Shown: positions 1-64,000 of the stretch, piece by piece
Layout: every line of letters starts with the position of its first letter
Position numbering within the stretch: position 1 is the stretch's first letter
From: Leptolyngbya ohadii IS1
GTDB taxonomy: Bacteria; Cyanobacteriota; Cyanobacteriia; Elainellales; Elainellaceae
Assembly (NCBI RefSeq): GCF_002215035.1
Contig: NZ_NKFP01000003.1
Location: 74,437-138,436 of the forward strand
Reading direction: 5' to 3'
DNA: 64,000 nucleotides
Notes under the pieces: model-generated
Told to the model about the DNA's origin: nothing
What the model saw: only the letters and a program-made list of their open reading frames with translations
The model's database searches: none
Program-made: the position numbers and the translations under genes

Positions 1-976
1 ACTGCTCAATCGTGAATTGCTGAGTTCCGTTAATTTGGGATAGATGATGAGAACGGGCGTTAAGCTGTGCCATCGTTTCTCGCATCGTCGAATCTTCGCT
101 CTCTCCCGCGTTCATCCGTTCAGCTTCTCCAGCCTGCGTTCTGAGAATCGATTGATTTGTAGAATTGGCGACCAGGAGTCCCGATCGCTCCACAATAAAC
201 ACCTGCCCAGATGGACTCAAGTTCAGATTTGAAAGAAAATGACTCAGGCTTTTCAGATCAATATCAGCGGCTAAAATTCCCCGGAGTTTACCAGAGTCTG
301 AGTAAATGGGCAGTCCGGCAGAAATTCCCATCACTGGCACATCGCTGATGAACTGATAAATAGGACTCCAGGTTGCTTTCCCTGCCTTTGCGGGTGCTTG
401 ATACCAGGGTCGAGTACGGGCATCATAATTCTCGGAGATGGTTTGAGTTTCGATAATCCTTCCTTTAGCATCGGTGAGTGAAAGCGTGTACTTGCCCTTA
501 GCAAATTGGACAGTTCGATAAACGCTCATGTTGCCGGAGCCAAGGGGGAGACGACGACCGGAGCCAACCATTCCTCCCCGATCATTTGCCATGGCAATCG
601 TTGTGACATCTGGAAACAGCTGGAGCTGTGCCCAGAAAAACTTTTCCAACGGTTCTGGGTTTATCGTCTCGAATCCAGAGAGTTGACCCAGACGAATGTT
701 ACTTGCATTAAGCTGGTTGACCAGGTGAGGCATCTCAAGCGATCGCTCCAGGTAAAGCACTGTTTGGTTCTCTTTCTCCTGCATGAGCTGGCTCGCTAAC
801 TCGGTTACCGTCTGTTCCCCGCTTTGGTAAGAGAGATACCCGACCAGCGTTGTTGCTCCCACAGTCAGCAGTACAAACGGAACGGTTAATGCCCAACTCA
901 GCGGTACACCTGTCAGTAGGCGACGGGGCGGTCGCGGCAGAAAAGCCGATTGTCTTTTCCGTCCAGGAGTAGTCAT
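1..976 (-). CDS. dCache-domain membrane sensor protein, N-terminal part (runs off left edge)
   Basis: An open frame on the minus strand starts with ATG at 976 and stays open to the window edge, about 325 codons. A proline/arginine-rich cytoplasmic start is followed by one hydrophobic segment (about residues 28-50) and then a long extracytoplasmic region. That region carries the RPWY motif and the DIDLKSLS element typical of double-Cache sensors, which bind small metabolites outside the membrane. The output domain (kinase, cyclase or methyl-acceptor) lies outside the window. Its start codon overlaps the stop of the upstream response regulator as ATGA (973-976), so the two genes are very probably translationally coupled and form one signalling pair. 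What the sensor binds cannot be told from sequence. Confidence 0.85.
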   Translation of the reverse strand, partial: MTTPGRKRQSAFLPRPPRRLLTGVPLSWALTVPFVLLTVGATTLVGYLSYQSGEQTVTELASQLMQEKENQTVLYLERSLEMPHLVNQLNASNIRLGQLSGFETINPEPLEKFFWAQLQLFPDVTTIAMANDRGGMVGSGRRLPLGSGNMSVYRTVQFAKGKYTLSLTDAKGRIIETQTISENYDARTRPWYQAPAKAGKATWSPIYQFISDVPVMGISAGLPIYSDSGKLRGILAADIDLKSLSHFLSNLNLSPSGQVFIVERSGLLVANSTNQSILRTQAGEAERMNAGESEDSTMRETMAQLNARSHHLSQINGTQQFTIEQ

Positions 977-2916
977 GTCACGCTCCGCTTCATGGTCTCA
1001 AGCTCCTGCTGAAGGCGCGATCGATCGATTCGGCTGATTACTCGCGTCACCAGTTCTGGACCAGCAACGGGTTTGCCAATAAAATCATCGGCTCCCGCCG
1101 CAAACACTTGATGAATAGAGGCGATATCGGTATGAGCCGTCACAACCAGAATCGGTAAATTGCCCCACTGGGGGTCCTGCCGCACCACTCGACACAAATC
1201 AATCCCATTAAAGGTTGGCATTTCCACATCCAGCACCAGTAGATCGGGCTGCGTAGCCGTTAAAACAGTCCAGAACTGTTCTGGCTCTTGCAGTGTTGTC
1301 ACCTGCATTCCCCAGGGCTGTAATAGATCGAATACCGTATCCAGCAGCAGCGGATCGTCGTCTAAAACCATGACTATAGCATCCGTCGCCTGAGAGTTTG
1401 TCAGCACTTGCTCGATCGCCTGGAAGACTTCAGCGGTTGCGATCGGCTTATGCAAAAATCGCTTAATGCCCAATCGAGACAGAATCACGCGATTGCCCAG
1501 CCGATCCTGCTCTGTGATGACGAGAATCGGTACGGTTGGAAACTGGGCTGTGAGGGTCTTGATCAGGTAAAGTCCCGCTTCGAGGGATTCCTGTAGATGC
1601 AGCACAATTGCTTGAGGGGTTTCCTGCTTGATCTGATGCTGAATGACTTGCCGAATGACTGCTGTATCCATTACGGTTTGAACTTTAAGGTTCCAATTCG
1701 AGGCATCTCGTCGAAGCTGTTCAACAAAAGCGATATCTGTACCTATGACCAGGACAACCGGAAGCCGAGGGGCTGGCGGCAGTCGATGCGAAGCAGTTTC
1801 CTCTTTGAGGTAATCGCTCAACGAGGTAGCAGGTTTAGCAAGTTCCTGGGTTAGCTCAGAGATCAGACTGTTAATTTGAGAGACTTGGACTAGGGCTAGG
1901 GGATACTGCTCCAGCAGTTTTTCGAGCGATTTAGCCACGTGCGACCCTCTCTCGTAGCCGAAGGAGCCTAACGTTCCTGCCAATCGGTGCGCTTCTTGAG
2001 CAAGGCTTTGCTGTTGGGCTAGAGCCAAGCTTCCGGTCTGGATCGCTGCCCTCACTTGCTCCAGTGCCGCCACTCGTTCTCGAAAAGTGTTTTGATACTT
2101 GTCTAGAACCTTAGCGATCGCCTTTAGATCCTTCTGATGGTTCAATTTACTTTTACTTTCTTTCGTCCCTTTACGTTCATGCTCAACTTGCCGAGTCTGA
2201 ACTTGCTGAGTCTGATTTGATGCTGCATTATGCTGCTCTAGAGGCATTCTGAGCCGATATCCCATCCCGTAAATTGTATCCAGCAACTCTGTCTGCATTC
2301 CGGCAGCTTTCAACTTTCGTCGCAAATCCTTCACTAAATTGGTGACGGTTGCCTCACCGGGAGAAGCGTCGATCGACCAGAGGCGATCGATAATATTATT
2401 CCGGCTGAAGACGCGATGAGGATGGCGCAGGAACAAACCCAGTAATGCGTATTCCTTCGGCGACAATGGGAGGAGTTGCCCTCGATAGGTCACTTCCGCT
2501 GAAACCGGATTAACGCAAAGATGCTCCCAGGTCAGGAAAGTAGGTGACAAATCGGTCTGTCCTCGCCGCAGCAGGGCACGCATTCGTGCCAGTAGCATAG
2601 ATGGGTGGTAGGGTTTGGTGACATAGTCATCTGCTCCCGCATCTAGCCCTTTCACGACATCGGTACTGGAGTCTTTAGCGGTCAGTAAAAGAATGGGCTT
2701 TTGAAATCCATTTGCTCGAAGCTGGCGACAAAGACTGATGCCGTCTAGCTTGGGAATCAGCAAATCCAGCAGAATCAGGTCATATTCCCAGGAAGTCGCA
2801 AGCTGAAACCCCGCTTCGCCATCATTTACCACGTCAACCACATATTGCTGTGCGGCAATGACTTCCGAAAGGACTGCCGCTGCTAATGAATCGTCTTCTA
2901 CCAGTAAAACCTTCAC
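973..2916 (-). CDS. Multidomain response regulator: REC - winged helix - Hpt - pseudo-REC - REC
   Basis: 647 aa. Domains in order: receiver 1 (residues 1-118, phosphoacceptor D51, K101), OmpR-type winged-helix DNA-binding domain (about 128-224, ending in the typical YGMGYRL strand), a charged linker, a histidine phosphotransfer domain (about 270-362, HRLAGTLGSFG with H310), a second receiver-like domain (385-505) and a third receiver (514-632, D563, K615). The second receiver has a His (H440) where the phosphoacceptor Asp should be, so it is probably not phosphorylated. This layout combines a transcription factor with phosphorelay parts, as in large cyanobacterial OmpR-class regulators. It overlaps the following dCache sensor gene by 4 nt (ATGA), so it probably takes part in a relay with that protein. 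Confidence 0.93.
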   Translation of the reverse strand: MKVLLVEDDSLAAAVLSEVIAAQQYVVDVVNDGEAGFQLATSWEYDLILLDLLIPKLDGISLCRQLRANGFQKPILLLTAKDSSTDVVKGLDAGADDYVTKPYHPSMLLARMRALLRRGQTDLSPTFLTWEHLCVNPVSAEVTYRGQLLPLSPKEYALLGLFLRHPHRVFSRNNIIDRLWSIDASPGEATVTNLVKDLRRKLKAAGMQTELLDTIYGMGYRLRMPLEQHNAASNQTQQVQTRQVEHERKGTKESKSKLNHQKDLKAIAKVLDKYQNTFRERVAALEQVRAAIQTGSLALAQQQSLAQEAHRLAGTLGSFGYERGSHVAKSLEKLLEQYPLALVQVSQINSLISELTQELAKPATSLSDYLKEETASHRLPPAPRLPVVLVIGTDIAFVEQLRRDASNWNLKVQTVMDTAVIRQVIQHQIKQETPQAIVLHLQESLEAGLYLIKTLTAQFPTVPILVITEQDRLGNRVILSRLGIKRFLHKPIATAEVFQAIEQVLTNSQATDAIVMVLDDDPLLLDTVFDLLQPWGMQVTTLQEPEQFWTVLTATQPDLLVLDVEMPTFNGIDLCRVVRQDPQWGNLPILVVTAHTDIASIHQVFAAGADDFIGKPVAGPELVTRVISRIDRSRLQQELETMKRSVT

Positions 2917-3299
2917 AGCAGATGCAACTCCTTACTTGAGCAATTCTAAAGTTTCTGAAGCACTAACGTTCCTTGAAATATCGTCCGTATCTGGAGTGAA
3001 TCTGTATTATAGAGCCTGTTTTTCCTGAATCATCCTTAACCTTATCAGAAACGTTCCTGAGTCAGTGTATGAATATCTTCAGGATGTAAGCGAGGCACTC
3101 AGACCCTAACAGCAGAAGACAAGCGACGCTTCAACTTGCGATTCTGGAATTGCTTGTGCTGCAAGAATTGGTGCAAGCCTGCCTATCTTTGGAGCGGTTT
3201 CCTGGTGTGAAATCTCACCCTTAGTAAATCCTTATTTTTTCCTGGTTCAGTTTAGCCAGGGTCTATGCAATGTTTTAATACAGCTAAAGGAATAACTTT
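2917..3299. other. Intergenic region between divergent genes
   Basis: 383 bp between the minus-strand regulator and the plus-strand outer-membrane protein. It must hold both promoters. I see no convincing ORF, RNA gene or long repeat. A purine-rich Shine-Dalgarno-like stretch (AAAGGA) lies near 3286-3291, just before the GTG start at 3300. Confidence 0.5.
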
Positions 3300-4817
3300 G
3301 TGAATCAGACTGCTTCCAACCTTGGAGCTTATTCAAAGAAATTTAATTATCAGTTATCAAAATCATTGTGGTTATGTTCTAGCAGTGCCCTGTCTGTCGC
3401 GATCGTCTTTTCAGGCTCAGCGGCATGGGCAGAAGGGCAACCATCCATCTCCAACACTGCTAATCCCGATACTTTCTCAAGTACAACCCTTAAACCTAGC
3501 CTGCCACTGCCGAATCTTGCCGATTCAGTTGCTTCCCATGAGAACCCTTTTATTCCAAGCTTCGGCTCAGATTCTAATCAGTTTGTTCTAAACCATGAAG
3601 CTGCTCTCAACACTGACGGCACACAGGCTGTTGCTGACCGATCGCCTAGCGATGCACCTGAACCCGCTGCACTGGAGGAATTAAATTACTCAGCAGAGGC
3701 ACTGATACAGCCAGCGCCGCAATTCACAGAAGCTGCGATCGAACCGACGGAACCCGTTTTCCTGTCTCCGACCGCTCAGGCTGATACTCCCAATTTAGAG
3801 CCTTCTGAACCCTCTGGGGAACTCCAGCCTTCCGAGCCACCTTCTGAGCGGTCTTTTGAGTCGCAACCTTCTGAGCCACAACCTTCCGAGCCATCTGCTA
3901 CTTCTTCAAGTCAGAGTTGGCAATTTTCAGTGGAGCCTTATTTCTTTGCGCCCTTGGATGTGAATGCTGATGTCACAGTCAATGGACGAAGCTCATCAAT
4001 CGAGTTGGGGTTAGATGACATCCTGGAGTTCGATCGCGCCTTTGATGCGGGGCTGCGGCTGCGGGCGCAAAACGATCGCCTAGGATTTATTTTGGACGGT
4101 TTCTATCTTTATGGTGAAAACAGCGGTAGCCTGGGAAGAACGTTTTCTTCAGGAAGCATCTTTCAGTTTGTACAGCGGAATTCCCCTGGGACACTAGAAG
4201 AGTTTGTGCAGCGGTTTGAACCCCAGCAAATTCAGCAGTTTGTCCAGATTGGACGACAGATTGGACTGAATACGCCTGTAAATGTGACTGCGGATGGAAC
4301 AGTCTCCGTTCGCCAGATCACTATCGATGCTGCGGTTTCCTACCGAGTGATTGATACGTCTCTAAGCCAATCGGAAGAAACAGACTTCTATCCCCGACTG
4401 GCGGTTGCGCCGATCGCAGGGGTACGAACCAACATCTTGCAACAAACGATCGAAGTGGATGATATTCGGATTAATGGTCGAACGATTCCCGATCGCGTTT
4501 TGCCTCCAATCGATCGCAGCTTCCGCTTTTCTAAAACGCTAGTGGAACCTTTGATTGGCGCACAGATTGATTTAGCGTTATCGGAGCAATGGGCACTCGC
4601 ATTTCGCGGCGACGTATCTGGATTCAACATTGGTGCGCGGCAAAACTTTACCTGGAATGTAATGCTTGGCGCTCAGTACAATATCTCCCGCAATGTTGTC
4701 CTTCAACTTGCCTATCGCTTTAATGGATTTGACTTTGAGACAGGCGAAGGTTTCAGACGAACGGAACTAAACCTGCGTCAGAATGGCGTAATGTTGAATG
4801 CAATATTCCGATTCTAA
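3300..4817 (+). CDS. Exported outer-membrane beta-barrel-like protein with Pro-Ser-Glu linker
   Basis: 505 aa from a GTG start preceded by AAAGGA. A Sec signal peptide is visible (basic N-terminus, hydrophobic stretch about 21-40, cleavage near AWA-EG). Residues about 45-205 are low-complexity and acidic, rich in Pro, Ser and Glu, with repeated PSEPS/QPSEP units; this looks like a flexible spacer. The remaining 300 residues alternate polar and hydrophobic positions, contain many paired amphipathic strands (for example NVVLQLAYRFNGFDF) and end in NAIFRF with a terminal Phe, the classic C-terminal signature of outer-membrane beta-barrels. No enzyme motif is visible. It is probably an outer-membrane porin-like or structural protein; its substrate is unknown. 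It stands alone, divergent from the signalling pair. Confidence 0.75.
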   Translation: MNQTASNLGAYSKKFNYQLSKSLWLCSSSALSVAIVFSGSAAWAEGQPSISNTANPDTFSSTTLKPSLPLPNLADSVASHENPFIPSFGSDSNQFVLNHEAALNTDGTQAVADRSPSDAPEPAALEELNYSAEALIQPAPQFTEAAIEPTEPVFLSPTAQADTPNLEPSEPSGELQPSEPPSERSFESQPSEPQPSEPSATSSSQSWQFSVEPYFFAPLDVNADVTVNGRSSSIELGLDDILEFDRAFDAGLRLRAQNDRLGFILDGFYLYGENSGSLGRTFSSGSIFQFVQRNSPGTLEEFVQRFEPQQIQQFVQIGRQIGLNTPVNVTADGTVSVRQITIDAAVSYRVIDTSLSQSEETDFYPRLAVAPIAGVRTNILQQTIEVDDIRINGRTIPDRVLPPIDRSFRFSKTLVEPLIGAQIDLALSEQWALAFRGDVSGFNIGARQNFTWNVMLGAQYNISRNVVLQLAYRFNGFDFETGEGFRRTELNLRQNGVMLNAIFRF

Positions 4818-5165
4818 TGATTTGTTTTTCTGCTTTCCCTAAGCTTTCGATCTCTGAAGCTTGAGCTGTAGAAGCCCTATATTATTCCTTTCCCTAACCT
4901 CAGTATCCTCTCAATTTATTATGGTGTCTTTGTTTGAACCCCTGCTTTGTCCCTGCTGCATGCCAGCTCTCCTACATACGTTGTCCCAATGCAGTACACC
5001 GCTTCTGCTTGAATCCCTGCTGTACTTGAAATCGGGTTCTTTGGTTGCGGCAATTGGATTGGATCTGCCATCTTCAGACAAGGAGGAGGACGCTTATCTC
5101 TTACCAGACTATTCAAACCAAACTGTACAAGAATTTAGATAAAAAAATTAGGTAAGGAATTACTA
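4818..5165. other. Intergenic region, nothing firm seen
   Basis: 348 bp between the outer-membrane protein and the amidohydrolase. Two short open frames overlap here on opposite strands, but neither has a ribosome site or family resemblance. The start of the next gene is well supported by TAAGGAA at about 5151-5158. Confidence 0.4.
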
Positions 5166-6611
5166 ATGATGTCATTCTTCCGTAATGTTTTCCCTAAGCA
5201 GTGGATGAAGCGAGGGGGTCTACTAATTCTAGGAGCGATCGCCTTTAGTTTGCTTTTGCTGTTCAAGATGCCCTTTCATCTACCTTTTCTGGGATCACAG
5301 CCTGCCCAGGCACAGAGAACCTTTCAAGGCACTCCCGCCGCTAAACCCGCCTATTACGAGCGGCTGCTGTCGGTAGTCGATCGGGATGGCGATCGGCTAA
5401 TCAATATTTTCAAAGATATTCATCAAAATCCTGAACTGGGATTTATGGAAACGCGCACCGCAGAGATCATCGCGAAGGAACTGCGATCGCTCGGCTATGA
5501 GGTGAAAACGGGGATCGGCAAAACAGGCGTGGTTGGGATTCTGCGAAATGGTGAGGGTCCCAAGGTGATGTACCGGGCGGATATGGATGCACTCCCTGTG
5601 CAGGAAACCACTGGACTACCCTATGCCAGCACGAAGCGAGTTGAAATGGAAGATGGGGACGATCGCTATGTGATGCACGCCTGTGGTCACGATTCCCACG
5701 TGGTCTGGATGCTGGGACTGGCAAAGGCAATGGCAGAGCTGCGATCGGACTGGAAGGGGACGCTGATTCTGGTGGCACAACCCGCAGAGGAGGGAGTTGC
5801 AGGCGCAAGGGCAATGGTGGAGGATGGTCTGTACACCCGTCATGGTGTTCCCGTTCCTGACTTTCTGCTGGGGATGCACAGTGCCCCGGGTCCAACTGGA
5901 TTGATCGCCAGCGCACCGGGTGTTCAAACCGCAGGCAGCGATCCGATCGACATTTTGTTTAAAGGAGTCGGGGGACACGGTTCCTCACCCCATCTGGCAA
6001 AAGATCCGATCGTGATGGCTGCCCATGCGATTACGCAGTATCAAACGATCGTGGCACGGGCGATCGATCCAAAGGAGGCGGCAGTGATTACCGTCGGCTC
6101 GGTGCAGGCAGGCGAAGCAAATAACGTGATTCCGGGCGAGGCACTGCTGAAGCTGAGTTTGCGCTGGTTTAGTCCAGAGGTGCGGCAAACCATGCTCACG
6201 GGCATTCAGGCGGTGAATCAGTCGATCGCCCGCGCCTATGGAATGCCGGAAGATCAGCTCCCCACGATTACAACCAAGGGGGGAACTACACCGATGGTCA
6301 ACGATGCATCGGTGATCAATCGGATCAATCCTCAGTTAGCAAACCTGGTGGGAGCCGACAGACTGATCACGCAATTCGAGGGAACAACCGGCTCAGAGGA
6401 TGTGCATCTGCTGAAGGGTGACAATCAAAACATTCAGTTTGGCTTTGTCTTTGTTGGCGTTGCGGAACCGAATCTATTTGCTAAAGCACTCGCAGAGGGC
6501 AAACAGGTTCCCTTCTCCAACCACAACAGCAACTTCCAGGTTGATCTGAATGCCATTCCGCTTGGCACGAAGGTCGCCAGTGTCATGACAATCGAACTGC
6601 TGCAAAATTAG
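5166..6611 (+). CDS. Secreted M20-family amidohydrolase (IAA-amino acid hydrolase / carboxypeptidase type)
   Basis: 481 aa, ATG start 8 nt after a good ribosome site. A hydrophobic segment (about residues 18-38) followed by QPAQAQR indicates export or membrane anchoring. The peptidase M20 fold is clear: HQNPELGF, MYRADMDALP, the metal motif HACGHDSH with its Cys and His ligands, AEEGVAGA with the paired glutamates, GMHSAPG, the dimerisation-domain GHGSSPH and the C-terminal GTTGSEDVH. These metalloenzymes hydrolyse N-acyl amino acids, for example hippurate or auxin conjugates, releasing the free amino acid. Here the product would be released outside the cytoplasm. Two further amide hydrolases of a different family lie just downstream, suggesting a shared role in degrading extracellular amides (inference). 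The natural substrate is not known. Confidence 0.93.
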   Translation: MMSFFRNVFPKQWMKRGGLLILGAIAFSLLLLFKMPFHLPFLGSQPAQAQRTFQGTPAAKPAYYERLLSVVDRDGDRLINIFKDIHQNPELGFMETRTAEIIAKELRSLGYEVKTGIGKTGVVGILRNGEGPKVMYRADMDALPVQETTGLPYASTKRVEMEDGDDRYVMHACGHDSHVVWMLGLAKAMAELRSDWKGTLILVAQPAEEGVAGARAMVEDGLYTRHGVPVPDFLLGMHSAPGPTGLIASAPGVQTAGSDPIDILFKGVGGHGSSPHLAKDPIVMAAHAITQYQTIVARAIDPKEAAVITVGSVQAGEANNVIPGEALLKLSLRWFSPEVRQTMLTGIQAVNQSIARAYGMPEDQLPTITTKGGTTPMVNDASVINRINPQLANLVGADRLITQFEGTTGSEDVHLLKGDNQNIQFGFVFVGVAEPNLFAKALAEGKQVPFSNHNSNFQVDLNAIPLGTKVASVMTIELLQN

Positions 6612-6681
6612 AAATCTTGCATTCTCACAGCTTATCTAGTCTACGTTTCACACAAAAGTTTCAACCCAAAAGAAAGCCAAC

Positions 6682-7812
6682 ATGAAGATGCGTTCAGTTT
6701 TAGCAGGTGGTATTGCTTTGGCGGTCATCAGTGCCCCTGCGATCGTTGGAATGGCAGCAATGATGCCAATTTCAAGTGCCGTTGCCCAGCAAGCGACCCT
6801 GAACTTGACTGGAGAAGGAGAAGGGAGACTCACCATCGGCAGCAGACCCGCCCAGACGGTGACGTTCGTGACCGTGACCAGTCAACCGGGTGGACGAGTA
6901 GAAATCACGCTCCGGCTGTCAGATGGCAATCTGCTCCGGTGGGGTGGGCAATTAGCCCGACAGGGTGGGGGCGAGGCTCAGATTGATTTGAGAAATTCGG
7001 GCATGGCGGATGCTATGGGTCTGCTCACGCTTCGCTATCAAGGCAATCGCCTGATCTCTCTGCTTGGAGAGGGGACAATCGACAGCCAGCCCATGTCCAT
7101 TCGCTTCACCATTGCCGATGATAGCGTTAGCCGTCCACCCACAACCCCGACGAACACCCTGAACCTGACCCAATCGGGTACGGGAACGTTTGGACTCCAG
7201 GGACGCCCAAACCGCAACATCAACTTCGCTTCAGTCACCGTTCAGCAAAACAACAGTGCCGAGCTATCGATTCGACTCGCCGATGGCAATCTGATTCGGT
7301 TTGGCGGACAACAAACCCGCAGAGATGCCAGTGATATTGTTGTGAACCTGACCTCTTCCGGGAACGCCAATGCCCAAGGCACTGCGAACATTAACTACGG
7401 TGCTAACAATTCAATCAACAGCATCAACGCCAATGGAACTCTGGATAGCCAACCCTTCTTTATTCAGTTCAGCGGACAGCAGGTTTCCCGTCCCCCACAG
7501 CCGCCCACGGTTCCACCCAGCAACCAGGCGATCGCTTGTTCGGGACAGATGCAAAACGGCTGGCGATATCGCGCTGAGGCTGTGAATCGTCGCTTTACCC
7601 AGATTCGCTGGGAGCGGACGGGACAGCTGCCCACAGTAACTACCCTGAGATTCGAGCGAAACAACGCCCAGGGGGAACCTGTCTACCGGGGTGCCTTTCG
7701 AGCGGCAACGGAAGTTACCTTGATTGATTTAAGCAGGGGCAATCCCCGTCGGGGAACTCAAACTTCTGTTGGGGTCGAGGAGTGGGGCTGGTCGCGTGGC
7801 ACCTGTCGTTAA
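6682..7812 (+). CDS. Exported protein with two internal repeat domains, function unknown
   Basis: 376 aa with a signal peptide (cleavage near SAVA-QQ, residues about 1-36). The mature part contains two homologous domains of about 105 residues. Each begins with TLNLT, contains LSDGNL(L)R(W)GGQ or LADGNLIRFGGQ, and closes with a GT(I/L)DSQP element followed by an xFxI strand. A proline-rich linker (RPPQPPTVPPS) leads to a third domain of about 95 residues with Cys residues near both ends, which could form a disulfide. I do not recognise a family. The pattern of beta strands suggests a secreted structural or ligand-binding protein. It lies 70 nt after the amidohydrolase on the same strand and 40 nt before the next hydrolase, so co-expression is likely. 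Confidence 0.75.
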   Translation: MKMRSVLAGGIALAVISAPAIVGMAAMMPISSAVAQQATLNLTGEGEGRLTIGSRPAQTVTFVTVTSQPGGRVEITLRLSDGNLLRWGGQLARQGGGEAQIDLRNSGMADAMGLLTLRYQGNRLISLLGEGTIDSQPMSIRFTIADDSVSRPPTTPTNTLNLTQSGTGTFGLQGRPNRNINFASVTVQQNNSAELSIRLADGNLIRFGGQQTRRDASDIVVNLTSSGNANAQGTANINYGANNSINSINANGTLDSQPFFIQFSGQQVSRPPQPPTVPPSNQAIACSGQMQNGWRYRAEAVNRRFTQIRWERTGQLPTVTTLRFERNNAQGEPVYRGAFRAATEVTLIDLSRGNPRRGTQTSVGVEEWGWSRGTCR

Positions 7813-7852
7813 CGCGAGGCGTAATCTGCTTTTCTGCCATAAGGAGAGTCCT

Positions 7853-8914
7853 GTGAATACAGCAGTCAGAAAAATTTTGGCGATCGCCGCCCTTGTTTCG
7901 CTCCAAGTTCCCGTCCTCGTCGATGCCGTAGAAGCCTGTACCAGGGTGATCTACAAAGGACCGAACGATACCGTTTTGACGGGGCGCACGATGGACTTTT
8001 CCCTGCCTATCCCGGCGAATCTTTGGATTTTTCCCAGAGGGATGCAGCGAAATGGTGAGGTCGGACCCAACTCTATTCAGTGGACTTCAAAATACGGCAG
8101 CGTGATTGCGAGTTCCTGGGACATGGGTACGCCAGACGGCATGAATGAAAAGGGACTGGTAGCGAACTTGCTTTGGCTTGTGCAGTCACAGTATCCCTCT
8201 TTTGATCCAAACGGGAATCAGGCGGGACTGACGATCGGTGCCTGGGCGCAGTATGTCCTCGATAACTTTGCGACGGTTGCGGAAGCGGTTGAGGCACTGA
8301 GGCAAGAGGAATTTGTGGTGGTCACGGATGTCATTCCTGGAACGGACAAATTGACCACGGTGCATCTTTCTATTTCCGACCCAACGGGCGACAGTGCCAT
8401 CTTCGAGTACATTGGCGGTCGATTGGTGATCCACCACAGCCCGTCCTACACGGTGATGACCAACGATCCGATCTTTGAGGAACAGCTCGCTATTAACGAA
8501 TACTGGCAAAACATTCCCGGAAATGTGTTTCTGCCGGGAACGAATCGGGCGACCGACCGCTTTGTGAGAGCGAGCTACTATCTCAACGCAATTCCCCAAA
8601 CCGATGATCCCCGAATTGCGGTGGCAAGCGTGTTTAGCGTCATTAGAAATACCTCTGTGCCTTATGGCATCTCGATCGAGGGGTTTCCCAACCTCGCAAC
8701 GACGCAGTGGCGAACGGTCGCTGATCAGAAAAATCTGGTTTATTATTTTGAGACCGCCATCACTCCAAACACATTTTGGGTCGATTTGAAAAAGGTTAAC
8801 TTCAGCGAAAACAGTGGAACCAGGGTGCTGAGGTTAACCAACGGAGAAACCCATGCAGGAGAAGTTTCTTCCGAATTTGTGCGTTCAGAGCCGTTTAGGT
8901 TTCAAGGTTTATAA
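7853..8914 (+). CDS. Exported linear-amide C-N hydrolase (choloylglycine hydrolase / penicillin V acylase family), copy 1
   Basis: 353 aa from the GTG at 7853, chosen because AAGGAG precedes it by 6 nt and because it gives a clean signal peptide ending ...VEA before Cys29. In this N-terminal-nucleophile family the Cys freed by processing (CTRVIYKG) is the catalytic residue, so removal of the signal peptide would generate the active enzyme. Other family landmarks are GRTMDF, the WTSKYGSV strand, DGMNEKGL, a central GDSAIFEY and NRATDRFVRASYY with its catalytic Arg. Members cleave bile salts, penicillin V or N-acyl homoserine lactones. In a cyanobacterium without bile exposure, acyl-amide signals or cell-wall amides are more likely, but this is inference. 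It is followed 24 bp later by a close paralogue. Confidence 0.92.
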   Translation: MNTAVRKILAIAALVSLQVPVLVDAVEACTRVIYKGPNDTVLTGRTMDFSLPIPANLWIFPRGMQRNGEVGPNSIQWTSKYGSVIASSWDMGTPDGMNEKGLVANLLWLVQSQYPSFDPNGNQAGLTIGAWAQYVLDNFATVAEAVEALRQEEFVVVTDVIPGTDKLTTVHLSISDPTGDSAIFEYIGGRLVIHHSPSYTVMTNDPIFEEQLAINEYWQNIPGNVFLPGTNRATDRFVRASYYLNAIPQTDDPRIAVASVFSVIRNTSVPYGISIEGFPNLATTQWRTVADQKNLVYYFETAITPNTFWVDLKKVNFSENSGTRVLRLTNGETHAGEVSSEFVRSEPFRFQGL

Positions 8915-8938
8915 GCTGTGACGTAAACCCTGGAACGA

Positions 8939-10078
8939 GTGATTCCCCTTTTCTTTTCTCTACCCCCTCTCCCTGGTATGCTGCACTTTGCTATTGATTT
9001 CGCGTCGGTTTTTCATCAGTCTCTCTATCAATCTCTTCAAACATTATTCGACAGTTTCCCAGATCCATTCCCCGGATTGATGACGCTTCCCATTCTCCTG
9101 GGTTGTACCCGCGCCGTGTATCGAGGACTCGATGGGCTAGTCATTACGGGGCGCACAATGGACTGGCTCAATGATATGAAAAGCAACCTCTGGGCGTTTC
9201 CACGCGGCATCGAGCGTGACGGAGCGGCTGGCGAAAACTCGATTCGCTGGACCTCCAAGTATGGCAGTGTCGGCGTTTCGGGATGGGATATTGGAATTGC
9301 AGACGGCATGAATGAAGCGGGACTATTCGCCAATCTGCTGTATTTGGTCGAAACGCAGTATCCTACGCCGGATATCTCAGATTTCCGTCAGCCCCTCTCG
9401 CTGTCTTTGTGGGCGCAGTATTTCCTGGACAATTTTGCGACCGTGAGTGAAGCGATCGCGGCAATGGAGTCAGAACCCTTTTATGTCGTTCCTTCTGTCT
9501 CACCAGACGGCAAACCGGGAACAATTCATCTTTCGCTATCCGATGCAGCAGGGGATTCGGCAATTTTGGAATACGTGGAGGGCAAGCTGACCATTCACCA
9601 CAGCCCCGATTATCAGGTAATGACCAACTCTCCGATCTACAGCAAACAGCTTGCCCTTAACGAATATTGGCGATCGATCGGAGGGACAACCATGCTGCCG
9701 GGGACGAATCGCGCCGCCGATCGGTTTGTGCGTGCCTCGTTCTACATCAATGCCATTCCTAAAACGGCTGATCCGCTGCAAGGCGTAGCGGGAGTTTTTT
9801 CGGTGATCCGGAATGCGTCGGTGCCGATGGGCATTACTACGCCCGATCAGCCTAATATCTCCTCGACGATCTGGCGCACCGTTGCGGATCATACGAACAA
9901 ACGCTTTTTCTTTGAGTCCGTGCGGAGTCCGAATGTGTTCTGGGTCAATCTGGACAAGCTGGATTTTACTGAAGGCAGTCCGGTCAAAAAGCTGACGCTA
10001 ACGGACGGCTCGATTTTCGCAGGCGATACTTCAGCCCAGTTTCAACCCACTGAACCCATGAAGTTTTTGAGCGTTTAA
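8939..10078 (+). CDS. Linear-amide C-N hydrolase, tandem paralogue (copy 2)
   Basis: 379 aa in the longest frame (GTG 8939). ATG at 8978 or 9080 are alternatives, and none has a strong ribosome site. The protein aligns almost end to end with the upstream gene: GCTRAVY with nucleophile Cys56 (longest-frame numbering), GRTMDW, WTSKYGSV, DGMNEAGL, GDSAILEY and NRAADRFVRASFY. Its leader is longer and less like a classic signal peptide than copy 1, although a hydrophobic stretch precedes the Cys. The pair clearly arose by tandem duplication followed by divergence, so the two may have different substrates or compartments. The gene is followed 37 nt later by the amidotransferase-like gene. Confidence 0.9.
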   Translation: MIPLFFSLPPLPGMLHFAIDFASVFHQSLYQSLQTLFDSFPDPFPGLMTLPILLGCTRAVYRGLDGLVITGRTMDWLNDMKSNLWAFPRGIERDGAAGENSIRWTSKYGSVGVSGWDIGIADGMNEAGLFANLLYLVETQYPTPDISDFRQPLSLSLWAQYFLDNFATVSEAIAAMESEPFYVVPSVSPDGKPGTIHLSLSDAAGDSAILEYVEGKLTIHHSPDYQVMTNSPIYSKQLALNEYWRSIGGTTMLPGTNRAADRFVRASFYINAIPKTADPLQGVAGVFSVIRNASVPMGITTPDQPNISSTIWRTVADHTNKRFFFESVRSPNVFWVNLDKLDFTEGSPVKKLTLTDGSIFAGDTSAQFQPTEPMKFLSV

Positions 10079-10114
10079 GCGAACAGGACACAGCGAAGTA
10101 AAAGCGAAAATAGA

Positions 10115-11509
10115 ATGACCCTCTCTAATCAACCAATCAACCAATCCCTTAAAACTGGCAATTGGCGGCTGCGTCCTGGCTATTTAAGCGAAGGCAATTC
10201 AGACTTTGAATCTGTTCATGTGCTGTTAGGGCAATTCCTCGCCGACCGCCATTCCCCCGATCCCCTGCCCGATGCGTCCCTCCTGCTAGAAAACGCTCAA
10301 TTTTGCTGGGGAGAAGGCAGACCCCTGGAAAAGGTGATTCGCTCCCGTGCTGACTTAGAATTTTTGATGCAGAATCCGGCACTGTTTCGGAATGCGATCG
10401 CCATTATTGAACCGTGGAAGCACGTTGGGAAGAATCCTTTGGGAGAAGAGGTGCGGGCCTCCCTCAATGTTGCCTATATCGCTCAAAAGATTGCCGACTG
10501 CGATTCAATTTTGTTCCCGATGTGGTCTTCAGAGCTGCTTGACCCCAATGTGGTTGTGCCGCTGATTACCTCTGGATTGGCGGTGGTAGTGGAAGGGGGC
10601 GATCCGTCGGTTCGAGATGCTTCTACTTTTAACGGCGGCAACTGTTCGCTGCAAGATCTCCATTGTTTTGTCGAAAAGCTGCTGATCTCCCGCTCTCCGA
10701 CCAGTGCCCTCGCCCTGTTTATTTGTTTAGGTCATCAGTTAGCGGCGCAGGCGCATATCAATCTAATTAAACGAGCCGTGCAGCAGGTGCTGGGTCTGGA
10801 ATCGTTGCCCAGGGATCGAGACGGCAGGATGCTCAGGGCAATGAAGCGGGTCTGTCAGCAAATCGATCGCGTTGGTAGCTCTCTCAAGATCACAAAGCGG
10901 GATGGTCGGGTCATTGCAGAGGGCTGGGATCATCCAGAATTTGCGGTGGGGTCAAATGAACATCGAGAAGTGGGGGAACGGCGGCTGCATCACTACCAGT
11001 CCCCCGACGGGGAAGCAAACGGAATTCCGCAGGACTTAATTAGCGCCCATGAAATCACGGCGGACCAATACGAAGGGGTGATTGATACGGCGATCGAGTA
11101 TGAGCGGGAAGTCAATATTGCGATGTTTCACTCCGATGAGGTGAACGAAGAGGCAATCCTGTTTGCGAACTGGTCATACCGCTTGCTACACGATGCAATG
11201 ATTCCCCATCGTTCCGTATTAGCAGGGAGTCCGTTGGCATGGCTGCTGAAACTACCCGACGCGATCGAGATTCTGTGTTCTACGACCATTGGCGATGAAA
11301 TTGTCACCGAATGTTCTGCCACCTGCATTATCTATCGCGATTTTGAAAGTAAACAGGCGCGGCGATCGTTTACCTGTCAATTTCATCCAGAACTTCTGTC
11401 TGATCTGCGAGTTGTCGGCATGGCTGAACCGCCTAGCTATGCCAGATTGAAAAATGATGATGGCGCAAGATTGTTCGCCCGTCTGCTCTATGAAGGAATG
11501 CAGGAATGA
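10115..11509 (+). CDS. Class I glutamine-amidotransferase-like protein with large insertion, function unknown
   Basis: 464 aa. I see the elements of a class I glutamine amidotransferase fold: a VVVEGGDPSV strand-loop resembling the oxyanion loop (about 157-166), a nucleophile elbow FICLGHQLA with Cys204, and a C-terminal CQFHPELL with His424 and Glu426, completing a plausible Cys-His-Glu triad. In normal GATase domains the Cys and His lie about 80-100 residues apart; here about 220 residues separate them, rich in charged residues. No synthetase partner domain is fused or adjacent. It could be a free-standing glutamine or gamma-glutamyl hydrolase, or a relative with a new substrate. It sits directly after two amide hydrolases and 24 bp before the MscS gene, so it may share an operon and a nitrogen-related theme with them (inference). 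Confidence 0.75.
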   Translation: MTLSNQPINQSLKTGNWRLRPGYLSEGNSDFESVHVLLGQFLADRHSPDPLPDASLLLENAQFCWGEGRPLEKVIRSRADLEFLMQNPALFRNAIAIIEPWKHVGKNPLGEEVRASLNVAYIAQKIADCDSILFPMWSSELLDPNVVVPLITSGLAVVVEGGDPSVRDASTFNGGNCSLQDLHCFVEKLLISRSPTSALALFICLGHQLAAQAHINLIKRAVQQVLGLESLPRDRDGRMLRAMKRVCQQIDRVGSSLKITKRDGRVIAEGWDHPEFAVGSNEHREVGERRLHHYQSPDGEANGIPQDLISAHEITADQYEGVIDTAIEYEREVNIAMFHSDEVNEEAILFANWSYRLLHDAMIPHRSVLAGSPLAWLLKLPDAIEILCSTTIGDEIVTECSATCIIYRDFESKQARRSFTCQFHPELLSDLRVVGMAEPPSYARLKNDDGARLFARLLYEGMQE

Positions 11510-11532
11510 TAGTTTCAGTTCTTGATTGACCC

Positions 11533-13083
11533 GTGGATATCGTCATTACCCTTGTCGGAATTGCAGGAATTGCTGTTAGCTTCGTTTTGCTGAACTGGCT
11601 GATCGCTTTCGGCTTGAAGGCGATCGCAACCGTAGGGTTCAAACAACAATCCCAAAAAATTGCTAGCTTGCAGCAGAATATCAGCGTGGTATTCCTGGTC
11701 GTCTGCGTTCTACTGTGCCTTGCGATTGGGGGGATTAACGGCGTTTTAATCTATCAAGGCAAAAGCGTCTCCACGTTTTACCTGACCCTGCTGACCAGTA
11801 TTCCCCAACAATTTTGGATGCAGTCTGCGATCGCGATCATAAAGTGTATCCTGCTGCTGCTGCTGGTGAAGCTGAGTCTACCCTATGGGCTGCGGCTGCT
11901 GGATTGGCTGTGTGGTCTGACTCAAAATTCCGATCGCATTACAGCAAACGATGAAAGCGTTCGAGTCTTTTTTAAGACGCTAAAGGGCATTACGGTTAAA
12001 GCAATCTGGCTATCTGCCCTCATTGCCTGCGGTAGTTTTTTACAGTTGCCGAATCTAATTATCACAAGCCTGATCGTTCTGCTAAGAGCTTATCTGGCGA
12101 TTTCGGTGGGGCGATTAGTCATCAAGGCTCTGTCTGTTCTGATCGACACGCTGGATGCATTGAGCCTGAAATACTCCAGCAGTGAAAACTTGCTGCGACA
12201 CTACGATCGATTTCGCCATCTGGTTCCGGCTTTGAAGAAGGCTCTAGAATATATTCTCTATGTCGTCATCGCAACCTTAGTAATTCACGATATTGATTCT
12301 CTTTCCTGGGTTACGTATTACTCTGACGAAATTATTCAAATCATCGGTATCTACTTTATTTGCGGCGTTTTAATCGAAGCCTGCAATATTATTTTGGAAG
12401 ATTTAGTTCTCCAGACTCATGACCTGACTGATTTACAGCGACAGCGACGACTGACCATTATTCCCCTATTTAAGAGTCTGCTAAAGTATCTCGTTTACTT
12501 CACGGGGGCGGTTCTGGTTCTCAACTTGGTTGGAATTAATCCAGCTCCAATTCTTGCAGGTGCAGGGATTGTGGGATTGGCGGTTGGCTTTGGGGCACAA
12601 AATTTAATTAATGATATTGTCTGTGGCTTCTTTATTCTGTTTGAAAATTACTACCTAGTCGGCGATTACATTGAGGCGGGGAGAGGCGAAGATCGGATTG
12701 TGGAGGGAGTGGTTGAAGCGATCGAGCTACGCACAACCCATATTCGTCATCCCGATGGACAGCTTCAGATTATTCGGAATGGTGAAATTGGCTCGATCGT
12801 GAATTACTCTAAACAATTTGCCTATGCCAGAGTGGATGTGCCACTTCCTCAAAATACGAAGCTGGAGCAGGCTTATCATTTGATTCAGCAGGTTGGACAG
12901 CAGCTTCAGGATGAATGTGCAGACGTGCTAGAAGTAACGCAGATTGAAGGGCTGGAGAACTTCGATTCAGAAAGTCTAGTGATCCGCACGATGACTCGCG
13001 TCAAACCCAGTAAGCATTTGTCCGTGCAGCGATTGCTGCGAAGCAAACTTAAACAAGCCTTTGACCACCACAGCCTTAACTGA
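11533..13083 (+). CDS. MscS-family mechanosensitive ion channel
   Basis: 516 aa from GTG at 11533. The first about 300 residues hold several hydrophobic membrane segments (starting at about residues 3-25, 48-75 and 95-120), more than the three of E. coli MscS. The conserved pore/beta-domain follows: GIVGLAVGFGAQNLINDIVCGFFILFE split over the pore helix and the VGDYIEAG element, then the soluble vestibule with HPDGQLQIIRNGEIG. These channels open on membrane tension and release solutes during hypo-osmotic shock. Its stop overlaps a possible ATG of the next frame (TGATG, 13081-13085), though the MFS start is probably further in. Confidence 0.9.
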   Translation: MDIVITLVGIAGIAVSFVLLNWLIAFGLKAIATVGFKQQSQKIASLQQNISVVFLVVCVLLCLAIGGINGVLIYQGKSVSTFYLTLLTSIPQQFWMQSAIAIIKCILLLLLVKLSLPYGLRLLDWLCGLTQNSDRITANDESVRVFFKTLKGITVKAIWLSALIACGSFLQLPNLIITSLIVLLRAYLAISVGRLVIKALSVLIDTLDALSLKYSSSENLLRHYDRFRHLVPALKKALEYILYVVIATLVIHDIDSLSWVTYYSDEIIQIIGIYFICGVLIEACNIILEDLVLQTHDLTDLQRQRRLTIIPLFKSLLKYLVYFTGAVLVLNLVGINPAPILAGAGIVGLAVGFGAQNLINDIVCGFFILFENYYLVGDYIEAGRGEDRIVEGVVEAIELRTTHIRHPDGQLQIIRNGEIGSIVNYSKQFAYARVDVPLPQNTKLEQAYHLIQQVGQQLQDECADVLEVTQIEGLENFDSESLVIRTMTRVKPSKHLSVQRLLRSKLKQAFDHHSLN

Positions 13084-13214
13084 TGCGCCAGCGACCCACG
13101 TCCCCCCTTCAGCTTCCCCTCCCACTCCTCCCTCGTGAAACGCTGCGTGGATGTACAATCTGCCTAGCAGACGCATTCTCATTGACCGCTAATCCACGTC
13201 AAACAGACTTCTCG

Positions 13215-14855
13215 ATGCTCAATCGCAATCTCTTCAGCGTAATTAGTCTAACCGTTTGGATGGTTGCCTACAACATTGGTGTCCTGCCTGCCATCATGCC
13301 CGCGATCGTTCGCGATTTTGATTCGAGCATTGGCTCCATTCAGACGGTTCTGGTGCTGTTTTCGCTAACCACCGCCGCCTTTGCCCCAACCACGGAAAAC
13401 CTTTGCCGCTACTTTGGTCGCACACCCGTCTTCCTGGGTGGACTGGTGCTGTACGGCATTGGTATTGGCTTAACCGCCCTCAGTCCTTCGATCGCGATTC
13501 TGGCAGTCAGTTTTGCCGTTCTCACTGGGTTGGCGGCAACTCCCCTGGTTAGCACTCCCTGGACGATCGCGGATTTACTTTACACCGGAAAATCTGGGGA
13601 GCAGATCACGATGGGGCTGATTGTCTCATCTTCCCTGGGCAGCTTGATGGGGTCACTGCTAGGGGGATTCCTCACCTCACAGATCGGCTGGCGTTGGGCG
13701 TTTGTGCCGTCGCTGATTGTGCTAATTCTCATCTTGCTTCGGAAGCGTTCACTTCCCAATCTCACGCTTTACGCTCAGCAGCCGATTGACTGGATAGGTG
13801 GGCTACTGTCCTTTTTGGGGCTGGGACTGATTCTGTCGGGCTTGAGTCTGGCGATGGAATACGGCTGGTGGGAGCGAAAGCGCGTCTTTTCGATCGCTGG
13901 AGTGGTGCTGCCGCCTTTTCCTGTCTCGATTGTGCCTCCCCTGGTTGCATCTGGGGTAATTTTGCTGGGCTTCTTTCTGTTTTGGCAGCGACGACAGGCA
14001 AGGAAAGGGGAAGCCTCGATTCTGCGGGCAGGACTGCTGCGAAAGCCGGGATTTGTCCTGGGCACAGCAGCGGCAATGCTGCACACGCTGATCACGACGG
14101 GCGTACAGTTTAATCTGTATCAGTATGTGCCCCTCGCGCTGTCTCTCGATCCCTATCGGACGGCTTTGACGATCATTCCCTATGCCGTCATCAAAATTGT
14201 GGTGATCATTGGGTCGCTCAAACTGCTGCGGTTAGGAAGCGATCGCTACGGAGACACGGTATTCCAGCGGCTATCGCCTAAGTCCCTGGTGTTTAGCGGG
14301 TTAGGGTTGCTAGCAGTCGGGATCGTCATGCTGTATCGGAGTCTGAGGCTTGAGGCTACTTCGATCGATCTATTGCCAGGGCTGATTGTGATGGGCATTG
14401 GCTCAGGCTTGTTTGCGCCCTTTGTCAGCCGATTAACCTATGCCGCCGCTGAATCGGGTAAAGCGGAAGGGACGGGCATTTACAACCCGGTGCAGAATTT
14501 GGGCAGTTCTCTGGGCAGAGCAATTCTCGGCACCTCCTTTATCTTTTTTGCCTCGCGAGACGTTGTGGACGGCATTGTGCGGCAGATGGGGCAGACAATC
14601 GATCCTGTCAGTCGTGTGCAGCTCATCGCTACCCTGCAAAACATGGTTCAGACCCTTTCCCGCAAGGAATTGACCGCAGCCGTCGTCAATCGAGTGCCGC
14701 GATCGGTGGTTCCCTTCCTGCGCCAAATCAGTCAAGAGGCGACAACTTCAGGAATGCAAACGTCCTTGCTGCTGGCATTGCTGTTTACAGGAGTGTGTTT
14801 TTTACTGGCAGCGTCGCTGCCCAAATATCCGTTGTACAGGGCGGAAGAAATCTAA
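13215..14855 (+). CDS. MFS multidrug-type transporter (DHA2-like)
   Basis: About 546 aa from ATG 13215. The longest frame begins at 13083, but its first 44 codons are Pro/Arg-rich and unlike an MFS N-terminus, whereas MLNRNLFSVISL starts immediately before the first membrane helix. About 14 hydrophobic segments are visible, with LPAIMPAIVRDF in helix 1, GRTPVFLGGL in the loop 2-3 region and LGSLMGSLLGGFL. These match proton-driven drug exporters of the 14-TM class. The substrate is unknown. It directly follows the MscS gene and precedes the small membrane protein gene by 14 nt, so an operon is likely. Confidence 0.85.
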   Translation: MLNRNLFSVISLTVWMVAYNIGVLPAIMPAIVRDFDSSIGSIQTVLVLFSLTTAAFAPTTENLCRYFGRTPVFLGGLVLYGIGIGLTALSPSIAILAVSFAVLTGLAATPLVSTPWTIADLLYTGKSGEQITMGLIVSSSLGSLMGSLLGGFLTSQIGWRWAFVPSLIVLILILLRKRSLPNLTLYAQQPIDWIGGLLSFLGLGLILSGLSLAMEYGWWERKRVFSIAGVVLPPFPVSIVPPLVASGVILLGFFLFWQRRQARKGEASILRAGLLRKPGFVLGTAAAMLHTLITTGVQFNLYQYVPLALSLDPYRTALTIIPYAVIKIVVIIGSLKLLRLGSDRYGDTVFQRLSPKSLVFSGLGLLAVGIVMLYRSLRLEATSIDLLPGLIVMGIGSGLFAPFVSRLTYAAAESGKAEGTGIYNPVQNLGSSLGRAILGTSFIFFASRDVVDGIVRQMGQTIDPVSRVQLIATLQNMVQTLSRKELTAAVVNRVPRSVVPFLRQISQEATTSGMQTSLLLALLFTGVCFLLAASLPKYPLYRAEEI

Positions 14856-14869
14856 ATCAGGAGTGTTTT

Positions 14870-15547
14870 ATGGAAGAATTGTTCATCTCTCTCCTCCCCT
14901 TTATTATCGGCGCTGCGATCGTCCCGCTGCAAACCATTATCAATCTTTTGCTGCTGAAAAGCCCTAACCGGGGACTTTTCAAATCCATCGCCTTCGTCAG
15001 CGGGATGATCGTCACAAGGCTATTGCAGGGGTTAGTGTTTGGTTTGATTCTGTCCGGGGCGGCTGAGGCAGAAGGAGGTAGCAATAAGAGTGCGATACGC
15101 GCAACCTTGCTATTGGTGCTTGGTATTCTCTTGCTGATTGCTGCCTACAAAAAATGGAGCAGAGAGCCTGATCCAGATAATTCACCACCTAAGTGGTTAA
15201 CCGCGATCGACAATTTAACGCCGATCAGGGCTTTTGAGTTTGGGCTTGGGCTACCCCTGATTGCAGCGAAACTCTGGGTTTTTACCCTCAGCGCCCTAAC
15301 GACTATCGCAGCAGCACAACTGGGACAACCAAATAGCGCGATCGCATATCTGCTCTTTGTTTTACTAACTCAAGCTTTCGTGCTGCTGCCAATCTTGATT
15401 CGCATTCTTATCGCCGAACGGTCGAAGCATCTACTCACAAACCTTTCTAACTGGTTAACTCGGAACGAGCGTCCGATCACCATTGTTGTTTCAACTGTTT
15501 TTGGTTTATATTTCCTGTACTCCGGTATTACCGGATTACTTCGATAG
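14870..15547 (+). CDS. GAP/SfLAP-like integral membrane protein
   Basis: 225 aa. The ATG at 14870 follows AGGAG by 6 nt and lies 14 nt past the MFS stop; the longer frame starts inside the MFS gene and was rejected. Six hydrophobic helices are visible, in two groups of three (about residues 5-25, 40-62, 75-92, 125-150, 160-180, 203-223), separated by a cytoplasmic KKWSREPDPDN loop. The pattern, including a PLQTIINLLLL start and a VSGMIVTRLLQGL helix, resembles the LysE-superfamily GAP/SfLAP proteins linked to lipid or peptidoglycolipid export. The function in cyanobacteria is unknown. It may work with the upstream MFS exporter. Confidence 0.65.
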   Translation: MEELFISLLPFIIGAAIVPLQTIINLLLLKSPNRGLFKSIAFVSGMIVTRLLQGLVFGLILSGAAEAEGGSNKSAIRATLLLVLGILLLIAAYKKWSREPDPDNSPPKWLTAIDNLTPIRAFEFGLGLPLIAAKLWVFTLSALTTIAAAQLGQPNSAIAYLLFVLLTQAFVLLPILIRILIAERSKHLLTNLSNWLTRNERPITIVVSTVFGLYFLYSGITGLLR

Positions 15548-15632
15548 AAAATTACCTTTTGCAGTTCGGCGAAGAGAAAAGGGAGCAGGTGTTTCTCCAC
15601 CGATTGTGTGAATCTGCAACAAGTGGCGATCG

Positions 15633-16256
15633 TCATCGACTCAGCATTCGGATGATTTCGTCATTGAGTTCCCGAAACACATACCGAGGACTTACCTCAT
15701 CGAGCATTTCGACAATCCGCTTCGTCTGAGCAACGGTGAGTTCCCTGTTTCCCGTCAGCGACTCCAGCTTGACCCGAACCACATGGTCTCGGATCTCGTC
15801 CACAGAGGCTCGGTTGGCAACCATATCGGCAACAATTTTGCTCGACTTTGCAAATTGAATGAAATCTTTATTGAGGAGTTCGTAGGACAGCTCACCCTTT
15901 TTGTTGGTGTAGGCTTTTACGATCGCTTCGTATTCAGCACTATCCACGGTAGCCAGTTCTTCGGGTGACACTTCATTCGCGTCAGATGCGCTACCACTGA
16001 GTTTCACCGCTCCCCGCCGAGAATAGGGCATCCCGGAGGTTAGTTCGATCGCCTCTTCAAAGGACTCAAGCGGAAACGTTTCTGGATTGGTATTTGCCGA
16101 TGGCTCAGAGATACCTGTACGTTTATCGATTACAGCTAGTCCAGGTTGGGATGTGTCGTAGCGTAAAATGACAATCCCTGTCTTTCCATCCCCGAACTTT
16201 TGTCGATAGGCGACAGCCTCTAGAGTAGACAACTCAACGATTTTTGTTCTAATCAC
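15633..16256 (-). CDS. Hypothetical soluble protein, 207 aa
   Basis: 207 aa, charged and without a signal peptide or membrane segment. The N-terminus (MIRTKIVELSTLEAVAYRQ) looks like a small beta-rich domain, the middle is Ser/Thr/Glu-rich, and residues 105-207 are mostly helical (ADMVANRASVDEIRDHV, TVAQTKRIVEMLDEV). I do not recognise a family. It is convergent with the upstream membrane-protein gene (86 nt between stops) and lies 73 nt downstream of the DUF433-pentapeptide gene on the same strand, so the two minus-strand genes might be co-transcribed. Confidence 0.65.
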   Translation of the reverse strand: MIRTKIVELSTLEAVAYRQKFGDGKTGIVILRYDTSQPGLAVIDKRTGISEPSANTNPETFPLESFEEAIELTSGMPYSRRGAVKLSGSASDANEVSPEELATVDSAEYEAIVKAYTNKKGELSYELLNKDFIQFAKSSKIVADMVANRASVDEIRDHVVRVKLESLTGNRELTVAQTKRIVEMLDEVSPRYVFRELNDEIIRMLSR

Positions 16257-16329
16257 GGCAGCACCTTATGCAATTGCTTTGTAGTTGAATTTGGATTGTT
16301 TCGACCTTATTATGATACTAAATAAGCTT

Positions 16330-17337
16330 CTAGCGTAGTAATTTCATTCCAGCGACTTGAGCGTCAAAACCATCAGGAAACTGAGTTGGGCAAGGGTAAA
16401 CAGGAGGGTAGGTAATATCTAGGCAGATGTTCTTTGGTGTTTTTTCGTCGGAGTACACAGCCCCTTGCAGATTGGCTCCATCCAGTTTTGCCCCTTGCAA
16501 ATTGGCTCCACCCAGTCTTGCCCCTTGTAGATTTGCTTCAACCAGTCTTGCCCCTTGCAGATTCGCTTGCCAAAGAACAGCTCCTTGCAAATTCGCTTCA
16601 AGCAAATTGGCTCCGGGCAATTGAACCTTTGCTAAATAAGCCCTTTCTAAATCCACTCCATCTAAACTTTCAGATTCCCACCTGGAACAGAGCCGATCTT
16701 CAGACACACAAATCCAGGGAAAATGCAAACGCCAATTCGCTCCTGGTGAAGCATTCAAAAACTCTAGAGCCAAGATTCGGCCTCCATTGCCGCTTTGCCC
16801 CTGAGCGTTGGTTATCGTCTGCCATGCCAGATAAATTTGAGACTCACGACGCTGTTGCTCCAAACCGATGTAGGTTAGTGCAGCAAACAAAAGACCCAGG
16901 TTGCCCAACAAACCCAGTAAGCTAATAAATGCCTGGTTCTCTCCCCAGGAAAGCATGGGTTCCCAAATTCGCTTCTCCATCCAGACAAAAGGTTGGATGA
17001 TTGGGCGAAGCTTTGACTCTGGCTGCTCTAGCTCTTGCAGGGACTCCTGAGATTCGATCGGGATCTGAGAATAAACAGGTTGAGGTTTTTGGAGAGTTGG
17101 CATCAATGGCTGTTCATCGGTGCAAGCTGAATGGCACTGCCCCCGATCGGCTGCAAATTCTAAGCAAGCTAATATATCGGTTTTCGTCAACTGCGGAACA
17201 TTATCTATAATCTCAGCGGCAGACATACCATCTGCCAGCCAACTTAAGACATCGTAAACCGTGATTTGCGTCTGGCGAATGCAGGGCTTACCGCCCCGCT
17301 TATCGGAATCGATCGTAATGATGTTGCAATAGCTCAT
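16330..17337 (-). CDS. DUF433 - transmembrane - pentapeptide-repeat fusion protein
   Basis: 335 aa. Residues 3-66 match DUF433 (RGGKPCIRQTQITVYDVLSW, then the AEIIDNVPQLTKTDILACL helix pair), a small DNA-binding-like domain usually found as a stand-alone antitoxin-type protein. A charged linker with ELEQPESK leads to one hydrophobic segment (about 138-160, LLGLLGNLGLLFAALTYIGL). The C-terminal part carries about ten pentapeptide units of the A(N/R)L type (about 240-300), expected to form a right-handed quadrilateral beta-helix. Joining a putative DNA-binding or antitoxin domain to a membrane helix and a beta-helix is unusual. A 13-bp perfect palindrome lies just upstream of the start, in a position suited to autorepression. 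The molecular role is unknown. Confidence 0.85.
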   Translation of the reverse strand: MSYCNIITIDSDKRGGKPCIRQTQITVYDVLSWLADGMSAAEIIDNVPQLTKTDILACLEFAADRGQCHSACTDEQPLMPTLQKPQPVYSQIPIESQESLQELEQPESKLRPIIQPFVWMEKRIWEPMLSWGENQAFISLLGLLGNLGLLFAALTYIGLEQQRRESQIYLAWQTITNAQGQSGNGGRILALEFLNASPGANWRLHFPWICVSEDRLCSRWESESLDGVDLERAYLAKVQLPGANLLEANLQGAVLWQANLQGARLVEANLQGARLGGANLQGAKLDGANLQGAVYSDEKTPKNICLDITYPPVYPCPTQFPDGFDAQVAGMKLLR

Positions 17338-17342
17338 AACAA

Positions 17343-17355
17343 AAATAAGTTATTT
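17343..17355. promoter_or_regulatory. Perfect palindrome upstream of the DUF433 fusion gene (candidate operator)
   Basis: AAATAAGTTATTT is a 13-bp palindrome with 6-bp arms, 6 nt upstream of the ATG at 17337. The position suits an autoregulatory operator for the DUF433 domain encoded by that gene, but AT-rich palindromes also arise by chance. Confidence 0.4.
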
Positions 17356-17681
17356 GTGTAAGCTTTAGTCTAGACATTCTTACCCTATTGCTGACGCTAA
17401 GATGTCATTATCACCGTATTGTCTTCAGAAGCAGAGCAGGAATTTTGCCGAATCCTTGCTTTCCCCAGGGCTTTTATGTACGGCTATTGTTCGTTCTTAT
17501 GTAGGGCTACTGTATTTTATTTAAACTATCATCTGTTAGTTTTGCATTTTGTTTCTGATTCTTAATCTTCTACCTCTTACAGGTTTCTTATCTTTCGTTC
17601 CTAAAATCTAAACAGGTTAAAAAAATGTCTTTGTAATAATTTACACACATCATTTTGCCTCAAACCTATCGGAGCGATCGT
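17356..17681. other. AT-rich intergenic region between divergent genes
   Basis: About 325 bp, noticeably AT-rich compared with the flanking genes. No ORF of note and no RNA structure that I can support. Confidence 0.4.
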
Positions 17682-18131
17682 ATGGTTCTTTCTCGTTCTG
17701 GACTAGCTGGACTCGCGTTGTTAGCGGGACTCCCTGCGGTTGCATTGCCTCCACCCAGGTTAGAAATCCCGATCGAGATTGCTCAGGAAGTGACACAAAA
17801 GGTTGGACAGGTAAATCCAAACCGACCAATTCGCATTGAAATTACCAATGCCGGGCAACTCGACCTTGAATTTGCACTAACTCAGCCCGTCTCTGCTCAA
17901 CGAAGGCTCCCAGCAGGTGGAGAAATTGCATTTGGCAGCACCAGCACCAGCTTTTTGCCGCCTCCGGTTTATTTAATGGCATACCCTGAAGAGTCCGAGA
18001 TTGCTGTGAATATGTATGTCCTTTCGACGGATAGAAATGTGGTTGAGGTCGTTGTGGGTCAGCAGGCGGGAATTTTGCCAGGAGGGAGAACGTTAACGAT
18101 CGACTCCGATGGTTCGGTCTATGTTTTTTAG
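17682..18131 (+). CDS. Small exported protein, function unknown
   Basis: 149 aa from ATG 17682. A TTG nine codons upstream is possible, but the ATG gives a cleaner signal peptide (MVLSRSGLAGLALLAGLP, cleavage near VALP). The mature protein is beta-rich with an Ig-like flavour (PIRIEITNAGQLDLEFAL, DRNVVEVVVGQQAG) and no Cys. I recognise no family. The gene is followed after 15 nt by the left end of an IS6-family remnant, so its downstream region has been remodelled. Confidence 0.6.
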   Translation: MVLSRSGLAGLALLAGLPAVALPPPRLEIPIEIAQEVTQKVGQVNPNRPIRIEITNAGQLDLEFALTQPVSAQRRLPAGGEIAFGSTSTSFLPPPVYLMAYPEESEIAVNMYVLSTDRNVVEVVVGQQAGILPGGRTLTIDSDGSVYVF

Positions 18132-18146
18132 TTCCTCCCTGCGATT

Positions 18147-18560
18147 GGTTGTGTCGCAAAAAGAGGTCAGTGGTATGGTAGGACAAGCCCAACTCCCCTG
18201 ACTTGCTCTCCAATGTCTACGTCCTCTCTGTTCAAATGGCGGCACCTTCTGCCCGAAATCATCCTGCTCAACGTGCGGAGGTACTGTCGCTACTCCCTGA
18301 GCAACCGCGATGTAGAGGAGATGATGCAGGAGCGAGACATGGGAGTAGACCACTCGACCCTCAACCGTTGGGTATTGAAGTATGCGCCAGACCTGGACAA
18401 ACGCATTCGACCTCACCTGAAGCCGACAAATGACTCGTGGCGAATCGATGAAACCTATATCAGCATCAAGGGTGTGTGGAAGTCTCTCTATCGCGCTGTC
18501 GATTCAGCAGGGAACACTTTGGACTTCATGGTGAGTGCCAAACGAGATGGCAAGGCAGCG
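18147..18560 (+). mobile_element. IS6-family insertion sequence remnant (left part only)
   Basis: The left end GGTTGTGTCGCAAAA (18147-18161) resembles the GGTTCTGTTGCAAA-type termini of IS6 elements, and the transposase begins about 65 bp later. The element breaks off near 18560, where the sequence switches to group II intron reverse-transcriptase code; no right end is present. Confidence 0.65.
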
Positions 18561-18593
18561 GCACGATTTAATCTTTCTAGCAATCCGGCTTAA
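18213..18593 (+). pseudogene. IS6-family transposase, C-terminally truncated
   Basis: 126 aa in the open frame, of which about the first 117 are IS6-type transposase (usual length about 230). The zinc-ribbon/helix-turn-helix-like N-terminus (FKWRHLLPEIILLNVRRYCR), the SNRDVEEMMQERD helix and the start of the catalytic core with the first Asp (WRIDETYI) are present. The second Asp and the Glu are missing. The last residues after KRDGKAAARF come from unrelated sequence in another frame of a group II intron ORF. The protein cannot be an active transposase. Confidence 0.85.
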
Positions 18594-18668
18594 ACCCAAA
18601 TTTGTCCTAGATGCAGATATTGCCCAATGTTTTGACAAAATCAATCATTCCAAACTGTACCTGAAAAC
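18561..18668 (+). pseudogene. Group II intron reverse transcriptase fragment
   Basis: In the frame beginning near 18563 the sequence reads KFVLDADIAQCFDKINH, which matches the reverse-transcriptase domain of group II intron proteins around the conserved D-x-x-x-C/A-F-D-x-I-x-H element. Only about 35 codons are left. The fragment is fused to the truncated IS6 transposase on the left and is cut by the IS5-family element at 18669. Together with the domain V/VI RNA at 19831-19905 it marks a decayed intron. Confidence 0.7.
18660..18668. repeat. Left target-site duplication of the IS5-family element (9 bp)
   Basis: CCTGAAAAC directly abuts the left inverted repeat and recurs exactly at 19731-19739 after the right inverted repeat. 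Confidence 0.9.
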
Positions 18669-19730
18669 GGCGTTGTTGCATGAAGAGGGGTTGCGGAGGG
18701 TAGGCACATGGTAAGTTTCAATTACCACACCAAAACAAGCCATGGAACCTCAATACCGCATCCGCAACTGGTCTGAGTATAACGCTGGACTCAAGCAGAG
18801 GGGAAGCCTCACCTTCTGGCTTGAAGAATCTGTCCTAGAGCAGTGGGTCATCGAAGAGTTGAGTGGCAAACCAGGCGCGTCTGTCTTCTACAGTGACCTT
18901 GCCATTCAAACAATGGCGACCGTTAAAGCCGTCTATCGTCTTGCTGGACGGCAGTGCCAAGGCTTTCTCGAATCGATTTTCCAGTTGATGGGAATCGACC
19001 TACCGGTGCCAGACCACAGCACCCTGTCTCGGCGACTGGGTCACTTATCCATTGAATTACCCGTTTTGCCGAAAGAAGGCGCTCGCCATGTCGTGGTGGA
19101 TTCAACGGGGGTGAAAGTGTATGGGGAAGGGGAATGGAAAACCCGTCAACACGGAGTGAGCAAGCGACGCACTTGGCGCAAGCTGCATCTAGGCGTGGAT
19201 GAAGCAACCGGTGAAATCTTGGCAGCAGTGGCGACCACCAATGATTTCCATGATGGAGAAGTGCTCAACGATGTACTGGAAGCCATTGATGAGCCGATAG
19301 AACAAGTCTCAACTGATGGGGCATATGACCATCGTCATTGCTATGACGAGATTGCCGCCCAAGGAGCCAAAGCGGTGATTCCGCCGCGCCAGGATGCGGT
19401 GATTTGGCAGCATGGCAATTGCAAGGGCAATCCGCATCCGCGTGACGAGAACCTGCGCCATATCCGCAAGCATGGACGCAAGCGTTGGAAACAGGATTCG
19501 GGCTATCATCGTCGCTCAATTGCAGAAACCACAATGTTTCGGCTGAAGACCATTTTGGGTGGTAATCTGAGTGCGCGTAAATTTGACAACCAGGCGGTGG
19601 AACTGTTCATCAAATGTGCTGCACTGAACCGTATGATCCAGATCGCCAAGCCCAATAGCTACAAAGTTGAAGCTTAATACCAGGAAGACCGTAAGGCAGG
19701 TCTCACCTTCTCTCATCATGCAACAAAGCC
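18669..19730 (+). mobile_element. Intact IS5-family (IS903-group-like) insertion sequence, 1062 bp
   Basis: The ends are imperfect inverted repeats: left GGCGTTGTTGCATGA, right (reverse complement) GGCTTTGTTGCATGA. A perfect 9-bp duplication, CCTGAAAAC, flanks both. Length, end sequence and 9-bp duplication all fit the IS903 subgroup. One full transposase gene occupies most of the element. It is inserted in a group II intron remnant. The perfect duplication suggests fairly recent transposition. Confidence 0.92.
18742..19677 (+). CDS. IS5-family DDE transposase
   Basis: 311 aa, full length for the family. It has the N-terminal IS5 region (WSEYNAGLKQRGSLTFWL), first catalytic Asp in HVVVDSTGVKVYG, second Asp in STDGAYDHRHCY and the C-terminal Y-R-R-S-I-A-E-T motif with the catalytic Glu (RRSIAETTMFRLK). 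No frameshift or stop interrupts it, so it could be active. Confidence 0.95.
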   Translation: MEPQYRIRNWSEYNAGLKQRGSLTFWLEESVLEQWVIEELSGKPGASVFYSDLAIQTMATVKAVYRLAGRQCQGFLESIFQLMGIDLPVPDHSTLSRRLGHLSIELPVLPKEGARHVVVDSTGVKVYGEGEWKTRQHGVSKRRTWRKLHLGVDEATGEILAAVATTNDFHDGEVLNDVLEAIDEPIEQVSTDGAYDHRHCYDEIAAQGAKAVIPPRQDAVIWQHGNCKGNPHPRDENLRHIRKHGRKRWKQDSGYHRRSIAETTMFRLKTILGGNLSARKFDNQAVELFIKCAALNRMIQIAKPNSYKVEA

Positions 19731-19739
19731 CCTGAAAAC
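19731..19739. repeat. Right target-site duplication of the IS5-family element
   Basis: CCTGAAAAC, identical to 18660-18668. When the IS and one copy are removed, the flanking open frame reads through for about 20 more codons. Confidence 0.9.
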
Positions 19740-19830
19740 ACTCAGGGACAAACAAATTAAGGACGTTCAATCCATCCTTAATTCTGAACATCCCTGGTGA
19801 GGTCTGTTTGCCAGCCACCCTTTCACTGAG

Positions 19831-19905
19831 GAGCCGGATAACCCGAAAGGGTTACGTCCGGTTCTGGGGCCGAGCAGGAGGGGCGACTCTCCTGCTTAGG
19901 TTAAC
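19831..19905 (+). ncRNA. Group II intron 3' end: domains V and VI
   Basis: 19831-19864 is a 34-nt hairpin, the canonical size of domain V. It has a lower helix GAGCCGGA paired with TCCGGTTC including the AGC catalytic triad, a two-nucleotide CG bulge, an upper helix TAACCC/GGGTTA, and a GAAA tetraloop. It is followed by a second hairpin (about 19870-19900, CCGAGCAGGAG with CTCCTGCTTAGG) that bulges out a single A near its base, as the branch-point A of domain VI does. The intron would end near 19905 (TTAAC). Domains I-III are not recognisable, so self-splicing is not expected; this is a remnant. Confidence 0.85.
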
Positions 19906-19927
19906 AAGTAGGATCACAGAAATAGGA

Positions 19928-19945
19928 CAAGTGCTGAACCACTTG
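19928..19945. terminator. Small hairpin between the intron remnant and the cyclase gene (weak terminator candidate)
   Basis: CAAGTG-CTGAAC-CACTTG is a perfect 6-bp stem located about 35 nt past the stop of the minus-strand cyclase gene. A second 6-bp stem (ATTACG...CGTAAT) lies beside it. There is no clear T-tract, so intrinsic termination is uncertain. Confidence 0.3.
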
Positions 19946-19980
19946 ATATTACGTTACCGTAAGCAGCGTAATGTCTAAAC

Positions 19981-21036
19981 CTATGGAGCTACCCTCCAGG
20001 TATTGCGTCCTTGTTGTTTTGCGCGATACAGTGCAGCATCTGTTGCAGCGAGCAATTCTTGACAAGAAGAATTGGATGTAGGAATTAAGCAAGCAATTCC
20101 TAAGCTCAAAGTGATGTGAGCGGCAATGACAGAACCTGTATGCGGAATTTGTAAGGATTCTAGAGTTGCTCGAATTGCCTCAACGATCGAAACTGCCCCA
20201 GCTAGATCGGTGTTGGGTAAGATGACGGCAAACTCTTCTCCTCCATATCGAGCAACTTTATCGGCAGAACGATTGACACATCCAGCAATTGCCTGTGCTA
20301 CCCGTTCTAAACAAACATCGCCTGCTGGGTGCCCGTAGAGATCGTTATATTGTTTGAAGTAATCAATGTCGCAGAGAATTAGTGATAGGGGTTGCTGTTC
20401 GCGTTTGAGCCGTTGCCATTCTTGCTGAAGCACTGCATCAAAACACCGACGGTTGGCAAGCTGAGTGAGGCTATCGGTGTTTGCCATGTGTTGTAACTGT
20501 AAATTTGCCTGTTGAAGCTTTGCTTCTAACTGTTCACGTTGTTTAATCTCTTGACGCAATTGATAATTTTGCAGGGCAAGTTGTTGCTGTTGTTGCTGGA
20601 GTTGCTGTTTTTGTTGCAAGATTGTAACTTGATGGCGAACCCGTGCTAATACTTCTTCAGCTTGAAAGGGTTTGGTGACATAATCTGCCCCTCCTACTTC
20701 AAAAGCCTGGATCTTGTCGTCTGTATCATTTGAGGCGCTTAAGAAAATAATGGGAACGTCGCAGGTGTTTGGGTTTGCTTTGATTCGTTCACAGACCTCA
20801 TAGCCATCCATTTCGGGCATCCGCACATCCAACAGTACTAGGTCAGGCTTAGCAATCTGGATGGTCTCTAATGCCATTTCGCCACTCGTCGCTTTTCTGA
20901 CTAAATACCCCGAATCACTCAACAGCAAAGCTAGCGATCGCACATTATCGAGGTGGTCGTCTACAATGAGCAGGGTAGCATGGTAGTGGATGTCTGGCGT
21001 ATCACCGATCTGTGTTGGCTTTTCAAGCATTATCAT
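19981..21036 (-). CDS. Response regulator diguanylate cyclase (REC - coiled coil - GGDEF)
   Basis: 351 aa. An N-terminal receiver (about 20-140: LLIVDDHLDN, LVLLDVRMPEMDGYE, YVTKPF) is followed by a Gln-rich coiled coil (about 140-180) and a GGDEF domain (about 185-350) with DSLTQLANRR, CDIDYFKQYND and the active signature GGEEF. The GGDEF family makes cyclic-di-GMP from two GTP. The RxxD inhibitory site is not obvious five residues before GGEEF. The start lies inside the end of the upstream hybrid kinase gene (14-nt overlap; an ATG six nt later is also possible), so the two are translationally coupled. The simplest model is that the kinase phosphorylates this receiver and so links its ligand to c-di-GMP. 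Confidence 0.95.
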   Translation of the reverse strand: MIMLEKPTQIGDTPDIHYHATLLIVDDHLDNVRSLALLLSDSGYLVRKATSGEMALETIQIAKPDLVLLDVRMPEMDGYEVCERIKANPNTCDVPIIFLSASNDTDDKIQAFEVGGADYVTKPFQAEEVLARVRHQVTILQQKQQLQQQQQQLALQNYQLRQEIKQREQLEAKLQQANLQLQHMANTDSLTQLANRRCFDAVLQQEWQRLKREQQPLSLILCDIDYFKQYNDLYGHPAGDVCLERVAQAIAGCVNRSADKVARYGGEEFAVILPNTDLAGAVSIVEAIRATLESLQIPHTGSVIAAHITLSLGIACLIPTSNSSCQELLAATDAALYRAKQQGRNTWRVAP

Positions 21037-24000
21037 TCGTAGTCCCTGCTGTCGTTAAAGCACCAATTTGCTTAAAGCTGTAGGTCTGTACCAGTTGCCG
21101 TAATCCCTTAATCAAAGAGGTTCGTTCAGCCGGAATTTGCTCAATCAAGTTTTCCACACGGCTATCGTCACAAAGCTGGGCGGCTTGACGGAGAGCGGCA
21201 ATCCAATGAGATGGCATACCTGACAGATCAGAAGGGTGCAGCACCATTGCAGCAGCATCTAACATTGGGTCGGATGTGTTGGTTTGCTCCACCATGCAAA
21301 GGTACTCTAATCCTAAATGTTCTGCCATTTTGCTAAACAGCACCTCCTCTTGAAAAGGCTTACTTAGATAATCATTACAGCCTGATGCAAGGGCTAGCGT
21401 GCGATCGCTTCTAGAAGCCTGAGCTGTCAGGGCAATAATGATAGGAGTTTGTCCATCAGGATTAGCACGAATTTGCTGAGTTGCTTCATAACCATTTAGC
21501 AGCGGCATTCGTATATCCATGTAGATGAGATGCGGTTGCCAGTGTTGCCATTGGCTGACGGCTTCCTGCCCATTTGCGGCTTCTCGGACTTCTAGCCCAA
21601 TTTGAGTTAATAATTTCACCAACAACTTGCGGTTTTCTGGTTGGTCATCTACGACCAGGATGCGATAGATCGGTTGGTTAGGAGCTAATCCAACTATCTG
21701 GTAGTTCGAGGCAATCATTGAAGTATTAGCCGATTGCGCTAAGTGAACTGGAAGTGTGAAAGCAAAGGTGCTACCCTGACCCGGTGTGCTTTGAACAGCA
21801 ATATCTCCGCCCATCAGTTGTACAAATTGATGGCTGATGGTTAGCCCTAAGCCAGTGCCATCGGGTGAAATTTTGCCATCTTGAGTTTGCACAAAAGCAC
21901 TGAAAATCGTTTCTAGCTCACCCGGATCGATGCCTATGCCAGTGTCGCTCACCTCAAAGGAGATGAAGGATTGAGTCAAAGCTGAGGATCGATCGCCAAC
22001 AGGCTCTATGGTTCGTACTTGCAAGGCGACTTCTCCTCGTTGGGTGAACTTAATTGCATTACCCAGTAAGTTGATCAAAACCTGCCGCAGCTTGTTGACA
22101 TCGATCGTTACATATTGGGGTAGGGTTGAGGCGAGTTCCAGACGGAGGTGCAAGCCTTTGGCTTCTGCACGTTGGCGAAACATCTGTTCTAGCGATCGCA
22201 ACAAATCAATGAAATCAACACTGTTTGCATCCAGAGTGATATGTCCGGCTTCAATTTTGGACAAATCTAAAACATCGTTAATCAAACGCAACAGATGATC
22301 TCCACTCCGACGAATAATTTGGAGATTCTCTCGTTGCTCCGAGTTCAAAGTTGGATCTCGATACATGACTTGAGCAAAGCCCAAAATCACATTGAGCGGA
22401 GTCCGCAATTCATGACTCATGTTTGCTAAGAAGATGCTTTTGGCTCGGTTGGCAGCTTCTGCGGCTTCCTTTGCCTGCTGTAACGCCTGTTCTGCCTGTT
22501 TCAGGGCTGTAACATTGGTTGTGGCTCCAATAATTCCTGTGACTTCCCCATCCATGTTAATTAACGGGCTAATCACGGTTTGATACCAGTGAGTTTCACC
22601 CGTACTACTCATAATGGCTTGTGAAAGATCAACATGAGGTTGTCGGGTTTGTATCACCTGTTGGTTAATAGACAGGAATTCTTCGAGTTGTTGATCTGAA
22701 AAGTTAGGATTAAAATCGGTTTCTCGCTTGCCAATCATGGCTTCAGTGGTTGTTCCATGAATGGTTGCGCTGGCTTGATTCACAACAAGGAGCCGTCCTT
22801 CTCGGTCTTTCACAAAAATGTTATTAGGAACGACATCAATGACCTGCCGCAGGAACGCTTGCTGAGTTTTCAGTTCTGCTTCGGCTCGTTCTCGTTCCCG
22901 CAGGGCAGCCTGGCGATCGCTGATATCACTAAAGGTGCAAATGACCTGCTGGACATTGCCGTTTTCATCAAGCCGGGGTTCTGCATCGACCAATAGCCAG
23001 ACGCGATCGTTTTGCTGAGGACGATTAACACCCATAATCACATTGCGAACAGAGCGACCTGTCATGATTGCTTGTACGGAAGGGTGGGCTTGCCCAGGAA
23101 ATGGAGAACCATCTTCGTGAATAACATTCCAGTCTGGATCAAACGAGGTTTTACCCAGCAGTTGTACTTCTGTGAGACCCAGCAGATCTAACGCTTTAGA
23201 ATTGCACAGCAGGATCTCAGCCTGAGTGCCATGCACCACAACCCCTACCTGTAAGTCTTCGATTAACGTCCGAAAACGGATTTCACTATCTCGCAAAGCT
23301 TGTTCCATCTGCTTGCGATCGGTAACATCTTTGTGCGTACCAATCATCCGTAATGGCTGCCCTTGTTGATTCCGTGTGACTACTTTGCCGTAGTCTGCAA
23401 TCCACTTCCACTCGCCTGATTGAGTTTGCATTCGATATTCACAGGCAAACTGTACAGATCGATTCTGTAAATGGGCATTGAGATCATTGAATACCCGATC
23501 GCGATCGTTCGGGTGGATTGACTCTTCCCACGATCTAACCGTCTCCGGTAATTCCTCATTCTCATAGCCCAAAATTTCTAGGTAGCGGCAGCTTCTATAG
23601 ACTTCTCCCGTGTCTATTTGCCAATCCCACAACCCCTCATTGGATGCTTCCAAGGCAAGCTGTAGTCGCTCCTGGCTCAGTCGTAATTCTGCTTCTGCCT
23701 GTTTACGCTTAGTGATATCTCTGGCAGCTGCATAAATGTAATTTCCTTTTGGAACCGATCGCCACTCTAGCCAAAGGTAGGAGCCATCTTGATGACGATA
23801 GCGATTGGTAAAGCTGAGAATGGGCTGCTGTTCAGACAGTTGAGCAATGGCTGTGAGGGTTGCCTCTAAATCTTCTGGATGCACAAAATCGAGGAATTGC
23901 CTCCCCTCCAGTTCTGGTAAACTGTAGCCGAGCGTCCCCTCCCATTCTGGATTAAGCCGGAGAAAGTATCCTTCTGTGTTCGCAATGCACAATAAGTCAA

Positions 24001-25219
24001 TCGTGCTGGAGAAGAATGCTTCCAGTTCCTCGGTTTTTCGCTGTAAAGCAGCTTCAGTTTGTTTCAGTGTGGTGATGTCTGTTGCAACACCCAGCACATA
24101 TCGCGCTTGTCCATCGGCTGAGACGATCGGTTGTTTGGTCGATTGAAAACAGCGAACCGTTCCAGCTGAAGTAGTGACGGTTTCTTCGATACTCAGCAAC
24201 GGCTGTAGCGTTTGCATCACCTGGCGATCTGCTTGTACATACGCTTCAGCTTCAGATGGGTTGAGACTAAAATCAGCATCCGTTTTGTCAATCAAATCTT
24301 CAATTGTGGTGCCATAAATTTCGGCAACTGCTTGATTCACTAGCGTGAATTTGCCCTCCCAATCTTTCACAAAAATTAGATTTGGGTTAATGTCAATCAC
24401 CTGCCGCAGAAATTGCTGCTGTTCTTGCAGCTTCGTCTCGGCTTGCTTGCGGTCGGTGATGTCGCGCAGAAATGCAGTGAAAATCTTTTCGCCTGCCACT
24501 TCTAGCTTTGAAATTGAAGCCTCGGCTGGAAACTCGGTGCCATCTTTGCGACGAGCAAAAATTTCACTGCGCTCTCCCATGCGCCGGGTACTCCCGTTTC
24601 GTTCCTTGAAATTGCTGATGTGCTGATGGTGTGGCGCTATAAATCTCTGAGGTAGCAGCAGATCGAGCGGCTGCCCTAAAGCTTCGTTTGCCGTATAGCC
24701 AAATACTTTTTCGGCTGCCTGGTTAAACAGGGTAATGCGTTGATGGGCATCGATCGAAATAATGGCATCACTGGCAATATCTAAAATGCCTGAAAACCGT
24801 GCTTCGGAAAGCTGCAATTCTACATTTAACCGCTGCAACTCAGCAGGGTTGGGAAGGGCAAGCAGCTTAGGAACCAGGGGGATCAGTTCAATCGCTGTGA
24901 ACACCGAAATCAACGCTGTGATCGCCTTTATACCGCCAGAAAGCCAGTAGGTTGGATACCAGAGTGTCCAGATTTCGAGCAGATGGGTGGTTCCACAAGA
25001 AATGATGAATGCTCCAAACAGCAAAAATATCCATTTGAATGGAAGATCTTGACGCTGGCGAACGAAATAGAATAGGGCGATCGGGATCGAGTAGTAAGCA
25101 AGGGCAATCAGGGTATCAGCCGTGATATGTAACCCTACCAACCCTGTTTTCCAGAGGTAGCAGTGCCCGTGAGGAACAAACGGACCGACACTAAAAATAG
25201 CTCTGAGAGAATTTAACAT
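21023..25219 (-). CDS. Ethylene-receptor-type hybrid histidine kinase (EBD - 6 PAS - HisKA - HATPase - REC)
   Basis: 1398 aa. Residues 25-115 form three hydrophobic helices matching the ethylene-binding domain of plant ETR1 and cyanobacterial Etr1. The diagnostic residues D35, Y42, C75 and H79 have the same spacing as ETR1 D25, Y32, C65 and H69 (the last two hold copper). Six PAS domains follow (about 135-255, 268-385, 392-510, 515-640, 645-775, 785-905); PAS2 and PAS6 are near-duplicates (FLRQVIDINPN / FLRQVIDVVPN). Then come HisKA with H936 (MSHELRTPL), a HATPase domain (about 1040-1165) and a C-terminal receiver (about 1190-1310, D1235). It likely senses ethylene or another small ligand through copper and signals through the receiver and the overlapping cyclase gene. 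Confidence 0.93.
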   Translation of the reverse strand: MLNSLRAIFSVGPFVPHGHCYLWKTGLVGLHITADTLIALAYYSIPIALFYFVRQRQDLPFKWIFLLFGAFIISCGTTHLLEIWTLWYPTYWLSGGIKAITALISVFTAIELIPLVPKLLALPNPAELQRLNVELQLSEARFSGILDIASDAIISIDAHQRITLFNQAAEKVFGYTANEALGQPLDLLLPQRFIAPHHQHISNFKERNGSTRRMGERSEIFARRKDGTEFPAEASISKLEVAGEKIFTAFLRDITDRKQAETKLQEQQQFLRQVIDINPNLIFVKDWEGKFTLVNQAVAEIYGTTIEDLIDKTDADFSLNPSEAEAYVQADRQVMQTLQPLLSIEETVTTSAGTVRCFQSTKQPIVSADGQARYVLGVATDITTLKQTEAALQRKTEELEAFFSSTIDLLCIANTEGYFLRLNPEWEGTLGYSLPELEGRQFLDFVHPEDLEATLTAIAQLSEQQPILSFTNRYRHQDGSYLWLEWRSVPKGNYIYAAARDITKRKQAEAELRLSQERLQLALEASNEGLWDWQIDTGEVYRSCRYLEILGYENEELPETVRSWEESIHPNDRDRVFNDLNAHLQNRSVQFACEYRMQTQSGEWKWIADYGKVVTRNQQGQPLRMIGTHKDVTDRKQMEQALRDSEIRFRTLIEDLQVGVVVHGTQAEILLCNSKALDLLGLTEVQLLGKTSFDPDWNVIHEDGSPFPGQAHPSVQAIMTGRSVRNVIMGVNRPQQNDRVWLLVDAEPRLDENGNVQQVICTFSDISDRQAALRERERAEAELKTQQAFLRQVIDVVPNNIFVKDREGRLLVVNQASATIHGTTTEAMIGKRETDFNPNFSDQQLEEFLSINQQVIQTRQPHVDLSQAIMSSTGETHWYQTVISPLINMDGEVTGIIGATTNVTALKQAEQALQQAKEAAEAANRAKSIFLANMSHELRTPLNVILGFAQVMYRDPTLNSEQRENLQIIRRSGDHLLRLINDVLDLSKIEAGHITLDANSVDFIDLLRSLEQMFRQRAEAKGLHLRLELASTLPQYVTIDVNKLRQVLINLLGNAIKFTQRGEVALQVRTIEPVGDRSSALTQSFISFEVSDTGIGIDPGELETIFSAFVQTQDGKISPDGTGLGLTISHQFVQLMGGDIAVQSTPGQGSTFAFTLPVHLAQSANTSMIASNYQIVGLAPNQPIYRILVVDDQPENRKLLVKLLTQIGLEVREAANGQEAVSQWQHWQPHLIYMDIRMPLLNGYEATQQIRANPDGQTPIIIALTAQASRSDRTLALASGCNDYLSKPFQEEVLFSKMAEHLGLEYLCMVEQTNTSDPMLDAAAMVLHPSDLSGMPSHWIAALRQAAQLCDDSRVENLIEQIPAERTSLIKGLRQLVQTYSFKQIGALTTAGTTNDNA

Positions 25220-25350
25220 CCGGTTGTTTGTGTAAATAACAAGCTCGCTTCAAACCTTTTACCTCAAGTATTCCCATACCTAGTTTACTGATCTTGCTTT
25301 GAAGGAGTGTAATTAAGGCTGATGAGCCGTTCTGGTAAACCCCTTGAAGC

Positions 25351-25407
25351 TTGACCCTGCTAGTCATTGAGGATGAGCAGGACACCAGAGAGTTATTGTC
25401 AATTGTG
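25351..25407 (+). pseudogene. Response-regulator receiver fragment, cut off after about 19 codons
   Basis: From the TTG at 25351 the frame reads TLLVIEDEQDTRELLS, a typical start of a receiver domain with its acidic pair. It is then cut by the IS256/IS1182 block at 25408. No continuation was found on the far side (after 28572). An in-frame stop lies just upstream, so this is a bare 5' remnant of a lost regulator gene. Confidence 0.55.
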
Positions 25408-27202
25408 GACGGGGCGGCAAAAAGCCCTCCTGCTTGGGAAGGACAGTTCAGTTTTTTTAGAGCAGGATCTGAGATTTGTACACCGAAAGTAACTGAATTG
25501 AGAAATTGGAATACAAATCAAGATATACCTCTCGACATAAATCGTGATTACTATGCTGATACTCGTTGAATGTTTAATCCTAACGCTCTGAGGAATACGG
25601 TGTAACGCACCGCTGACATTCCTCGGACTCGTAGTCGAGATAATCCCATATGATATTTTAAGCGAGACATCGTTCCCTCAATCCCAGCCCGCCACCGATA
25701 GCGTTCCCTAAATTGCGGCTGTTGCTCCGCCAGACGGCGAGCGCGAGTGGCAACCCGCTGCGGCGTATATTGCCAGCGCTTTCCTGCTTGTGAACGCTGA
25801 TAAGCTGGGCACTGTTCGCGTAAAGGACAGTCTTTACAAGTTTTGAGGTCAAATCGCACTTCAATTCTCGTATTGCTCACACTGCTGGCATCGGGTGAAT
25901 GTCCCTGGGGACAAGCGATAATTGCGCCTGACGCATCCAACTCAAACTGTTCCAGCGTGATCTGTCCTTGTTTGTACCCCTTGGGCGGCATGGCAGGCGC
26001 GATGACATGAATGCCCTGATGGTTCATCTGATCAACCTGCTCCTGACTGCCGTAGTGACTGTCGCCTAATACTTGAGTTGGGCATAATCCTCGTTCGCGC
26101 ACATCCGCAATCGCCGGTTCTAGAGCCGTGCTGTCATGTTCCGTCAGTTTGCCGACTGCAACATGCAAGATTAAGTCGGGGATAGCTGGAGCATTTTCAT
26201 CAACTCCCGCTGCGGCATCATCTTCGACATACGTTTCCATAATCTGCACACTATAGCCGTGCCCCCGATGCTTGTTGTAGCTCGAATCTGGGTCAGCCGG
26301 ATTATGAATACTATCACAGGGAATCTCATCCGGTGTTTTGATGCGGAGGGTCGGTTCGCCCCCAGCACGATCCCAAGCACACTGTTCATCAAAGACTTGC
26401 TTGAGCAACTGATAGCTGTGCAGTTGCTCTGCCTCGGTCGCAGCAAATTGCAGCACTAACTGTCCCAGTGTCTTTGCCGCTTCGGGCAATCGCGTCTTTG
26501 CCTCACTCGGCTTGGTTAAGCCAAAACAGCCTGCTCCAGTCCGCTGCACGTACAGCCGAACAATCTCGCGGTCTACCTGGTCAAATAGCTTGGGATAGTA
26601 TCGTCCTAACTCTCGGACAAACTTGCTCACCGTCTCAACGACAATTCCAAGCCGACTCAAGTGCCGCATGGCAGAACAAACGGCAGTGGAATCGATTCGT
26701 TGCCGGGTGCTGTCGATCTTGAACGCCCGCACCAGCTTATCCGTCAATTCCCGGAACAAGATCTGCTCTAGATCGTGCTCCATCACAACTCGTCGATAGT
26801 TTCGCAGAGTTCGCTCACACAAGTAGGGGTTACTGTAAGGAGCTACCCCCAGGGCATAGTGCCAGTTCAGGTTGAATGAGATCGCCTCAACCGTTTCGGC
26901 ATCAGTCAGATCATGCAACTGCTGTAGAACCAATACCCCCAGCACCAATTGATAGTCCTTGCGCGGTCGTCCTCCCTCGTTTGGAAACAACTGGGCGAGG
27001 GCTGTGGTCGGCAGTTGCTCTAGAAGATGTGTGCGAAACGTCCCTGCCCACGACTTCTCTAGCCGTTGACGACGGGACTTGTCTAGAAATGACCAGCTAT
27101 CGGTTGCAGGAGACGGAGGGGTTGTTTGATCTGTCATTTCTGTAGCCTAGCCGATCTGCGATCTGGTACAAGGTTTTCTTGCTACCTTTTTGCCGCCCCG
27201 TC
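25408..27202 (-). mobile_element. IS1182-family insertion sequence, 1795 bp, complete
   Basis: Perfect 17-bp terminal inverted repeats (GACGGGGCGGCAAAAAG at 25408-25424 and its complement at 27186-27202) flank one transposase gene. A 7-bp direct repeat AATTGTG lies at 25401-25407 and 27203-27209, fitting a target duplication. The right copy includes the first bases of the adjacent IS256 element, so this element landed exactly at that edge. Confidence 0.92.
25551..27137 (-). CDS. IS1182-family transposase
   Basis: 528 aa, full length. It carries the N-terminal region typical of IS1182 (NEGGRPRKDYQLVLGVLVLQ), a first catalytic Asp near IDSTAVCS, a long insertion containing YNKHRGHGYSVQI, the second Asp near VLGDSHYGS, a CPLREQCPAY zinc-like motif and a C-terminal RAGIEGTMSRLKYHMGL with the catalytic Glu. 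No disruption is visible. Confidence 0.95.
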   Translation of the reverse strand: MTDQTTPPSPATDSWSFLDKSRRQRLEKSWAGTFRTHLLEQLPTTALAQLFPNEGGRPRKDYQLVLGVLVLQQLHDLTDAETVEAISFNLNWHYALGVAPYSNPYLCERTLRNYRRVVMEHDLEQILFRELTDKLVRAFKIDSTRQRIDSTAVCSAMRHLSRLGIVVETVSKFVRELGRYYPKLFDQVDREIVRLYVQRTGAGCFGLTKPSEAKTRLPEAAKTLGQLVLQFAATEAEQLHSYQLLKQVFDEQCAWDRAGGEPTLRIKTPDEIPCDSIHNPADPDSSYNKHRGHGYSVQIMETYVEDDAAAGVDENAPAIPDLILHVAVGKLTEHDSTALEPAIADVRERGLCPTQVLGDSHYGSQEQVDQMNHQGIHVIAPAMPPKGYKQGQITLEQFELDASGAIIACPQGHSPDASSVSNTRIEVRFDLKTCKDCPLREQCPAYQRSQAGKRWQYTPQRVATRARRLAEQQPQFRERYRWRAGIEGTMSRLKYHMGLSRLRVRGMSAVRYTVFLRALGLNIQRVSA

Positions 27203-27206
27203 AATT

Positions 27207-28572
27207 GTGGTGTATGAAGAAGAATTAAGCAGCGTCCTGACTGGGTTGTGAACTGGGTTGTTGCTCTGCTCGAATGCCATCCTTGAACTTCACGCCTTCA
27301 ATCACCTCGCCTAATCGCTTAAATCCTCGAATCTTCAGCCACCGCTTTTGAGCCCTCTGGACTAACTTGAACACCAACGACAGAATGCTCTCCTGTGAAA
27401 CACACCCTCGTGTCTTGTTTGTTCTCAACCGCACCGTGGCAAAGGTGGACTCAATCGGGTTGGTGGTGCGAAGATGCACCCAATGCTCAGCGGGAAAGTT
27501 GTAGAACGCTAGCAGTGCCTCTCGGTCTTTGGTTAAACATTCAACGGCTTTAGGGTATTTAGCTTCGTAAGTTTTGATGAAGCGGTCAAATGCCTTGTTT
27601 GCCTCATCTTTCGTCGCTGCCAGATAGATTTCGTGTAGGGCGGATTTTGCCTGGGGCTGCTGACTCTTGGGCAGGTTGTTGAGCACATTCACGGTTTTAT
27701 GCACCCAACAGCGTTGGGTTTTAGTCGTGGGAAACACTTGTGCCAGTGCCTTCCAAAAGCCTAATGCCCCATCGCCCACTGCCAGTTCGGGGGCGGCTTT
27801 CAGCCCCTGATCCTGCAAGCGTAGCAGCAACGGTTTCCAACTCAACTCGGACTCCCGGAAACCTGCCTCCAAGCCCAGCAGTTCTTTGTTGCCCGTGTCA
27901 CTCACCCCGATAATCACCAGGATGCACTGGCGGTCATTTTCGTTGCGGATGTTGAAGTAGATGCCGTCCGCCCATAAATAGACATACCGCTTTCCCGTTA
28001 AAGATCGCTTCTGCCACTGTTGATGCTCCTCAATCCACTTGGTTTTGAGGCGGCTAATGGTTGTGGCTGACAGTCCTTGGGCATTCGCTCCCAACAACGA
28101 TGCCAATGCCTCTGAGAAATCTCCCGTTGACACCCCTTTCAAGTATAGCCAGGGCAACACCTCCTCCACGCTAGCAGCACGTTTCAAGTACGGCGGCAGT
28201 AACGACGAATTGAACTTGATGCCGCTCCGGGTGTGATCCTGTACTTTGGGCACCTGCACCTCAACCTCGCCTACCCCAGTCACAATGGTGCGTTGAGGCA
28301 AATAGTCATTCCGAACCACCGCTTTGCGTCCCTGCTCATCCTTGAGGTCTTGATACTGCGCTAAAAACTCACTCAATTCTGCTTCTACCGCCTCGACAAT
28401 AATTTGTCTGGCACCCTTGCGAACCAGTTCGGTCAAAGCATCCTGAAAAGTTGTCGATGATTCTCCCGCTTGAAATGCAATAAGATTGTCTTTACTCATG
28501 GTGTATCCTTGTCTGGTCTTTTTTCTTGTTATCCAGCAGGATGCGCCCTTTCTTCCCCCTTCCGTACACCAC
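27207..28572 (-). mobile_element. IS256-family insertion sequence, about 1366 bp
   Basis: The ends are imperfect inverted repeats beginning GTGGTGTA (left 27207; right complement ends 28572). One transposase gene fills the element. I could not find matching 8-9 bp target duplications: the left flank is a receiver-gene fragment and the right flank a different transposase fragment. This suggests a later deletion or recombination. Confidence 0.8.
27225..28499 (-). CDS. IS256-family (Mutator-type) transposase
   Basis: 424 aa from ATG 28499; the open frame extends 25 codons further but only into the terminal repeat. It has the N-terminal helical region with LIVEAVEAELSEFL-like sequence, then GIKFNSSLLPPYLKR, catalytic Asp in LWADGIYFNI, second Asp in AVGDGALGFWKAL, the CWVHKTVNVL motif and a C-terminal Glu in the NPIESTFATVRLR region. 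It is intact. Confidence 0.95.
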   Translation of the reverse strand: MSKDNLIAFQAGESSTTFQDALTELVRKGARQIIVEAVEAELSEFLAQYQDLKDEQGRKAVVRNDYLPQRTIVTGVGEVEVQVPKVQDHTRSGIKFNSSLLPPYLKRAASVEEVLPWLYLKGVSTGDFSEALASLLGANAQGLSATTISRLKTKWIEEHQQWQKRSLTGKRYVYLWADGIYFNIRNENDRQCILVIIGVSDTGNKELLGLEAGFRESELSWKPLLLRLQDQGLKAAPELAVGDGALGFWKALAQVFPTTKTQRCWVHKTVNVLNNLPKSQQPQAKSALHEIYLAATKDEANKAFDRFIKTYEAKYPKAVECLTKDREALLAFYNFPAEHWVHLRTTNPIESTFATVRLRTNKTRGCVSQESILSLVFKLVQRAQKRWLKIRGFKRLGEVIEGVKFKDGIRAEQQPSSQPSQDAA

Positions 28573-28657
28573 AAATAAACATAGCTCGATCCTGAGGGCG
28601 ACTGTATTGACGCAGCAAATCGAATAACTGACCATAAAAATGGGTAGAGTTTGTCAT
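28573..28657 (-). pseudogene. Transposase N-terminal fragment (unclassified cyanobacterial IS)
   Basis: From ATG 28657 the frame reads NSTHFYGQLFDLLRQYSRP and then runs into the IS256 end after about 28 codons. The pattern (FYxxLxxxLRQ) resembles the start of IS4-type cyanobacterial transposases. The identity is tentative; the truncation by IS256 is clear. Confidence 0.4.
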
Positions 28658-29089
28658 GGGCTATGGGCTATTTGTGTCGTAACTTTAGCCTCTCATGCTT
28701 CTCTACCTTTTCTTGCAACTCCCTCTCTGACTCGCTTTCATCCACTTCTGTCAGGCAGTCAGGATAACTGCTCTCCTAAATTGGCAATGACTGCGTAAGA
28801 TCAATATCAAAGAACTACCTAAGGGAATAGGTAATTTGAATTTCTCGCAGTATAGTGATGTACAAGTCCTAAAGGTGATCGCGTTGTAGTGCCGCTGTTA
28901 ATGTCATCGGCAGTTCTGATGAGGGCTGCCTTCCCACTTCCTGATTATTCCCACATTTCGGTGAGTTCGACTGCCCATCTCTTAAGGATCTCCGCCCTTA
29001 AGAACTTAGATTTATCGCTTACCCTATCGCTGTTTTGCTGGTAACTGTATTGAATATTACTGTTTGATTGTCCTAAACATTCTGTAACA
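28658..29089. other. Intergenic region upstream of the receiver gene cluster
   Basis: About 430 bp with no credible ORF. Its most notable feature is the inverted repeat at 28980-29003. It probably contains the promoter for the plus-strand signalling cluster. Confidence 0.4.
28980..29003. promoter_or_regulatory. Inverted repeat TCTTAAGG-N8-CCTTAAGA
   Basis: Perfect 8-bp arms with an 8-nt spacer, 86 nt upstream of the ATG of the first receiver gene. The CTTAAGG core recurs near 34511 and in the palindrome at 34543-34556 within the same cluster. It could be an operator or an mRNA hairpin. Confidence 0.4.
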
Positions 29090-29506
29090 ATGAGGGAGAA
29101 CGTCGGCAGTTGCTCTACTTCCAGGGTGTTGCGGGTTCTCGTCGTAGATGATGATGAGGACTCTTGTGGCTTCCTGACAATTGCACTGGAAGCTTACGGC
29201 ATTGAAACTCATATTGCATCGTCTGCCCGTCAAGCTCTAAAATTCCTAGTTAAATTACAACCAGATGTTCTCATCAGTGATTTGGCGATGCCTAATGAGG
29301 ACGGCTACTGGCTGATTCATCAAGTGCGGCAAATTGAAGCCCAGCGGCGCGATCCTACTCCTGCGATTGCGGTTACGGCTTTGAGCGAGAAGCCGCAGGA
29401 AGCCCTGTCTCGTGGCTTTCACTGTTTGTTGCAAAAGCCTGTGGATGTAGACGATCTGGTAAACGAAATTCTAAATTTAGTTGAGCAAAGCAAGCTTGCT
29501 AGGTAG
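29090..29506 (+). CDS. Stand-alone receiver-domain response regulator
   Basis: 138 aa, a single receiver domain after a short N-terminal extension: VLVVDDDEDS with the acidic pair, D64 in DVLISDLAMPNEDGY, T/S in AVTALS and a lysine in LLQKPVDVDD. No output domain is present, so it probably acts as a diffusible phosphorelay protein. The ATG at 29090 has no obvious ribosome site; a GTG twelve codons later is an alternative start. It is followed 97 nt later by a second receiver gene and then by kinases on the same strand, pointing to a common pathway. Confidence 0.88.
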   Translation: MRENVGSCSTSRVLRVLVVDDDEDSCGFLTIALEAYGIETHIASSARQALKFLVKLQPDVLISDLAMPNEDGYWLIHQVRQIEAQRRDPTPAIAVTALSEKPQEALSRGFHCLLQKPVDVDDLVNEILNLVEQSKLAR

Positions 29507-29603
29507 ATTTCCCAAATTGTTTGCTTTTTTACACTTTTCTTTCCTCTGCGAGATGCAATTCCTTGACTGAATTGTTTAAGTGGGAAAAAAAGAGGACTGA
29601 GCG

Positions 29604-30038
29604 ATGAAGCACCGTCTAAGCCGAGCGAATCCTCCTCAAGCGATGCAAGCGCAATCGGCACAGCCTTTAGCGAGTGTACGAGTCTTGCTAGTGGAAGATG
29701 AATTTGACGTAGCAAACCTGCTGCTGTTTATTCTCAATGAAGCCGGAGCAGAAATCATGTGGGTGACGCAATCAGCAGACGCGATCGCCTGCCTTCAGGA
29801 GTTTTGTCCCGATATTCTTTTGTGTAATGTTAGGCTACCGGATCGGGATGGGGACTGGCTAATTGGGGAAATTCGTCGAGCAGAGTCAGGCACGACACAG
29901 CATCTCCCAGCTATTGCAATTACCTCTTACACAAGAGAAGTTGCCGCAGAAAAAATGCTGCAAGCTGGATTTGAGCGGTTTTTGCCCAAAGATTTTGATA
30001 CAGCCCAACTGATTTCGACCATCCTCGACTTGGTTTGA
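29604..30038 (+). CDS. Receiver-domain protein lacking the phosphoacceptor Asp
   Basis: 144 aa. The receiver fold is clear (VLLVEDEFDVANLLLF, AIAITSYT, FLPKDFD), and the DRDGDWLI element after the active site is intact. Where the phosphorylated Asp is expected, the sequence reads LLCNVRLPD, giving Asn75. The acidic pair and the Lys are kept. Such receivers cannot be phosphorylated normally and may act as constitutive or protein-binding modules. About 22 residues precede the domain. It sits between a normal receiver and the CHASE3 kinase. Confidence 0.88.
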   Translation: MKHRLSRANPPQAMQAQSAQPLASVRVLLVEDEFDVANLLLFILNEAGAEIMWVTQSADAIACLQEFCPDILLCNVRLPDRDGDWLIGEIRRAESGTTQHLPAIAITSYTREVAAEKMLQAGFERFLPKDFDTAQLISTILDLV

Positions 30039-30120
30039 TGATTCCTAGTTTTGCTCTAGCCCCAGTTGTATCTTTGACAACTAGAGTTACAACTCGCTGC
30101 TGAACCAGTAGCATAGCCTT

Positions 30121-32502
30121 ATGCTACTCTCCCCTCCCCAAATTCAATTTCGCCGTCGCTTGACCCGTGCGATCGCTCTGCCGATTGTGCTGTTGCTGCT
30201 GTTGTCCGGTGTTTCTATCTGGCAAATTACCCGACTTCTTTCTGCTCTAAGGTGGGTAGACCATACAAACGAAGTGATTTCGCAAGCCAACTTGAGTCAG
30301 AAACTGCTGCTAGATATGGAGACTGGGCTGCGTGGGTACTTGCTTACTGGAGAGCAGAATTTTTTAGAGCCTTACGAGCAGGCAAACCTCCAAATTGATT
30401 CCAGTTTGGAGCAGTTGAAAAGTCTGGTGTCGGACAATCTGCCTCAGGTGCAACGGGTGGCTGAACTGGAGCGTCAAGCCCAACAGTGGGAGCAGCAAGC
30501 GGTTCCTGCGATTAGTCGTCAGCGTGGAGCATCAGAACCGCTCATCAGCCTAGAACGCCGCAAACAGAGCATGGACCAAATGCGGCAGCAAATTGCCAGC
30601 TTTATTGCCACCGAAGAACAGTTGCGGAACCAGCGGAGCCGCATTGCCCAGCAAACGACGCGATCGGTAATTTTCACAAGTCTGTTCCTGGCGGTCGGTG
30701 TGGGTGGCGTACTTGCTTATTTCCTTCGCCGTCAAATTTTGCGCGTGTCTGACACTTACGAAACTGCCCTTCAGACGGCTCAAGTTAAAACTGAAGAAGC
30801 TCAGCAATCTGCCGCAGCCCTTCAGCAGTACAAAGACATTTTTCAATTTGCTGAGCATGGATTGGTGGTTGGGGCATCAGATAGCCGAACCCTGACACTG
30901 ATGAACCCGGCATTTGCGCGGATGCACGGCTACACAGTTGCAGAACTGGAAAAAACTCCAATTCTGAATCTGTTTCCACCTGACCGTCATACTGAAGCGA
31001 TCGAATTCGTGCAGCAAGTGAATGAGCGCGGGTACTATGCTTTTGAATCGCTGCATTGCCGGAAGGATGGCAATGTTTTCCCCGTTTTTCTAGGAGGAAC
31101 AGCCGTTCGAGATGCAGATGGCAACCTGCTCTATCGCATCGTTAGCGTTCACGACATCACAGAGAACAAACAGGCAAAGCTTGCCCTACAGCGAAGTGCT
31201 CAGCGACTAGCAGCCCTGCACGACATTGATCGCGCGATTCTAGCCAGCGAAACCGATGAAACCCTGATCGGTAATGCGCTCAATCAGCTTCGTCAAATTG
31301 TTCCGCATCAGCAAGCCTTTGTTGCCCTATTCGACTTACAGGCAGGTGTGGCTCAGATGATTGCCGGAAATAGTCAGAGCGGAGAATTGTCTCATCCCAT
31401 CGGCACTCAGCTAATGATCGCCGATTTTGCTCCAGAGCAGAGCTTATTGAGCGGCATTCGGTCTGTTGAGAACTTGACGGAGACAGACAATTATCCCCCT
31501 GTACTCATGCAATTGAGGGCGAACGGTTTTTGCAGTTGTCTTTGTGTGCCGTTGCTAGTCGAAAGCGTACTAATTGGGGAATTGAATTTAGCCGCTATCG
31601 AACCTGCTGCTTTTAACAATGAGGCACAGGATATTGCCCGTGAAGTGGCAGCTCAGCTAGCGATTGCCCTGCAACAATCGCGCCTGAGAAAACAACTGCA
31701 AACCTATGCCACCCAGTTAGAGCAGCGAGTGGCTGACCGGACTGCTCAGCTTGCAGAAACAAATCAGGAATTGGAAGCATTTACCTATTCGGTTTCTCAT
31801 GATCTGCGCGCACCCTTGCGAACGATTCAGGGATTTGCCAAAGCCTTACTAGAAGACTGTGGTGAGCATCTCGATGAATTTTGCCGCAGCTATATTGACT
31901 CCATCATTGATGACACCAATCAGATGAATGGGCTAATTAGTGATCTCCTTGCCTATAGTCGTTTGACTCGTGCCCAAATCAGGCTACAGCCAACGGCACT
32001 CGATACAGTCATCACCGAAGCCCTGAGTCAATTGACTGCTCAAATCACCGAGAGACAAGCTCAAATTCGGGTTGTTTCGCCTCTGCCTCAGGTAATTGCC
32101 CATCGCTCGACGCTCATTCAGGTGATTGCAAACCTGATTAGCAATGCCATCAAGTTTGTTGCGCCCAACATCTCGCCGCAGATAGATATCTTTACAACGG
32201 ATGAGCGTCAGGATGAGCAAGATTCGATACGTTTATGGATTGCAGACAATGGCATTGGCATCGCATCTGAACATCAAGAGCGAGTCTTTCGTGTCTTTGA
32301 ACGCCTGCATGGTGCAGAAAGCTACCCCGGCACGGGCATTGGCTTAGCCATCGTTCGGAAAGGGCTAGAACGCATGGGTGGGCAAGTGGGAGTAGAATCT
32401 CAATTGGGACACGGCAGCCGCTTTTGGGTCGCGCTGCCCAGTGCTGTTCTCCCGCAGAACAAACACACCTATGACCCAACCTCTCCAAATTCTTCTGATT
32501 GA
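30121..32502 (+). CDS. CHASE3 - PAS - GAF sensor histidine kinase
   Basis: 793 aa. Two membrane helices (about 17-38 and 182-202) enclose a CHASE3 extracellular domain with the typical LLLDMETGLRGYLLTG motif. Inside the cell follow a PAS domain (about 240-355), a GAF domain (about 370-520), a short coiled coil, HisKA with H560 (SVSHDLRAPLRTIQGFAKAL, the phytochrome-like cyanobacterial type) and a HATPase domain with DNGIGI and GTGIGLAIVRKGLERMGG. There is no receiver in the protein. The next gene starts 32 nt before this one ends and encodes a receiver-kinase, so the two are coupled. The CHASE3 ligand is unknown. Confidence 0.94.
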   Translation: MLLSPPQIQFRRRLTRAIALPIVLLLLLSGVSIWQITRLLSALRWVDHTNEVISQANLSQKLLLDMETGLRGYLLTGEQNFLEPYEQANLQIDSSLEQLKSLVSDNLPQVQRVAELERQAQQWEQQAVPAISRQRGASEPLISLERRKQSMDQMRQQIASFIATEEQLRNQRSRIAQQTTRSVIFTSLFLAVGVGGVLAYFLRRQILRVSDTYETALQTAQVKTEEAQQSAAALQQYKDIFQFAEHGLVVGASDSRTLTLMNPAFARMHGYTVAELEKTPILNLFPPDRHTEAIEFVQQVNERGYYAFESLHCRKDGNVFPVFLGGTAVRDADGNLLYRIVSVHDITENKQAKLALQRSAQRLAALHDIDRAILASETDETLIGNALNQLRQIVPHQQAFVALFDLQAGVAQMIAGNSQSGELSHPIGTQLMIADFAPEQSLLSGIRSVENLTETDNYPPVLMQLRANGFCSCLCVPLLVESVLIGELNLAAIEPAAFNNEAQDIAREVAAQLAIALQQSRLRKQLQTYATQLEQRVADRTAQLAETNQELEAFTYSVSHDLRAPLRTIQGFAKALLEDCGEHLDEFCRSYIDSIIDDTNQMNGLISDLLAYSRLTRAQIRLQPTALDTVITEALSQLTAQITERQAQIRVVSPLPQVIAHRSTLIQVIANLISNAIKFVAPNISPQIDIFTTDERQDEQDSIRLWIADNGIGIASEHQERVFRVFERLHGAESYPGTGIGLAIVRKGLERMGGQVGVESQLGHGSRFWVALPSAVLPQNKHTYDPTSPNSSD

Positions 32503-34009
32503 TGACAACAAGAGCGATCGTGCCCTCATTGTTCGAGAACTGCGACGCGAGTTTTCCCAGTTCCGGGTACAGGAAGTTATTGACGCACAAGACTTTGAAC
32601 AGGCGATCGCCAACGATAACTTTGATGCGGTGATTACAGACTACCAGTTGCGCTGGAGCAATGGATTGGAAGTCTTACGGACTGTCAAAGCGCATTATCC
32701 CCAGTGCCCGGTCATTATGTTTACAAATACAGGTACTGAAGAAATTGCAGTTGAGGCATTGCAATCGGGGCTGGATGATTATGTCTTAAAAGAAACGAGC
32801 CGCTACATTCGGATTCCGGTTGCTATTCGAGTGGCGTTAGAACGCATTCAAACGCAACAGCGTGCTGCCCTGCTTGAAATTCGCTTGCAAACCCTGCTGA
32901 ATCAGGTGAAGGTAGGTATCTTTCGCTCTACCTCAGATGGCACACTCATCGAAAGCAATCCTGCTTTTCTGGAGTTGCTGAGAGTTAAGTCAATTACCCA
33001 GGCGAATGAATTGAAACTGCTCGACACTCGCGATTGCTACGAGCGGCTCGTCAACTTATCATCAGACCCACGCCAGGAGCGAGAAATTCAACTGCAACGC
33101 AGTGATGGCACCCAGTTTTGGGCACTGCTGACGACAACGTTGAGCCAGATTGAAGGCATTGAAGTTGTTGATGGATTGCTAGAAGACATTACTGAGCGGA
33201 AGCAGGCGGAGACAACGCTTCAAAGCTTGAATGCCGAACTGGAAGCGAGAGTTCGGGAGCGGACAGTACAACTGGAAGCTGCTAATCAGGAGTTAGCGGC
33301 ATTAGCGCATCAATTGCAGGCGACCAATGAAGATTTAGAGGAGTTTGCCTACTCGATTTCTCATGATTTGCGTGCCCCGCTCCGCACAATTCAAGGCTAT
33401 GCTCAGGTTTTATTGGAAGATGTCGGTGAGACGCTAAACAGCGAGCATTTAAGGTTTCTGCAACGGATTAGCGTGAATGTTGAACAACTCAATACCTTGA
33501 TTACTGACCTTCTCACCTACAGCCGCCTCAGGCAAGCAGACATTGAACTAGAGCCTGTTTTGCTTGCCTCGGTGCTGTCCGAGGTAGTCACCCAACTTGA
33601 ACCTGAGTTTCAAGCGCGACAGATACAGCTTCAAATTGAAGAATCCTTACCCACTGTTCGAGCGAATCGTTTGATCCTTATTCAGGTGCTCACCAATCTG
33701 CTGTCAAATGCAATAAAATTCGTTGCAGTCGGGGTGCAGCCTCAAATTCAGGTATGGGCAGAGTCTAAAGGACAACAGACCCGGTTGTGGATTGAGGATA
33801 ACGGCATTGGTATTCCCCTAGAGCAGCAGCAAGCCATTTTTAGCCCCTTTACTCGGCTGCACGCAGAAGAAGCTTATCCTGGTACAGGAATTGGGCTTGC
33901 GATCGTGCGAAAAGGGATTGAACGCATGGGCGGGCGGGTTGGGGTAGAGTCTCAGCCGCAATTGGGCAGTCGTTTTTGGTTAGAGTTACCTACGGTGCTG
34001 GAGGAGTAA
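32471..34009 (+). CDS. REC - PAS - histidine kinase
   Basis: 512 aa from ATG 32471, which overlaps the previous kinase by 32 nt; the longer frame to 32441 was rejected because MTQPLQILLIDDN is a typical receiver start. It has receiver 5-125 (DAVITDYQLRWSNG), PAS about 140-255, a coiled coil 250-285, HisKA with H298 (SISHDLRAPLRTIQGYAQVL) and a HATPase domain (about 390-508). The kinase core is clearly homologous to that of the upstream CHASE3 kinase, so the genes arose by duplication. An N-terminal receiver places this protein as a middle step of a relay. Its stop overlaps the next start (TAATG). Confidence 0.93.
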   Translation: MTQPLQILLIDDNKSDRALIVRELRREFSQFRVQEVIDAQDFEQAIANDNFDAVITDYQLRWSNGLEVLRTVKAHYPQCPVIMFTNTGTEEIAVEALQSGLDDYVLKETSRYIRIPVAIRVALERIQTQQRAALLEIRLQTLLNQVKVGIFRSTSDGTLIESNPAFLELLRVKSITQANELKLLDTRDCYERLVNLSSDPRQEREIQLQRSDGTQFWALLTTTLSQIEGIEVVDGLLEDITERKQAETTLQSLNAELEARVRERTVQLEAANQELAALAHQLQATNEDLEEFAYSISHDLRAPLRTIQGYAQVLLEDVGETLNSEHLRFLQRISVNVEQLNTLITDLLTYSRLRQADIELEPVLLASVLSEVVTQLEPEFQARQIQLQIEESLPTVRANRLILIQVLTNLLSNAIKFVAVGVQPQIQVWAESKGQQTRLWIEDNGIGIPLEQQQAIFSPFTRLHAEEAYPGTGIGLAIVRKGIERMGGRVGVESQPQLGSRFWLELPTVLEE

Positions 34010-34458
34010 TGAATCAGGAAAACACGATTCTGCTGGTTGAGGACAATCCAAAAGATGTTTTTCTGGTGCAGCGGGCACTGCGTAAAGCTCAGGTTACTTC
34101 ACCGTTGCAGGTGGTCAATGATGGCGATGCAGCCGTTCAATATCTTTCTGGCGAAGCGCCCTACAGTGATCGCACTGCCTATCCTTTACCTGTTTTTGTG
34201 TTGCTGGATCTGAAGCTGCCTCGTCGATCGGGAGCGGAAGTGCTGCGGTGGATACGACAACAGCCGCACCTGCGCCGCTTGCCTGTGGTTGTGTTAACTT
34301 CATCAAGAGAATATGCAGATGTCAATGGAGTCTATGACCTGGGAGCAAATGCTTATATTGTCAAACCCCCTGATTTTGACGAATTTGTTGAGATTCTCAA
34401 AACCTTAAATCTGCACTGGATTCGATACAACGAAAAACCGCAGATTGATTCGTTGTAA
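34009..34458 (+). CDS. Rcp1-like response regulator (single receiver)
   Basis: 149 aa from ATG 34009; TAATG overlap with the upstream kinase shows translational coupling. It is a single receiver domain of the cyanobacterial-phytochrome-partner (Rcp1) type: ILLVEDNPKDVFLVQRAL, VFVLLDLKLPRRSG with the phosphoacceptor Asp, VVLTSS, and the extended IVKPPDFDEFVEIL tail. Such proteins usually accept phosphate from phytochrome-like kinases, which fits the kinase type encoded just upstream. Confidence 0.93.
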   Translation: MNQENTILLVEDNPKDVFLVQRALRKAQVTSPLQVVNDGDAAVQYLSGEAPYSDRTAYPLPVFVLLDLKLPRRSGAEVLRWIRQQPHLRRLPVVVLTSSREYADVNGVYDLGANAYIVKPPDFDEFVEILKTLNLHWIRYNEKPQIDSL

Positions 34459-34542
34459 ACCAACAGGGATTAACAATCTGCCTTTAGTTAAGTGTGCTTG
34501 CTCTCTCAATCTCCCTTAAGATGTATATGCTTCATCGACTCC

Positions 34543-34556
34543 TCTCCTTAAGGAGA
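34543..34556. promoter_or_regulatory. Palindrome overlapping the ribosome site of the hybrid kinase gene
   Basis: TCTCCTTAAGGAGA is a perfect 14-bp palindrome ending 4 nt before the ATG at 34561. Its right half contains the Shine-Dalgarno AAGGAG, so pairing with the left half in mRNA would hide the ribosome site. It shares the CCTTAAGG core with the inverted repeat at 28980-29003. Confidence 0.5.
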
Positions 34557-34560
34557 TTTC

Positions 34561-36996
34561 ATGCTCCGAATTCTCCTCGTAGATGATAATCAGGACGATC
34601 GTGCCCTTGCAATTCGTCAGCTTAAGCAGGCATTACCAGCGGTGTTAATCACTGAAGCTGGAACTGCTGAAGCGTTTGAACAAGCCCTAACAGAATTGTT
34701 CTTTGATGTTGTTATTACTGACTATCAACTGCGCTGGAGCAATGGCTTAACCGTCCTCAAAAGGATCAAGGCGCATCATCCTGATTGTCCAGTTGTGATG
34801 TTCACTAACACTGCGACTCAAGCGACCGCAGTGGAGGCGATGAAGTCTGGCTTGGATGATTATGTCATCAAGTCTCCTAGCCACTATGTTCGGTTGCCTG
34901 CTGCGGTTAAAGCTGCTCTAGAGCGGGTTGCCGCAAAGCGACAGGCAGCGAGTTTACAGGCACGCATCCAAACCCTGCTGAACCAGCTCGATGTGGGTAT
35001 CTATCGTCTCACCTCCGAGGGTGCGCTGCTGGAGGGCAATGCTGCCTTTCTACGATTGGTGGGACTGGAAAGACTGACAGAGGTTCCAGCAGACCAAACG
35101 CTAGAGCCGTACTTTCGACCTCAAGATTATGCTGAGCTTCTAGTCCAACTAAAGCAGAATGGCGAGGTGCGCGATCGGGAGGTGCAGCTTCGCTGTGCTG
35201 ATGGTTCTACCCGCTGGGTCAAGCTTAGTAAAACCTTTACCCGCACGGACGGTACGACCATCATTGATGGGTTGATGGAGGACATTACCGAACGTAAGCA
35301 AGCAGAGGCACAAGCTGAGCGTGAGAAGTGTCGATCGCAGTTCCTCTCAGAAGCCAGCCGCCTTTTGGCAACTTCGTTAGACCACCACACAACCCTGGAG
35401 AATTTAGCGAATCTGGCGGTTCCTGCTTTGGCTAATATCTGTTTTATTGACGTGATTGAGCCAAATTCCATCCTGTTTGGGGAGCCGATTCTGGCAACGT
35501 CAGACCCTAATCAAGCCACCTTATTACTGGAACTCAGGCGACGTTATCCGCCACGAACGGATACTGAGTCTGGTATCGGGAAGGTGCTGCGTACAGGGCA
35601 ATCCGAATTGAGGAGTGAAATTCCCAATTCGCTTTTTGGGCAGATTGCTCAAGATGCTGACCATCTGGAGCTATTGCAACAGCTTGGAGCCAAAGCCTGG
35701 ATTATTGTTCCTTTGGCAGTCCAGGACCGAAAGTTTGGAACGATCGCTCTTGTATTGACGCAGGCAACGCGCTGCTATGATCGCACTGATTTAGAAATGG
35801 CGGAAGAACTAGCCAGACGCACAGCGATCGCTCTGGATAATGTTCGCCTGTATCAGGAAGCGCAGCAAGCAAACCTGGCGAAGGACGAGTTTTTAGCGAT
35901 CGTTTCTCACGAACTCCGAAATCCCCTCAACTCCATGCTGGGTTGGGCGCAACTGCTGCGGAAGCGTCAGTTTGAAGACCCTACGGTAAGTCGGGCGATT
36001 GAAACGATCGAACGCAATGCGAAGCTCCAGAACAAGCTGATTGAGGATTTGCTTGACGTTTCCCGCATCATCCAAAATCAACTTGAAATCTCCCGTCAAT
36101 CGGTTTCCTTAGTCCCCGTGATTGATTCGGTGATTGAAGCCTTACAGCCGAGTGCAAAGGCGAAATCCATTGAAATTGCCTCAAGTCTTGATTCTGCTGT
36201 AGGGCAAGTGCTGGGCGATGAGTCTCGATTAGAACAAATCGTGAGTAATCTGCTTTCCAACGCCATTAAGTTTACTCCGGCTGGTGGGCGAATTGAGGTT
36301 GGTTTACAGCGAGCAGGTTCTTTGGCTGAGATCACGATAACGGATACAGGACAAGGCATTTCGGCGAACTTCTTACCCTTTCTCTTTGAGCGGTTTCGGC
36401 AAGCCGATAGTTCCAAAACCCGATCACAGGGGGGATTAGGGTTGGGACTGGCGATCGTGCGACATCTGGTTGAACTGCATGGGGGCAGCGTTTATGCAAC
36501 GAGTGCAGGAGAAGGCAAAGGCTCAACTTTTACGGTGCAGCTTCCCATTCAGGAGATCCCCCTAACCCTTGCGCTTGACAGTTCCGGCAAGGGAGCGAGG
36601 GAACTACCTTCCCTGGCTAGCTTACGGATTCTGGTAGTAGACGATGACTTGGATAATCGAGAGCTAATTGCGTTTGTTCTCGAACAGCAGCAAGCCCAGG
36701 TCACTTTAGCTGAATCTGCTATGGAAGCCTTGAACATCCTTTCCCAGGTGGACATCGATATTCTCATTAGTGACATTGGAATGCCTGATGAGGATGGCTA
36801 CTCATTAATTCGCAGGATTAGAGCCTTGAAGGGTTCTCAAAAGCGTCGTATTCCAGCGATCGCGCTCACTGCGTTTGCGAAGGAGGAAGACCAGCAAGCT
36901 TCCACTGCCGCAGGATTTCAGTACCATCTGTCAAAACCTGTTAACCCAGATGACTTGATTGTGGTCGTTGCCAATCTTGCGAGCCTGGTGCAGTGA
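34561..36996 (+). CDS. Hybrid histidine kinase REC - PAS - GAF - HisKA - HATPase - REC
   Basis: 811 aa. It has receiver 1 (2-120, DVVITDYQLRWSNG, very similar to the receiver of the 32471 gene), PAS (about 140-255), GAF (about 275-435), HisKA with H450 (IVSHELRNPLNSMLGWAQLL), HATPase (about 560-680, with SKTRSQGGLGLGLAIV) and receiver 2 (about 695-808, DILISDIGMPDEDGYSL). The kinase core differs from the phytochrome-like cores upstream and resembles cyanobacterial hybrid kinases with an ATPase-linked receiver. Start 4 nt after a palindromic ribosome site. No DNA-binding domain is present. It is probably the last intact member of the cluster's relay. Confidence 0.94.
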   Translation: MLRILLVDDNQDDRALAIRQLKQALPAVLITEAGTAEAFEQALTELFFDVVITDYQLRWSNGLTVLKRIKAHHPDCPVVMFTNTATQATAVEAMKSGLDDYVIKSPSHYVRLPAAVKAALERVAAKRQAASLQARIQTLLNQLDVGIYRLTSEGALLEGNAAFLRLVGLERLTEVPADQTLEPYFRPQDYAELLVQLKQNGEVRDREVQLRCADGSTRWVKLSKTFTRTDGTTIIDGLMEDITERKQAEAQAEREKCRSQFLSEASRLLATSLDHHTTLENLANLAVPALANICFIDVIEPNSILFGEPILATSDPNQATLLLELRRRYPPRTDTESGIGKVLRTGQSELRSEIPNSLFGQIAQDADHLELLQQLGAKAWIIVPLAVQDRKFGTIALVLTQATRCYDRTDLEMAEELARRTAIALDNVRLYQEAQQANLAKDEFLAIVSHELRNPLNSMLGWAQLLRKRQFEDPTVSRAIETIERNAKLQNKLIEDLLDVSRIIQNQLEISRQSVSLVPVIDSVIEALQPSAKAKSIEIASSLDSAVGQVLGDESRLEQIVSNLLSNAIKFTPAGGRIEVGLQRAGSLAEITITDTGQGISANFLPFLFERFRQADSSKTRSQGGLGLGLAIVRHLVELHGGSVYATSAGEGKGSTFTVQLPIQEIPLTLALDSSGKGARELPSLASLRILVVDDDLDNRELIAFVLEQQQAQVTLAESAMEALNILSQVDIDILISDIGMPDEDGYSLIRRIRALKGSQKRRIPAIALTAFAKEEDQQASTAAGFQYHLSKPVNPDDLIVVVANLASLVQ

Positions 36997-37106
36997 TTGA
37001 GTGCGGGGCGTTCCATTTCTCCCTCTAAAGGAAGAGGTTGTTAAGCTCTGTTATTGGGAAGAATCAGTGAGAACGATTTGCTTCAAATCTTCACCTGATC
37101 TAACTG

Positions 37107-37398
37107 CGTCTTCCTGTAGCTGCCTCTAATTACCGAATTCTCATTGTGGATGACTTGATGGACAACTTGTTCCTGACGCAGACCGTCCTGGGAGCAGAAG
37201 GGTACGAAGTTGAAATTGCTGATAATGGGCAGTTAGCAATTGAAAAAATAGAATCGAATCCCCCCGATCTGATTTTGCTGGATGTCATGATGCCTGATAG
37301 GAATGGCTATGAAGTGACGCAGCGAATTCGTCAAAATCGAAATATTCCCTACGTTCCAATTCTTTTGGTTACAGCTTATGACCAACCGAAAGCAACAG
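37107..37398 (+). pseudogene. Response regulator truncated by IS1
   Basis: The frame reads NYRILIVDDLMDNLFL..., DLILLDVMMPDRNGYE and ILLVTAYDQPKATG before a TAG supplied by inserted IS1 sequence. The conserved lysine and the end of the receiver are missing. An ATG for the expected start is also absent: the codon before PVAASNY is CTT, and a stop lies just upstream at 37101. It is therefore broken at both ends. The family is typically a receiver followed by a longer output or coiled-coil region. Confidence 0.75.
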
Positions 37399-37588
37399 GG
37401 TAGTGTTTTACATTTGTTGATACTTCAATTAAATCTGAAGCCCGAACTCGTAACGATTGATATACAGCCCAATCACTGTGTCGTGCATCTGCTCAGACTT
37501 AGAAAAGCAGATTGTCTCTCTGGCTAATCTCTTGATCCTTGTTCTTAACGTTAAATGCTTACGTTCTATTCTTTGGGTATTTGCTCAG
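37399..37588 (-). mobile_element. IS1-family element remnant (right end and transposase C-terminus)
   Basis: GGTAGTGTTTTACA at 37399 resembles the right terminal repeat of IS1. The minus strand then encodes QRIERKHLTLRTRIKRLAR and ends NRYEFGLQI before a stop at about 37430, the C-terminal part of an IS1 transposase. The rest of the element is cut by the left end of the next insertion sequence at about 37589. The insertion broke a response-regulator gene. Confidence 0.75.
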
Positions 37589-39002
37589 CAATTCTCATTT
37601 TGGCGAAAAGCTGTTCAAGTCCTGGAAATGCCTGTATTGTGAGGACATCTGAGAGAGCCAAGAGAGCCAGAACCGTTGAAAGAACGGGGGTTGTTTGACA
37701 TAATAGTCGGTTCTTTTCGCCAGCGACTGTCCTCGCTACCGGACAAACGCACTGGCAAAAACACTCGCTATGGAATGGAAGATGCAGCTTTAAGCGCGTT
37801 TAGCGTGTTTTTCACCCAGACCCCTTCATTTCTGGCATATCAGCGGATGATGGAGGGCAGCAAAGGCAAAAGCAATGCTCAAAGCCTGTTTGGTGTTCAT
37901 CAAATTCCCAGCGACAACCAAATCCGGGACTTGTTAGATTCGGTAGCACCTGAGCACGTGTTTCCGGTGTTTGAGGAAATCTTGCAGGGGTTAGAGCAGC
38001 AGGGGCAGTTAGCGGACTTCCGCTCTACTGCGGATACTCTGTTGATTGCCTTGGATGGCACCGAATACTTCAGTTCAAGCCAAATTCACTGCGCTAACTG
38101 TTCAAAGCGCACGCTGAAGTCGGGAGAAACTCACTACTTCCATAGCGTTATCACGCCGGTCATCGTCTGTCCGGGACAGAGCCACGTGATCCCCTTGGTT
38201 CCTGAGTTCATCGTGCCGCAGGATGGACATGACAAGCAGGACTGTGAGAATGCCGCCGCGAAACGCTGGTTGGCGCAGCAGGGGCAACGCTGGAGTGGCT
38301 TGAACGTCACTGTTCTAGGGGACGACCTTTATTGCCGCCAGCCCTTATGCCAGCAGCTTTTAGACCAGCAGTTCAACTTTATCCTGGTGTGTCGTCCCGA
38401 ATCCCACACCACCCTCTATGAGCATCTTGCAGGCATTGCTCTGCCAACCGTCACGACCAAGCGGTGGACCGGGAAAGTTGAGGAGACCTATACCTACCGC
38501 TATCTCAACTCAGTGCCTCTAAGAGATAGCGAGGATGCTTTGTTGGTTAACTGGTGTGAGGTCACAGTCAGTCGTCCTGACGGCAAGGTGACGTATCAGA
38601 ATTCGTTTGCCACCAATCACTCTCTGAGCAATGAAAACGTAGCCCAGATCGTTCTGGCAGGGCGTACCCGTTGGAAGGTCGAAAACGAGAATAACAACAC
38701 GCTTAAGACTAAGGGCTACAATCTGGAACACAATTTCGGGCACGGGAAACAGCACCTCTCCTCACTGCTTGCGACCCTGAATATCCTGTCCCTGCTATTC
38801 CACACGTTGTTGGAGTTGCTCGACCAGAAGTACAAGCTGCTGCGATCTCACTTGCCGACACGTAAGACCTTTTTTGATGACTTGCGGGCGTTAACCCGTT
38901 ACATGTATTTCGACAGTTGGGACCATCTGCTCACCTTCATGCTCGAAGGGCTAGAGCTAGACATTCCGCCCAATACCAGTTGAATCGCCATACTGAGAAT
39001 TG
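37589..39002 (+). mobile_element. IS4-superfamily-like insertion sequence, about 1414 bp
   Basis: Imperfect inverted repeats: CAATTCTCATTTTGGCGA at 37589-37606 versus the complement of 38985-39002, CAATTCTCAGTATGGCGA (15 of 18 match). One transposase ORF lies inside. No exact target duplication was found. It sits inside the IS1 remnant. Confidence 0.75.
37676..38983 (+). CDS. DDE transposase (IS4-superfamily / ISNCY-like)
   Basis: 435 aa from a TTG start. Likely catalytic residues: Asp in LLIALDGTEYFSS, Asp in NVTVLGDDLYCR and Glu in RWKVENENNNTLKTKG. A CANCSKRTLKSG stretch between them could be a zinc knuckle. The C-terminal HNFGHGKQHLSSLLATLNIL helix is typical of this transposase type. 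The exact family was not assigned with certainty. It looks intact. Confidence 0.88.
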   Translation: MKERGLFDIIVGSFRQRLSSLPDKRTGKNTRYGMEDAALSAFSVFFTQTPSFLAYQRMMEGSKGKSNAQSLFGVHQIPSDNQIRDLLDSVAPEHVFPVFEEILQGLEQQGQLADFRSTADTLLIALDGTEYFSSSQIHCANCSKRTLKSGETHYFHSVITPVIVCPGQSHVIPLVPEFIVPQDGHDKQDCENAAAKRWLAQQGQRWSGLNVTVLGDDLYCRQPLCQQLLDQQFNFILVCRPESHTTLYEHLAGIALPTVTTKRWTGKVEETYTYRYLNSVPLRDSEDALLVNWCEVTVSRPDGKVTYQNSFATNHSLSNENVAQIVLAGRTRWKVENENNNTLKTKGYNLEHNFGHGKQHLSSLLATLNILSLLFHTLLELLDQKYKLLRSHLPTRKTFFDDLRALTRYMYFDSWDHLLTFMLEGLELDIPPNTS

Positions 39003-39077
39003 CTGCTGAGAAGGTGCCGGAGCTTGACTCCCGTATCTCCTCCTTTACAATGGGGTGAGACTACCTACGTTGATGCA

Positions 39078-39491
39078 ATGGTTCTCCTGGAGTGGTTGTT
39101 GCGACTTTTTGGTGTTTTTTGGATTCTGGGTGGTTTTCTCACCCTGCAACAGGCACGGCAGTCCAATTTCCTTGATACAGCGCTGGAAAAAATCACGCAG
39201 AAACCAGAAGATCGACTGGTGACTCGATTTCTCTGGATTTGTGGGAGCTTTACCCTATGCAGTGGGTTGGGGTTAGCGCTGGCTAACCGTTTGGCACTCC
39301 TGCCCCTGATCCTGCTGGTGCTGGTGCAGGGCATCTATCTCACGATTCAAGCCCGCCGCTTCGATCGCGCCCAAACTGATGAGGCTAGGGAAGATGCCCA
39401 AATTTCCTCAGCGACCCGCAATGCCTTTGGCGTATCGCTGGGGGTGACGATCGTTGCCTTCATCGCCATGAAGTTGGGTATTTTGCGATAG
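39078..39491 (+). CDS. Small membrane protein, function unknown
   Basis: 137 aa from ATG 39078, preferred over the longer frame because the upstream codons fall in the IS end. Four hydrophobic segments are visible (about 3-20, 47-66, 68-88, 116-135). A charged loop RRFDRAQTDEAREDAQ precedes the last one. I recognise no family. It is flanked by IS elements on both sides and has lost its original neighbours. Confidence 0.65.
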   Translation: MVLLEWLLRLFGVFWILGGFLTLQQARQSNFLDTALEKITQKPEDRLVTRFLWICGSFTLCSGLGLALANRLALLPLILLVLVQGIYLTIQARRFDRAQTDEAREDAQISSATRNAFGVSLGVTIVAFIAMKLGILR

Positions 39492-39634
39492 AAATATAGC
39501 TGATTGACTGACAAATCACTCTAGTTTTTGGGGTGCGTACCGTGCGCCACCACCAGGTTTGAACCAATTGTGTAAGGCAGTCAGGGTGTATTGTCCTTCC
39601 CTAACTTTGAGGTTTGACGACAATCTTCTTGTTC

Positions 39635-40025
39635 TCAAGAACGGGTTTCGATACTGAGGTCAACTTCTGCGGGAGTGAAATAAAGCTGAGCGTTGCCCTG
39701 ACTCAGTGCTTCGATTGCATCCTGTTTACGCAGAGCATTAAAGATGAGAAGCTTATCTGCGATTGCCATCTCTTCTCCTAAATGACTGAGAAAAGCACTC
39801 ACCCGCAGTGCTTCTGCTTCACCTTGAGTCAACGCTTCCGTTCTAGCATGACTGCGTCGCAGCTCTAAAAGCTGTCCCTTCATCTGCTCTGCATTAATTT
39901 GCCCTTCAATCTGGCGAATTTGAACTTCATTGCTGCTTTCCTGTTTTTGCAGTTGGTTCAGGCGATTTGTTGTTTCCTGAATAATTTCCATCAAAGTTCG
40001 CTGGGTTTCCGGGTCTTTGCAGGAG
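39635..40025 (-). pseudogene. SPFH/band-7-type protein, C-terminal remnant
   Basis: About 130 codons reading CKDPETQRTLMEIIQETTNR, a charged helical stretch, then LLIFNALRKQDAIEALSQG and LYFTPAEVDL. This resembles the C-terminal coiled-coil tail of a cyanobacterial SPFH (prohibitin/flotillin-like) membrane protein. The SPFH domain itself is missing: sequence upstream of 40025 belongs to the end of an IS21 element, and the apparent ATG at 40030 comes from the IS. The gene is broken. Confidence 0.6.
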
Positions 40026-40196
40026 TGCATATTCTCATCACTTCGGCAGGGTCAATTCAGTGACTTCGGCACCGGATTCTCAGCCAACTTCGGCAGGGTT
40101 AATTTCATCTGCTTCGACCGGTCAATTTGTTGCAGATCAGATCGCATGTGAGATCACCTTTGCTCCAAACGATAACATGATCGCTCCCTGGCTGAA
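40026..40196. repeat. IS21-type element end with iterated terminal repeats
   Basis: Four copies of a (A/G)CTTCG(G/A)C-type motif start at 40040, 40063, 40087 and 40111, spaced 23-24 bp. They read like cttcggcagggtcaatt, cttcggcaccggattc, cttcggcagggttaatt and cttcgaccggtcaattt. IS21-family ends carry such multiple transposase-binding repeats. It is the left end of the minus-strand IS21 whose istB remnant follows. Confidence 0.65.
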
Positions 40197-40434
40197 TTAG
40201 GCAATGGCGTATTCAACCGTATCAGGTTGAACCGAACTGGTTAACTTCCGCATTGACTCGCCTTTGAGCGACAGTCTCAGCGCATCATGAACAATGCGGT
40301 CGAGCATGGCATCAGCTAGGGTAGGGTCTTGGATCTGCTGATGCCATTGAGAAACAGGTAATTGGGTGGCAAACAAACAAGCGGCTTTGCGGTAGCGTTC
40401 GTCCAACAGATCGAGTAGATCGCGCGCCTGCTAT
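40197..40434 (-). pseudogene. istB remnant (C-terminal part of an IS21 helper ATPase)
   Basis: The minus strand reads RDLLDLLDERYRKAACLFATQ and then DAMLDRIVHDALRLSLKGESMRK, the sensor-II-like end of IstB. The N-terminal portion with the Walker motifs is missing because another IS21 starts at 40435. A matching istB N-terminal fragment lies at 44302-44418 in the same orientation. Confidence 0.8.
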
Positions 40435-40501
40435 TGCGCGACAATTACCATAACCGGATCGAAAACAGTGACTTGACCGGATATCAGATCGACTGTAGGG
40501 G

Positions 40502-42337
40502 TTGAATCAGCAAATTCAATCGCAGCAGATCTGGTCACAAACAGAAAAAAGCACTAGAGAACTCCCAAGAGCAAAAACGGGAGAACGACCAGTGCCAGGA
40601 CAATATATCCAAAACTATCAGGTTCAAGTGTATATGCGAGCACGAGAAAAAGGATGCACGCAGCCAGAATCTGCTGCAATAGCGGGGTTTAGTGAACGCA
40701 GTGGCAGGCGAATCGAGCAAGGCGAACATCAGCCAAAGTATGGGCAAGAACGCAACTGGCGCACAAGGCAAGACCCGCTTGCCGAGGTGTGGGACAGTGA
40801 GCTAGAACCGATGCTGCAAAAGGAGCCGAAGCTAGAGCCGACGACCTTGTACGAGTATCTGGTGGGCAAGTATCCGGGGCAATACGAGCAAACGCTGCGA
40901 ACATTACAGCGGCGGGTGGATACTTGGCGGACGCTCAATGGCGAGTCGAAAGAGGTGATGTTTGAGTTGCGACATGAGCCAGGGGAAATGGGATTGTCGG
41001 ACTTTACCGAACTCAAAGGGGTGGAAGTCACCATCGGCGGTAAGCCGTTTGAGCACCTGTTGTATCACTACCGTCTGGCTTATAGCGGCTGGCAGTATGT
41101 GCAGATTATTCAGGGCGGGGAGAGCTTCATTGGGTTATCTGAGGGACTTCAGAATGCGCTGATTGCTTGTGGCGGCGCGCCGAAGCTGCATCGAACGGAT
41201 AGTTTGAGTGCGGCATATCGCAACATGGCAGGCAAACGCTACAAGCCCCTGACCCGGTTTTATGACGAGTTGTGTGCCCACTACCAAATGAAACCGACGC
41301 GCAACAACACAGGAGTGGCACACGAGAACGGCTCGATTGAGTCCCCGCACGGACACTTCAAACGGCGACTGGTGCAACAACTCTACCTGAGAGGCAGTTT
41401 CGATTTCGAGTCCGTCCAGAATTACCAGAGGTTTATTGAGTCGGTCATCGCGACGATCAATGGCAAATGTAGTGAAAAGTTTGCAACCGAGAAGCAGCAT
41501 CTGCAACCCCTGCCCCCGTATCGTTTTGCAGATTACGAGGAGTTGCTGGTCCGGGTGAGTTGCTACAGCACGATAGAAGTGAGGTGCGTTCTCTACACTG
41601 TGCCTTCCCGCCTGATTGGGCGGCAGTTAACCGTTCACCTCTACCATGATCGTTTAGTCGGCTACGTGGGCAAACAGCAGGTAATAGAACTGGTCCGGGT
41701 TCGAGGTGCCAGTAGCGGCAGGAACCGACGGGCACGCTGCATCAACTATCGCCACATTATTGACGGGTTACGTCGCAAGCCCAGAGCCTTCTGGTATTGC
41801 ACCTGGCAAAGTGAGATTTTACCGACTGAGCAATGGCGCATCATTTGGCAGCAGATGCACCAGCAGTTCGACCCGGACAGTGCCGCAAAAGTGATGGTCG
41901 AAGCCCTTTATATTGCTGCCACCCAGGACAAGGAGACAGCAGTTGCCGACTACCTTGAGGTGCAACTGCAAGCCAACCACCTCACCCTGGCTGGGCTACA
42001 ACGACATTTTCAGTTGCTCCAAACCCGTTTGCTGCCGCAGGTGAACGTCCAGCAACACGAGCTATCCCAGTATGACCAACTCCTCCACTCCCCCACCCCG
42101 CCCGCATCAGTCCAACAGCAATCCGAATCAGAGCCTGAACCTGCTGCTCAAACAATTGCGCCTGTCGCACATGCTGAATCATTGGCAAGCCCTGGAGGAG
42201 AAGGCAACTCAAGAGGGGTGGTCGTACTCTCAGTTTCTGCAAGCGCTGTGTCAACTGGAGGCGGAACGGAAGTGGGCACTCCGGCTGCAACGCGCGCTCA
42301 AAGAAGCGCAACTGCCCTTCGGAAAAAGCTTTACTAG
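40502..42337 (+). CDS. istA: IS21-family transposase IstA
   Basis: 611 aa from TTG 40502 (GTG 40592 is an alternative start). It has an N-terminal helix-turn-helix (AAIAGFSERSGRRIEQG), a DDE integrase core starting near GLSDFTELKGVEV with the first Asp, the second Asp in KLHRTDSLSAAYR, and Glu in NGSIESPHGHFKRRL. The last about 88 codons overlap istB in another frame. That stretch, rich in Ser, Pro and Gly, is unlike conserved IstA sequence and is probably read only because the istB frame happens to leave it open. Confidence 0.93.
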   Translation: MNQQIQSQQIWSQTEKSTRELPRAKTGERPVPGQYIQNYQVQVYMRAREKGCTQPESAAIAGFSERSGRRIEQGEHQPKYGQERNWRTRQDPLAEVWDSELEPMLQKEPKLEPTTLYEYLVGKYPGQYEQTLRTLQRRVDTWRTLNGESKEVMFELRHEPGEMGLSDFTELKGVEVTIGGKPFEHLLYHYRLAYSGWQYVQIIQGGESFIGLSEGLQNALIACGGAPKLHRTDSLSAAYRNMAGKRYKPLTRFYDELCAHYQMKPTRNNTGVAHENGSIESPHGHFKRRLVQQLYLRGSFDFESVQNYQRFIESVIATINGKCSEKFATEKQHLQPLPPYRFADYEELLVRVSCYSTIEVRCVLYTVPSRLIGRQLTVHLYHDRLVGYVGKQQVIELVRVRGASSGRNRRARCINYRHIIDGLRRKPRAFWYCTWQSEILPTEQWRIIWQQMHQQFDPDSAAKVMVEALYIAATQDKETAVADYLEVQLQANHLTLAGLQRHFQLLQTRLLPQVNVQQHELSQYDQLLHSPTPPASVQQQSESEPEPAAQTIAPVAHAESLASPGGEGNSRGVVVLSVSASAVSTGGGTEVGTPAATRAQRSATALRKKLY

Positions 42338-42872
42338 CTTCAATTTCGCACACTGCCCTAGCCTCAACCCCGCTCCCTTGCTACAATTAGCGCAAGACAT
42401 CGATTGGCTAGAACGCGCAGAAAACCTGGTCTTATTGGGACCTAGCGGTGTTGGAAAGACCCATCTTGCCGCCGCTGTAGGGCGATCTGCGATTGAGTTA
42501 GGCAAACGAGTCAAGTTTTTCAGTGCAACGACGCTCGTTCAGCAATTGCAATATGCCAAACTGCAACTGCAATTACCCACGCTCCTGGCAAAACTAGATC
42601 GCTTCGATCTATTGATCGTGGATGACCTGGGTTATGTGAGAAAGAGCGAGGCTGAGACGAGTGTGCTGTTCGAGTTGATTGCCCATCGCTATGAGCGTAA
42701 AAGCCTACTGGTGACGGCAAATCAACCGTTTAGCCAGTGGGATGCGATCTTCTCCGATTCCACCATGACCGTGGCAGCCGTAGACCGATTGGTACATCAT
42801 GCGCTGATCATTGATATTCAGGGTGAGAGTTTCCGCAAGCAATCGGCGGTGGAGCGATCTGGACTGAAGTAG
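42072..42872 (+). CDS. istB: IS21-family helper ATPase IstB
   Basis: 266 aa. AAA+ ATPase with an N-terminal helical region (LLLKQLRLSHMLNHWQALEE), Walker A LLGPSGVGKTHLAAA, Walker B LLIVDDLGYV, sensor 1 LLVTANQPF and a C-terminal VDRLVHHALIIDIQGESFR. It assists IstA in target selection. The gene overlaps istA by 266 nt in a different frame, far more than the few bases usual for IS21. Confidence 0.95.
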   Translation: MTNSSTPPPRPHQSNSNPNQSLNLLLKQLRLSHMLNHWQALEEKATQEGWSYSQFLQALCQLEAERKWALRLQRALKEAQLPFGKSFTSFNFAHCPSLNPAPLLQLAQDIDWLERAENLVLLGPSGVGKTHLAAAVGRSAIELGKRVKFFSATTLVQQLQYAKLQLQLPTLLAKLDRFDLLIVDDLGYVRKSEAETSVLFELIAHRYERKSLLVTANQPFSQWDAIFSDSTMTVAAVDRLVHHALIIDIQGESFRKQSAVERSGLK

Positions 42873-43142
42873 AGCCAGCGTGACGATCTGCAATTTAAGA
42901 TTTGACGGGTTGCTCGACACAGCAACGATTCCACGCCAGCATCACAGTTCTGGCGTCAGTTTTTCACGTCACGATCATTGTTTCAGAGGCTGTAGCATTC
43001 CCACTACAGTCTTTTTTTAGTCCAAACTTAGCCCACCTTTGTAGTACCGAAGTAATTGTCATCCTGGTGTGACAATCAGTTCAAGCGTTCTGCAACCGGA
43101 CAAGGTGAATTCAGGAAAAATCGGGCAAGGTAGTTGACGTCA

Positions 43143-44045
43143 GACAACCCAAGCTCAAGCCGAAACCAAGAGCGTGCGCTCAGTGACGAGGAACGACAAC
43201 AGGTTTTAGATCTACTGCATAGTGACCGTTTTGTAGACCAATCGCCCCAGGAGGTGTACGCTACCCTACTCGACGAAGGCACTTATCTGTGTTCAATTCG
43301 CACAATGTACCGTATCCTGGCAGACCATGCCGAAGTCAGAGAACGCCGCAATCAATTACGCCATCCCAACTACACCAAGCCCGAACTGCTGGCAACGGGG
43401 GCAAACCAGTTGTGGTCGTGGGACATCACCAAACTCTATGGACCTTGCAAATGGACCTACTACTACCTCTATGTCATCTTGGATGTTTTCAGCCGCTACG
43501 TCGTGGGCTGGATGGTCGCCCACCGGGAATCTGCTTCCCTAGCAGAACGGCTGATTGAACAAACCCTCCAAAAACAACAGATTCAGCCCGGACAGTTAAC
43601 GATTCATGCTGACCGAGGAGCCGCCATGACATCCAAAGCCGTTGCCCTGTTGCTGTCTGACCTCGGTGTCACCAAAACCCATTCTCGTCCTCATGTTTCC
43701 AATGACAATCCCTATTCCGAAGCGCAGTTCAAGACCCTCAAGTACCAGCCTCAATTTCCGAAGCAGTTTGGTTCGATTGAAGATGCTCGCACCTTTTGTC
43801 AAACCTTTTTCCAGTGGTACAACCACCACCATCACCATAGCGGTATCGGCTTGTTAACGCCTGCGATGCTGCACTACGGACAAGCCCCTGTTGTAATGCA
43901 GCACCGAGAGCAGGTGTTGCAAGCCGCATACCTCACCCATCCAGAACGCTTCGTTAAAGGTTTGCCAATGCCCCCTGCCATTCCCACAAAAGCTTGGATT
44001 AATCCGCCCGTGGTTTCCACTGCTCAGGGACAAGAGCAACACTAA
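43143..44045 (+). pseudogene. IS3-family transposase OrfB, 5'-truncated
   Basis: About 300 codons. The HTH_21 part (EVYATLLDEGTYLCSIRTMYR) and the complete rve integrase core are present: Asp in LWSWDITKLYG, Asp in TIHADRGAAM, Glu in NPYSEAQFKTLKY. The sequence before SSSRNQERALS and the entire orfA are absent, so normal programmed frameshifting cannot produce OrfAB. A TTG near 43134 would allow expression of the fragment, but a functional transposase is unlikely. Confidence 0.85.
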
Positions 44046-44079
44046 TTTCTCGCTCTACGCTGTCTCATTCTTGTTGACA
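43143..44079 (+). mobile_element. IS3-family remnant (right part with orfB)
   Basis: The right end is TGTCTCATTCTTGTTGACA, finishing at 44079. orfA and the left end are missing, cut away at the IS21 right end (43142). Confidence 0.75.
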
Positions 44080-44290
44080 CATTCCGCTGCTGCCTTCGCT
44101 ATGCGCTTGCAGCACTTGGCGAATTTGCTCAGGACTGACATGGCGACGATAATAAAGGCTATCGAATGACTCACAAAAGGTTTGACGGCAAGCCGGACAG
44201 AGATAGCGTTGATGACCATTGGGCATCTTGCCATGCTTATGCGCTTTGCTGTGACCGCACAGAGGGCATTCTATCGCTTTGCTTCCAGAC
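44080..44290 (-). pseudogene. IS1-family InsA-like zinc-ribbon fragment
   Basis: The minus strand encodes ECPLCGHSKAHKHGKMPNG, then YLCPACRQTF, YYRRHVSPEQIRQVL and EGSSG before joining the IS3 end. The two CxxC pairs form the zinc ribbon found at the N-terminus of IS1 InsA/transposase proteins. Nothing of the catalytic domain follows. Confidence 0.7.
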
Positions 44291-44301
44291 GAGGTTCCTC
44301 T

Positions 44302-44418
44302 CTACTCTACCAGCCCCACATTAATCTGACGCACTATCGTCTGCTGCTCGCTCCAAGCTTCCAGCATCCCGACCAGACGCAATGCTTTGAGTTGTTCAAC
44401 GGTTGAGGGGTTCATCAT
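44302..44418 (-). pseudogene. istB remnant (N-terminal part)
   Basis: ATG ATG start at 44418, reading NPSTVEQLKALRLVGMLEAW, the characteristic first helix of IstB, then a switch to unrelated sequence and a stop after 38 codons. It has the same strand as the istB C-terminal remnant at 40197-40434. The two may be the two halves of one gene split by later insertions. Confidence 0.65.
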
Positions 44419-44432
44419 GAGGATTCATCCGA

Positions 44433-44822
44433 TTAGGAATAGTACTGAGCACCCCGAGCATTGGCATGATCCACGACAGGAATCATTGCATCCTCTTCGG
44501 GCAAGGGTTCTTTGTCCAGTTGGGTTTGGAGCATCGAGCGGATGCGGCGCAGGCTGACCATGCCAAACACATTGGCACGGTGACAGGCAGCTTCCAGACG
44601 TGCTGCACTCTGAACTGCGTTTGATTTGATGCGTTCAGACCGAGTGGGTGTTTTTTCCTTTGCGCCTTCGTGACTCGTTTGCTCAGCGTTCTCGGAGTCC
44701 TTTAGAAGCACAGAAACCCGATTCATTGGAAATCCAGACGCTTTCAATTCCTCGATCGCCTGTTCTGTAATTTCACGGCTTGGGAAGATACCAATGGCAT
44801 ATTTGGATTGATCGGATGTCAT
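44433..44822 (-). CDS. General-stress-protein-17M-like protein, atypical C-terminus
   Basis: 129 aa. Residues 5-50 match the YflT/GSP17M domain (YAIGIFPSREITEQAIEELKASGFPMNRVSVLLKD), found in cyanobacterial stress proteins. Relatives continue with a Gly/Ala-rich membrane-associated stretch. Here the rest is basic and polar (RSERIKSNAVQSAARLEAACHR) and ends RGAQYYS, which may reflect an old frameshift or fusion beside the IS cluster. It is 78 nt downstream of the P-type ATPase gene, same strand. Confidence 0.6.
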   Translation of the reverse strand: MTSDQSKYAIGIFPSREITEQAIEELKASGFPMNRVSVLLKDSENAEQTSHEGAKEKTPTRSERIKSNAVQSAARLEAACHRANVFGMVSLRRIRSMLQTQLDKEPLPEEDAMIPVVDHANARGAQYYS

Positions 44823-44900
44823 TGTATTCCTGTGAAATGGGAGCTAATTGAATGCTGGCGATCGCCGCTAGCTTGCGATGGGGTATGAGGTTGAACTGCG

Positions 44901-47615
44901 TTATCGAATGGGGTCGAAGCGTTCTAGCAACAGGACAATGATAATAATGGGGAAACTGGCTGCGATACTAATTGCTTCCTGAGCAACCGTGACAGGAACG
45001 GTTCCAAAGAGCTGATTCATCACGCTCCACTGGCTAAAGAGTGTTTGCAGGATGACGATCGCAATCACGCCAATGGCTGGGGCATAGGCAATGCGCTGAG
45101 TCCGACCTCGCAGTCTGGCAAACAAGGAAGGAATAAACTGGCTGATGCTCAGGAGATAAAAGGTTTCTGCGGCGATCAGCGTATCGACTGCCATTGTCCG
45201 AGCCAAATCAATATTGCCCGTTGTTTCTCGCGTCCACAGAAAAGTACCGAACACAGCAATTAAATTAAATATCGAGATAATGACGATGCGCCTTGCCAGT
45301 TTAGCCGTCAGCAGCGGTTCATTGGGGTTGCGGGGCGGCACTCGCATGACGTTTTGAGATTTCGGCTCAAAGGCAAGGGGGGCAGTGAGCGTAATCGAAC
45401 TCACCATATTAATCCAGAGAATTTGCAGCGGCAGGATCGGCAAAACCGTTCCGAACAGCACCCCTACCAGAATGATCAGTGCTTCACCGCCGTTTGTTGG
45501 TAGGGTAAACCCGATCGCCTTAATCAAGTTGCGATAGACCGTTCTGCCTTCTTCGACTGCTGCTGCGATCGAGGCAAAATTATCGTCCGTCAGAATCATC
45601 GATGCGGCTTCTTTGGCAACTTCAGTTCCCGTGATGCCCATTGCAATTCCCAGATCCGCTTGCTTAAGCGCAGGAGCATCGTTCACCCCGTCTCCGGTCA
45701 TAGCAACAATTTCGCCTTTGGACTGTAATGCTTTGACCAGGCGCAGCTTTTGTTCAGGGGCAACTCGCGCAAACACCACGCCGGATTCTGCCGCCTGTGC
45801 CAGCTCTTGCTTATTCATCCGGCTCAATTCCTGTCCGGTATAGGCTTGAACTGGCTCCTGTTGACTCAACTTCATGCGGCGAGCGATCGCTGTTGCCGTC
45901 ACCGGATGATCGCCCGTAATCATCTTGATTTGAATTCCTGCGGTTTTACAGTCTCGCACTGCTGCAATGGCGGCGGCACGGGGAGGGTCAATCATGCCCT
46001 GTAATCCCAACAGCACCAGACCCTGATCGAGATCCGCATGATCCAAAGATTGCTGAGCAGCCGGAACAGTTTTTTTCGCAAACGCCAGGATGCGGAGTCC
46101 CTGCTTTGCAACCGCTTCGGCTCTGCGCTCGATTTGCTCGTAGTCCAATGGTTGAAGCTGCCCCTTTGCATCTATCTGGCGATCGCACCGCTTGAAGATT
46201 GCTTCCATTGAGCCTTTCACATAGATAACATTGCCCGCTGGAGTAGGGTGTAGCGTTGCCATGTACTGAAACTTAGAATCAAACGGAATCACCGCCAAAC
46301 GGGGCATCTCTGCTTCTACCGCTTGCCGAGTTAGTCCAGCTTTTTGTGCCGCGACAATGAGCGCGCCCTCGGTGGGATCGCCGACGATTGTGTACTGCCC
46401 GTCCTGCTCCTGCAAATGTGAATCGTTACACAGCAGCCCGGCGCGTAAACAGTCTGCCAGCGTTGGGGTAGCCGCCAAATCAACCGGCTGGTCTTCCAGG
46501 AGAATTTCGCCTTCTGGCTCGTAGCCGGTTCCCGTTACCGTATATCGCTGGTTTCCGGCATAAATGCCCTGAACCGTCATCTGATTTTCGGTCAAGGTGC
46601 CCGTTTTATCGGAACAAATCACCGTCGTACTGCCCAGCGTCTCAACGGCTGCCAGCTTTCGCATAATTGCATGGCGACGTGCCAAACGCGAAACCCCGAT
46701 CGCTAAGGTAATCGTCACGATCGCGGGTAACCCTTCGGGAATGGCAGCGACCGCAAAGGCAACGGTTGCCGTGAACACCTCGACCCAGGATTCTGTGCGC
46801 GACAGTCCTACGACAAACACCAGTGCCGCCAGCGATAGAACGACATAAAGCAGCTTTTGGCTGAACCTGCCAATTTTGCGCGTGATGGGCGTTTCGGTCG
46901 TAGTACTCTGCTCCATCATCTGGGAGATTCGACCCGTCTCGGTTTGGTTCGCGATCGCCACTACCAGACCCGTTGCCGATCCAGAAGCCACCAGACTTCC
47001 CGCATACGCCATATTCGAGCGGTCAGCGAGTGCCGTTTCTGCGCCCAGCGGCTGAGTCTCTTTCTCAACGGGAACCGATTCCCCGGTTAACCCAGATTCA
47101 TCAATGGTGAGATTGCTCGTCTGAATCAGCTGCACATCCGCAGGCACTTTATCTCCTGCCGCCAGTGAAACTAAGTCTCCAGGAACGACCTGATTAGAAG
47201 GAACGCGAATCGTTTGACCTTCGCGAATTACCGTTGCTTCTGTACTCACAGACTCCGCCAGGGCAGCAAGCGCATTTTCCGCCTTTGACTCCTGCACAAA
47301 GCCAATCAGGGCATTAAGTACGGTCACTGCAAAAATGACTCCAGATTCAACCCACTCTTGCAGAAAAGCGGTGACAACCCCGGCTGCCAGCAAAATGTAG
47401 AGCAACGGCTCATTAAACTGAAGCAGAAATCGCATCCAGGCACTTTTTCTTGGTTTCCCAATCAGTTCGTTGGGTCCGAAGCGGCTGTGTCGCTGTTGGG
47501 CTTCAACTAGGGTTAAGCCGGTTTCCAGATTGCTCTCTAGCCGCTGAGCCGTTTCCGATACCGGAAGAGAATGCCATTGCAGTTCAGATAAATTCCTCGT
47601 TGCGGTTGCTGTCAT
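44901..47615 (-). CDS. P2-type cation-transporting ATPase (PacL / calcium-pump-like)
   Basis: 904 aa, full length. Landmarks in order: N-terminal cation-ATPase domain ([14 protein letters not shown]), actuator TGES (178-181), PEGLPA in helix 4 (293-298, as in calcium pumps), phosphorylation motif CSDKTGTLT with D336, nucleotide-binding [11 protein letters not shown], hinge [22 protein letters not shown] and a C-terminal four-helix domain. PEGLPA and the overall length fit the P2A/PMR1-like group, which pump calcium or related divalent ions out of the cytoplasm, but sodium or potassium transport is also known among cyanobacterial relatives. Upstream lies a 538-bp non-coding region; downstream is the stress-protein-like gene. 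Confidence 0.95.
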
Positions 47616-48153
47616 AGGGGTTGCTCCTGACGTTGAATTTGCGATCGCGATAATTTATTGCTTCGGAATCAGCGGTAGGGAGAGGGACCTCAGGGGAATC
47701 GTGACGGGCTTTCCGAGGGCAAGCTGAAATAATGGGGGCTCTATTGGGCTAAAGCGTTTTCAAGATCAGACGTAGCAAATCAGAGAATGAATAGTCACCT
47801 TCTATGGCAAAAAAGATCTATGGCAAAAAAGATACCGGGCAATCTTGCAGCGATCTCGGAAGAATATCGCTTTACTTCTGTCTGAATCGCTTCTGCACGC
47901 AGCGTTTGTCTGTACTCTCGCTCCATGCTATTTTGTTACTGCTTCCTTCTTCGGTAATTCTTCGATTCAATTCCTGATATTTTTTGTTATCGTTTCATCG
48001 TGCAGCAGAGCGTGCGGCTGAGGAGGGACTGAATCGCTGATGTCGTTAGTACAAGAACGTTTAGGAATCGATAAAACGATAGATTAATAGGATAAGCAGG
48101 TTTATCGCATCAGCCTGATGGTAGGTCTACTCCTAAGCAGTGCAAGCCATCAG
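47616..48153. other. Long intergenic region upstream of the P-type ATPase
   Basis: 538 bp without a credible gene. It contains a 16-bp tandem duplication at 47802-47833 and GCGATCGC near 47641. It probably holds the ATPase promoter; nothing else could be supported. Confidence 0.45.
47802..47833. repeat. Tandem duplication of a 16-bp unit
   Basis: CTATGGCAAAAAAGAT occurs twice head to tail with no change, about 190 bp upstream of the ATPase start. Confidence 0.7.
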
Positions 48154-49161
48154 CTATGCAGTTGCATGAACACGATCGACTGAGGAACGCTGCGCTGAAG
48201 AAAGACGATTGCGATCGTGGGACTGTTCAAAATCGATCGCAGGTCCAATCGGCACAATACGGCTAGGATTCAGTTCAGGCAATCCACCATAGTAAAGCTG
48301 CTTTACATGGTCAGCACTACACACTTCTCGCACGCCCGGCTGCTGGTATAAATCCAGCAAATAGTTCCACAGATTCGGGTAATCTACAATGCGCTTCAGA
48401 TTACATTTGAACAAGCCATAGTACGCCAGATCGAAGCGAAACAGCGTCGTGAATAAACACCAGTCCGCTAACGTAATCTGGTCGCCGCAGAGGTATCGTT
48501 GCTCGCTCAGAACGGTTTCCCATCTCTCCAGTGCAGCAAATAGCTCGGTGACAGCCTCTTCATAGGCAGACTGAGACGCAGCAAAGCCACTGCGGTAGAC
48601 GCCATTGTTGATCGGCTGGTAGATGTCATCGATCGTCTTATCAATGGTCTCTCGCAAATCGATCGGATAGAAATCGACATCGGATTTGGCAAACACATTA
48701 AATTCAGAATTGAGCATCCGAATAATCTGACGTGATTCATTGTTGACGATCGTTTGAGTTTGCTTGTCCCACAGAACCGGAACCGTCACACGTCCGGTAT
48801 AGGTCGAATCGGCTTTAACGTAAATTTGCCACAGATAATCTGCACCGTTCACCGTATCCTCAATACAGCCTGGATTATCGGAAAACTTCCAGCCCTGATC
48901 GCTAATGACAGGATCGACGATCGACATTCCAATCACGTCCTCTAAGCCTTTCAGCTTCCAGATTAACGCTGTTCGATTTGCCCAGGGACAGCCCAGCGAA
49001 ATGTACAGGTGATAGCGTCCGGGTTCTGCCTTGAAGCCGCTCGAACCGTCTGCGGTAATTTGACTGTGAAACAGCGTTGGCATTCGCTGAAATTGTCCGC
49101 TTTCATTCCGTTCTGTCCATTCTTTTGTCCATTGACCGTTCACCAGTTGACCCAGTGCCAT
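48154..49161 (-). CDS. Glutathionyl-hydroquinone reductase (Xi-class GST, YqjG/ECM4 type)
   Basis: 335 aa. The family hallmark GCPWA is present at 57-61 with catalytic Cys58 (ISLGCPWANR). Other features are WKFSDNPG, the SRQIIRMLNSEF helix of the thioredoxin-like domain, and a C-terminal helical domain with LCGDQITLADWCLFTTLFRFD. These enzymes use glutathione to reduce glutathionyl-(hydro)quinones, detoxifying quinones and chlorinated aromatics. A MarR-type gene and an operator-like palindrome lie upstream, consistent with induction by aromatic or quinone stress (inference). The start ATG at 49161 follows AAGGAGACAAC. Confidence 0.93.
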   Translation of the reverse strand: MALGQLVNGQWTKEWTERNESGQFQRMPTLFHSQITADGSSGFKAEPGRYHLYISLGCPWANRTALIWKLKGLEDVIGMSIVDPVISDQGWKFSDNPGCIEDTVNGADYLWQIYVKADSTYTGRVTVPVLWDKQTQTIVNNESRQIIRMLNSEFNVFAKSDVDFYPIDLRETIDKTIDDIYQPINNGVYRSGFAASQSAYEEAVTELFAALERWETVLSEQRYLCGDQITLADWCLFTTLFRFDLAYYGLFKCNLKRIVDYPNLWNYLLDLYQQPGVREVCSADHVKQLYYGGLPELNPSRIVPIGPAIDFEQSHDRNRLSSAQRSSVDRVHATA

Positions 49162-49245
49162 GATGTTGTCTCCTTGTTAAAGGGAAAGATGTTAGAGGAG
49201 AAATTCTTAGACCAGAATCTAGTCCGAATTTCTATAAAGATGAGG

Positions 49246-49454
49246 GGCATTGCTGAATAGGTGTATGATTCGCCCCCCTAGCCCCCCAATTGTTGCTTTC
49301 CGCTCCTAAGAAGCGAGTGGGGGAACCGAACCGCCGCAGTCATTCCTTTTGAGACAAACAATTTTGTTGATTTCAAAGTCCCCCAAACTTGGGGGATTTA
49401 GGGGGCGATGCAGGGTTTAGATCGGCACTATTCACATCCCAATTCAGCAACGCC
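49246..49454. mobile_element. MITE-like element, about 209 bp, in the GST leader
   Basis: Terminal inverted repeats GGCATTGCTGAAT (49246) and the complement of ATTCAGCAACGCC (49442-49454) match at 12 of 13 bases. A 7-bp direct repeat AGATGAG flanks it (49238-49244 and 49455-49461), with one spare base on the left. Subterminal C-rich arms (CCCCCCTAGCCCCCC and GGGGGATTTAGGGGG) are also complementary. No ORF inside. This is the structure of a non-autonomous DNA transposon. Confidence 0.75.
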
Positions 49455-49570
49455 AGATGAGAAATTGCTGCTTTTGTAAATGCCTTTGTAAATTGGAGCG
49501 ATCGCCATACTGCTCTACCCAAAGGAAAAGTGACTCTCGGAAAAATCTCTTCCTAATACTAGCACAGATT

Positions 49571-49584
49571 GTTCTAGTTAGAAC
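49571..49584. promoter_or_regulatory. MarR-type operator candidate, upstream of the GST gene
   Basis: GTTCTA-GT-TAGAAC, a perfect 6-bp inverted repeat with a 2-nt spacer, preceded by ATT. The same architecture recurs at 50107-50120 in front of marR. It lies 410 bp upstream of the GST start, a distance that falls to about 195 bp when the MITE is removed. Confidence 0.6.
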
Positions 49585-49647
49585 TATATTAAGGAATAGA
49601 TTTAAGCCTGGCAGCTCTGAAATTTCGAGTCCAAGTCTTTGTAACTG

Positions 49648-50091
49648 TTAAAATACATGGCGCAATCGTACCAGTAAAACCCTGAGTAGCTCTAGCTCTG
49701 ATGTCTCTAGCTGCTCAAATCGCTCTTGCAGGTGGGCAATATGCGCCGGAAATACTTGTTCAAACAATTTCTCTCCTGTTGAAGTCAGTTTGACAACGAC
49801 ACTACGCCGATCGTCTAGTAGCACTTGACGCTGCACGATTTGCTTCTTTTCCAGCCGATCAATCACGCCGGTCAGTGTTCCTTTTGTTATCAGCGTTTTT
49901 TCTCCTAACTCACCCATCGTTAATCCCTGCGTATTCCCCAAAGTCGCGATTACATCGAATTGGGCTGGGGTCAGATCAAGCTTGCGTAGATGCGTCTCCG
50001 AACAAGTCGAAAAAGCTTGATAAGATCGCACTAGCTCTCGCATGGTGGGAATAAAAGCGGCTTGAGCAGCAGGATGAGTGGGGCTTTGCAT
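49648..50091 (-). CDS. MarR-family transcriptional regulator
   Basis: 147 aa, the usual size. Dimerisation helices flank a winged helix-turn-helix: LTPAQFDVIATLGNTQGLTM, the recognition-helix region ITKGTLTGVIDRLEKK, and the wing with DDRRSVVVKLTSTGE containing the conserved DxRxxxV pattern. MarR proteins repress genes for drug, phenol or oxidative stress responses and release DNA on ligand binding or Cys oxidation. A palindrome 15 nt upstream of its start suggests autorepression. A second copy upstream of the GST gene and the nearby aromatic-ring dioxygenase suggest an aromatic/quinone response (inference). Confidence 0.94.
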   Translation of the reverse strand: MQSPTHPAAQAAFIPTMRELVRSYQAFSTCSETHLRKLDLTPAQFDVIATLGNTQGLTMGELGEKTLITKGTLTGVIDRLEKKQIVQRQVLLDDRRSVVVKLTSTGEKLFEQVFPAHIAHLQERFEQLETSELELLRVLLVRLRHVF

Positions 50092-50106
50092 TCTTTTAGG
50101 AAAATT

Positions 50107-50120
50107 GTTCTATCTAGAAC
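50107..50120. promoter_or_regulatory. MarR-type operator candidate at the marR promoter
   Basis: GTTCTA-TC-TAGAAC, a perfect 6-bp inverted repeat with a 2-nt spacer, 16 nt upstream of the marR ATG. It matches the palindrome at 49571-49584 except for the spacer, and both are preceded by ATT. Confidence 0.65.
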
Positions 50121-50195
50121 CATTCTAGCGAATCAATGGCTGCCCCCAACCTCGTCTCGCGTCCTGCCGCAAACAAAGTTAGGACGGCTCGGTGC

Positions 50196-52058
50196 TCACA
50201 GCGTTATGGGTGCGACAGGCTCAATTTCAGGATTGTTTCCCCCAACCTGATTCGATCGCAAGACCCATGCTGCTCCTCCGCGCTTGAGAAAGATTTGAGT
50301 TACTTCATTGGTTGTCAGTCGCGGTAGGATGGTGCGCCAGCTTAACAAACTGCGGCGAAGCCTGCGGAGCGGATCATCTTCAAAGGTGCCGCCAAACACT
50401 TCCGCTTGATTTTTCCAGTCAGCGCGTGCCGTTCCCCAAGGGAGAAGGAGCCGCTTTAGATCGCTGCCGAGCTGTTCGAGCTGCTCTAGTCGGTCTAGCT
50501 GGTCAGGATGCTGCTGTTTCCACTGCTCCACGTTGGGGTGCGATCGCAGCGACGCTACAATTTTCCGCATTGCAGCGTACAGAGCCTGATTCGAGTCTTG
50601 ATTGCAGTTGTAGGCAGGCCCCACAAAGGTCCCACCAGTTCCGTCTCCGATGCGATAGCGGGCTGCCATAATCTCTAATTGATCAATCAGTTCATCAAGC
50701 GGAGAGCTTTTCCAGCCGTCCTCGGTTTCATATTCATAATCCCCTGTGAAGGCATCCAGTTCGAGTAGCGTGTCGCAGACTGGGCGTAGTCCGAGCCAAC
50801 CAAACTGTCGATCGCCCATGTATCTTGACCAGTGCAAGCTTCCCGCAACCAATCCATCATGGTTATGGGTATAGATTTGGTGATAGACGATTTCAAACCG
50901 TAGCTCATCGGCTAAAGGGTCGCGCACCACCTTTGCAACACCATAGGCAAAGTGACCGAAGTAAAGCGGAGTCTTCGCGGCAGGTTCAGTCTGGTTGCCG
51001 CCAATTCCCCCATAGACATGAGTTAGCAACGCCCGTTTTCCTTCCTGCCACGAAGTATTCTGCGCTTCAATCGGTTCGTAGCTCAGCAGGGTTTCGCTTG
51101 TTCGACCTTTCTGGGCGACGGGATTGTGCCAGACTTCCTTCTTGATATAGTGCTTGACTGCCTGTTTACCCACAATTTGCCGCTCCGGTTCAACCTGCAA
51201 TAAACGGCGGGGTGCGATCGCCTGCACCACAAATTGTCCTGAAGCATCCGGCGCACCATAAATGTACCAGCCTGTTTCGTTTAGCGGCGACTGCTCGATA
51301 TCGTAACTGGTAGACGAATAAGTTCCATTTGCATTCGCGATCACTTGCGGCAGGCGAACGATTTCTTCCGCTCTCGTGAATTGTTGAGTGGTGCGATCGA
51401 AGTGAACGACCCGAAATAAGTCACTCTCTGGTGCAATCGGCTGCACAAATTTCACCAGTGCATAGTATCGTCCTGTAATTTGAATCGGGTCATGGGAGAT
51501 GGACAGGATGTGGGACGCAGGCGCATTACTCCCTTCGGATTGCGCGACCTGAACTGGTTCTTGGAGCATCACGATCACATCATCATGAGGGCGGTAGCCT
51601 GCCAGGGATTCTAGCGGATTCACCTGTCGCCAATGATTGAGCCGCGTTGGGTGGACTCTGCCTTCCTGGATGCTGTGTTCGGCTTGAGAACTCAGATGTA
51701 CATCTTTCGTCACTGCCTGCACGTATGCCTGGGTGCGGGGGGCATTGCTGAAGCGCAGCACGACCATTTGACCCACCAAATGCCCATATTCCGCAGGCGC
51801 ATGATGAACCTCCAACAGCACACCCCCAACAGCTTGCCGCTGGTCTTTGGCAGGCAGGATTAATCGCCCCATCCAATCGGCGATCGGTCGATAATATTCA
51901 GGCGTAACCGATTGGTTCAGGGGATAAAAATCGGGTCGATTAAAGGCAGCTTGCCAATAGCGATCGTAGTTGCTGAAGGTTTGGGACATTGGGCGATCCG
52001 AATCCTCAACCGTACCTTGGATGATTTTAGCAACCCAATCGATAGAAGATTGGTTCAT
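50196..52058 (-). CDS. Large cyanobacterial protein of unknown function, 620 aa
   Basis: 620 aa, soluble-looking, with no signal peptide or clear membrane helix. The N-terminal 300 residues are beta-rich (GQMVVLRFSNAP, YYALVKFVQPIAPES). The middle has the Gly/His-rich HVYGGIGGNQTE, LYFGHFAYGVAKV and YTHNHDGLVAGSLHW stretches. The C-terminal half contains FVGPAYNCNQDSNQALY, which looks like a conserved active-site-style segment with a Cys. I cannot name a family with confidence. Hydrolase or peptidase activity is possible but unproven. It ends 104 nt upstream of marR on the same strand, so the pair might be co-transcribed. Confidence 0.75.
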   Translation of the reverse strand: MNQSSIDWVAKIIQGTVEDSDRPMSQTFSNYDRYWQAAFNRPDFYPLNQSVTPEYYRPIADWMGRLILPAKDQRQAVGGVLLEVHHAPAEYGHLVGQMVVLRFSNAPRTQAYVQAVTKDVHLSSQAEHSIQEGRVHPTRLNHWRQVNPLESLAGYRPHDDVIVMLQEPVQVAQSEGSNAPASHILSISHDPIQITGRYYALVKFVQPIAPESDLFRVVHFDRTTQQFTRAEEIVRLPQVIANANGTYSSTSYDIEQSPLNETGWYIYGAPDASGQFVVQAIAPRRLLQVEPERQIVGKQAVKHYIKKEVWHNPVAQKGRTSETLLSYEPIEAQNTSWQEGKRALLTHVYGGIGGNQTEPAAKTPLYFGHFAYGVAKVVRDPLADELRFEIVYHQIYTHNHDGLVAGSLHWSRYMGDRQFGWLGLRPVCDTLLELDAFTGDYEYETEDGWKSSPLDELIDQLEIMAARYRIGDGTGGTFVGPAYNCNQDSNQALYAAMRKIVASLRSHPNVEQWKQQHPDQLDRLEQLEQLGSDLKRLLLPWGTARADWKNQAEVFGGTFEDDPLRRLRRSLLSWRTILPRLTTNEVTQIFLKRGGAAWVLRSNQVGGNNPEIEPVAPITL

Positions 52059-52157
52059 TGGCTGTTTTAGTGGTTCATTTCTTGCTCATTCTGTAAACAG
52101 AGCCATCGATCGGTTCACCCCGCATCTAGCAATTGAAGGAGAATACTCTACCATTTT

Positions 52158-52730
52158 TCAGTTTGCCAATTCGGTAAACTGTTGAGCGACAACTTGAATC
52201 ACCGTTGACACAATCTGGATCACAGGGAAACTCACAAAACTAATCAAAACAGCTTGAACCATTGTGATCCTCATGGCTTTGTGGACGACAACTGCTACAG
52301 CCAATAAAGTCCATAAGGCTAACAGGAGATCAATCGCTGTTCCCAGTAAGGGAATGATAGTCGCCACGTCAAAAAGCTGGGGCGAGTAAGCAAATCCGAT
52401 CGGATAAAGCAGATTACGATAGGTCGGTGGGTTTAATTTGAACCACTTTCCAATGATCCAGATAGTGAATGTCCAGAAGTAATAGCCAACAATTACCGCA
52501 AAAATACCGACGAACAAAGTAATCAAAAATGCCGTAGGTGTCACCCGGTTCAGCAAGGAGATAATTGCATTTCCCAAGGCACGAGAGAAGGCAGCAAAAA
52601 TGACGATCGTTAGTGCAGCGCGACGATTTTTTCGACTGCTTTGCACGGCTTGATAAAACTGTGAGTTCAGCGTCAGTGCATTCCGAATTGTTTTCCAGGT
52701 GCCCACCTGACTAGAAACAGCTTGATTCAT
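52158..52730 (-). CDS. Yip1-like membrane protein
   Basis: 190 aa from ATG 52730; the longer frame to 52988 was rejected because this ATG overlaps the stop of the preceding small ORF as ATGA and has GGTGGAAACA upstream. Four to five hydrophobic helices are seen (about 43-62, 67-98, 125-145, 148-168, 170-188) with an LNPPTYRNLLYPIGFAYSP loop resembling Yip1-domain proteins. The role in bacteria is unknown. It is the last gene of a three-gene operon with a small membrane protein and an alpha/beta-hydrolase-like protein. Confidence 0.7.
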   Translation of the reverse strand: MNQAVSSQVGTWKTIRNALTLNSQFYQAVQSSRKNRRAALTIVIFAAFSRALGNAIISLLNRVTPTAFLITLFVGIFAVIVGYYFWTFTIWIIGKWFKLNPPTYRNLLYPIGFAYSPQLFDVATIIPLLGTAIDLLLALWTLLAVAVVVHKAMRITMVQAVLISFVSFPVIQIVSTVIQVVAQQFTELAN

Positions 52731-52924
52731 TGTTTCCACCTTTCGCTCGGCTCCAGATTTTCTGATGCTGAAATCGTTGAAAGTTGAAATACGCACACCA
52801 ATTGATTTAAGGCAACGGCGATGACGATCGCGGTAAAGATAAGCAGAAGGACTTGCCGAACCTGGCACGAGAAATAAAGCATCAAAATAAAAAGAACTAA
52901 GCCATTGCCTTGCCCGATACCCAT
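52727..52924 (-). CDS. Small membrane protein, possible remnant of an AI-2E-type transporter N-terminus
   Basis: 65 aa. Almost entirely hydrophobic over residues 7-48 (GLVLFILMLYFSCQVRQVLL, IFTAIVIAVALNQLV), then a polar tail. The QVRQVLLLIF...VALNQLV pattern resembles the first two helices of cyanobacterial AI-2E-family transporters, so the gene may be a truncated relative or a small protein in its own right. It starts 18 nt after the hydrolase stop, and its TGA overlaps the ATG of the Yip1-like gene (ATGA), which argues that it is translated. Confidence 0.55.
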   Translation of the reverse strand: MGIGQGNGLVLFILMLYFSCQVRQVLLLIFTAIVIAVALNQLVCVFQLSTISASENLEPSERWKQ

Positions 52925-52942
52925 GAATTTTTCCTATTCCGG

Positions 52943-54001
52943 TTATTTTAACGTTGTGGCATGAGAAGAACGCTTTTGAAGCGGACACTCGGAAGCAAGG
53001 GGCTGATCGACGGACCAGATTGGCAGGCGATCGACCTGCTCCAGGGTTTGCTCAAGGTAAGAGGTGTGACCCACTGCCACTGCCTCGCCAAAATACCCCT
53101 CCGACCCAGAGTGTTCCTGATTACCCGTATTGCAAACGGTGTAGCGTCCTTCTTCCCTGGCTTCATTCACCGGAGAACCGACCGTCCAGCGCCACCGTGC
53201 CGGAAAGATGATGCGGGGCAACTGTGCCACCCAGTCTCGATCGCCATACAGGTGATAAAGATGATTGACATCATTAAAGCCTGCTCTGCCCTCGAACGTG
53301 CCGCCCAGCGAGATTACGGTAATGCGAGCATTGTTAATCCATTCCCGCAAATGAGCTGTTGCTCCCAGTGCCACCTGTGTTCCTCCGCTGGTACTAAGCA
53401 GAATTAGATTAATCGGGCGGTCGGAACGAACAATCGGATGGGCAGCATTCATCCGATCGACGATCGTGCGAGCAATGCCAAGGTTGTAAACTGGACCATA
53501 GCGATCGTCGGCAGAAATCGCAAATCGCCACAGATTCCGAATTTGCACGAAAACGTAGGCAAATGATTCAGTGTCTTTTGCGGCTTGCCATAGTGGCGCT
53601 AAAAATCTCTGCCTGCCCAGGTCTTGATTTCGCACTGAGTAGGGAAACACATCTCGCACGGCAACACAATTCGCGTGGCGGGCGGCAAGCGTATCAATAA
53701 AATAGCGTTCGCCCTCGGTAATCTCATCCGGTGAAAAATTTCCTACCCCTGGCAAAAAAACAATATAGCAATCGATTGCTGCATCGGAAGGAGCGGTAGT
53801 GGGTTGCAGCAAGACATCGGGTGTCTCTGCCTCATCTTCCAATTCCAACCCTAAGCTTTCAGCATTTTGATTCAGCCACCAGACGATCGTGTTTACGGGG
53901 GCAAGCATTCCCCACAGCACCAGGAAGCCAGCGACTAGGAGAATCAGTTTGAACGTTGTTCCACTCAATCGATGAACCGCGCGGCTAAACCACTGTGGCA
54001 T
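52943..54001 (-). CDS. Membrane-anchored alpha/beta-hydrolase-like protein, unknown function
   Basis: 352 aa. One N-terminal membrane helix (about 17-38, LILLVAGFLVLWGMLAPV), an acidic linker, then an alpha/beta-type domain: CYIVFLPGVGNFSPDEI, a LILLSTSGGTQVALG strand-turn-helix like a nucleophile elbow with Ser, VISLGGTFEGRAGFND and a late GDRDWVAQLP. A His for the triad could be GHTSYLE near the C-terminus. This fold suggests an esterase or lipase-type enzyme at the membrane, but the catalytic triad is only partly convincing. First gene of the three-gene operon. Confidence 0.65.
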   Translation of the reverse strand: MPQWFSRAVHRLSGTTFKLILLVAGFLVLWGMLAPVNTIVWWLNQNAESLGLELEDEAETPDVLLQPTTAPSDAAIDCYIVFLPGVGNFSPDEITEGERYFIDTLAARHANCVAVRDVFPYSVRNQDLGRQRFLAPLWQAAKDTESFAYVFVQIRNLWRFAISADDRYGPVYNLGIARTIVDRMNAAHPIVRSDRPINLILLSTSGGTQVALGATAHLREWINNARITVISLGGTFEGRAGFNDVNHLYHLYGDRDWVAQLPRIIFPARWRWTVGSPVNEAREEGRYTVCNTGNQEHSGSEGYFGEAVAVGHTSYLEQTLEQVDRLPIWSVDQPLASECPLQKRSSHATTLK

Positions 54002-54259
54002 TTCAGGCTTGCTCCGACAAGTTCTTCCTATTCAAAGGCGATCGAGCTTGAGACTGGCAATTTAGATGAATTCAATCATCGTATCGGTCAACTGCTTGCC
54101 ATGGCTCTCCTAAAGGGTTGAAATTAAAGCGGCAACTAATCCTGCCCATTGTTTTTGTGCCTAGCTCCTAATTCCGCACCATTGTGCAGACCAGGTTTTG
54201 CGGAGGTTAGGATAGAGCTTTAATTCGCCATTGCTGTTCCAGTTCAACCAAGTCGAGAT

Positions 54260-55771
54260 TTATCGAAACACCAGTGGCACCAGTGTGTAGCAGGCGATGG
54301 TAACAAGAACGACCCCCAACAAATTCATCGGCAGTCCGGCTCGTGCTAACTGTCCTGTGTTAATCTGCCCGGTATTGAGTGCAATGGCGTTTGAGGGCGA
54401 ACCAACCGGCAATGTGAAACCGAAGCTTGCCGCTAATGTCACCGCCATCGTGAGTTGCAGTGGACTCAGCCCGATCTTCGCCGCCAATGGAGCAGCAATG
54501 GGAATCAGTAGTGCGGCGGTTGCAGCGTTGCTCATAATTTCGCCAACAAAGATCGCCAAGGCTGACATAATGGCTACAGCAACCACAGCGGGCAACGCTT
54601 CGAGAAACCCCAAACGATTTGCTATCCACACATCGATGCCAAGCGTGGTAAATCCAAAGGCTAACGCTAGCCCTCCTCCGATTAGCAGCAGTACGCCCCA
54701 CGGTAATTTCACCGCTGTTTTCCAGTCCAAGAGCCGCCCACCCTTTGCCGAGGGCAGCACAAAGAGTGTCAAGGCACCCGCCATCGCAATGGTCACGTTG
54801 CTGACGTTCGGTAGCAGATCCCCCCAAACCAAGCTGCGCGATACCCACGCCACAACCGTTAACAGGAACACAGCACCGACCGCTTTTTCGTCGCGGCTCA
54901 ATGGACCCCGATCGCGCAAACGCTCCTCGACAACCTTGTTCCCCTCCGCCAAAGAAACATCGTGAATGGGCGCAACTCCGTAAACCAGATAGACCCAGGC
55001 AACTGCCACCGCAAGAATGCTCATGGGCACACCAATCAGCATCCACTGCCCAAAACCAACCTCGAAACCAAGAATCTGGGGTGCGAGCGACGCAAATACT
55101 GCGTTGGGCGGTGTCGCAATGATGGTAGACAAGACTCCGAGCGTTGCTGCATACACCACGGCTAACACCAAGCACTTTCCAAGGCGGCGGCGTTGCTCGT
55201 CATCTGTAACGGTGGCAACCACGGAAAGGGCAACGGGCAGCATAATCACGGTGGTCGCGGCAGCACTGATCCAAGCACTGATCGCTGCACAGGCTACCAT
55301 GAAGCCTGCCACCAGTCGGCGTGGGCTACCTCCAAAGATTTTCAAAATGTGCAGGGCAACCCGCTCGTCGATTTGCACACGGGAAATACCACGTGCCAGC
55401 AGCAGCGCACCCAGAAACAAAAGGATGGTGTTATCTGCATAGGTTTGTCCAACATTATTGAGTTCAGGCGGACCCAGCAGCGGATACACGACCAGCGGCA
55501 ATAGACCTGTGGCAGCAGTCGGAATCGCATCGGTCACCCACCACACACCCATCCATGCTGTCAGACCCAGCACGCCGCGCGCTGGAGTCGCTAAACCGGG
55601 AATCGGCAAGAACAAGACCACAAGGAACAGCACGGGACCCAGGATGATCCCCACCGTGCGGAAAGTGGAAGCACGACCGACTGCTGTTGGATCACGCTTC
55701 GCCCTCTTACGCTGACGGCTTGCAGAAGCAGCGATCGATATTTTGCCGTCAGATCGTGGTCTTCTGGTCAT
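54260..55771 (-). CDS. DASS/SLC13-family anion transporter
   Basis: 503 aa from ATG 55771, chosen for AAGGAAGAGCT just upstream; nine extra codons are possible. The N-terminus is basic and cytoplasmic, followed by about 11-12 membrane helices. Both halves carry the substrate/sodium-binding loops of the family: IATPPNAVFASL and PVGSPSNAIALN. DASS carriers move di- and tricarboxylates or sulfate with sodium or by exchange. It lies 52 nt downstream of pcaG on the same strand, so it may carry a carboxylate substrate or product of that pathway, such as carboxymuconate or protocatechuate (inference). Confidence 0.9.
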   Translation of the reverse strand: MTRRPRSDGKISIAASASRQRKRAKRDPTAVGRASTFRTVGIILGPVLFLVVLFLPIPGLATPARGVLGLTAWMGVWWVTDAIPTAATGLLPLVVYPLLGPPELNNVGQTYADNTILLFLGALLLARGISRVQIDERVALHILKIFGGSPRRLVAGFMVACAAISAWISAAATTVIMLPVALSVVATVTDDEQRRRLGKCLVLAVVYAATLGVLSTIIATPPNAVFASLAPQILGFEVGFGQWMLIGVPMSILAVAVAWVYLVYGVAPIHDVSLAEGNKVVEERLRDRGPLSRDEKAVGAVFLLTVVAWVSRSLVWGDLLPNVSNVTIAMAGALTLFVLPSAKGGRLLDWKTAVKLPWGVLLLIGGGLALAFGFTTLGIDVWIANRLGFLEALPAVVAVAIMSALAIFVGEIMSNAATAALLIPIAAPLAAKIGLSPLQLTMAVTLAASFGFTLPVGSPSNAIALNTGQINTGQLARAGLPMNLLGVVLVTIACYTLVPLVFR

Positions 55772-55822
55772 TAGCTCTTCCTTAATCCCGAAACACACCG
55801 CTGCTGATGCTTGTGCATTGAC

Positions 55823-56470
55823 CTAACGCAGCGCCAAAAACACCGTTTCAGCCTTGCCCGTGCCACGCACCGCATCTTCTGTCGCTTCAGCAACGATCTT
55901 GCCTTCCAAGACCAGATCCTCGGCTTCGCCACGCAGCACAATATCAAAGCGGTACACGGTTTCCCCATCACGCTCTTCCCGCTTGGCGAGCAAAGTCGAT
56001 CGGCGGTTTGGGGGAACACCCTGAAGCACAGGGTCAGACTCGGTGCGCGGGTCGTCCGCGAAATACATGCGCGTGATCAAAGGATGGGACACGCCGCTGG
56101 CATGGACCAACACAATGATGTGCGGCGCTTGCATCTTGTCCCCTGGGTATGGGACAGGTCCGGGCTTAATCGTTTGAAACCAGTAGTGTCCATTGGCATC
56201 GGTGCTTGTGCGACCAAAGCCGACAAAATCCGGATCGAGCGGCAAAGGTCGCTGGTCGAGCGGGTGATTGTAGCGCCCATGAGCATTGGCTTGCCAAATC
56301 TCAAGCAGCACGTTAAATAACGGATCACCGTCGCTATCGAAAACATATCCCTCGATGCGGATGTGCTCTCCCTCAGTGCCTGACTGCGTGAGGATGTTGG
56401 CTCCTTCCGGCATCATCCCCAGGCTAAAATAAGGACCGACCGTCTGTGTGGGTGTGAGATCAAGTGTCAT
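55823..56470 (-). CDS. pcaG: Protocatechuate 3,4-dioxygenase alpha subunit
   Basis: 215 aa. Intradiol dioxygenase fold: TPTQTVGPYFSLGM at the N-terminus, the IRIEGYVFDSDGDPLFNVLLEIWQ segment (split here as EIWQANAHGRYNH), FGRTSTDANGHYWF, and QAPHIIVLVHASG where the beta subunit has its iron ligands. In the alpha subunit the metal ligands are not conserved, as seen here. It forms an alpha-beta protomer with PcaH. The start overlaps the stop of pcaH by 4 nt, so the subunits are translationally coupled. Confidence 0.93.
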   Translation of the reverse strand: MTLDLTPTQTVGPYFSLGMMPEGANILTQSGTEGEHIRIEGYVFDSDGDPLFNVLLEIWQANAHGRYNHPLDQRPLPLDPDFVGFGRTSTDANGHYWFQTIKPGPVPYPGDKMQAPHIIVLVHASGVSHPLITRMYFADDPRTESDPVLQGVPPNRRSTLLAKREERDGETVYRFDIVLRGEAEDLVLEGKIVAEATEDAVRGTGKAETVFLALR

Positions 56471-57165
56471 GCGTGGACTCCTTCGTAAACACGATCGGTT
56501 TCAAAGGGTGTCGCTTGTGCTCCTCGTAGGACGATGTCGAAGCGAAAGCCCATCGCCCACCCCGGCTCGGTCAGATCGTGGTCGTAGCGGCACACAACGC
56601 GCTCCCGATCCTTCTCTGGAATCGATTGAAAGATTGTGTCAAGTGGAAACAACGGATCGCCGGGAAAGTACAGTTGGGTCACCAGTCGGGAAGCGATCGA
56701 GGGTCCCATGATCGAAAGATGAATATGAGCCGGTCGCCACTCGTTTGTTTCGTCTTTCCACGGGTAGGCACCGGGACGGATCGTGAGAAAGCGGTACACA
56801 CCCTGGTCATCGCTCATGCAGCGCCCCCGTCCCACAAAGTTTGGGTCGAGCGGTCCCTGCCACGAGTCAAATTCGTGGTTGTAGCGTCCTGCCGCGTTTG
56901 CTTGCCAGATTTCGATTATTACACCTGGAATTGGCTCGCCGTTTTCGTCAAGCACGCGACCCGTGATGACGACGCGCTGTCCGATCGCCTCAGCGCCGGT
57001 GCCAGCATTGGTAGTGAGGTCGCTTTCTTCGGGTCTAACTGGATCGATCGCCGCAAATGGCGATGTGAGTTCCGACAAGGTTAGCGGCTCATCGAGACTG
57101 GATAGGTGCGGTTCGTTCCGAGTAACCTCTTCCCACGCTTCGTAGGCATACCGTTTTTCGCTCAT
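56467..57165 (-). CDS. pcaH: Protocatechuate 3,4-dioxygenase beta subunit
   Basis: 232 aa from ATG 57165, preceded by AAGGAGGAT. Non-haem Fe(III) ligands are all present: Y95 (AAGRYNHEFD), Y134 (IRPGAYPW), H147 and H149 (RPAHIHLS). Their spacing equals Y108, Y147, H160 and H162 of the Pseudomonas enzyme. It cleaves protocatechuate between its hydroxyls to 3-carboxy-cis,cis-muconate. The usual downstream genes of the beta-ketoadipate pathway (pcaB, pcaC, pcaD, pcaIJF) are absent from the window. The operon is pcaH-pcaG-transporter. Confidence 0.95.
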   Translation of the reverse strand: MSEKRYAYEAWEEVTRNEPHLSSLDEPLTLSELTSPFAAIDPVRPEESDLTTNAGTGAEAIGQRVVITGRVLDENGEPIPGVIIEIWQANAAGRYNHEFDSWQGPLDPNFVGRGRCMSDDQGVYRFLTIRPGAYPWKDETNEWRPAHIHLSIMGPSIASRLVTQLYFPGDPLFPLDTIFQSIPEKDRERVVCRYDHDLTEPGWAMGFRFDIVLRGAQATPFETDRVYEGVHA

Positions 57166-57433
57166 TCCAATCCTCCTTACTTTAGAACTGATTCGATGGA
57201 CGTAACTGCTCAATGAACTTCTCTAACAAATAGGAGACTTTAGCTAGAAAACTTTAGCAATATCAGCTATTACGAGTTCATCTCCATAATTTCCAATCAA
57301 TTAATTTCCCTGGCGAGCAGAAACTGTTTCTGTTTTTCCTGTTTGTTGCTCATTTTCCAGTTTCCAACCAATCAACCCTTACCCACTTTGACTTCGCAAG
57401 CTTTTGTCTGGTACTTAGGTTTGGAGTAATCAG

Positions 57434-58015
57434 CTACCCATTCAGCTTTGTCACCACTGCCGCAACCTTTGCCCCGATTTTTTCGATCGCATTTTGCTGC
57501 TGCAAGTCCTTCAGTGTCCCATCTGGATTAAATGCCTCATGCGCTCTCATCACAGCAAACTGATCGGGCAAGACGAGAACTTTGATGTTGCCAAGCAGCG
57601 ATCGCAAATGCACTAAACCTCGCAATCCCCCTAAGCCTCCCGGTGATGCGCTCATAATGCCTGCTACCCTGTCGGCAAAAGCAGCTAAGGGTGGCTCATT
57701 GCCTACGGGACGCGATGCCCAGTCGATCGCATTTTTGAGCAAGGGTGTAACCGAGCTGTTATATTCTGGTGAAGCAATCAGGAAGCCTTGATGAGATTTC
57801 ATCAGTTCCTTCAGCTTCATCGCATTTTCAGGAATACCTTGTTCCGCTTCTAGGTCCTGGTCGTACAAGGGCAGTGGCAGATCGCGTAAATCCAGATAAG
57901 TGACTTCGGCTCCTACCGCTCTTGCTCCATTTGCTGCAATTTGCACAACGCGCTTATTGAACGAGTCTTTTCGGGCACTACCTGCAAACGCCAAAATTCG
58001 AGGAGAATTACTCAT
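57434..58015 (-). CDS. NADPH-dependent FMN reductase (quinone/azo/chromate-reductase type)
   Basis: 193 aa from ATG 58015; a TTG ten codons upstream is less likely. Flavodoxin-like fold: the phosphate-binding loop AGSARKDSFNKRV, DLRDLPLPLYDQD, and the FMN-binding SPEYNSSVTPLLKNAIDW. Members reduce quinones, azo dyes, chromate or iron using NAD(P)H. Its place beside pcaHG, a glutathionyl-hydroquinone reductase and a MarR gene fits a quinone/aromatic stress role (inference). No operon link to pcaH: about 270 bp separate them. Confidence 0.93.
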   Translation of the reverse strand: MSNSPRILAFAGSARKDSFNKRVVQIAANGARAVGAEVTYLDLRDLPLPLYDQDLEAEQGIPENAMKLKELMKSHQGFLIASPEYNSSVTPLLKNAIDWASRPVGNEPPLAAFADRVAGIMSASPGGLGGLRGLVHLRSLLGNIKVLVLPDQFAVMRAHEAFNPDGTLKDLQQQNAIEKIGAKVAAVVTKLNG

Positions 58016-58325
58016 AGGAGGGGCAGTCGGTAAATGTTGCTTCAATAATCAAATTTGATACCATTTGTACACATCTTGCTTAAGAGTGAAGTCAAGCTAT
58101 AGTCTGCCTAATCTGGAGACCAGTGAATAATATAAAGATTTGTAATTTGAGGAAAAACGTCTGCTCTTAATTCAGTACTTATTAGTTCTTGACTTGCTGT
58201 GTGAACAGAACTGATTCCGGTGGGCAGTTAAAACGGATGGGTACATAGCTAAACCCAATATCCCGATTGATGTAGAGGCAATCCTCACAGCACTATGCTT
58301 TGTTAATGAATCAATTTTGAGTGAG

Positions 58326-59150
58326 TTATAGACCTTTGGAAAATGCTCGTGATTTCCTGCCCGATCGTCTGGGTTGTCCAAGCGGTGAGATTGCATTCAG
58401 GAAATGCAGAGTGCGGCTGACAAATCGTTCTTCTGCGTTTTGCTCCTCACGATGTCCTAAACTCCGTAATCCGTTCAAATCCAGAAAGCTAAACACAACT
58501 TTTGAGAAAAAGGGAACGAGGCAGAACAAAAAGGTATCCACGTTCTGGTCGAACAAGCGTAAACAAGAAGTCCCTGTAATCCAGATCAGCGGATAGCAAA
58601 TCCAGGTGATGGTAAAGAAGGTCGTTAACCCGTTGTAGAAGCTGGCTAATTCCGCATCACCCCTGGTCTTGTCGCGTAGTGGTCCCCAAATGCCCCACAG
58701 TACAACTAAAAACGCTACACAGCCGATCGTGTACCACAAGTAGCGCACCCAGGGGACGTCTGAGAGGTCGGCAATTAAACCTGTAATAATGACAATCACC
58801 TGCGTTGCCATCAGAGAAAAAATAAGCGTCCAATCCTTCGATTTATGGCGATGCATTGCTGTCCAGGACAGTGCCATGAGCAGCAGCGGCGTGGTCACAA
58901 TCCAGTCGGCATAGCGAGCAAAGTGGGTGATTTGTCCGGCAATCTCGATCTTGCCCTGTTCCAGTCCATCTCCGCTAGTCGGCAACGCCATCAGCAGATA
59001 CATTAAGCCTGACCAGAGGGGAATGAAGGTGGCGACAAAGTATTCGAGCCGGGGAATGCCATGCGGATTTCGACCCAGTAGGGCAAAATAAATTGCGCCG
59101 ATCGACATCCCGCCGATATACAGCCAATGCCAAAGACTCTGCCAATCCAT
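58326..59150 (-). CDS. Microbial rhodopsin of the Anabaena sensory rhodopsin (ASR) type
   Basis: 274 aa, ATG preceded by AAGGAGAG. Seven membrane helices. Helix C reads RYADWIVTTPLLLMALSW: D82 equals bacteriorhodopsin D85 (counterion), T86 equals T89, and A93 replaces the proton donor D96. Helix G reads LVPFFSKVVFSFLDL: K217 is the retinal Schiff-base lysine, and P213 stands where most rhodopsins have the second counterion Asp, a known hallmark of ASR. The loop between helices B and C is longer than I recall for ASR (PTSGDGLEQG). ASR-type proteins are photosensors acting through a soluble tetrameric transducer; no such transducer gene is seen here. The C-terminal tail of about 45 residues is basic and cytoplasmic. 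Confidence 0.95.
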   Translation of the reverse strand: MDWQSLWHWLYIGGMSIGAIYFALLGRNPHGIPRLEYFVATFIPLWSGLMYLLMALPTSGDGLEQGKIEIAGQITHFARYADWIVTTPLLLMALSWTAMHRHKSKDWTLIFSLMATQVIVIITGLIADLSDVPWVRYLWYTIGCVAFLVVLWGIWGPLRDKTRGDAELASFYNGLTTFFTITWICYPLIWITGTSCLRLFDQNVDTFLFCLVPFFSKVVFSFLDLNGLRSLGHREEQNAEERFVSRTLHFLNAISPLGQPRRSGRKSRAFSKGL

Positions 59151-59618
59151 CCGCTATCTCTCCTTGAGAGTAAAAGTCAATCTGCAATTTTCTAAAACCG
59201 ATCGCTGTAAATTGTTGAGGTCAGGAAAGACAATCATCAGCCCCTATTTCTGTCCCCTACCTCGAAGTAATCTGTTAAGTAAACAGTAATCCTGCCTCTA
59301 TTTATTGGAGGAATCTACAAAATGTGTCTCTCAGTCTTTAACCTATCTATCAGTCACCAAGTATTAGTATTTTCTGCAAATGTGATAGAAAAGCGACAGC
59401 ATCATCGCCTTAACGCAATTAGAGGTCTTTGTTCTGTCATTTTTAAATCACATTCTGCTTTCACAGTGGAATGATGGGACGCAACACAGCGTTAATTCTT
59501 TAATTCGTCAATTTCTATGTTAAGCCTCTGGTACAACAATGCAGTGCTTGATGAAATCCTTTGGGATCGATCGCATCCCTTTCGTCCTACAGCGTGTGAG
59601 TGAAGAAGAGTCAGGACG
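59151..59618. other. Divergent intergenic region between rhodopsin and flavocytochrome genes
   Basis: 468 bp, AT-rich. It holds a candidate 50-codon ORF (59322-59474) but no clear RNA or repeat. Promoters for both divergent genes must lie here. Confidence 0.4.
59322..59474 (+). CDS. Candidate small protein, 50 aa
   Basis: ATG with a strong ribosome site (GGAGG, 59307-59311) ten nt upstream; reads MCLSVFNLSISHQVLVFSAN and ends FKSHSAFTVE. No homology recognised, no membrane helix. The composition is not obviously protein-like, so it may be chance; only the ribosome site supports it. Confidence 0.3.
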   Translation: MCLSVFNLSISHQVLVFSANVIEKRQHHRLNAIRGLCSVIFKSHSAFTVE

Positions 59619-60953
59619 ATGAGACGGCTATTGGTGCATAGTCCAGTCACGGTTGCCGCACTATGGATTGTGGCTTATCTAGCGATCACCCTGTTTCCTT
59701 TAATGGTGCTGCTGCTGTATCCACCGCCCGATCGTGGCTTCTGGATCGATTTGTCCGTTGCGCTGGGCTTTATTGCGCTGGCAATGATGGCATTGCAGTT
59801 TGTGCTGACGGCTCGCGTCAATCGCATCGAGTCTTCCTACGGCATTGACATCCTGCTTCAGTTTCACCGCTATACCTCGATCGTCGCCTTTTTCATGGTG
59901 CTGGCGCATCCGATTATTTTGTTTATCGTTGAACCTGCCACGCTGCAACTGCTCAACTTTCCCCAAGCTCCGCTGCGGGCACAACTGGCAACGATCGCAA
60001 CGCTGGCATTTCTGGCAATGGTTGTCACCACAATTTGGCGCAAGCAGCTAAAAATCCCCTATGAGTCGTGGCGAGCGTCCCACACAATTTTGGCAGTGCT
60101 GGCGGTGGGATTGGGCTTTGGACACGCCATTCTGGTGGGCAACTATCTGGGGTTGTTCTGGAAGGCAGTTTTGTGGTCAGGGATTATCCTGGTGTCACTG
60201 TGGCTCATTATCTACGTGCGGCTGGTCAAACCCTGGCTGCTAAAGAAAAAGCCCTATGTCGTTGAGGAAATTCTGCCGCAGCGAGGCGATGTTTGGACAT
60301 TAGCACTACGCCCGATCGGTCACGAAGGCTTTAACTTCCAGCCCGGTCAATTTTCCTGGCTGACGCTGAATATTACGCCCTTCAGTATGCGCGAGCATCC
60401 CTTCTCCATGTCCTCCAGCGGCGATCGTTCGGATCGCATCGAGTTTGGCATCAAGGCGATCGGGGATTTTACCAAACGGATCAAAGATTACAAGCCGGGG
60501 ACAAAGGCTTATTTGGATGGTCCCTATGGTGTGTTCACGACCGAGCGATACTGGGACACTGCTGGGTTTGTGCTGATTGCGGGTGGAGTTGGTATTACGC
60601 CGATTTACAGTATTCTCCTAACTGCCGCCGAACGAAAAGACGATCGCCCTTATTTGCTGATTTATGCTGCTCCGTCCTGGGACGATATTACTTACCGGGA
60701 AGAAATTGAGACATTAAAAGAAAAGCTGGATTTGACCGTCGTTTGCGTATTACGGAAAGCACATGATGACTGGGAAGGGGATACGGGATACGTCGATCGG
60801 GAATTGCTAGAGAAATATATTCCAATCCATCGAGGCAGTCGCCATTACTTCGTCTGTGCCGCTCCGGTGATGATGGATGCGGTTGAACGGGCATTGTTTG
60901 ACCTGGAAGTTCCCGTGACGAATGTACACATGGAACATTTTGATTTGGCATGA
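59619..60953 (+). CDS. Ferric-reductase-type flavocytochrome (FAD/NAD(P)H oxidoreductase)
   Basis: 444 aa. Six membrane helices in the first about 215 residues, with histidines suited to b-type haem binding (QFHRYTSIVAFFMVLAHP, RASHTILAVLAV, GFGHAILVGN). A cytoplasmic ferredoxin-reductase-like part follows: FAD motif REHPFSMSSS, LDGPYGVFTTE, the NAD(P) loop AGGVGITPIYSIL, and a late YFVCAAPVMMDAVE. The enzyme passes electrons from NAD(P)H across the membrane, typically to reduce iron or oxygen. It is divergent from the rhodopsin gene; shared regulation is possible but unproven. Confidence 0.92.
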   Translation: MRRLLVHSPVTVAALWIVAYLAITLFPLMVLLLYPPPDRGFWIDLSVALGFIALAMMALQFVLTARVNRIESSYGIDILLQFHRYTSIVAFFMVLAHPIILFIVEPATLQLLNFPQAPLRAQLATIATLAFLAMVVTTIWRKQLKIPYESWRASHTILAVLAVGLGFGHAILVGNYLGLFWKAVLWSGIILVSLWLIIYVRLVKPWLLKKKPYVVEEILPQRGDVWTLALRPIGHEGFNFQPGQFSWLTLNITPFSMREHPFSMSSSGDRSDRIEFGIKAIGDFTKRIKDYKPGTKAYLDGPYGVFTTERYWDTAGFVLIAGGVGITPIYSILLTAAERKDDRPYLLIYAAPSWDDITYREEIETLKEKLDLTVVCVLRKAHDDWEGDTGYVDRELLEKYIPIHRGSRHYFVCAAPVMMDAVERALFDLEVPVTNVHMEHFDLA

Positions 60954-61002
60954 TGGGTGAGTGGATGGGTGGATGAGTGGATGAGTAGATGAGTGGATGG
61001 GG
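60952..61002. repeat. Imperfect tandem repeats of GTGGATGA/GATGGGTG
   Basis: About six iterations of an 8-bp unit (gtggatgg, gtggatga, gtagatga and similar) start at the stop codon of the flavocytochrome gene. Simple-sequence repeat, prone to slippage. Confidence 0.7.
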
Positions 61003-61030
61003 AATTTGGAGAGGTCGGAGTTAGGGTTTT

Positions 61031-61180
61031 ATGCGTTACAGTATTATGCTGCAAATTGTCGCAGGCACAACGGTTGTTTTAGTGGGAGCCGCTGCTTTAT
61101 TTGCCTGGATTCAGAATCGATCGACTGAGGTTCGCAGTCAGTCTGACTCAACGCGATCGGAGCTTTTAACAGTCCGTTAA
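61031..61180 (+). CDS. Small single-helix membrane protein, 49 aa
   Basis: ATG 61031 to TAA 61180. One hydrophobic helix (residues 5-26, IMLQIVAGTTVVLVGAAALF) followed by a polar tail (NRSTEVRSQSDSTRSELLT). It lies about 77 nt after the flavocytochrome stop on the same strand and might be expressed with it. No family recognised; the clean helix-tail pattern favours a real gene. Confidence 0.5.
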   Translation: MRYSIMLQIVAGTTVVLVGAAALFAWIQNRSTEVRSQSDSTRSELLTVR

Positions 61181-61188
61181 TCCTTCCG

Positions 61189-61608
61189 TTAATCCCGGAT
61201 ACGGTAGCTGGCTAATCTTCGCACAGCGTCAGTTGTTACGCCTAGCTTCTGGGCGATCGCGGCTTCAACCTGAGGAACTTCTGTCACCGGAAACTCATAC
61301 CTCATTTCCCTCGTGGCTGGATCGTCGATGCTGACTGAAACTGCTGTTGTTCCCTGTTGACGATCGATCGCGACGTTGATTGCCAAAATTGTTGCCTGGG
61401 AATTGGTCACTGATTGCGTATCTGCCTGAAGGGTATCCCTGGAAGGGTAGGAACGCGTTAAAACCTGGGTGGCGATCGTGTTGCCCACAATCCAAAACAA
61501 TAGGGCAATGATCGGCAAGGGTAGCCAGAACTCCCAGCCAGAACGATACAGAACTTTCAGAACACGCAGAATTATCCTTAGAGGTTGAGTGTTTTGGCAA
61601 TGTAGCAA
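61189..61608 (-). CDS. Single-span membrane protein with extracytoplasmic domain, unknown
   Basis: 139 aa if started at TTG 61608. The open frame continues to 61863, but that part is the antisense shadow of the response regulator. One membrane helix (about 23-42, WEFWLPLPIIALLFWIVG) precedes an approximately 95-residue domain (NSQATILAINVAIDRQQG, AIAQKLGVTTDAVRRLASYR). Divergent from the regulator at 61754, 145 nt apart. Its C-terminus resembles small periplasmic sensor-accessory proteins only in general character; no family assigned. Confidence 0.6.
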   Translation of the reverse strand: MLHCQNTQPLRIILRVLKVLYRSGWEFWLPLPIIALLFWIVGNTIATQVLTRSYPSRDTLQADTQSVTNSQATILAINVAIDRQQGTTAVSVSIDDPATREMRYEFPVTEVPQVEAAIAQKLGVTTDAVRRLASYRIRD

Positions 61609-61753
61609 CTCTATCTTAGGGAGAAGATTGTTTGATTGAATCCTACCTCTGGAGGACGCTTGACCTTTCTCCCACCGCTTAAGCTGGGATGATATTGTGG
61701 AGGCGATCGCGGAAAAATACCAGCAAGCCTGACAGACCGTAGAGGAAAGGGAA

Positions 61754-62434
61754 ATGCGGATTTTACTGGTCGAAGACGATGCCGCCCAACTGGAACCGCT
61801 GCAAGCCGCTCTTTCGGAGGTCGGGCACATTGTGGACGGGAGTGCAGGACGGGGCGATCGCACAATGGATGCTGACGCAGCGGGAGTATGATCTGCTGAT
61901 TCTGGATTGGCTGTTGCCCCAGGTGAGTGGACTAAAGCTGTGCCAGCAGTATCGCAATCTGGGCAAAACTGCGCCTGTCCTCATGCTAACTGCGAAAGAT
62001 GCCATTGCCGATCGCATTAGTGGCTTGGATGCAGGGGCAGACGATTATCTGGTCAAACCTGCCGATGTGTTTGAACTCCTGGCGCGGGTACGGGCACTGG
62101 GACGACGATCGCCCCTCTGGACAGGGGATACCCTTCACTTGAAGACCTGACGCTTAACCTGCAAACTATGACGCTGGAACGAGGAGATTGCAGCAATCAG
62201 CTTTCGACCCGCGAGTTTCAGTTTTTAGAATATCTGATGCGCCATCCGCGTCAGGTGCTGTCCCGCGATCAGATCGAGCAGGCTTTGTGGGAATGGGGCA
62301 GCGAACCCGAAAGCAATGCCGTCACTTCTCTGGTGCGTCGGGTACGGCAGCGGTTGCAAACGGTGGGTGTTGCCTACTGGCTCGAAACGGTGTACGGCAT
62401 GGGATACTGCCTTAATCCCGATGTTCAATCGTAG
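61754..62434 (+). pseudogene. OmpR-type response regulator with two compensating frameshifts
   Basis: The full protein can be read only in three pieces. Frame A from ATG 61754: MRILLVEDDAAQLEPLQ up to HIVDG. Frame B from about 61841: VQDGAIAQWMLTQREYDLLI, LDWLLPQVSGLKL with the phosphoacceptor Asp, YLVKPADVFELL, to 62141. Frame A again: DLTLNLQT to the winged helix (LSTREFQFLEYLM, SRDQIEQALW, VYGMGYCLN). An extra base near 61838-61841 and a missing G near 62141 explain the shifts. Without them it would be a normal regulator of about 226 aa. The kinase gene overlaps its end by 14 nt and is intact. Confidence 0.85.
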
Positions 62435-63677
62435 CCGCCGAAACTTCGCCCACTGGTTTACGCTGTCGATGGGCAGCATTCTGATTCTGTTTGCCGGAAT
62501 GGTCTACTATCAGTGGGCAGTGGTACGACTGGAGGAGAGCGATCGCCTCTTGTATCGAAAAGCCCGCATCATGGCAGCGAATGTATACTACGATCCGCGC
62601 CAGGGTGAGGAGTCGATCGATTTAGACAATGTGCCGATTTTGGGTAACTACTCGCTGCCGCTGGGCAATGAGATTACCTATGCTCGCTGGTATTCTACTG
62701 GGGGTCAGTTGCGTCAGTTTTACGGCACACCAGTTCCAGCAAAGCTACAGACTACCGCCGCCTTTGAGACGATTCAAACCGCTCCCCAATGGCTGCGGCA
62801 AATTACCCTACCCGTTCAACAGGGGGGACAGACGATCGGCTATCTCCAGGTTGCTGTTCCTCTCACCGATGCTCAAGCTGCACTGAGGGAAGTCCTACTC
62901 GTCTTTGTTCTTGCCGTACCCCTCACCCTGGGAGCGATCGCCCTGGTGGGATGGTATCTGGGTGGGCGAGCCATGCACCCGATTCGGGAATCCTACCTGC
63001 AACTCCAGCGGTTTACCTCCGATGCTTCCCATGAGCTACGTGCGCCTGTCGCAGCGATTCTCAGTAACGCCCAGGTGGGCTTGATGAGTCCCATCGATCA
63101 GGGACAGCCCAAACATAAGCGGCTAGAGAACATTGCGGAAACGGCAAAGCGAATGAATACACTGGTGAACAATTTGCTATTTCTAGCACGACAGGCAGGA
63201 CGAATTGATCCCGTTTCAATTCAGCCGATCGACTTGAATACATTGCTGAAAGAAATGATCGATTTTCCATCAATTCAGGCAATGGCTCAACACCTCACCC
63301 TGCATCTGGAACTACCTGAAGAAAAAGTGATCGTGAACGGCAATGCAGATTTGTTGCGACAAGCTGTTGTGAATTTAATTGCAAATGCGTGTAAATATAC
63401 GTCTGCGAATGGAAAAGTCTGGCTGCGATTGATCGATCGCGATTACGATGTCCTTATTCAAGTCGAAGATACTGGGGTTGGTATTCCCCAATCTGATCTA
63501 CCGCATATCTTCGATCGCTTCTATCGGGTGAATCAGGAGCGAACCAGGGAAACGGGGGGATCAGGGCTGGGATTAGCGATCGCTAAACAGATCGTAGAGG
63601 CACACGGTGGACGACTCGCAGTGACAAGTCAGGTCGGTCAGGGTTCTTTATTCCAGATGGAATTGCTGCCCTCTTAG
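62421..63677 (+). CDS. Sensor histidine kinase of an OmpR-type pair (RppB/NrsS-like)
   Basis: 418 aa from ATG 62421, overlapping the regulator by 14 nt. Two membrane helices (about 13-31 and 156-180) enclose an approximately 120-residue periplasmic sensor; then HisKA with H204 (SDASHELRAPVAAILSNAQV), a HATPase domain with N box, DTGVGIPQ and GGSGLGLAIAKQIVEAHGG. The overall layout resembles the Synechocystis RppB/NrsS kinases that respond to redox state or nickel. Its cognate regulator carries frameshifts, so the signalling output may be lost unless those are sequencing errors. Confidence 0.92.
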   Translation: MFNRSRRNFAHWFTLSMGSILILFAGMVYYQWAVVRLEESDRLLYRKARIMAANVYYDPRQGEESIDLDNVPILGNYSLPLGNEITYARWYSTGGQLRQFYGTPVPAKLQTTAAFETIQTAPQWLRQITLPVQQGGQTIGYLQVAVPLTDAQAALREVLLVFVLAVPLTLGAIALVGWYLGGRAMHPIRESYLQLQRFTSDASHELRAPVAAILSNAQVGLMSPIDQGQPKHKRLENIAETAKRMNTLVNNLLFLARQAGRIDPVSIQPIDLNTLLKEMIDFPSIQAMAQHLTLHLELPEEKVIVNGNADLLRQAVVNLIANACKYTSANGKVWLRLIDRDYDVLIQVEDTGVGIPQSDLPHIFDRFYRVNQERTRETGGSGLGLAIAKQIVEAHGGRLAVTSQVGQGSLFQMELLPS

Positions 63678-63687
63678 CAATTATTCA

Positions 63688-63852
63688 GGCTTCACAGCTA
63701 TTCGTACAACCGGAAGTGGATTGGGAATGGCAGTCGTAAAAAAATGTTTAGATCTCCATCAAGGAGAACTCCTGCTAAACAGCAAGGTTGGAGTAGGCAC
63801 AGTATTTACAATCAAAATATCGCTGCCAAATGGAGTTGGTTTGCTGCCGTAA
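63688..63852 (+). pseudogene. Histidine-kinase HATPase C-terminal fragment
   Basis: About 55 codons read GFTAIRTTGSGLGMAVVKKC, HQGELLL and VGVGTVFTIKISLP before a TAA: the G2-box end of a HATPase domain, not homologous in detail to the kinase just upstream. No catalytic or sensor part precedes it, so it is a stray 3' remnant. Confidence 0.6.
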
Positions 63853-63869
63853 TATCGAAGATAATGGAA

Positions 63870-64000
63870 TCAGGCAACATCATGAGGATGCAATATCCGG
63901 AAATTCCATCGACGCAGAACAGGTTCCGCTAATGCAATCTGACGTTCGGTTCCCTCCACAATTACAAGGCAATCCCGGTTAGTGAATCGATCGCGATACA
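63870..64000 (-). CDS. C-terminal end of a gene running off the right edge
   Basis: The minus strand is open from the window edge to a TGA at 63870, reading YRDRFTNRDCLVIVEGTERQ, then ALAEPVLRRWNFRIL to the stop. The VEGTE..I..AE.VL pattern resembles the C-terminus of cyanobacterial general-stress (YflT-type) proteins. Too short to be sure. Confidence 0.45.
   Translation of the reverse strand, partial: YRDRFTNRDCLVIVEGTERQIALAEPVLRRWNFRILHPHDVA

Follow-up and report, generated by a model that had tools for sequence, protein, structure and literature searches.

The window, as the whole analysed stretch of 64,000 nucleotides is called here, covers positions 74437-138436 of contig C3 of the host genome (G000), a 7.9-Mb assembly of eight contigs that scored 100% complete. 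In a plasmid test of the contig, the first and last 5 kb showed no overlap and both ends contained repeats and N. The window includes a gene that, judged from its sequence, almost certainly encodes a retinal-binding protein of the Anabaena sensory rhodopsin (ASR) type of a cyanobacterium. This gene and the features surrounding it are given in Table 1; no Rfam match at gathering score was found in positions 57400-63700.

Table 1. The opsin gene and surrounding features, with positions counted from the first nucleotide of the window.
Feature	Position	Strand	Remarks
Protein weakly like YflT-type stress proteins	44433..44822	-	19 bits, cut-off 26.2; not flagged by tblastn
Cation-transporting P-type ATPase	44901..47615	-	Best models Ca-type, below cut-off; 11.5 kb from the opsin
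FMN reductase family protein, downstream of the opsin	57434..58045	-	PF03358; not found beside other opsins
ASR-type opsin, 274 aa	58326..59150	-	Uninterrupted ORF; Pfam, solved-structure search, alignment and tree
Intergenic region, 468 bp, between the divergent opsin and reductase genes	59151..59618	.	No repeats of 12 or more found in this region
Ferric-reductase-like flavocytochrome (FR)	59619..60953	+	Ferric_reduct + FAD_binding_8 + NAD_binding_1; recurrent opsin neighbour
Small protein with hydrophobic stretch (membrane location by eye)	61189..61563	-	Conserved alongside the two-component pair; no Pfam or NCBIfam match
RppA-like OmpR-type response regulator	61754..62434	+	Frame interrupted in the assembly
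RppB-like histidine kinase	62421..63677	+	HisKA + HATPase_c; 301 bits to the RppB model

On the downstream side of the opsin the surroundings agree with an earlier note on this DNA: no gene was seen in 58046-58325, the 280 bp described there as empty, and the next gene belongs to the FMN reductase family. Further downstream, positions 55823-57213 hold two protocatechuate 3,4-dioxygenase-type proteins, of which one narrowly misses the cut-off of the beta model and the other passes that of the alpha model; such proteins are unusual in a cyanobacterium. The FMN reductase and the dioxygenase pair were both rejected as opsin partners, as neither had a match beside other opsins.

The upstream genes at 59619-63677 were absent from the earlier note, as was the second opsin copy of the genome, which lies outside the window. 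The regulator gene gives a proper reading frame only when two compensating frame changes are bridged; these are either an assembly error or a recent lesion. Its orthologue at another locus (L111), 81-84% identical to the pieces of the interrupted gene, scored 262.5 against the RppA model cut-off of 250. The window kinase stays below the cut-off of the RppB model (301.1 against 400 bits), and the three kinases scored on this model gave 296-330 bits. For the small protein a 'PepSY-like' identity, guessed by eye, was abandoned because no Pfam family supported it, and a second supposed YflT protein from 63870 onward was dropped for want of a Pfam match. The family of the P-type ATPase recurs beside ASR-type opsins.

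The opsin scored 187.7 bits against Pfam Bac_rhodopsin (cut-off 24.6). Its best solved relative was ASR (1xio) with 323.8 bits, followed by BcXeR with 174; the remaining solved chains, among those listed, gave at most 98.1 bits. The window protein is identical to ASR at 150 of 267 positions (56%). The residues D82, T86, A93, P213 and K217 stand at the positions that the earlier note had named, and the alignment matched them to D75, T79, S86, P206 and K210 of ASR. They include the Asp counterion (D82), the retinal Lys (K217) and a Pro replacing the second counterion Asp (P213); E36 (ASR Glu36) and D224 (ASR D217) are also present. Four of these residues did not vary among the 43 ASR-like rows aligned, namely the counterion Asp, the Pro that replaces the second counterion, the retinal Lys and Glu36; the position of ASR Asp217 had Asp in 41 rows and Glu in two, and the position of ASR Ser86 had Ala in 29 (as in the window copy), Ser in 13 and Thr in one. 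Measured from PxWSG to ARY, the B-C loop is 33 residues long, compared to 26 in ASR (+7) and 31-33 in those relatives of the same subclade where the motifs were found, which confirms the lengthening suspected earlier. Also the long basic C-terminal tail of the earlier note is present, with 42 residues, nine of them R/K, and an Arg-rich composition; the tail has at least 33 residues in 32 of 42 family rows, counted without BcXeR, a trimmed piece. A structure model built from seven sequences (mean pLDDT 59) has seven helices and a low-confidence tail helix at residues 239-253.

The earlier note had suggested an opsin tree with ASR. In the tree constructed carefully of 45 rows, in which BcXeR, the opsin of G141 and a third opsin of the host served as outsiders, all on long branches, and outward pumps were not among the rows, the window opsin groups with ASR: it belongs to a strongly supported (100/99) long-loop subclade within the cyanobacterial ASR clade. 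The ASR-type assignment of the earlier note is thus borne out by residues, search scores and tree. Sensor and pump are not distinguishable by sequence. The opsin itself adds a member to an already known class.

The sister of the window opsin is the second copy in the same genome (C1:1407598-1408419), with 93% identical protein and 86% identical DNA, the DNA similarity being limited to the gene and a few preceding bases. The two copies differ by 20 residues, including A81C and A93S in helix C and T194P, and the dN/dS between them, 0.046, indicates that both are kept by purifying selection. FR and the kinase also have close copies on contig C1 (95% and 85%); the three copies lie in three distant places, the C1 kinase having a regulator gene beside it, and the C1 opsin has neither FR nor an RppA/RppB-like pair alongside. 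At the C1 opsin locus (L008 1-16001, G000:C1 1399000-1415000), two MscS-type channels occur 4-8 kb off, and a divergent gene codes for a regulator of 661 aa that combines three receiver domains with a DNA-binding domain and an Hpt domain. The nearest opsins outside the genome belong to another family, f16 (79-87% identity), and the opsins of a genome of the same genus, G026, are only 63% identical to the window opsin. A quick tree places the neighbouring FR among genomes of f1, the family to which the host itself belongs, so the histories of the two adjacent genes differ, either by transfer or by hidden paralogy.

The third opsin of the host (L003 1438-2148, on G000:C4) has Synechocystis halorhodopsin as the nearest solved chain (289 bits), Thr/Ser/Thr at the three helix-C motif places, and adjoining urease accessory genes (named by eye). 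The tree also contained a short-tailed cyanobacterial ASR-like clade of eight rows (L029, L030, L037, L057, L077, L078, L080 and L081; support 99/95). Five opsins of this clade (wider loci L114, L115, L118, L123 and L129) share the gene order YflT, P-type ATPase, opsin, small protein and RppA/RppB-like pair. The rows L077 and L078, both of genome G270, carry Glu where ASR has Asp217, and since engineered ASR D217E moves protons inward according to a passage of PMC5118547, they are natural candidates for inward transport. Broken copies were present as well: L012, L042 and L091 (one genome, same gene) have an early in-frame stop, and the opsin L135 has lost its second half next to a reductase gene.

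The transducer ASRT was searched for with PF07100, which gave the expected control match in Thermotoga maritima and none in the complete-scored host genome. The missing transducer gene of the earlier note hence extends to the genome level, and signalling through a distant ASRT, which it had offered as one alternative, found no candidate. Among the 388 cyanobacterial genomes surveyed, 40 passed the opsin threshold (E 1e-30) and 39 were kept, some of these with only broken or cut copies (G012, G052 and G140); G141 was dropped because of Asp at the Pro place and 33% identity. ASRT was present in 15 of the 388 genomes, seven of them with an opsin, and 32 of the 39 opsin-bearing genomes had none. 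The absence that the earlier note had presented as remarkable is thus ordinary among the relatives of the window opsin, and it had been published in 2011: the available text of PMC3198991 states that ASRT was found in no other xenorhodopsin genome, and that of PMC2739507 that rhodopsin-ASRT linkage was seen only in Nostoc.

In six of the seven genomes with both genes, opsin and ASRT are on different contigs, and in one (G059) they are 2.65 Mb apart. The full-length opsin copies of the six are at least 7.8 kb from contig ends, which excludes close linkage, not distant linkage. No linked opsin-ASRT pair was found in the 388 genomes or in the 63 genomes of family f13; the opsin tree includes no row near-identical to the Anabaena PCC 7120 protein, and the known operon is hence no positive control here. 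ASRT was nevertheless enriched with the opsin, both overall (7/39 vs 8/349, p 2e-4) and within f13 (5/15 vs 4/48, p 0.03), related genomes being treated as independent in both tests, and therefore an unlinked ASRT may have a role in those species. For the window opsin, signalling through an ASRT encoded elsewhere would be modelled on these seven genomes, and with no PF07100 match in the host, an assembly gap or a too remote homologue aside, it is extremely improbable. The earlier note was also correct that the window has no carotenoid oxygenase; the host genome has four RPE65-type oxygenases (PF03055), all on other contigs, of which at least one could make retinal.

The idea of the earlier note that the opsin may signal through another partner raised the right question, and the candidates lie upstream, where it had not looked. 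The surroundings of 47 opsin loci (694 kb), including several copies per genome and broken or cut copies, were compared with 38 control loci (711 kb) chosen arbitrarily in genomes that carry an opsin; the controls were hand-placed at round coordinates on long contigs, one covering just 8.2 kb. Protein clustering found the kinase at 13 opsin loci, FR at 12, the P-type ATPase and the small protein at 11 each, AI-2E at nine, the YflT-type protein at six, an NhaP-type antiporter at five, and MgtE and DUF389 at four each, and none of these at any control locus. The OmpR-type regulator cluster, which mixes RppA-like and other OmpR-type regulators, was divided 13:1 between opsin and control loci; a count restricted to regulators with 55% identity or more to the RppA-like one gave 13:0. 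The clustering list also included smaller clusters of three to four opsin loci each. Three or more control loci were reached by a single cluster, an ABC ATPase (named by eye), which had two opsin and five control loci.

With fixed queries, FR was detected at 13 opsin loci (one a fragment), the small protein at 15, the RppA-like regulator at 13, the kinase at 14 (one a weak partial match), the P-type ATPase at 13 and AI-2E at ten. At least one listed family was present at 32 of the 47 opsin loci and at one of the 38 control loci, a comparison that is partly circular because the families were picked as recurring at opsin loci; the clustering is the fairer one, since a cluster of control loci could have shown there. 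At the remaining 15 opsin loci every listed family was missing. Short contigs are involved in some of these cases, but six loci (L099, L100, L121, L122, L124 and L134) extend about 9 kb to either side. Opsin and FR are at most 10 kb apart in 11 of the 29 genomes having both; G013, whose opsin is partial, is a further case.

Gene orders and strands vary between lineages while the linkage stays. On the opsin tree, the minimum number of changes was four for FR linkage, five for the two-component pair, nine for the P-type ATPase and five for AI-2E, counts that do not separate gains from losses; such repeated changes indicate that the neighbourhood is not one block inherited unbroken. At the FR loci of 20 opsin-less genomes, the two-component pair was present at three, AI-2E at one, an opsin fragment at one and the P-type ATPase at none. 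FR and the pair may thus form an independent module, to which opsins are added.

Co-occurrence across the genomes points in the same direction. With thresholds of E 1e-80 for FR (63/388 genomes) and E 1e-75 for the RppA-like regulator (110/388), FR was present in 29 of the 39 opsin genomes vs 34 of the 349 others (p 4e-18), and the regulator in 36 vs 74 (p 7e-19); these p-values overstate the association, because the genomes are related, treated as independent and different in size. Within f13 the proportions were 14/15 vs 8/48 for FR (four of these 48, among the 63 f13 genomes, being outside the FR search) and 14/15 vs 13/44 for the regulator, and within the host's order 9/13 vs 6/23 and 12/13 vs 13/23, respectively. 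Linkage is the stronger sign of the two. RppA-like regulators are widespread, as the 74 opsin-less genomes show, which counts against specific coupling.

These distributions also bear on the view that the region is a general stress island of large cyanobacterial genomes, where the opsin lies by chance or by shared regulation and is coupled to nothing. The 3/20 FR loci with the pair and no opsin and the 15 bare opsin loci speak for such an island, and it may be that opsin, FR and RppA-like genes all belong to the accessory gene set of larger genomes. Against it, arbitrary regions of opsin genomes are nearly empty of these genes (the 1/38, for families picked from the opsin loci), linkage persists through changes of gene order, and in the host an opsin of the f16 type stands beside an FR of the f1 type, as if the place had been refilled. 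All in all, we regard the stress island as unlikely.

To our knowledge, the function of ASR in the cell remains unsettled, attention having been mainly on ASRT. PMC3198991 states that, as of 2011, no role in the living cell had been demonstrated, and mentions a two-component system near the gene of Cyanothece PCC 7424. A publication describing a conserved neighbourhood of reductase, two-component and ion-transport genes was not found among the open-licence papers listed.

Gene context suggests that the window opsin may be an ASR-type photosensor that works with a neighbourhood of redox, iron and ion homeostasis, a reading that we hold to be as probable as its opposite; likewise, the odds that the opsin is functionally coupled with the adjoining redox and two-component genes appear about even. 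Light would switch the chromophore as in ASR, the cytoplasmic face of the opsin and its tail would hand the signal on to the kinase or the corresponding regulator, and the output of these would adjust redox/iron and ion-transport functions to light. The direct step from opsin to kinase is a guess, and a doubtful one. More widely, and quite tentatively, cyanobacterial ASR-type opsins could be the light input of an undescribed photosignalling unit, made up of opsin, FR, small membrane protein and RppA/RppB-like pair, which would tie light to iron/redox and ion transport; the ASR-ASRT operon of Anabaena would then be an exception and not the model.

The iron link of the neighbourhood fits published observations on Anabaena asr, for which a passage of PMC4005646 reports FurA sites and strong induction under iron limitation. 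PMC13421787 describes RppA as activating carotenoid genes and repressing chlorophyll genes, its kinase being Hik2 or RppB; a light sensor teamed with a reductase and a regulator of the RppA type would join light to the iron/redox state. In Synechocystis, according to the same source, RppB responds to heavy metals such as nickel, and a passage of PMC4751278 reports that it has no role in photosynthesis gene control, both of which count against the proposal. So do the bare opsin loci (15/47), the C1 paralogue lacking FR and the pair, the interrupted frame of the regulator, and the Synechocystis RppA motif, which showed no excess in the window (19 matches vs 25.6 expected).

The main rival of the photosensor reading is a light-driven inward proton transporter of the xenorhodopsin type working with the surrounding ion transporters, which would then serve pH or ion balance and not signalling. 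Inward pumping is described for PoXeR, NsXeR and BcXeR, and a Pro replacing the second counterion characterises their class (passages of PMC5118547 and PMC13093656); the window copy also has Ala at ASR S86, the residue found in BcXeR. P-type ATPases, AI-2E, Na+/H+ antiporters and MgtE recur around ASR-type opsins, and Na+/H+ antiporters are mentioned in PMC3198991, in the part available, beside the Nanohaloarchaeal genes. However, wild-type ASR, the nearest characterised protein, is photochromic and moves no ions according to the text seen of PMC5118547, and the long Arg-rich tail, named in a published passage as a difference between ASR and PoXeR, is present in the window protein. The Asp instead of Glu at ASR D217 speaks in the same direction, yet PoXeR also has Asp there, which makes the residue compatible with pumping. 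We consider inward transport rather unlikely for the window opsin. The direction of inner proton movement in ASR depends on the C-tail, as reported in a passage of PMC3267196, and the window opsin keeps an ASR-like tail.

The earlier note had also raised the tail as a means of signalling. The opsin might then act free of partners, the Arg-rich tail itself regulating promoters in a light-dependent manner, as ASR reportedly does in E. coli according to a claim by Irieda from 2012. The length of the tail in most family rows (at least 33 residues in the 32 of 42) and the helix modelled, with low confidence, at residues 239-253 would suit such action, but five of nine short-tailed relatives (G026, G016, G055, G223 and G358) have the same two-component neighbours. 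This reading seems quite improbable.

The survey makes ASRT a poor general candidate for the partner of these opsins. The reductase, the two-component pair and the ion transporters recur across distant opsin lineages, and each of them is a candidate, open to experimental test, for a function under the control of this light sensor, which is still poorly understood.

Compared with ASR (1xio), the window opsin has the same chromophore-site residues, the cytoplasmic Glu36/Asp217 pair, a similar tail segment and an Arg-rich end, while it differs in its 56% identity, the B-C loop longer by seven residues, Ala for Ser86, Ala for Ile74, and a genomic setting with FR and the RppA/RppB-like pair and without ASRT. 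With the xenorhodopsin pumps (BcXeR 7zmy, PoXeR and NsXeR) it shares the Pro at the second counterion place, the Asp counterion and an Asp near the cytoplasmic end of helix G; however, it is much closer to ASR than to BcXeR (324 vs 174 bits), and PoXeR lacks the long Arg-rich tail. With the halorhodopsins of Synechocystis and Mastigocladopsis, near which the third opsin of the host belongs, only the fold family is shared, as the window opsin has Asp and not Thr as the counterion and Pro and not Asp at the second place. The two-component pair resembles RppA/RppB of Synechocystis in consisting of an OmpR-type regulator, whose L111 orthologue passes the RppA model, and a histidine kinase, whereas the kinases fall below the RppB cut-off and the pair here is accompanied by an unnamed small protein and recurs near opsins.
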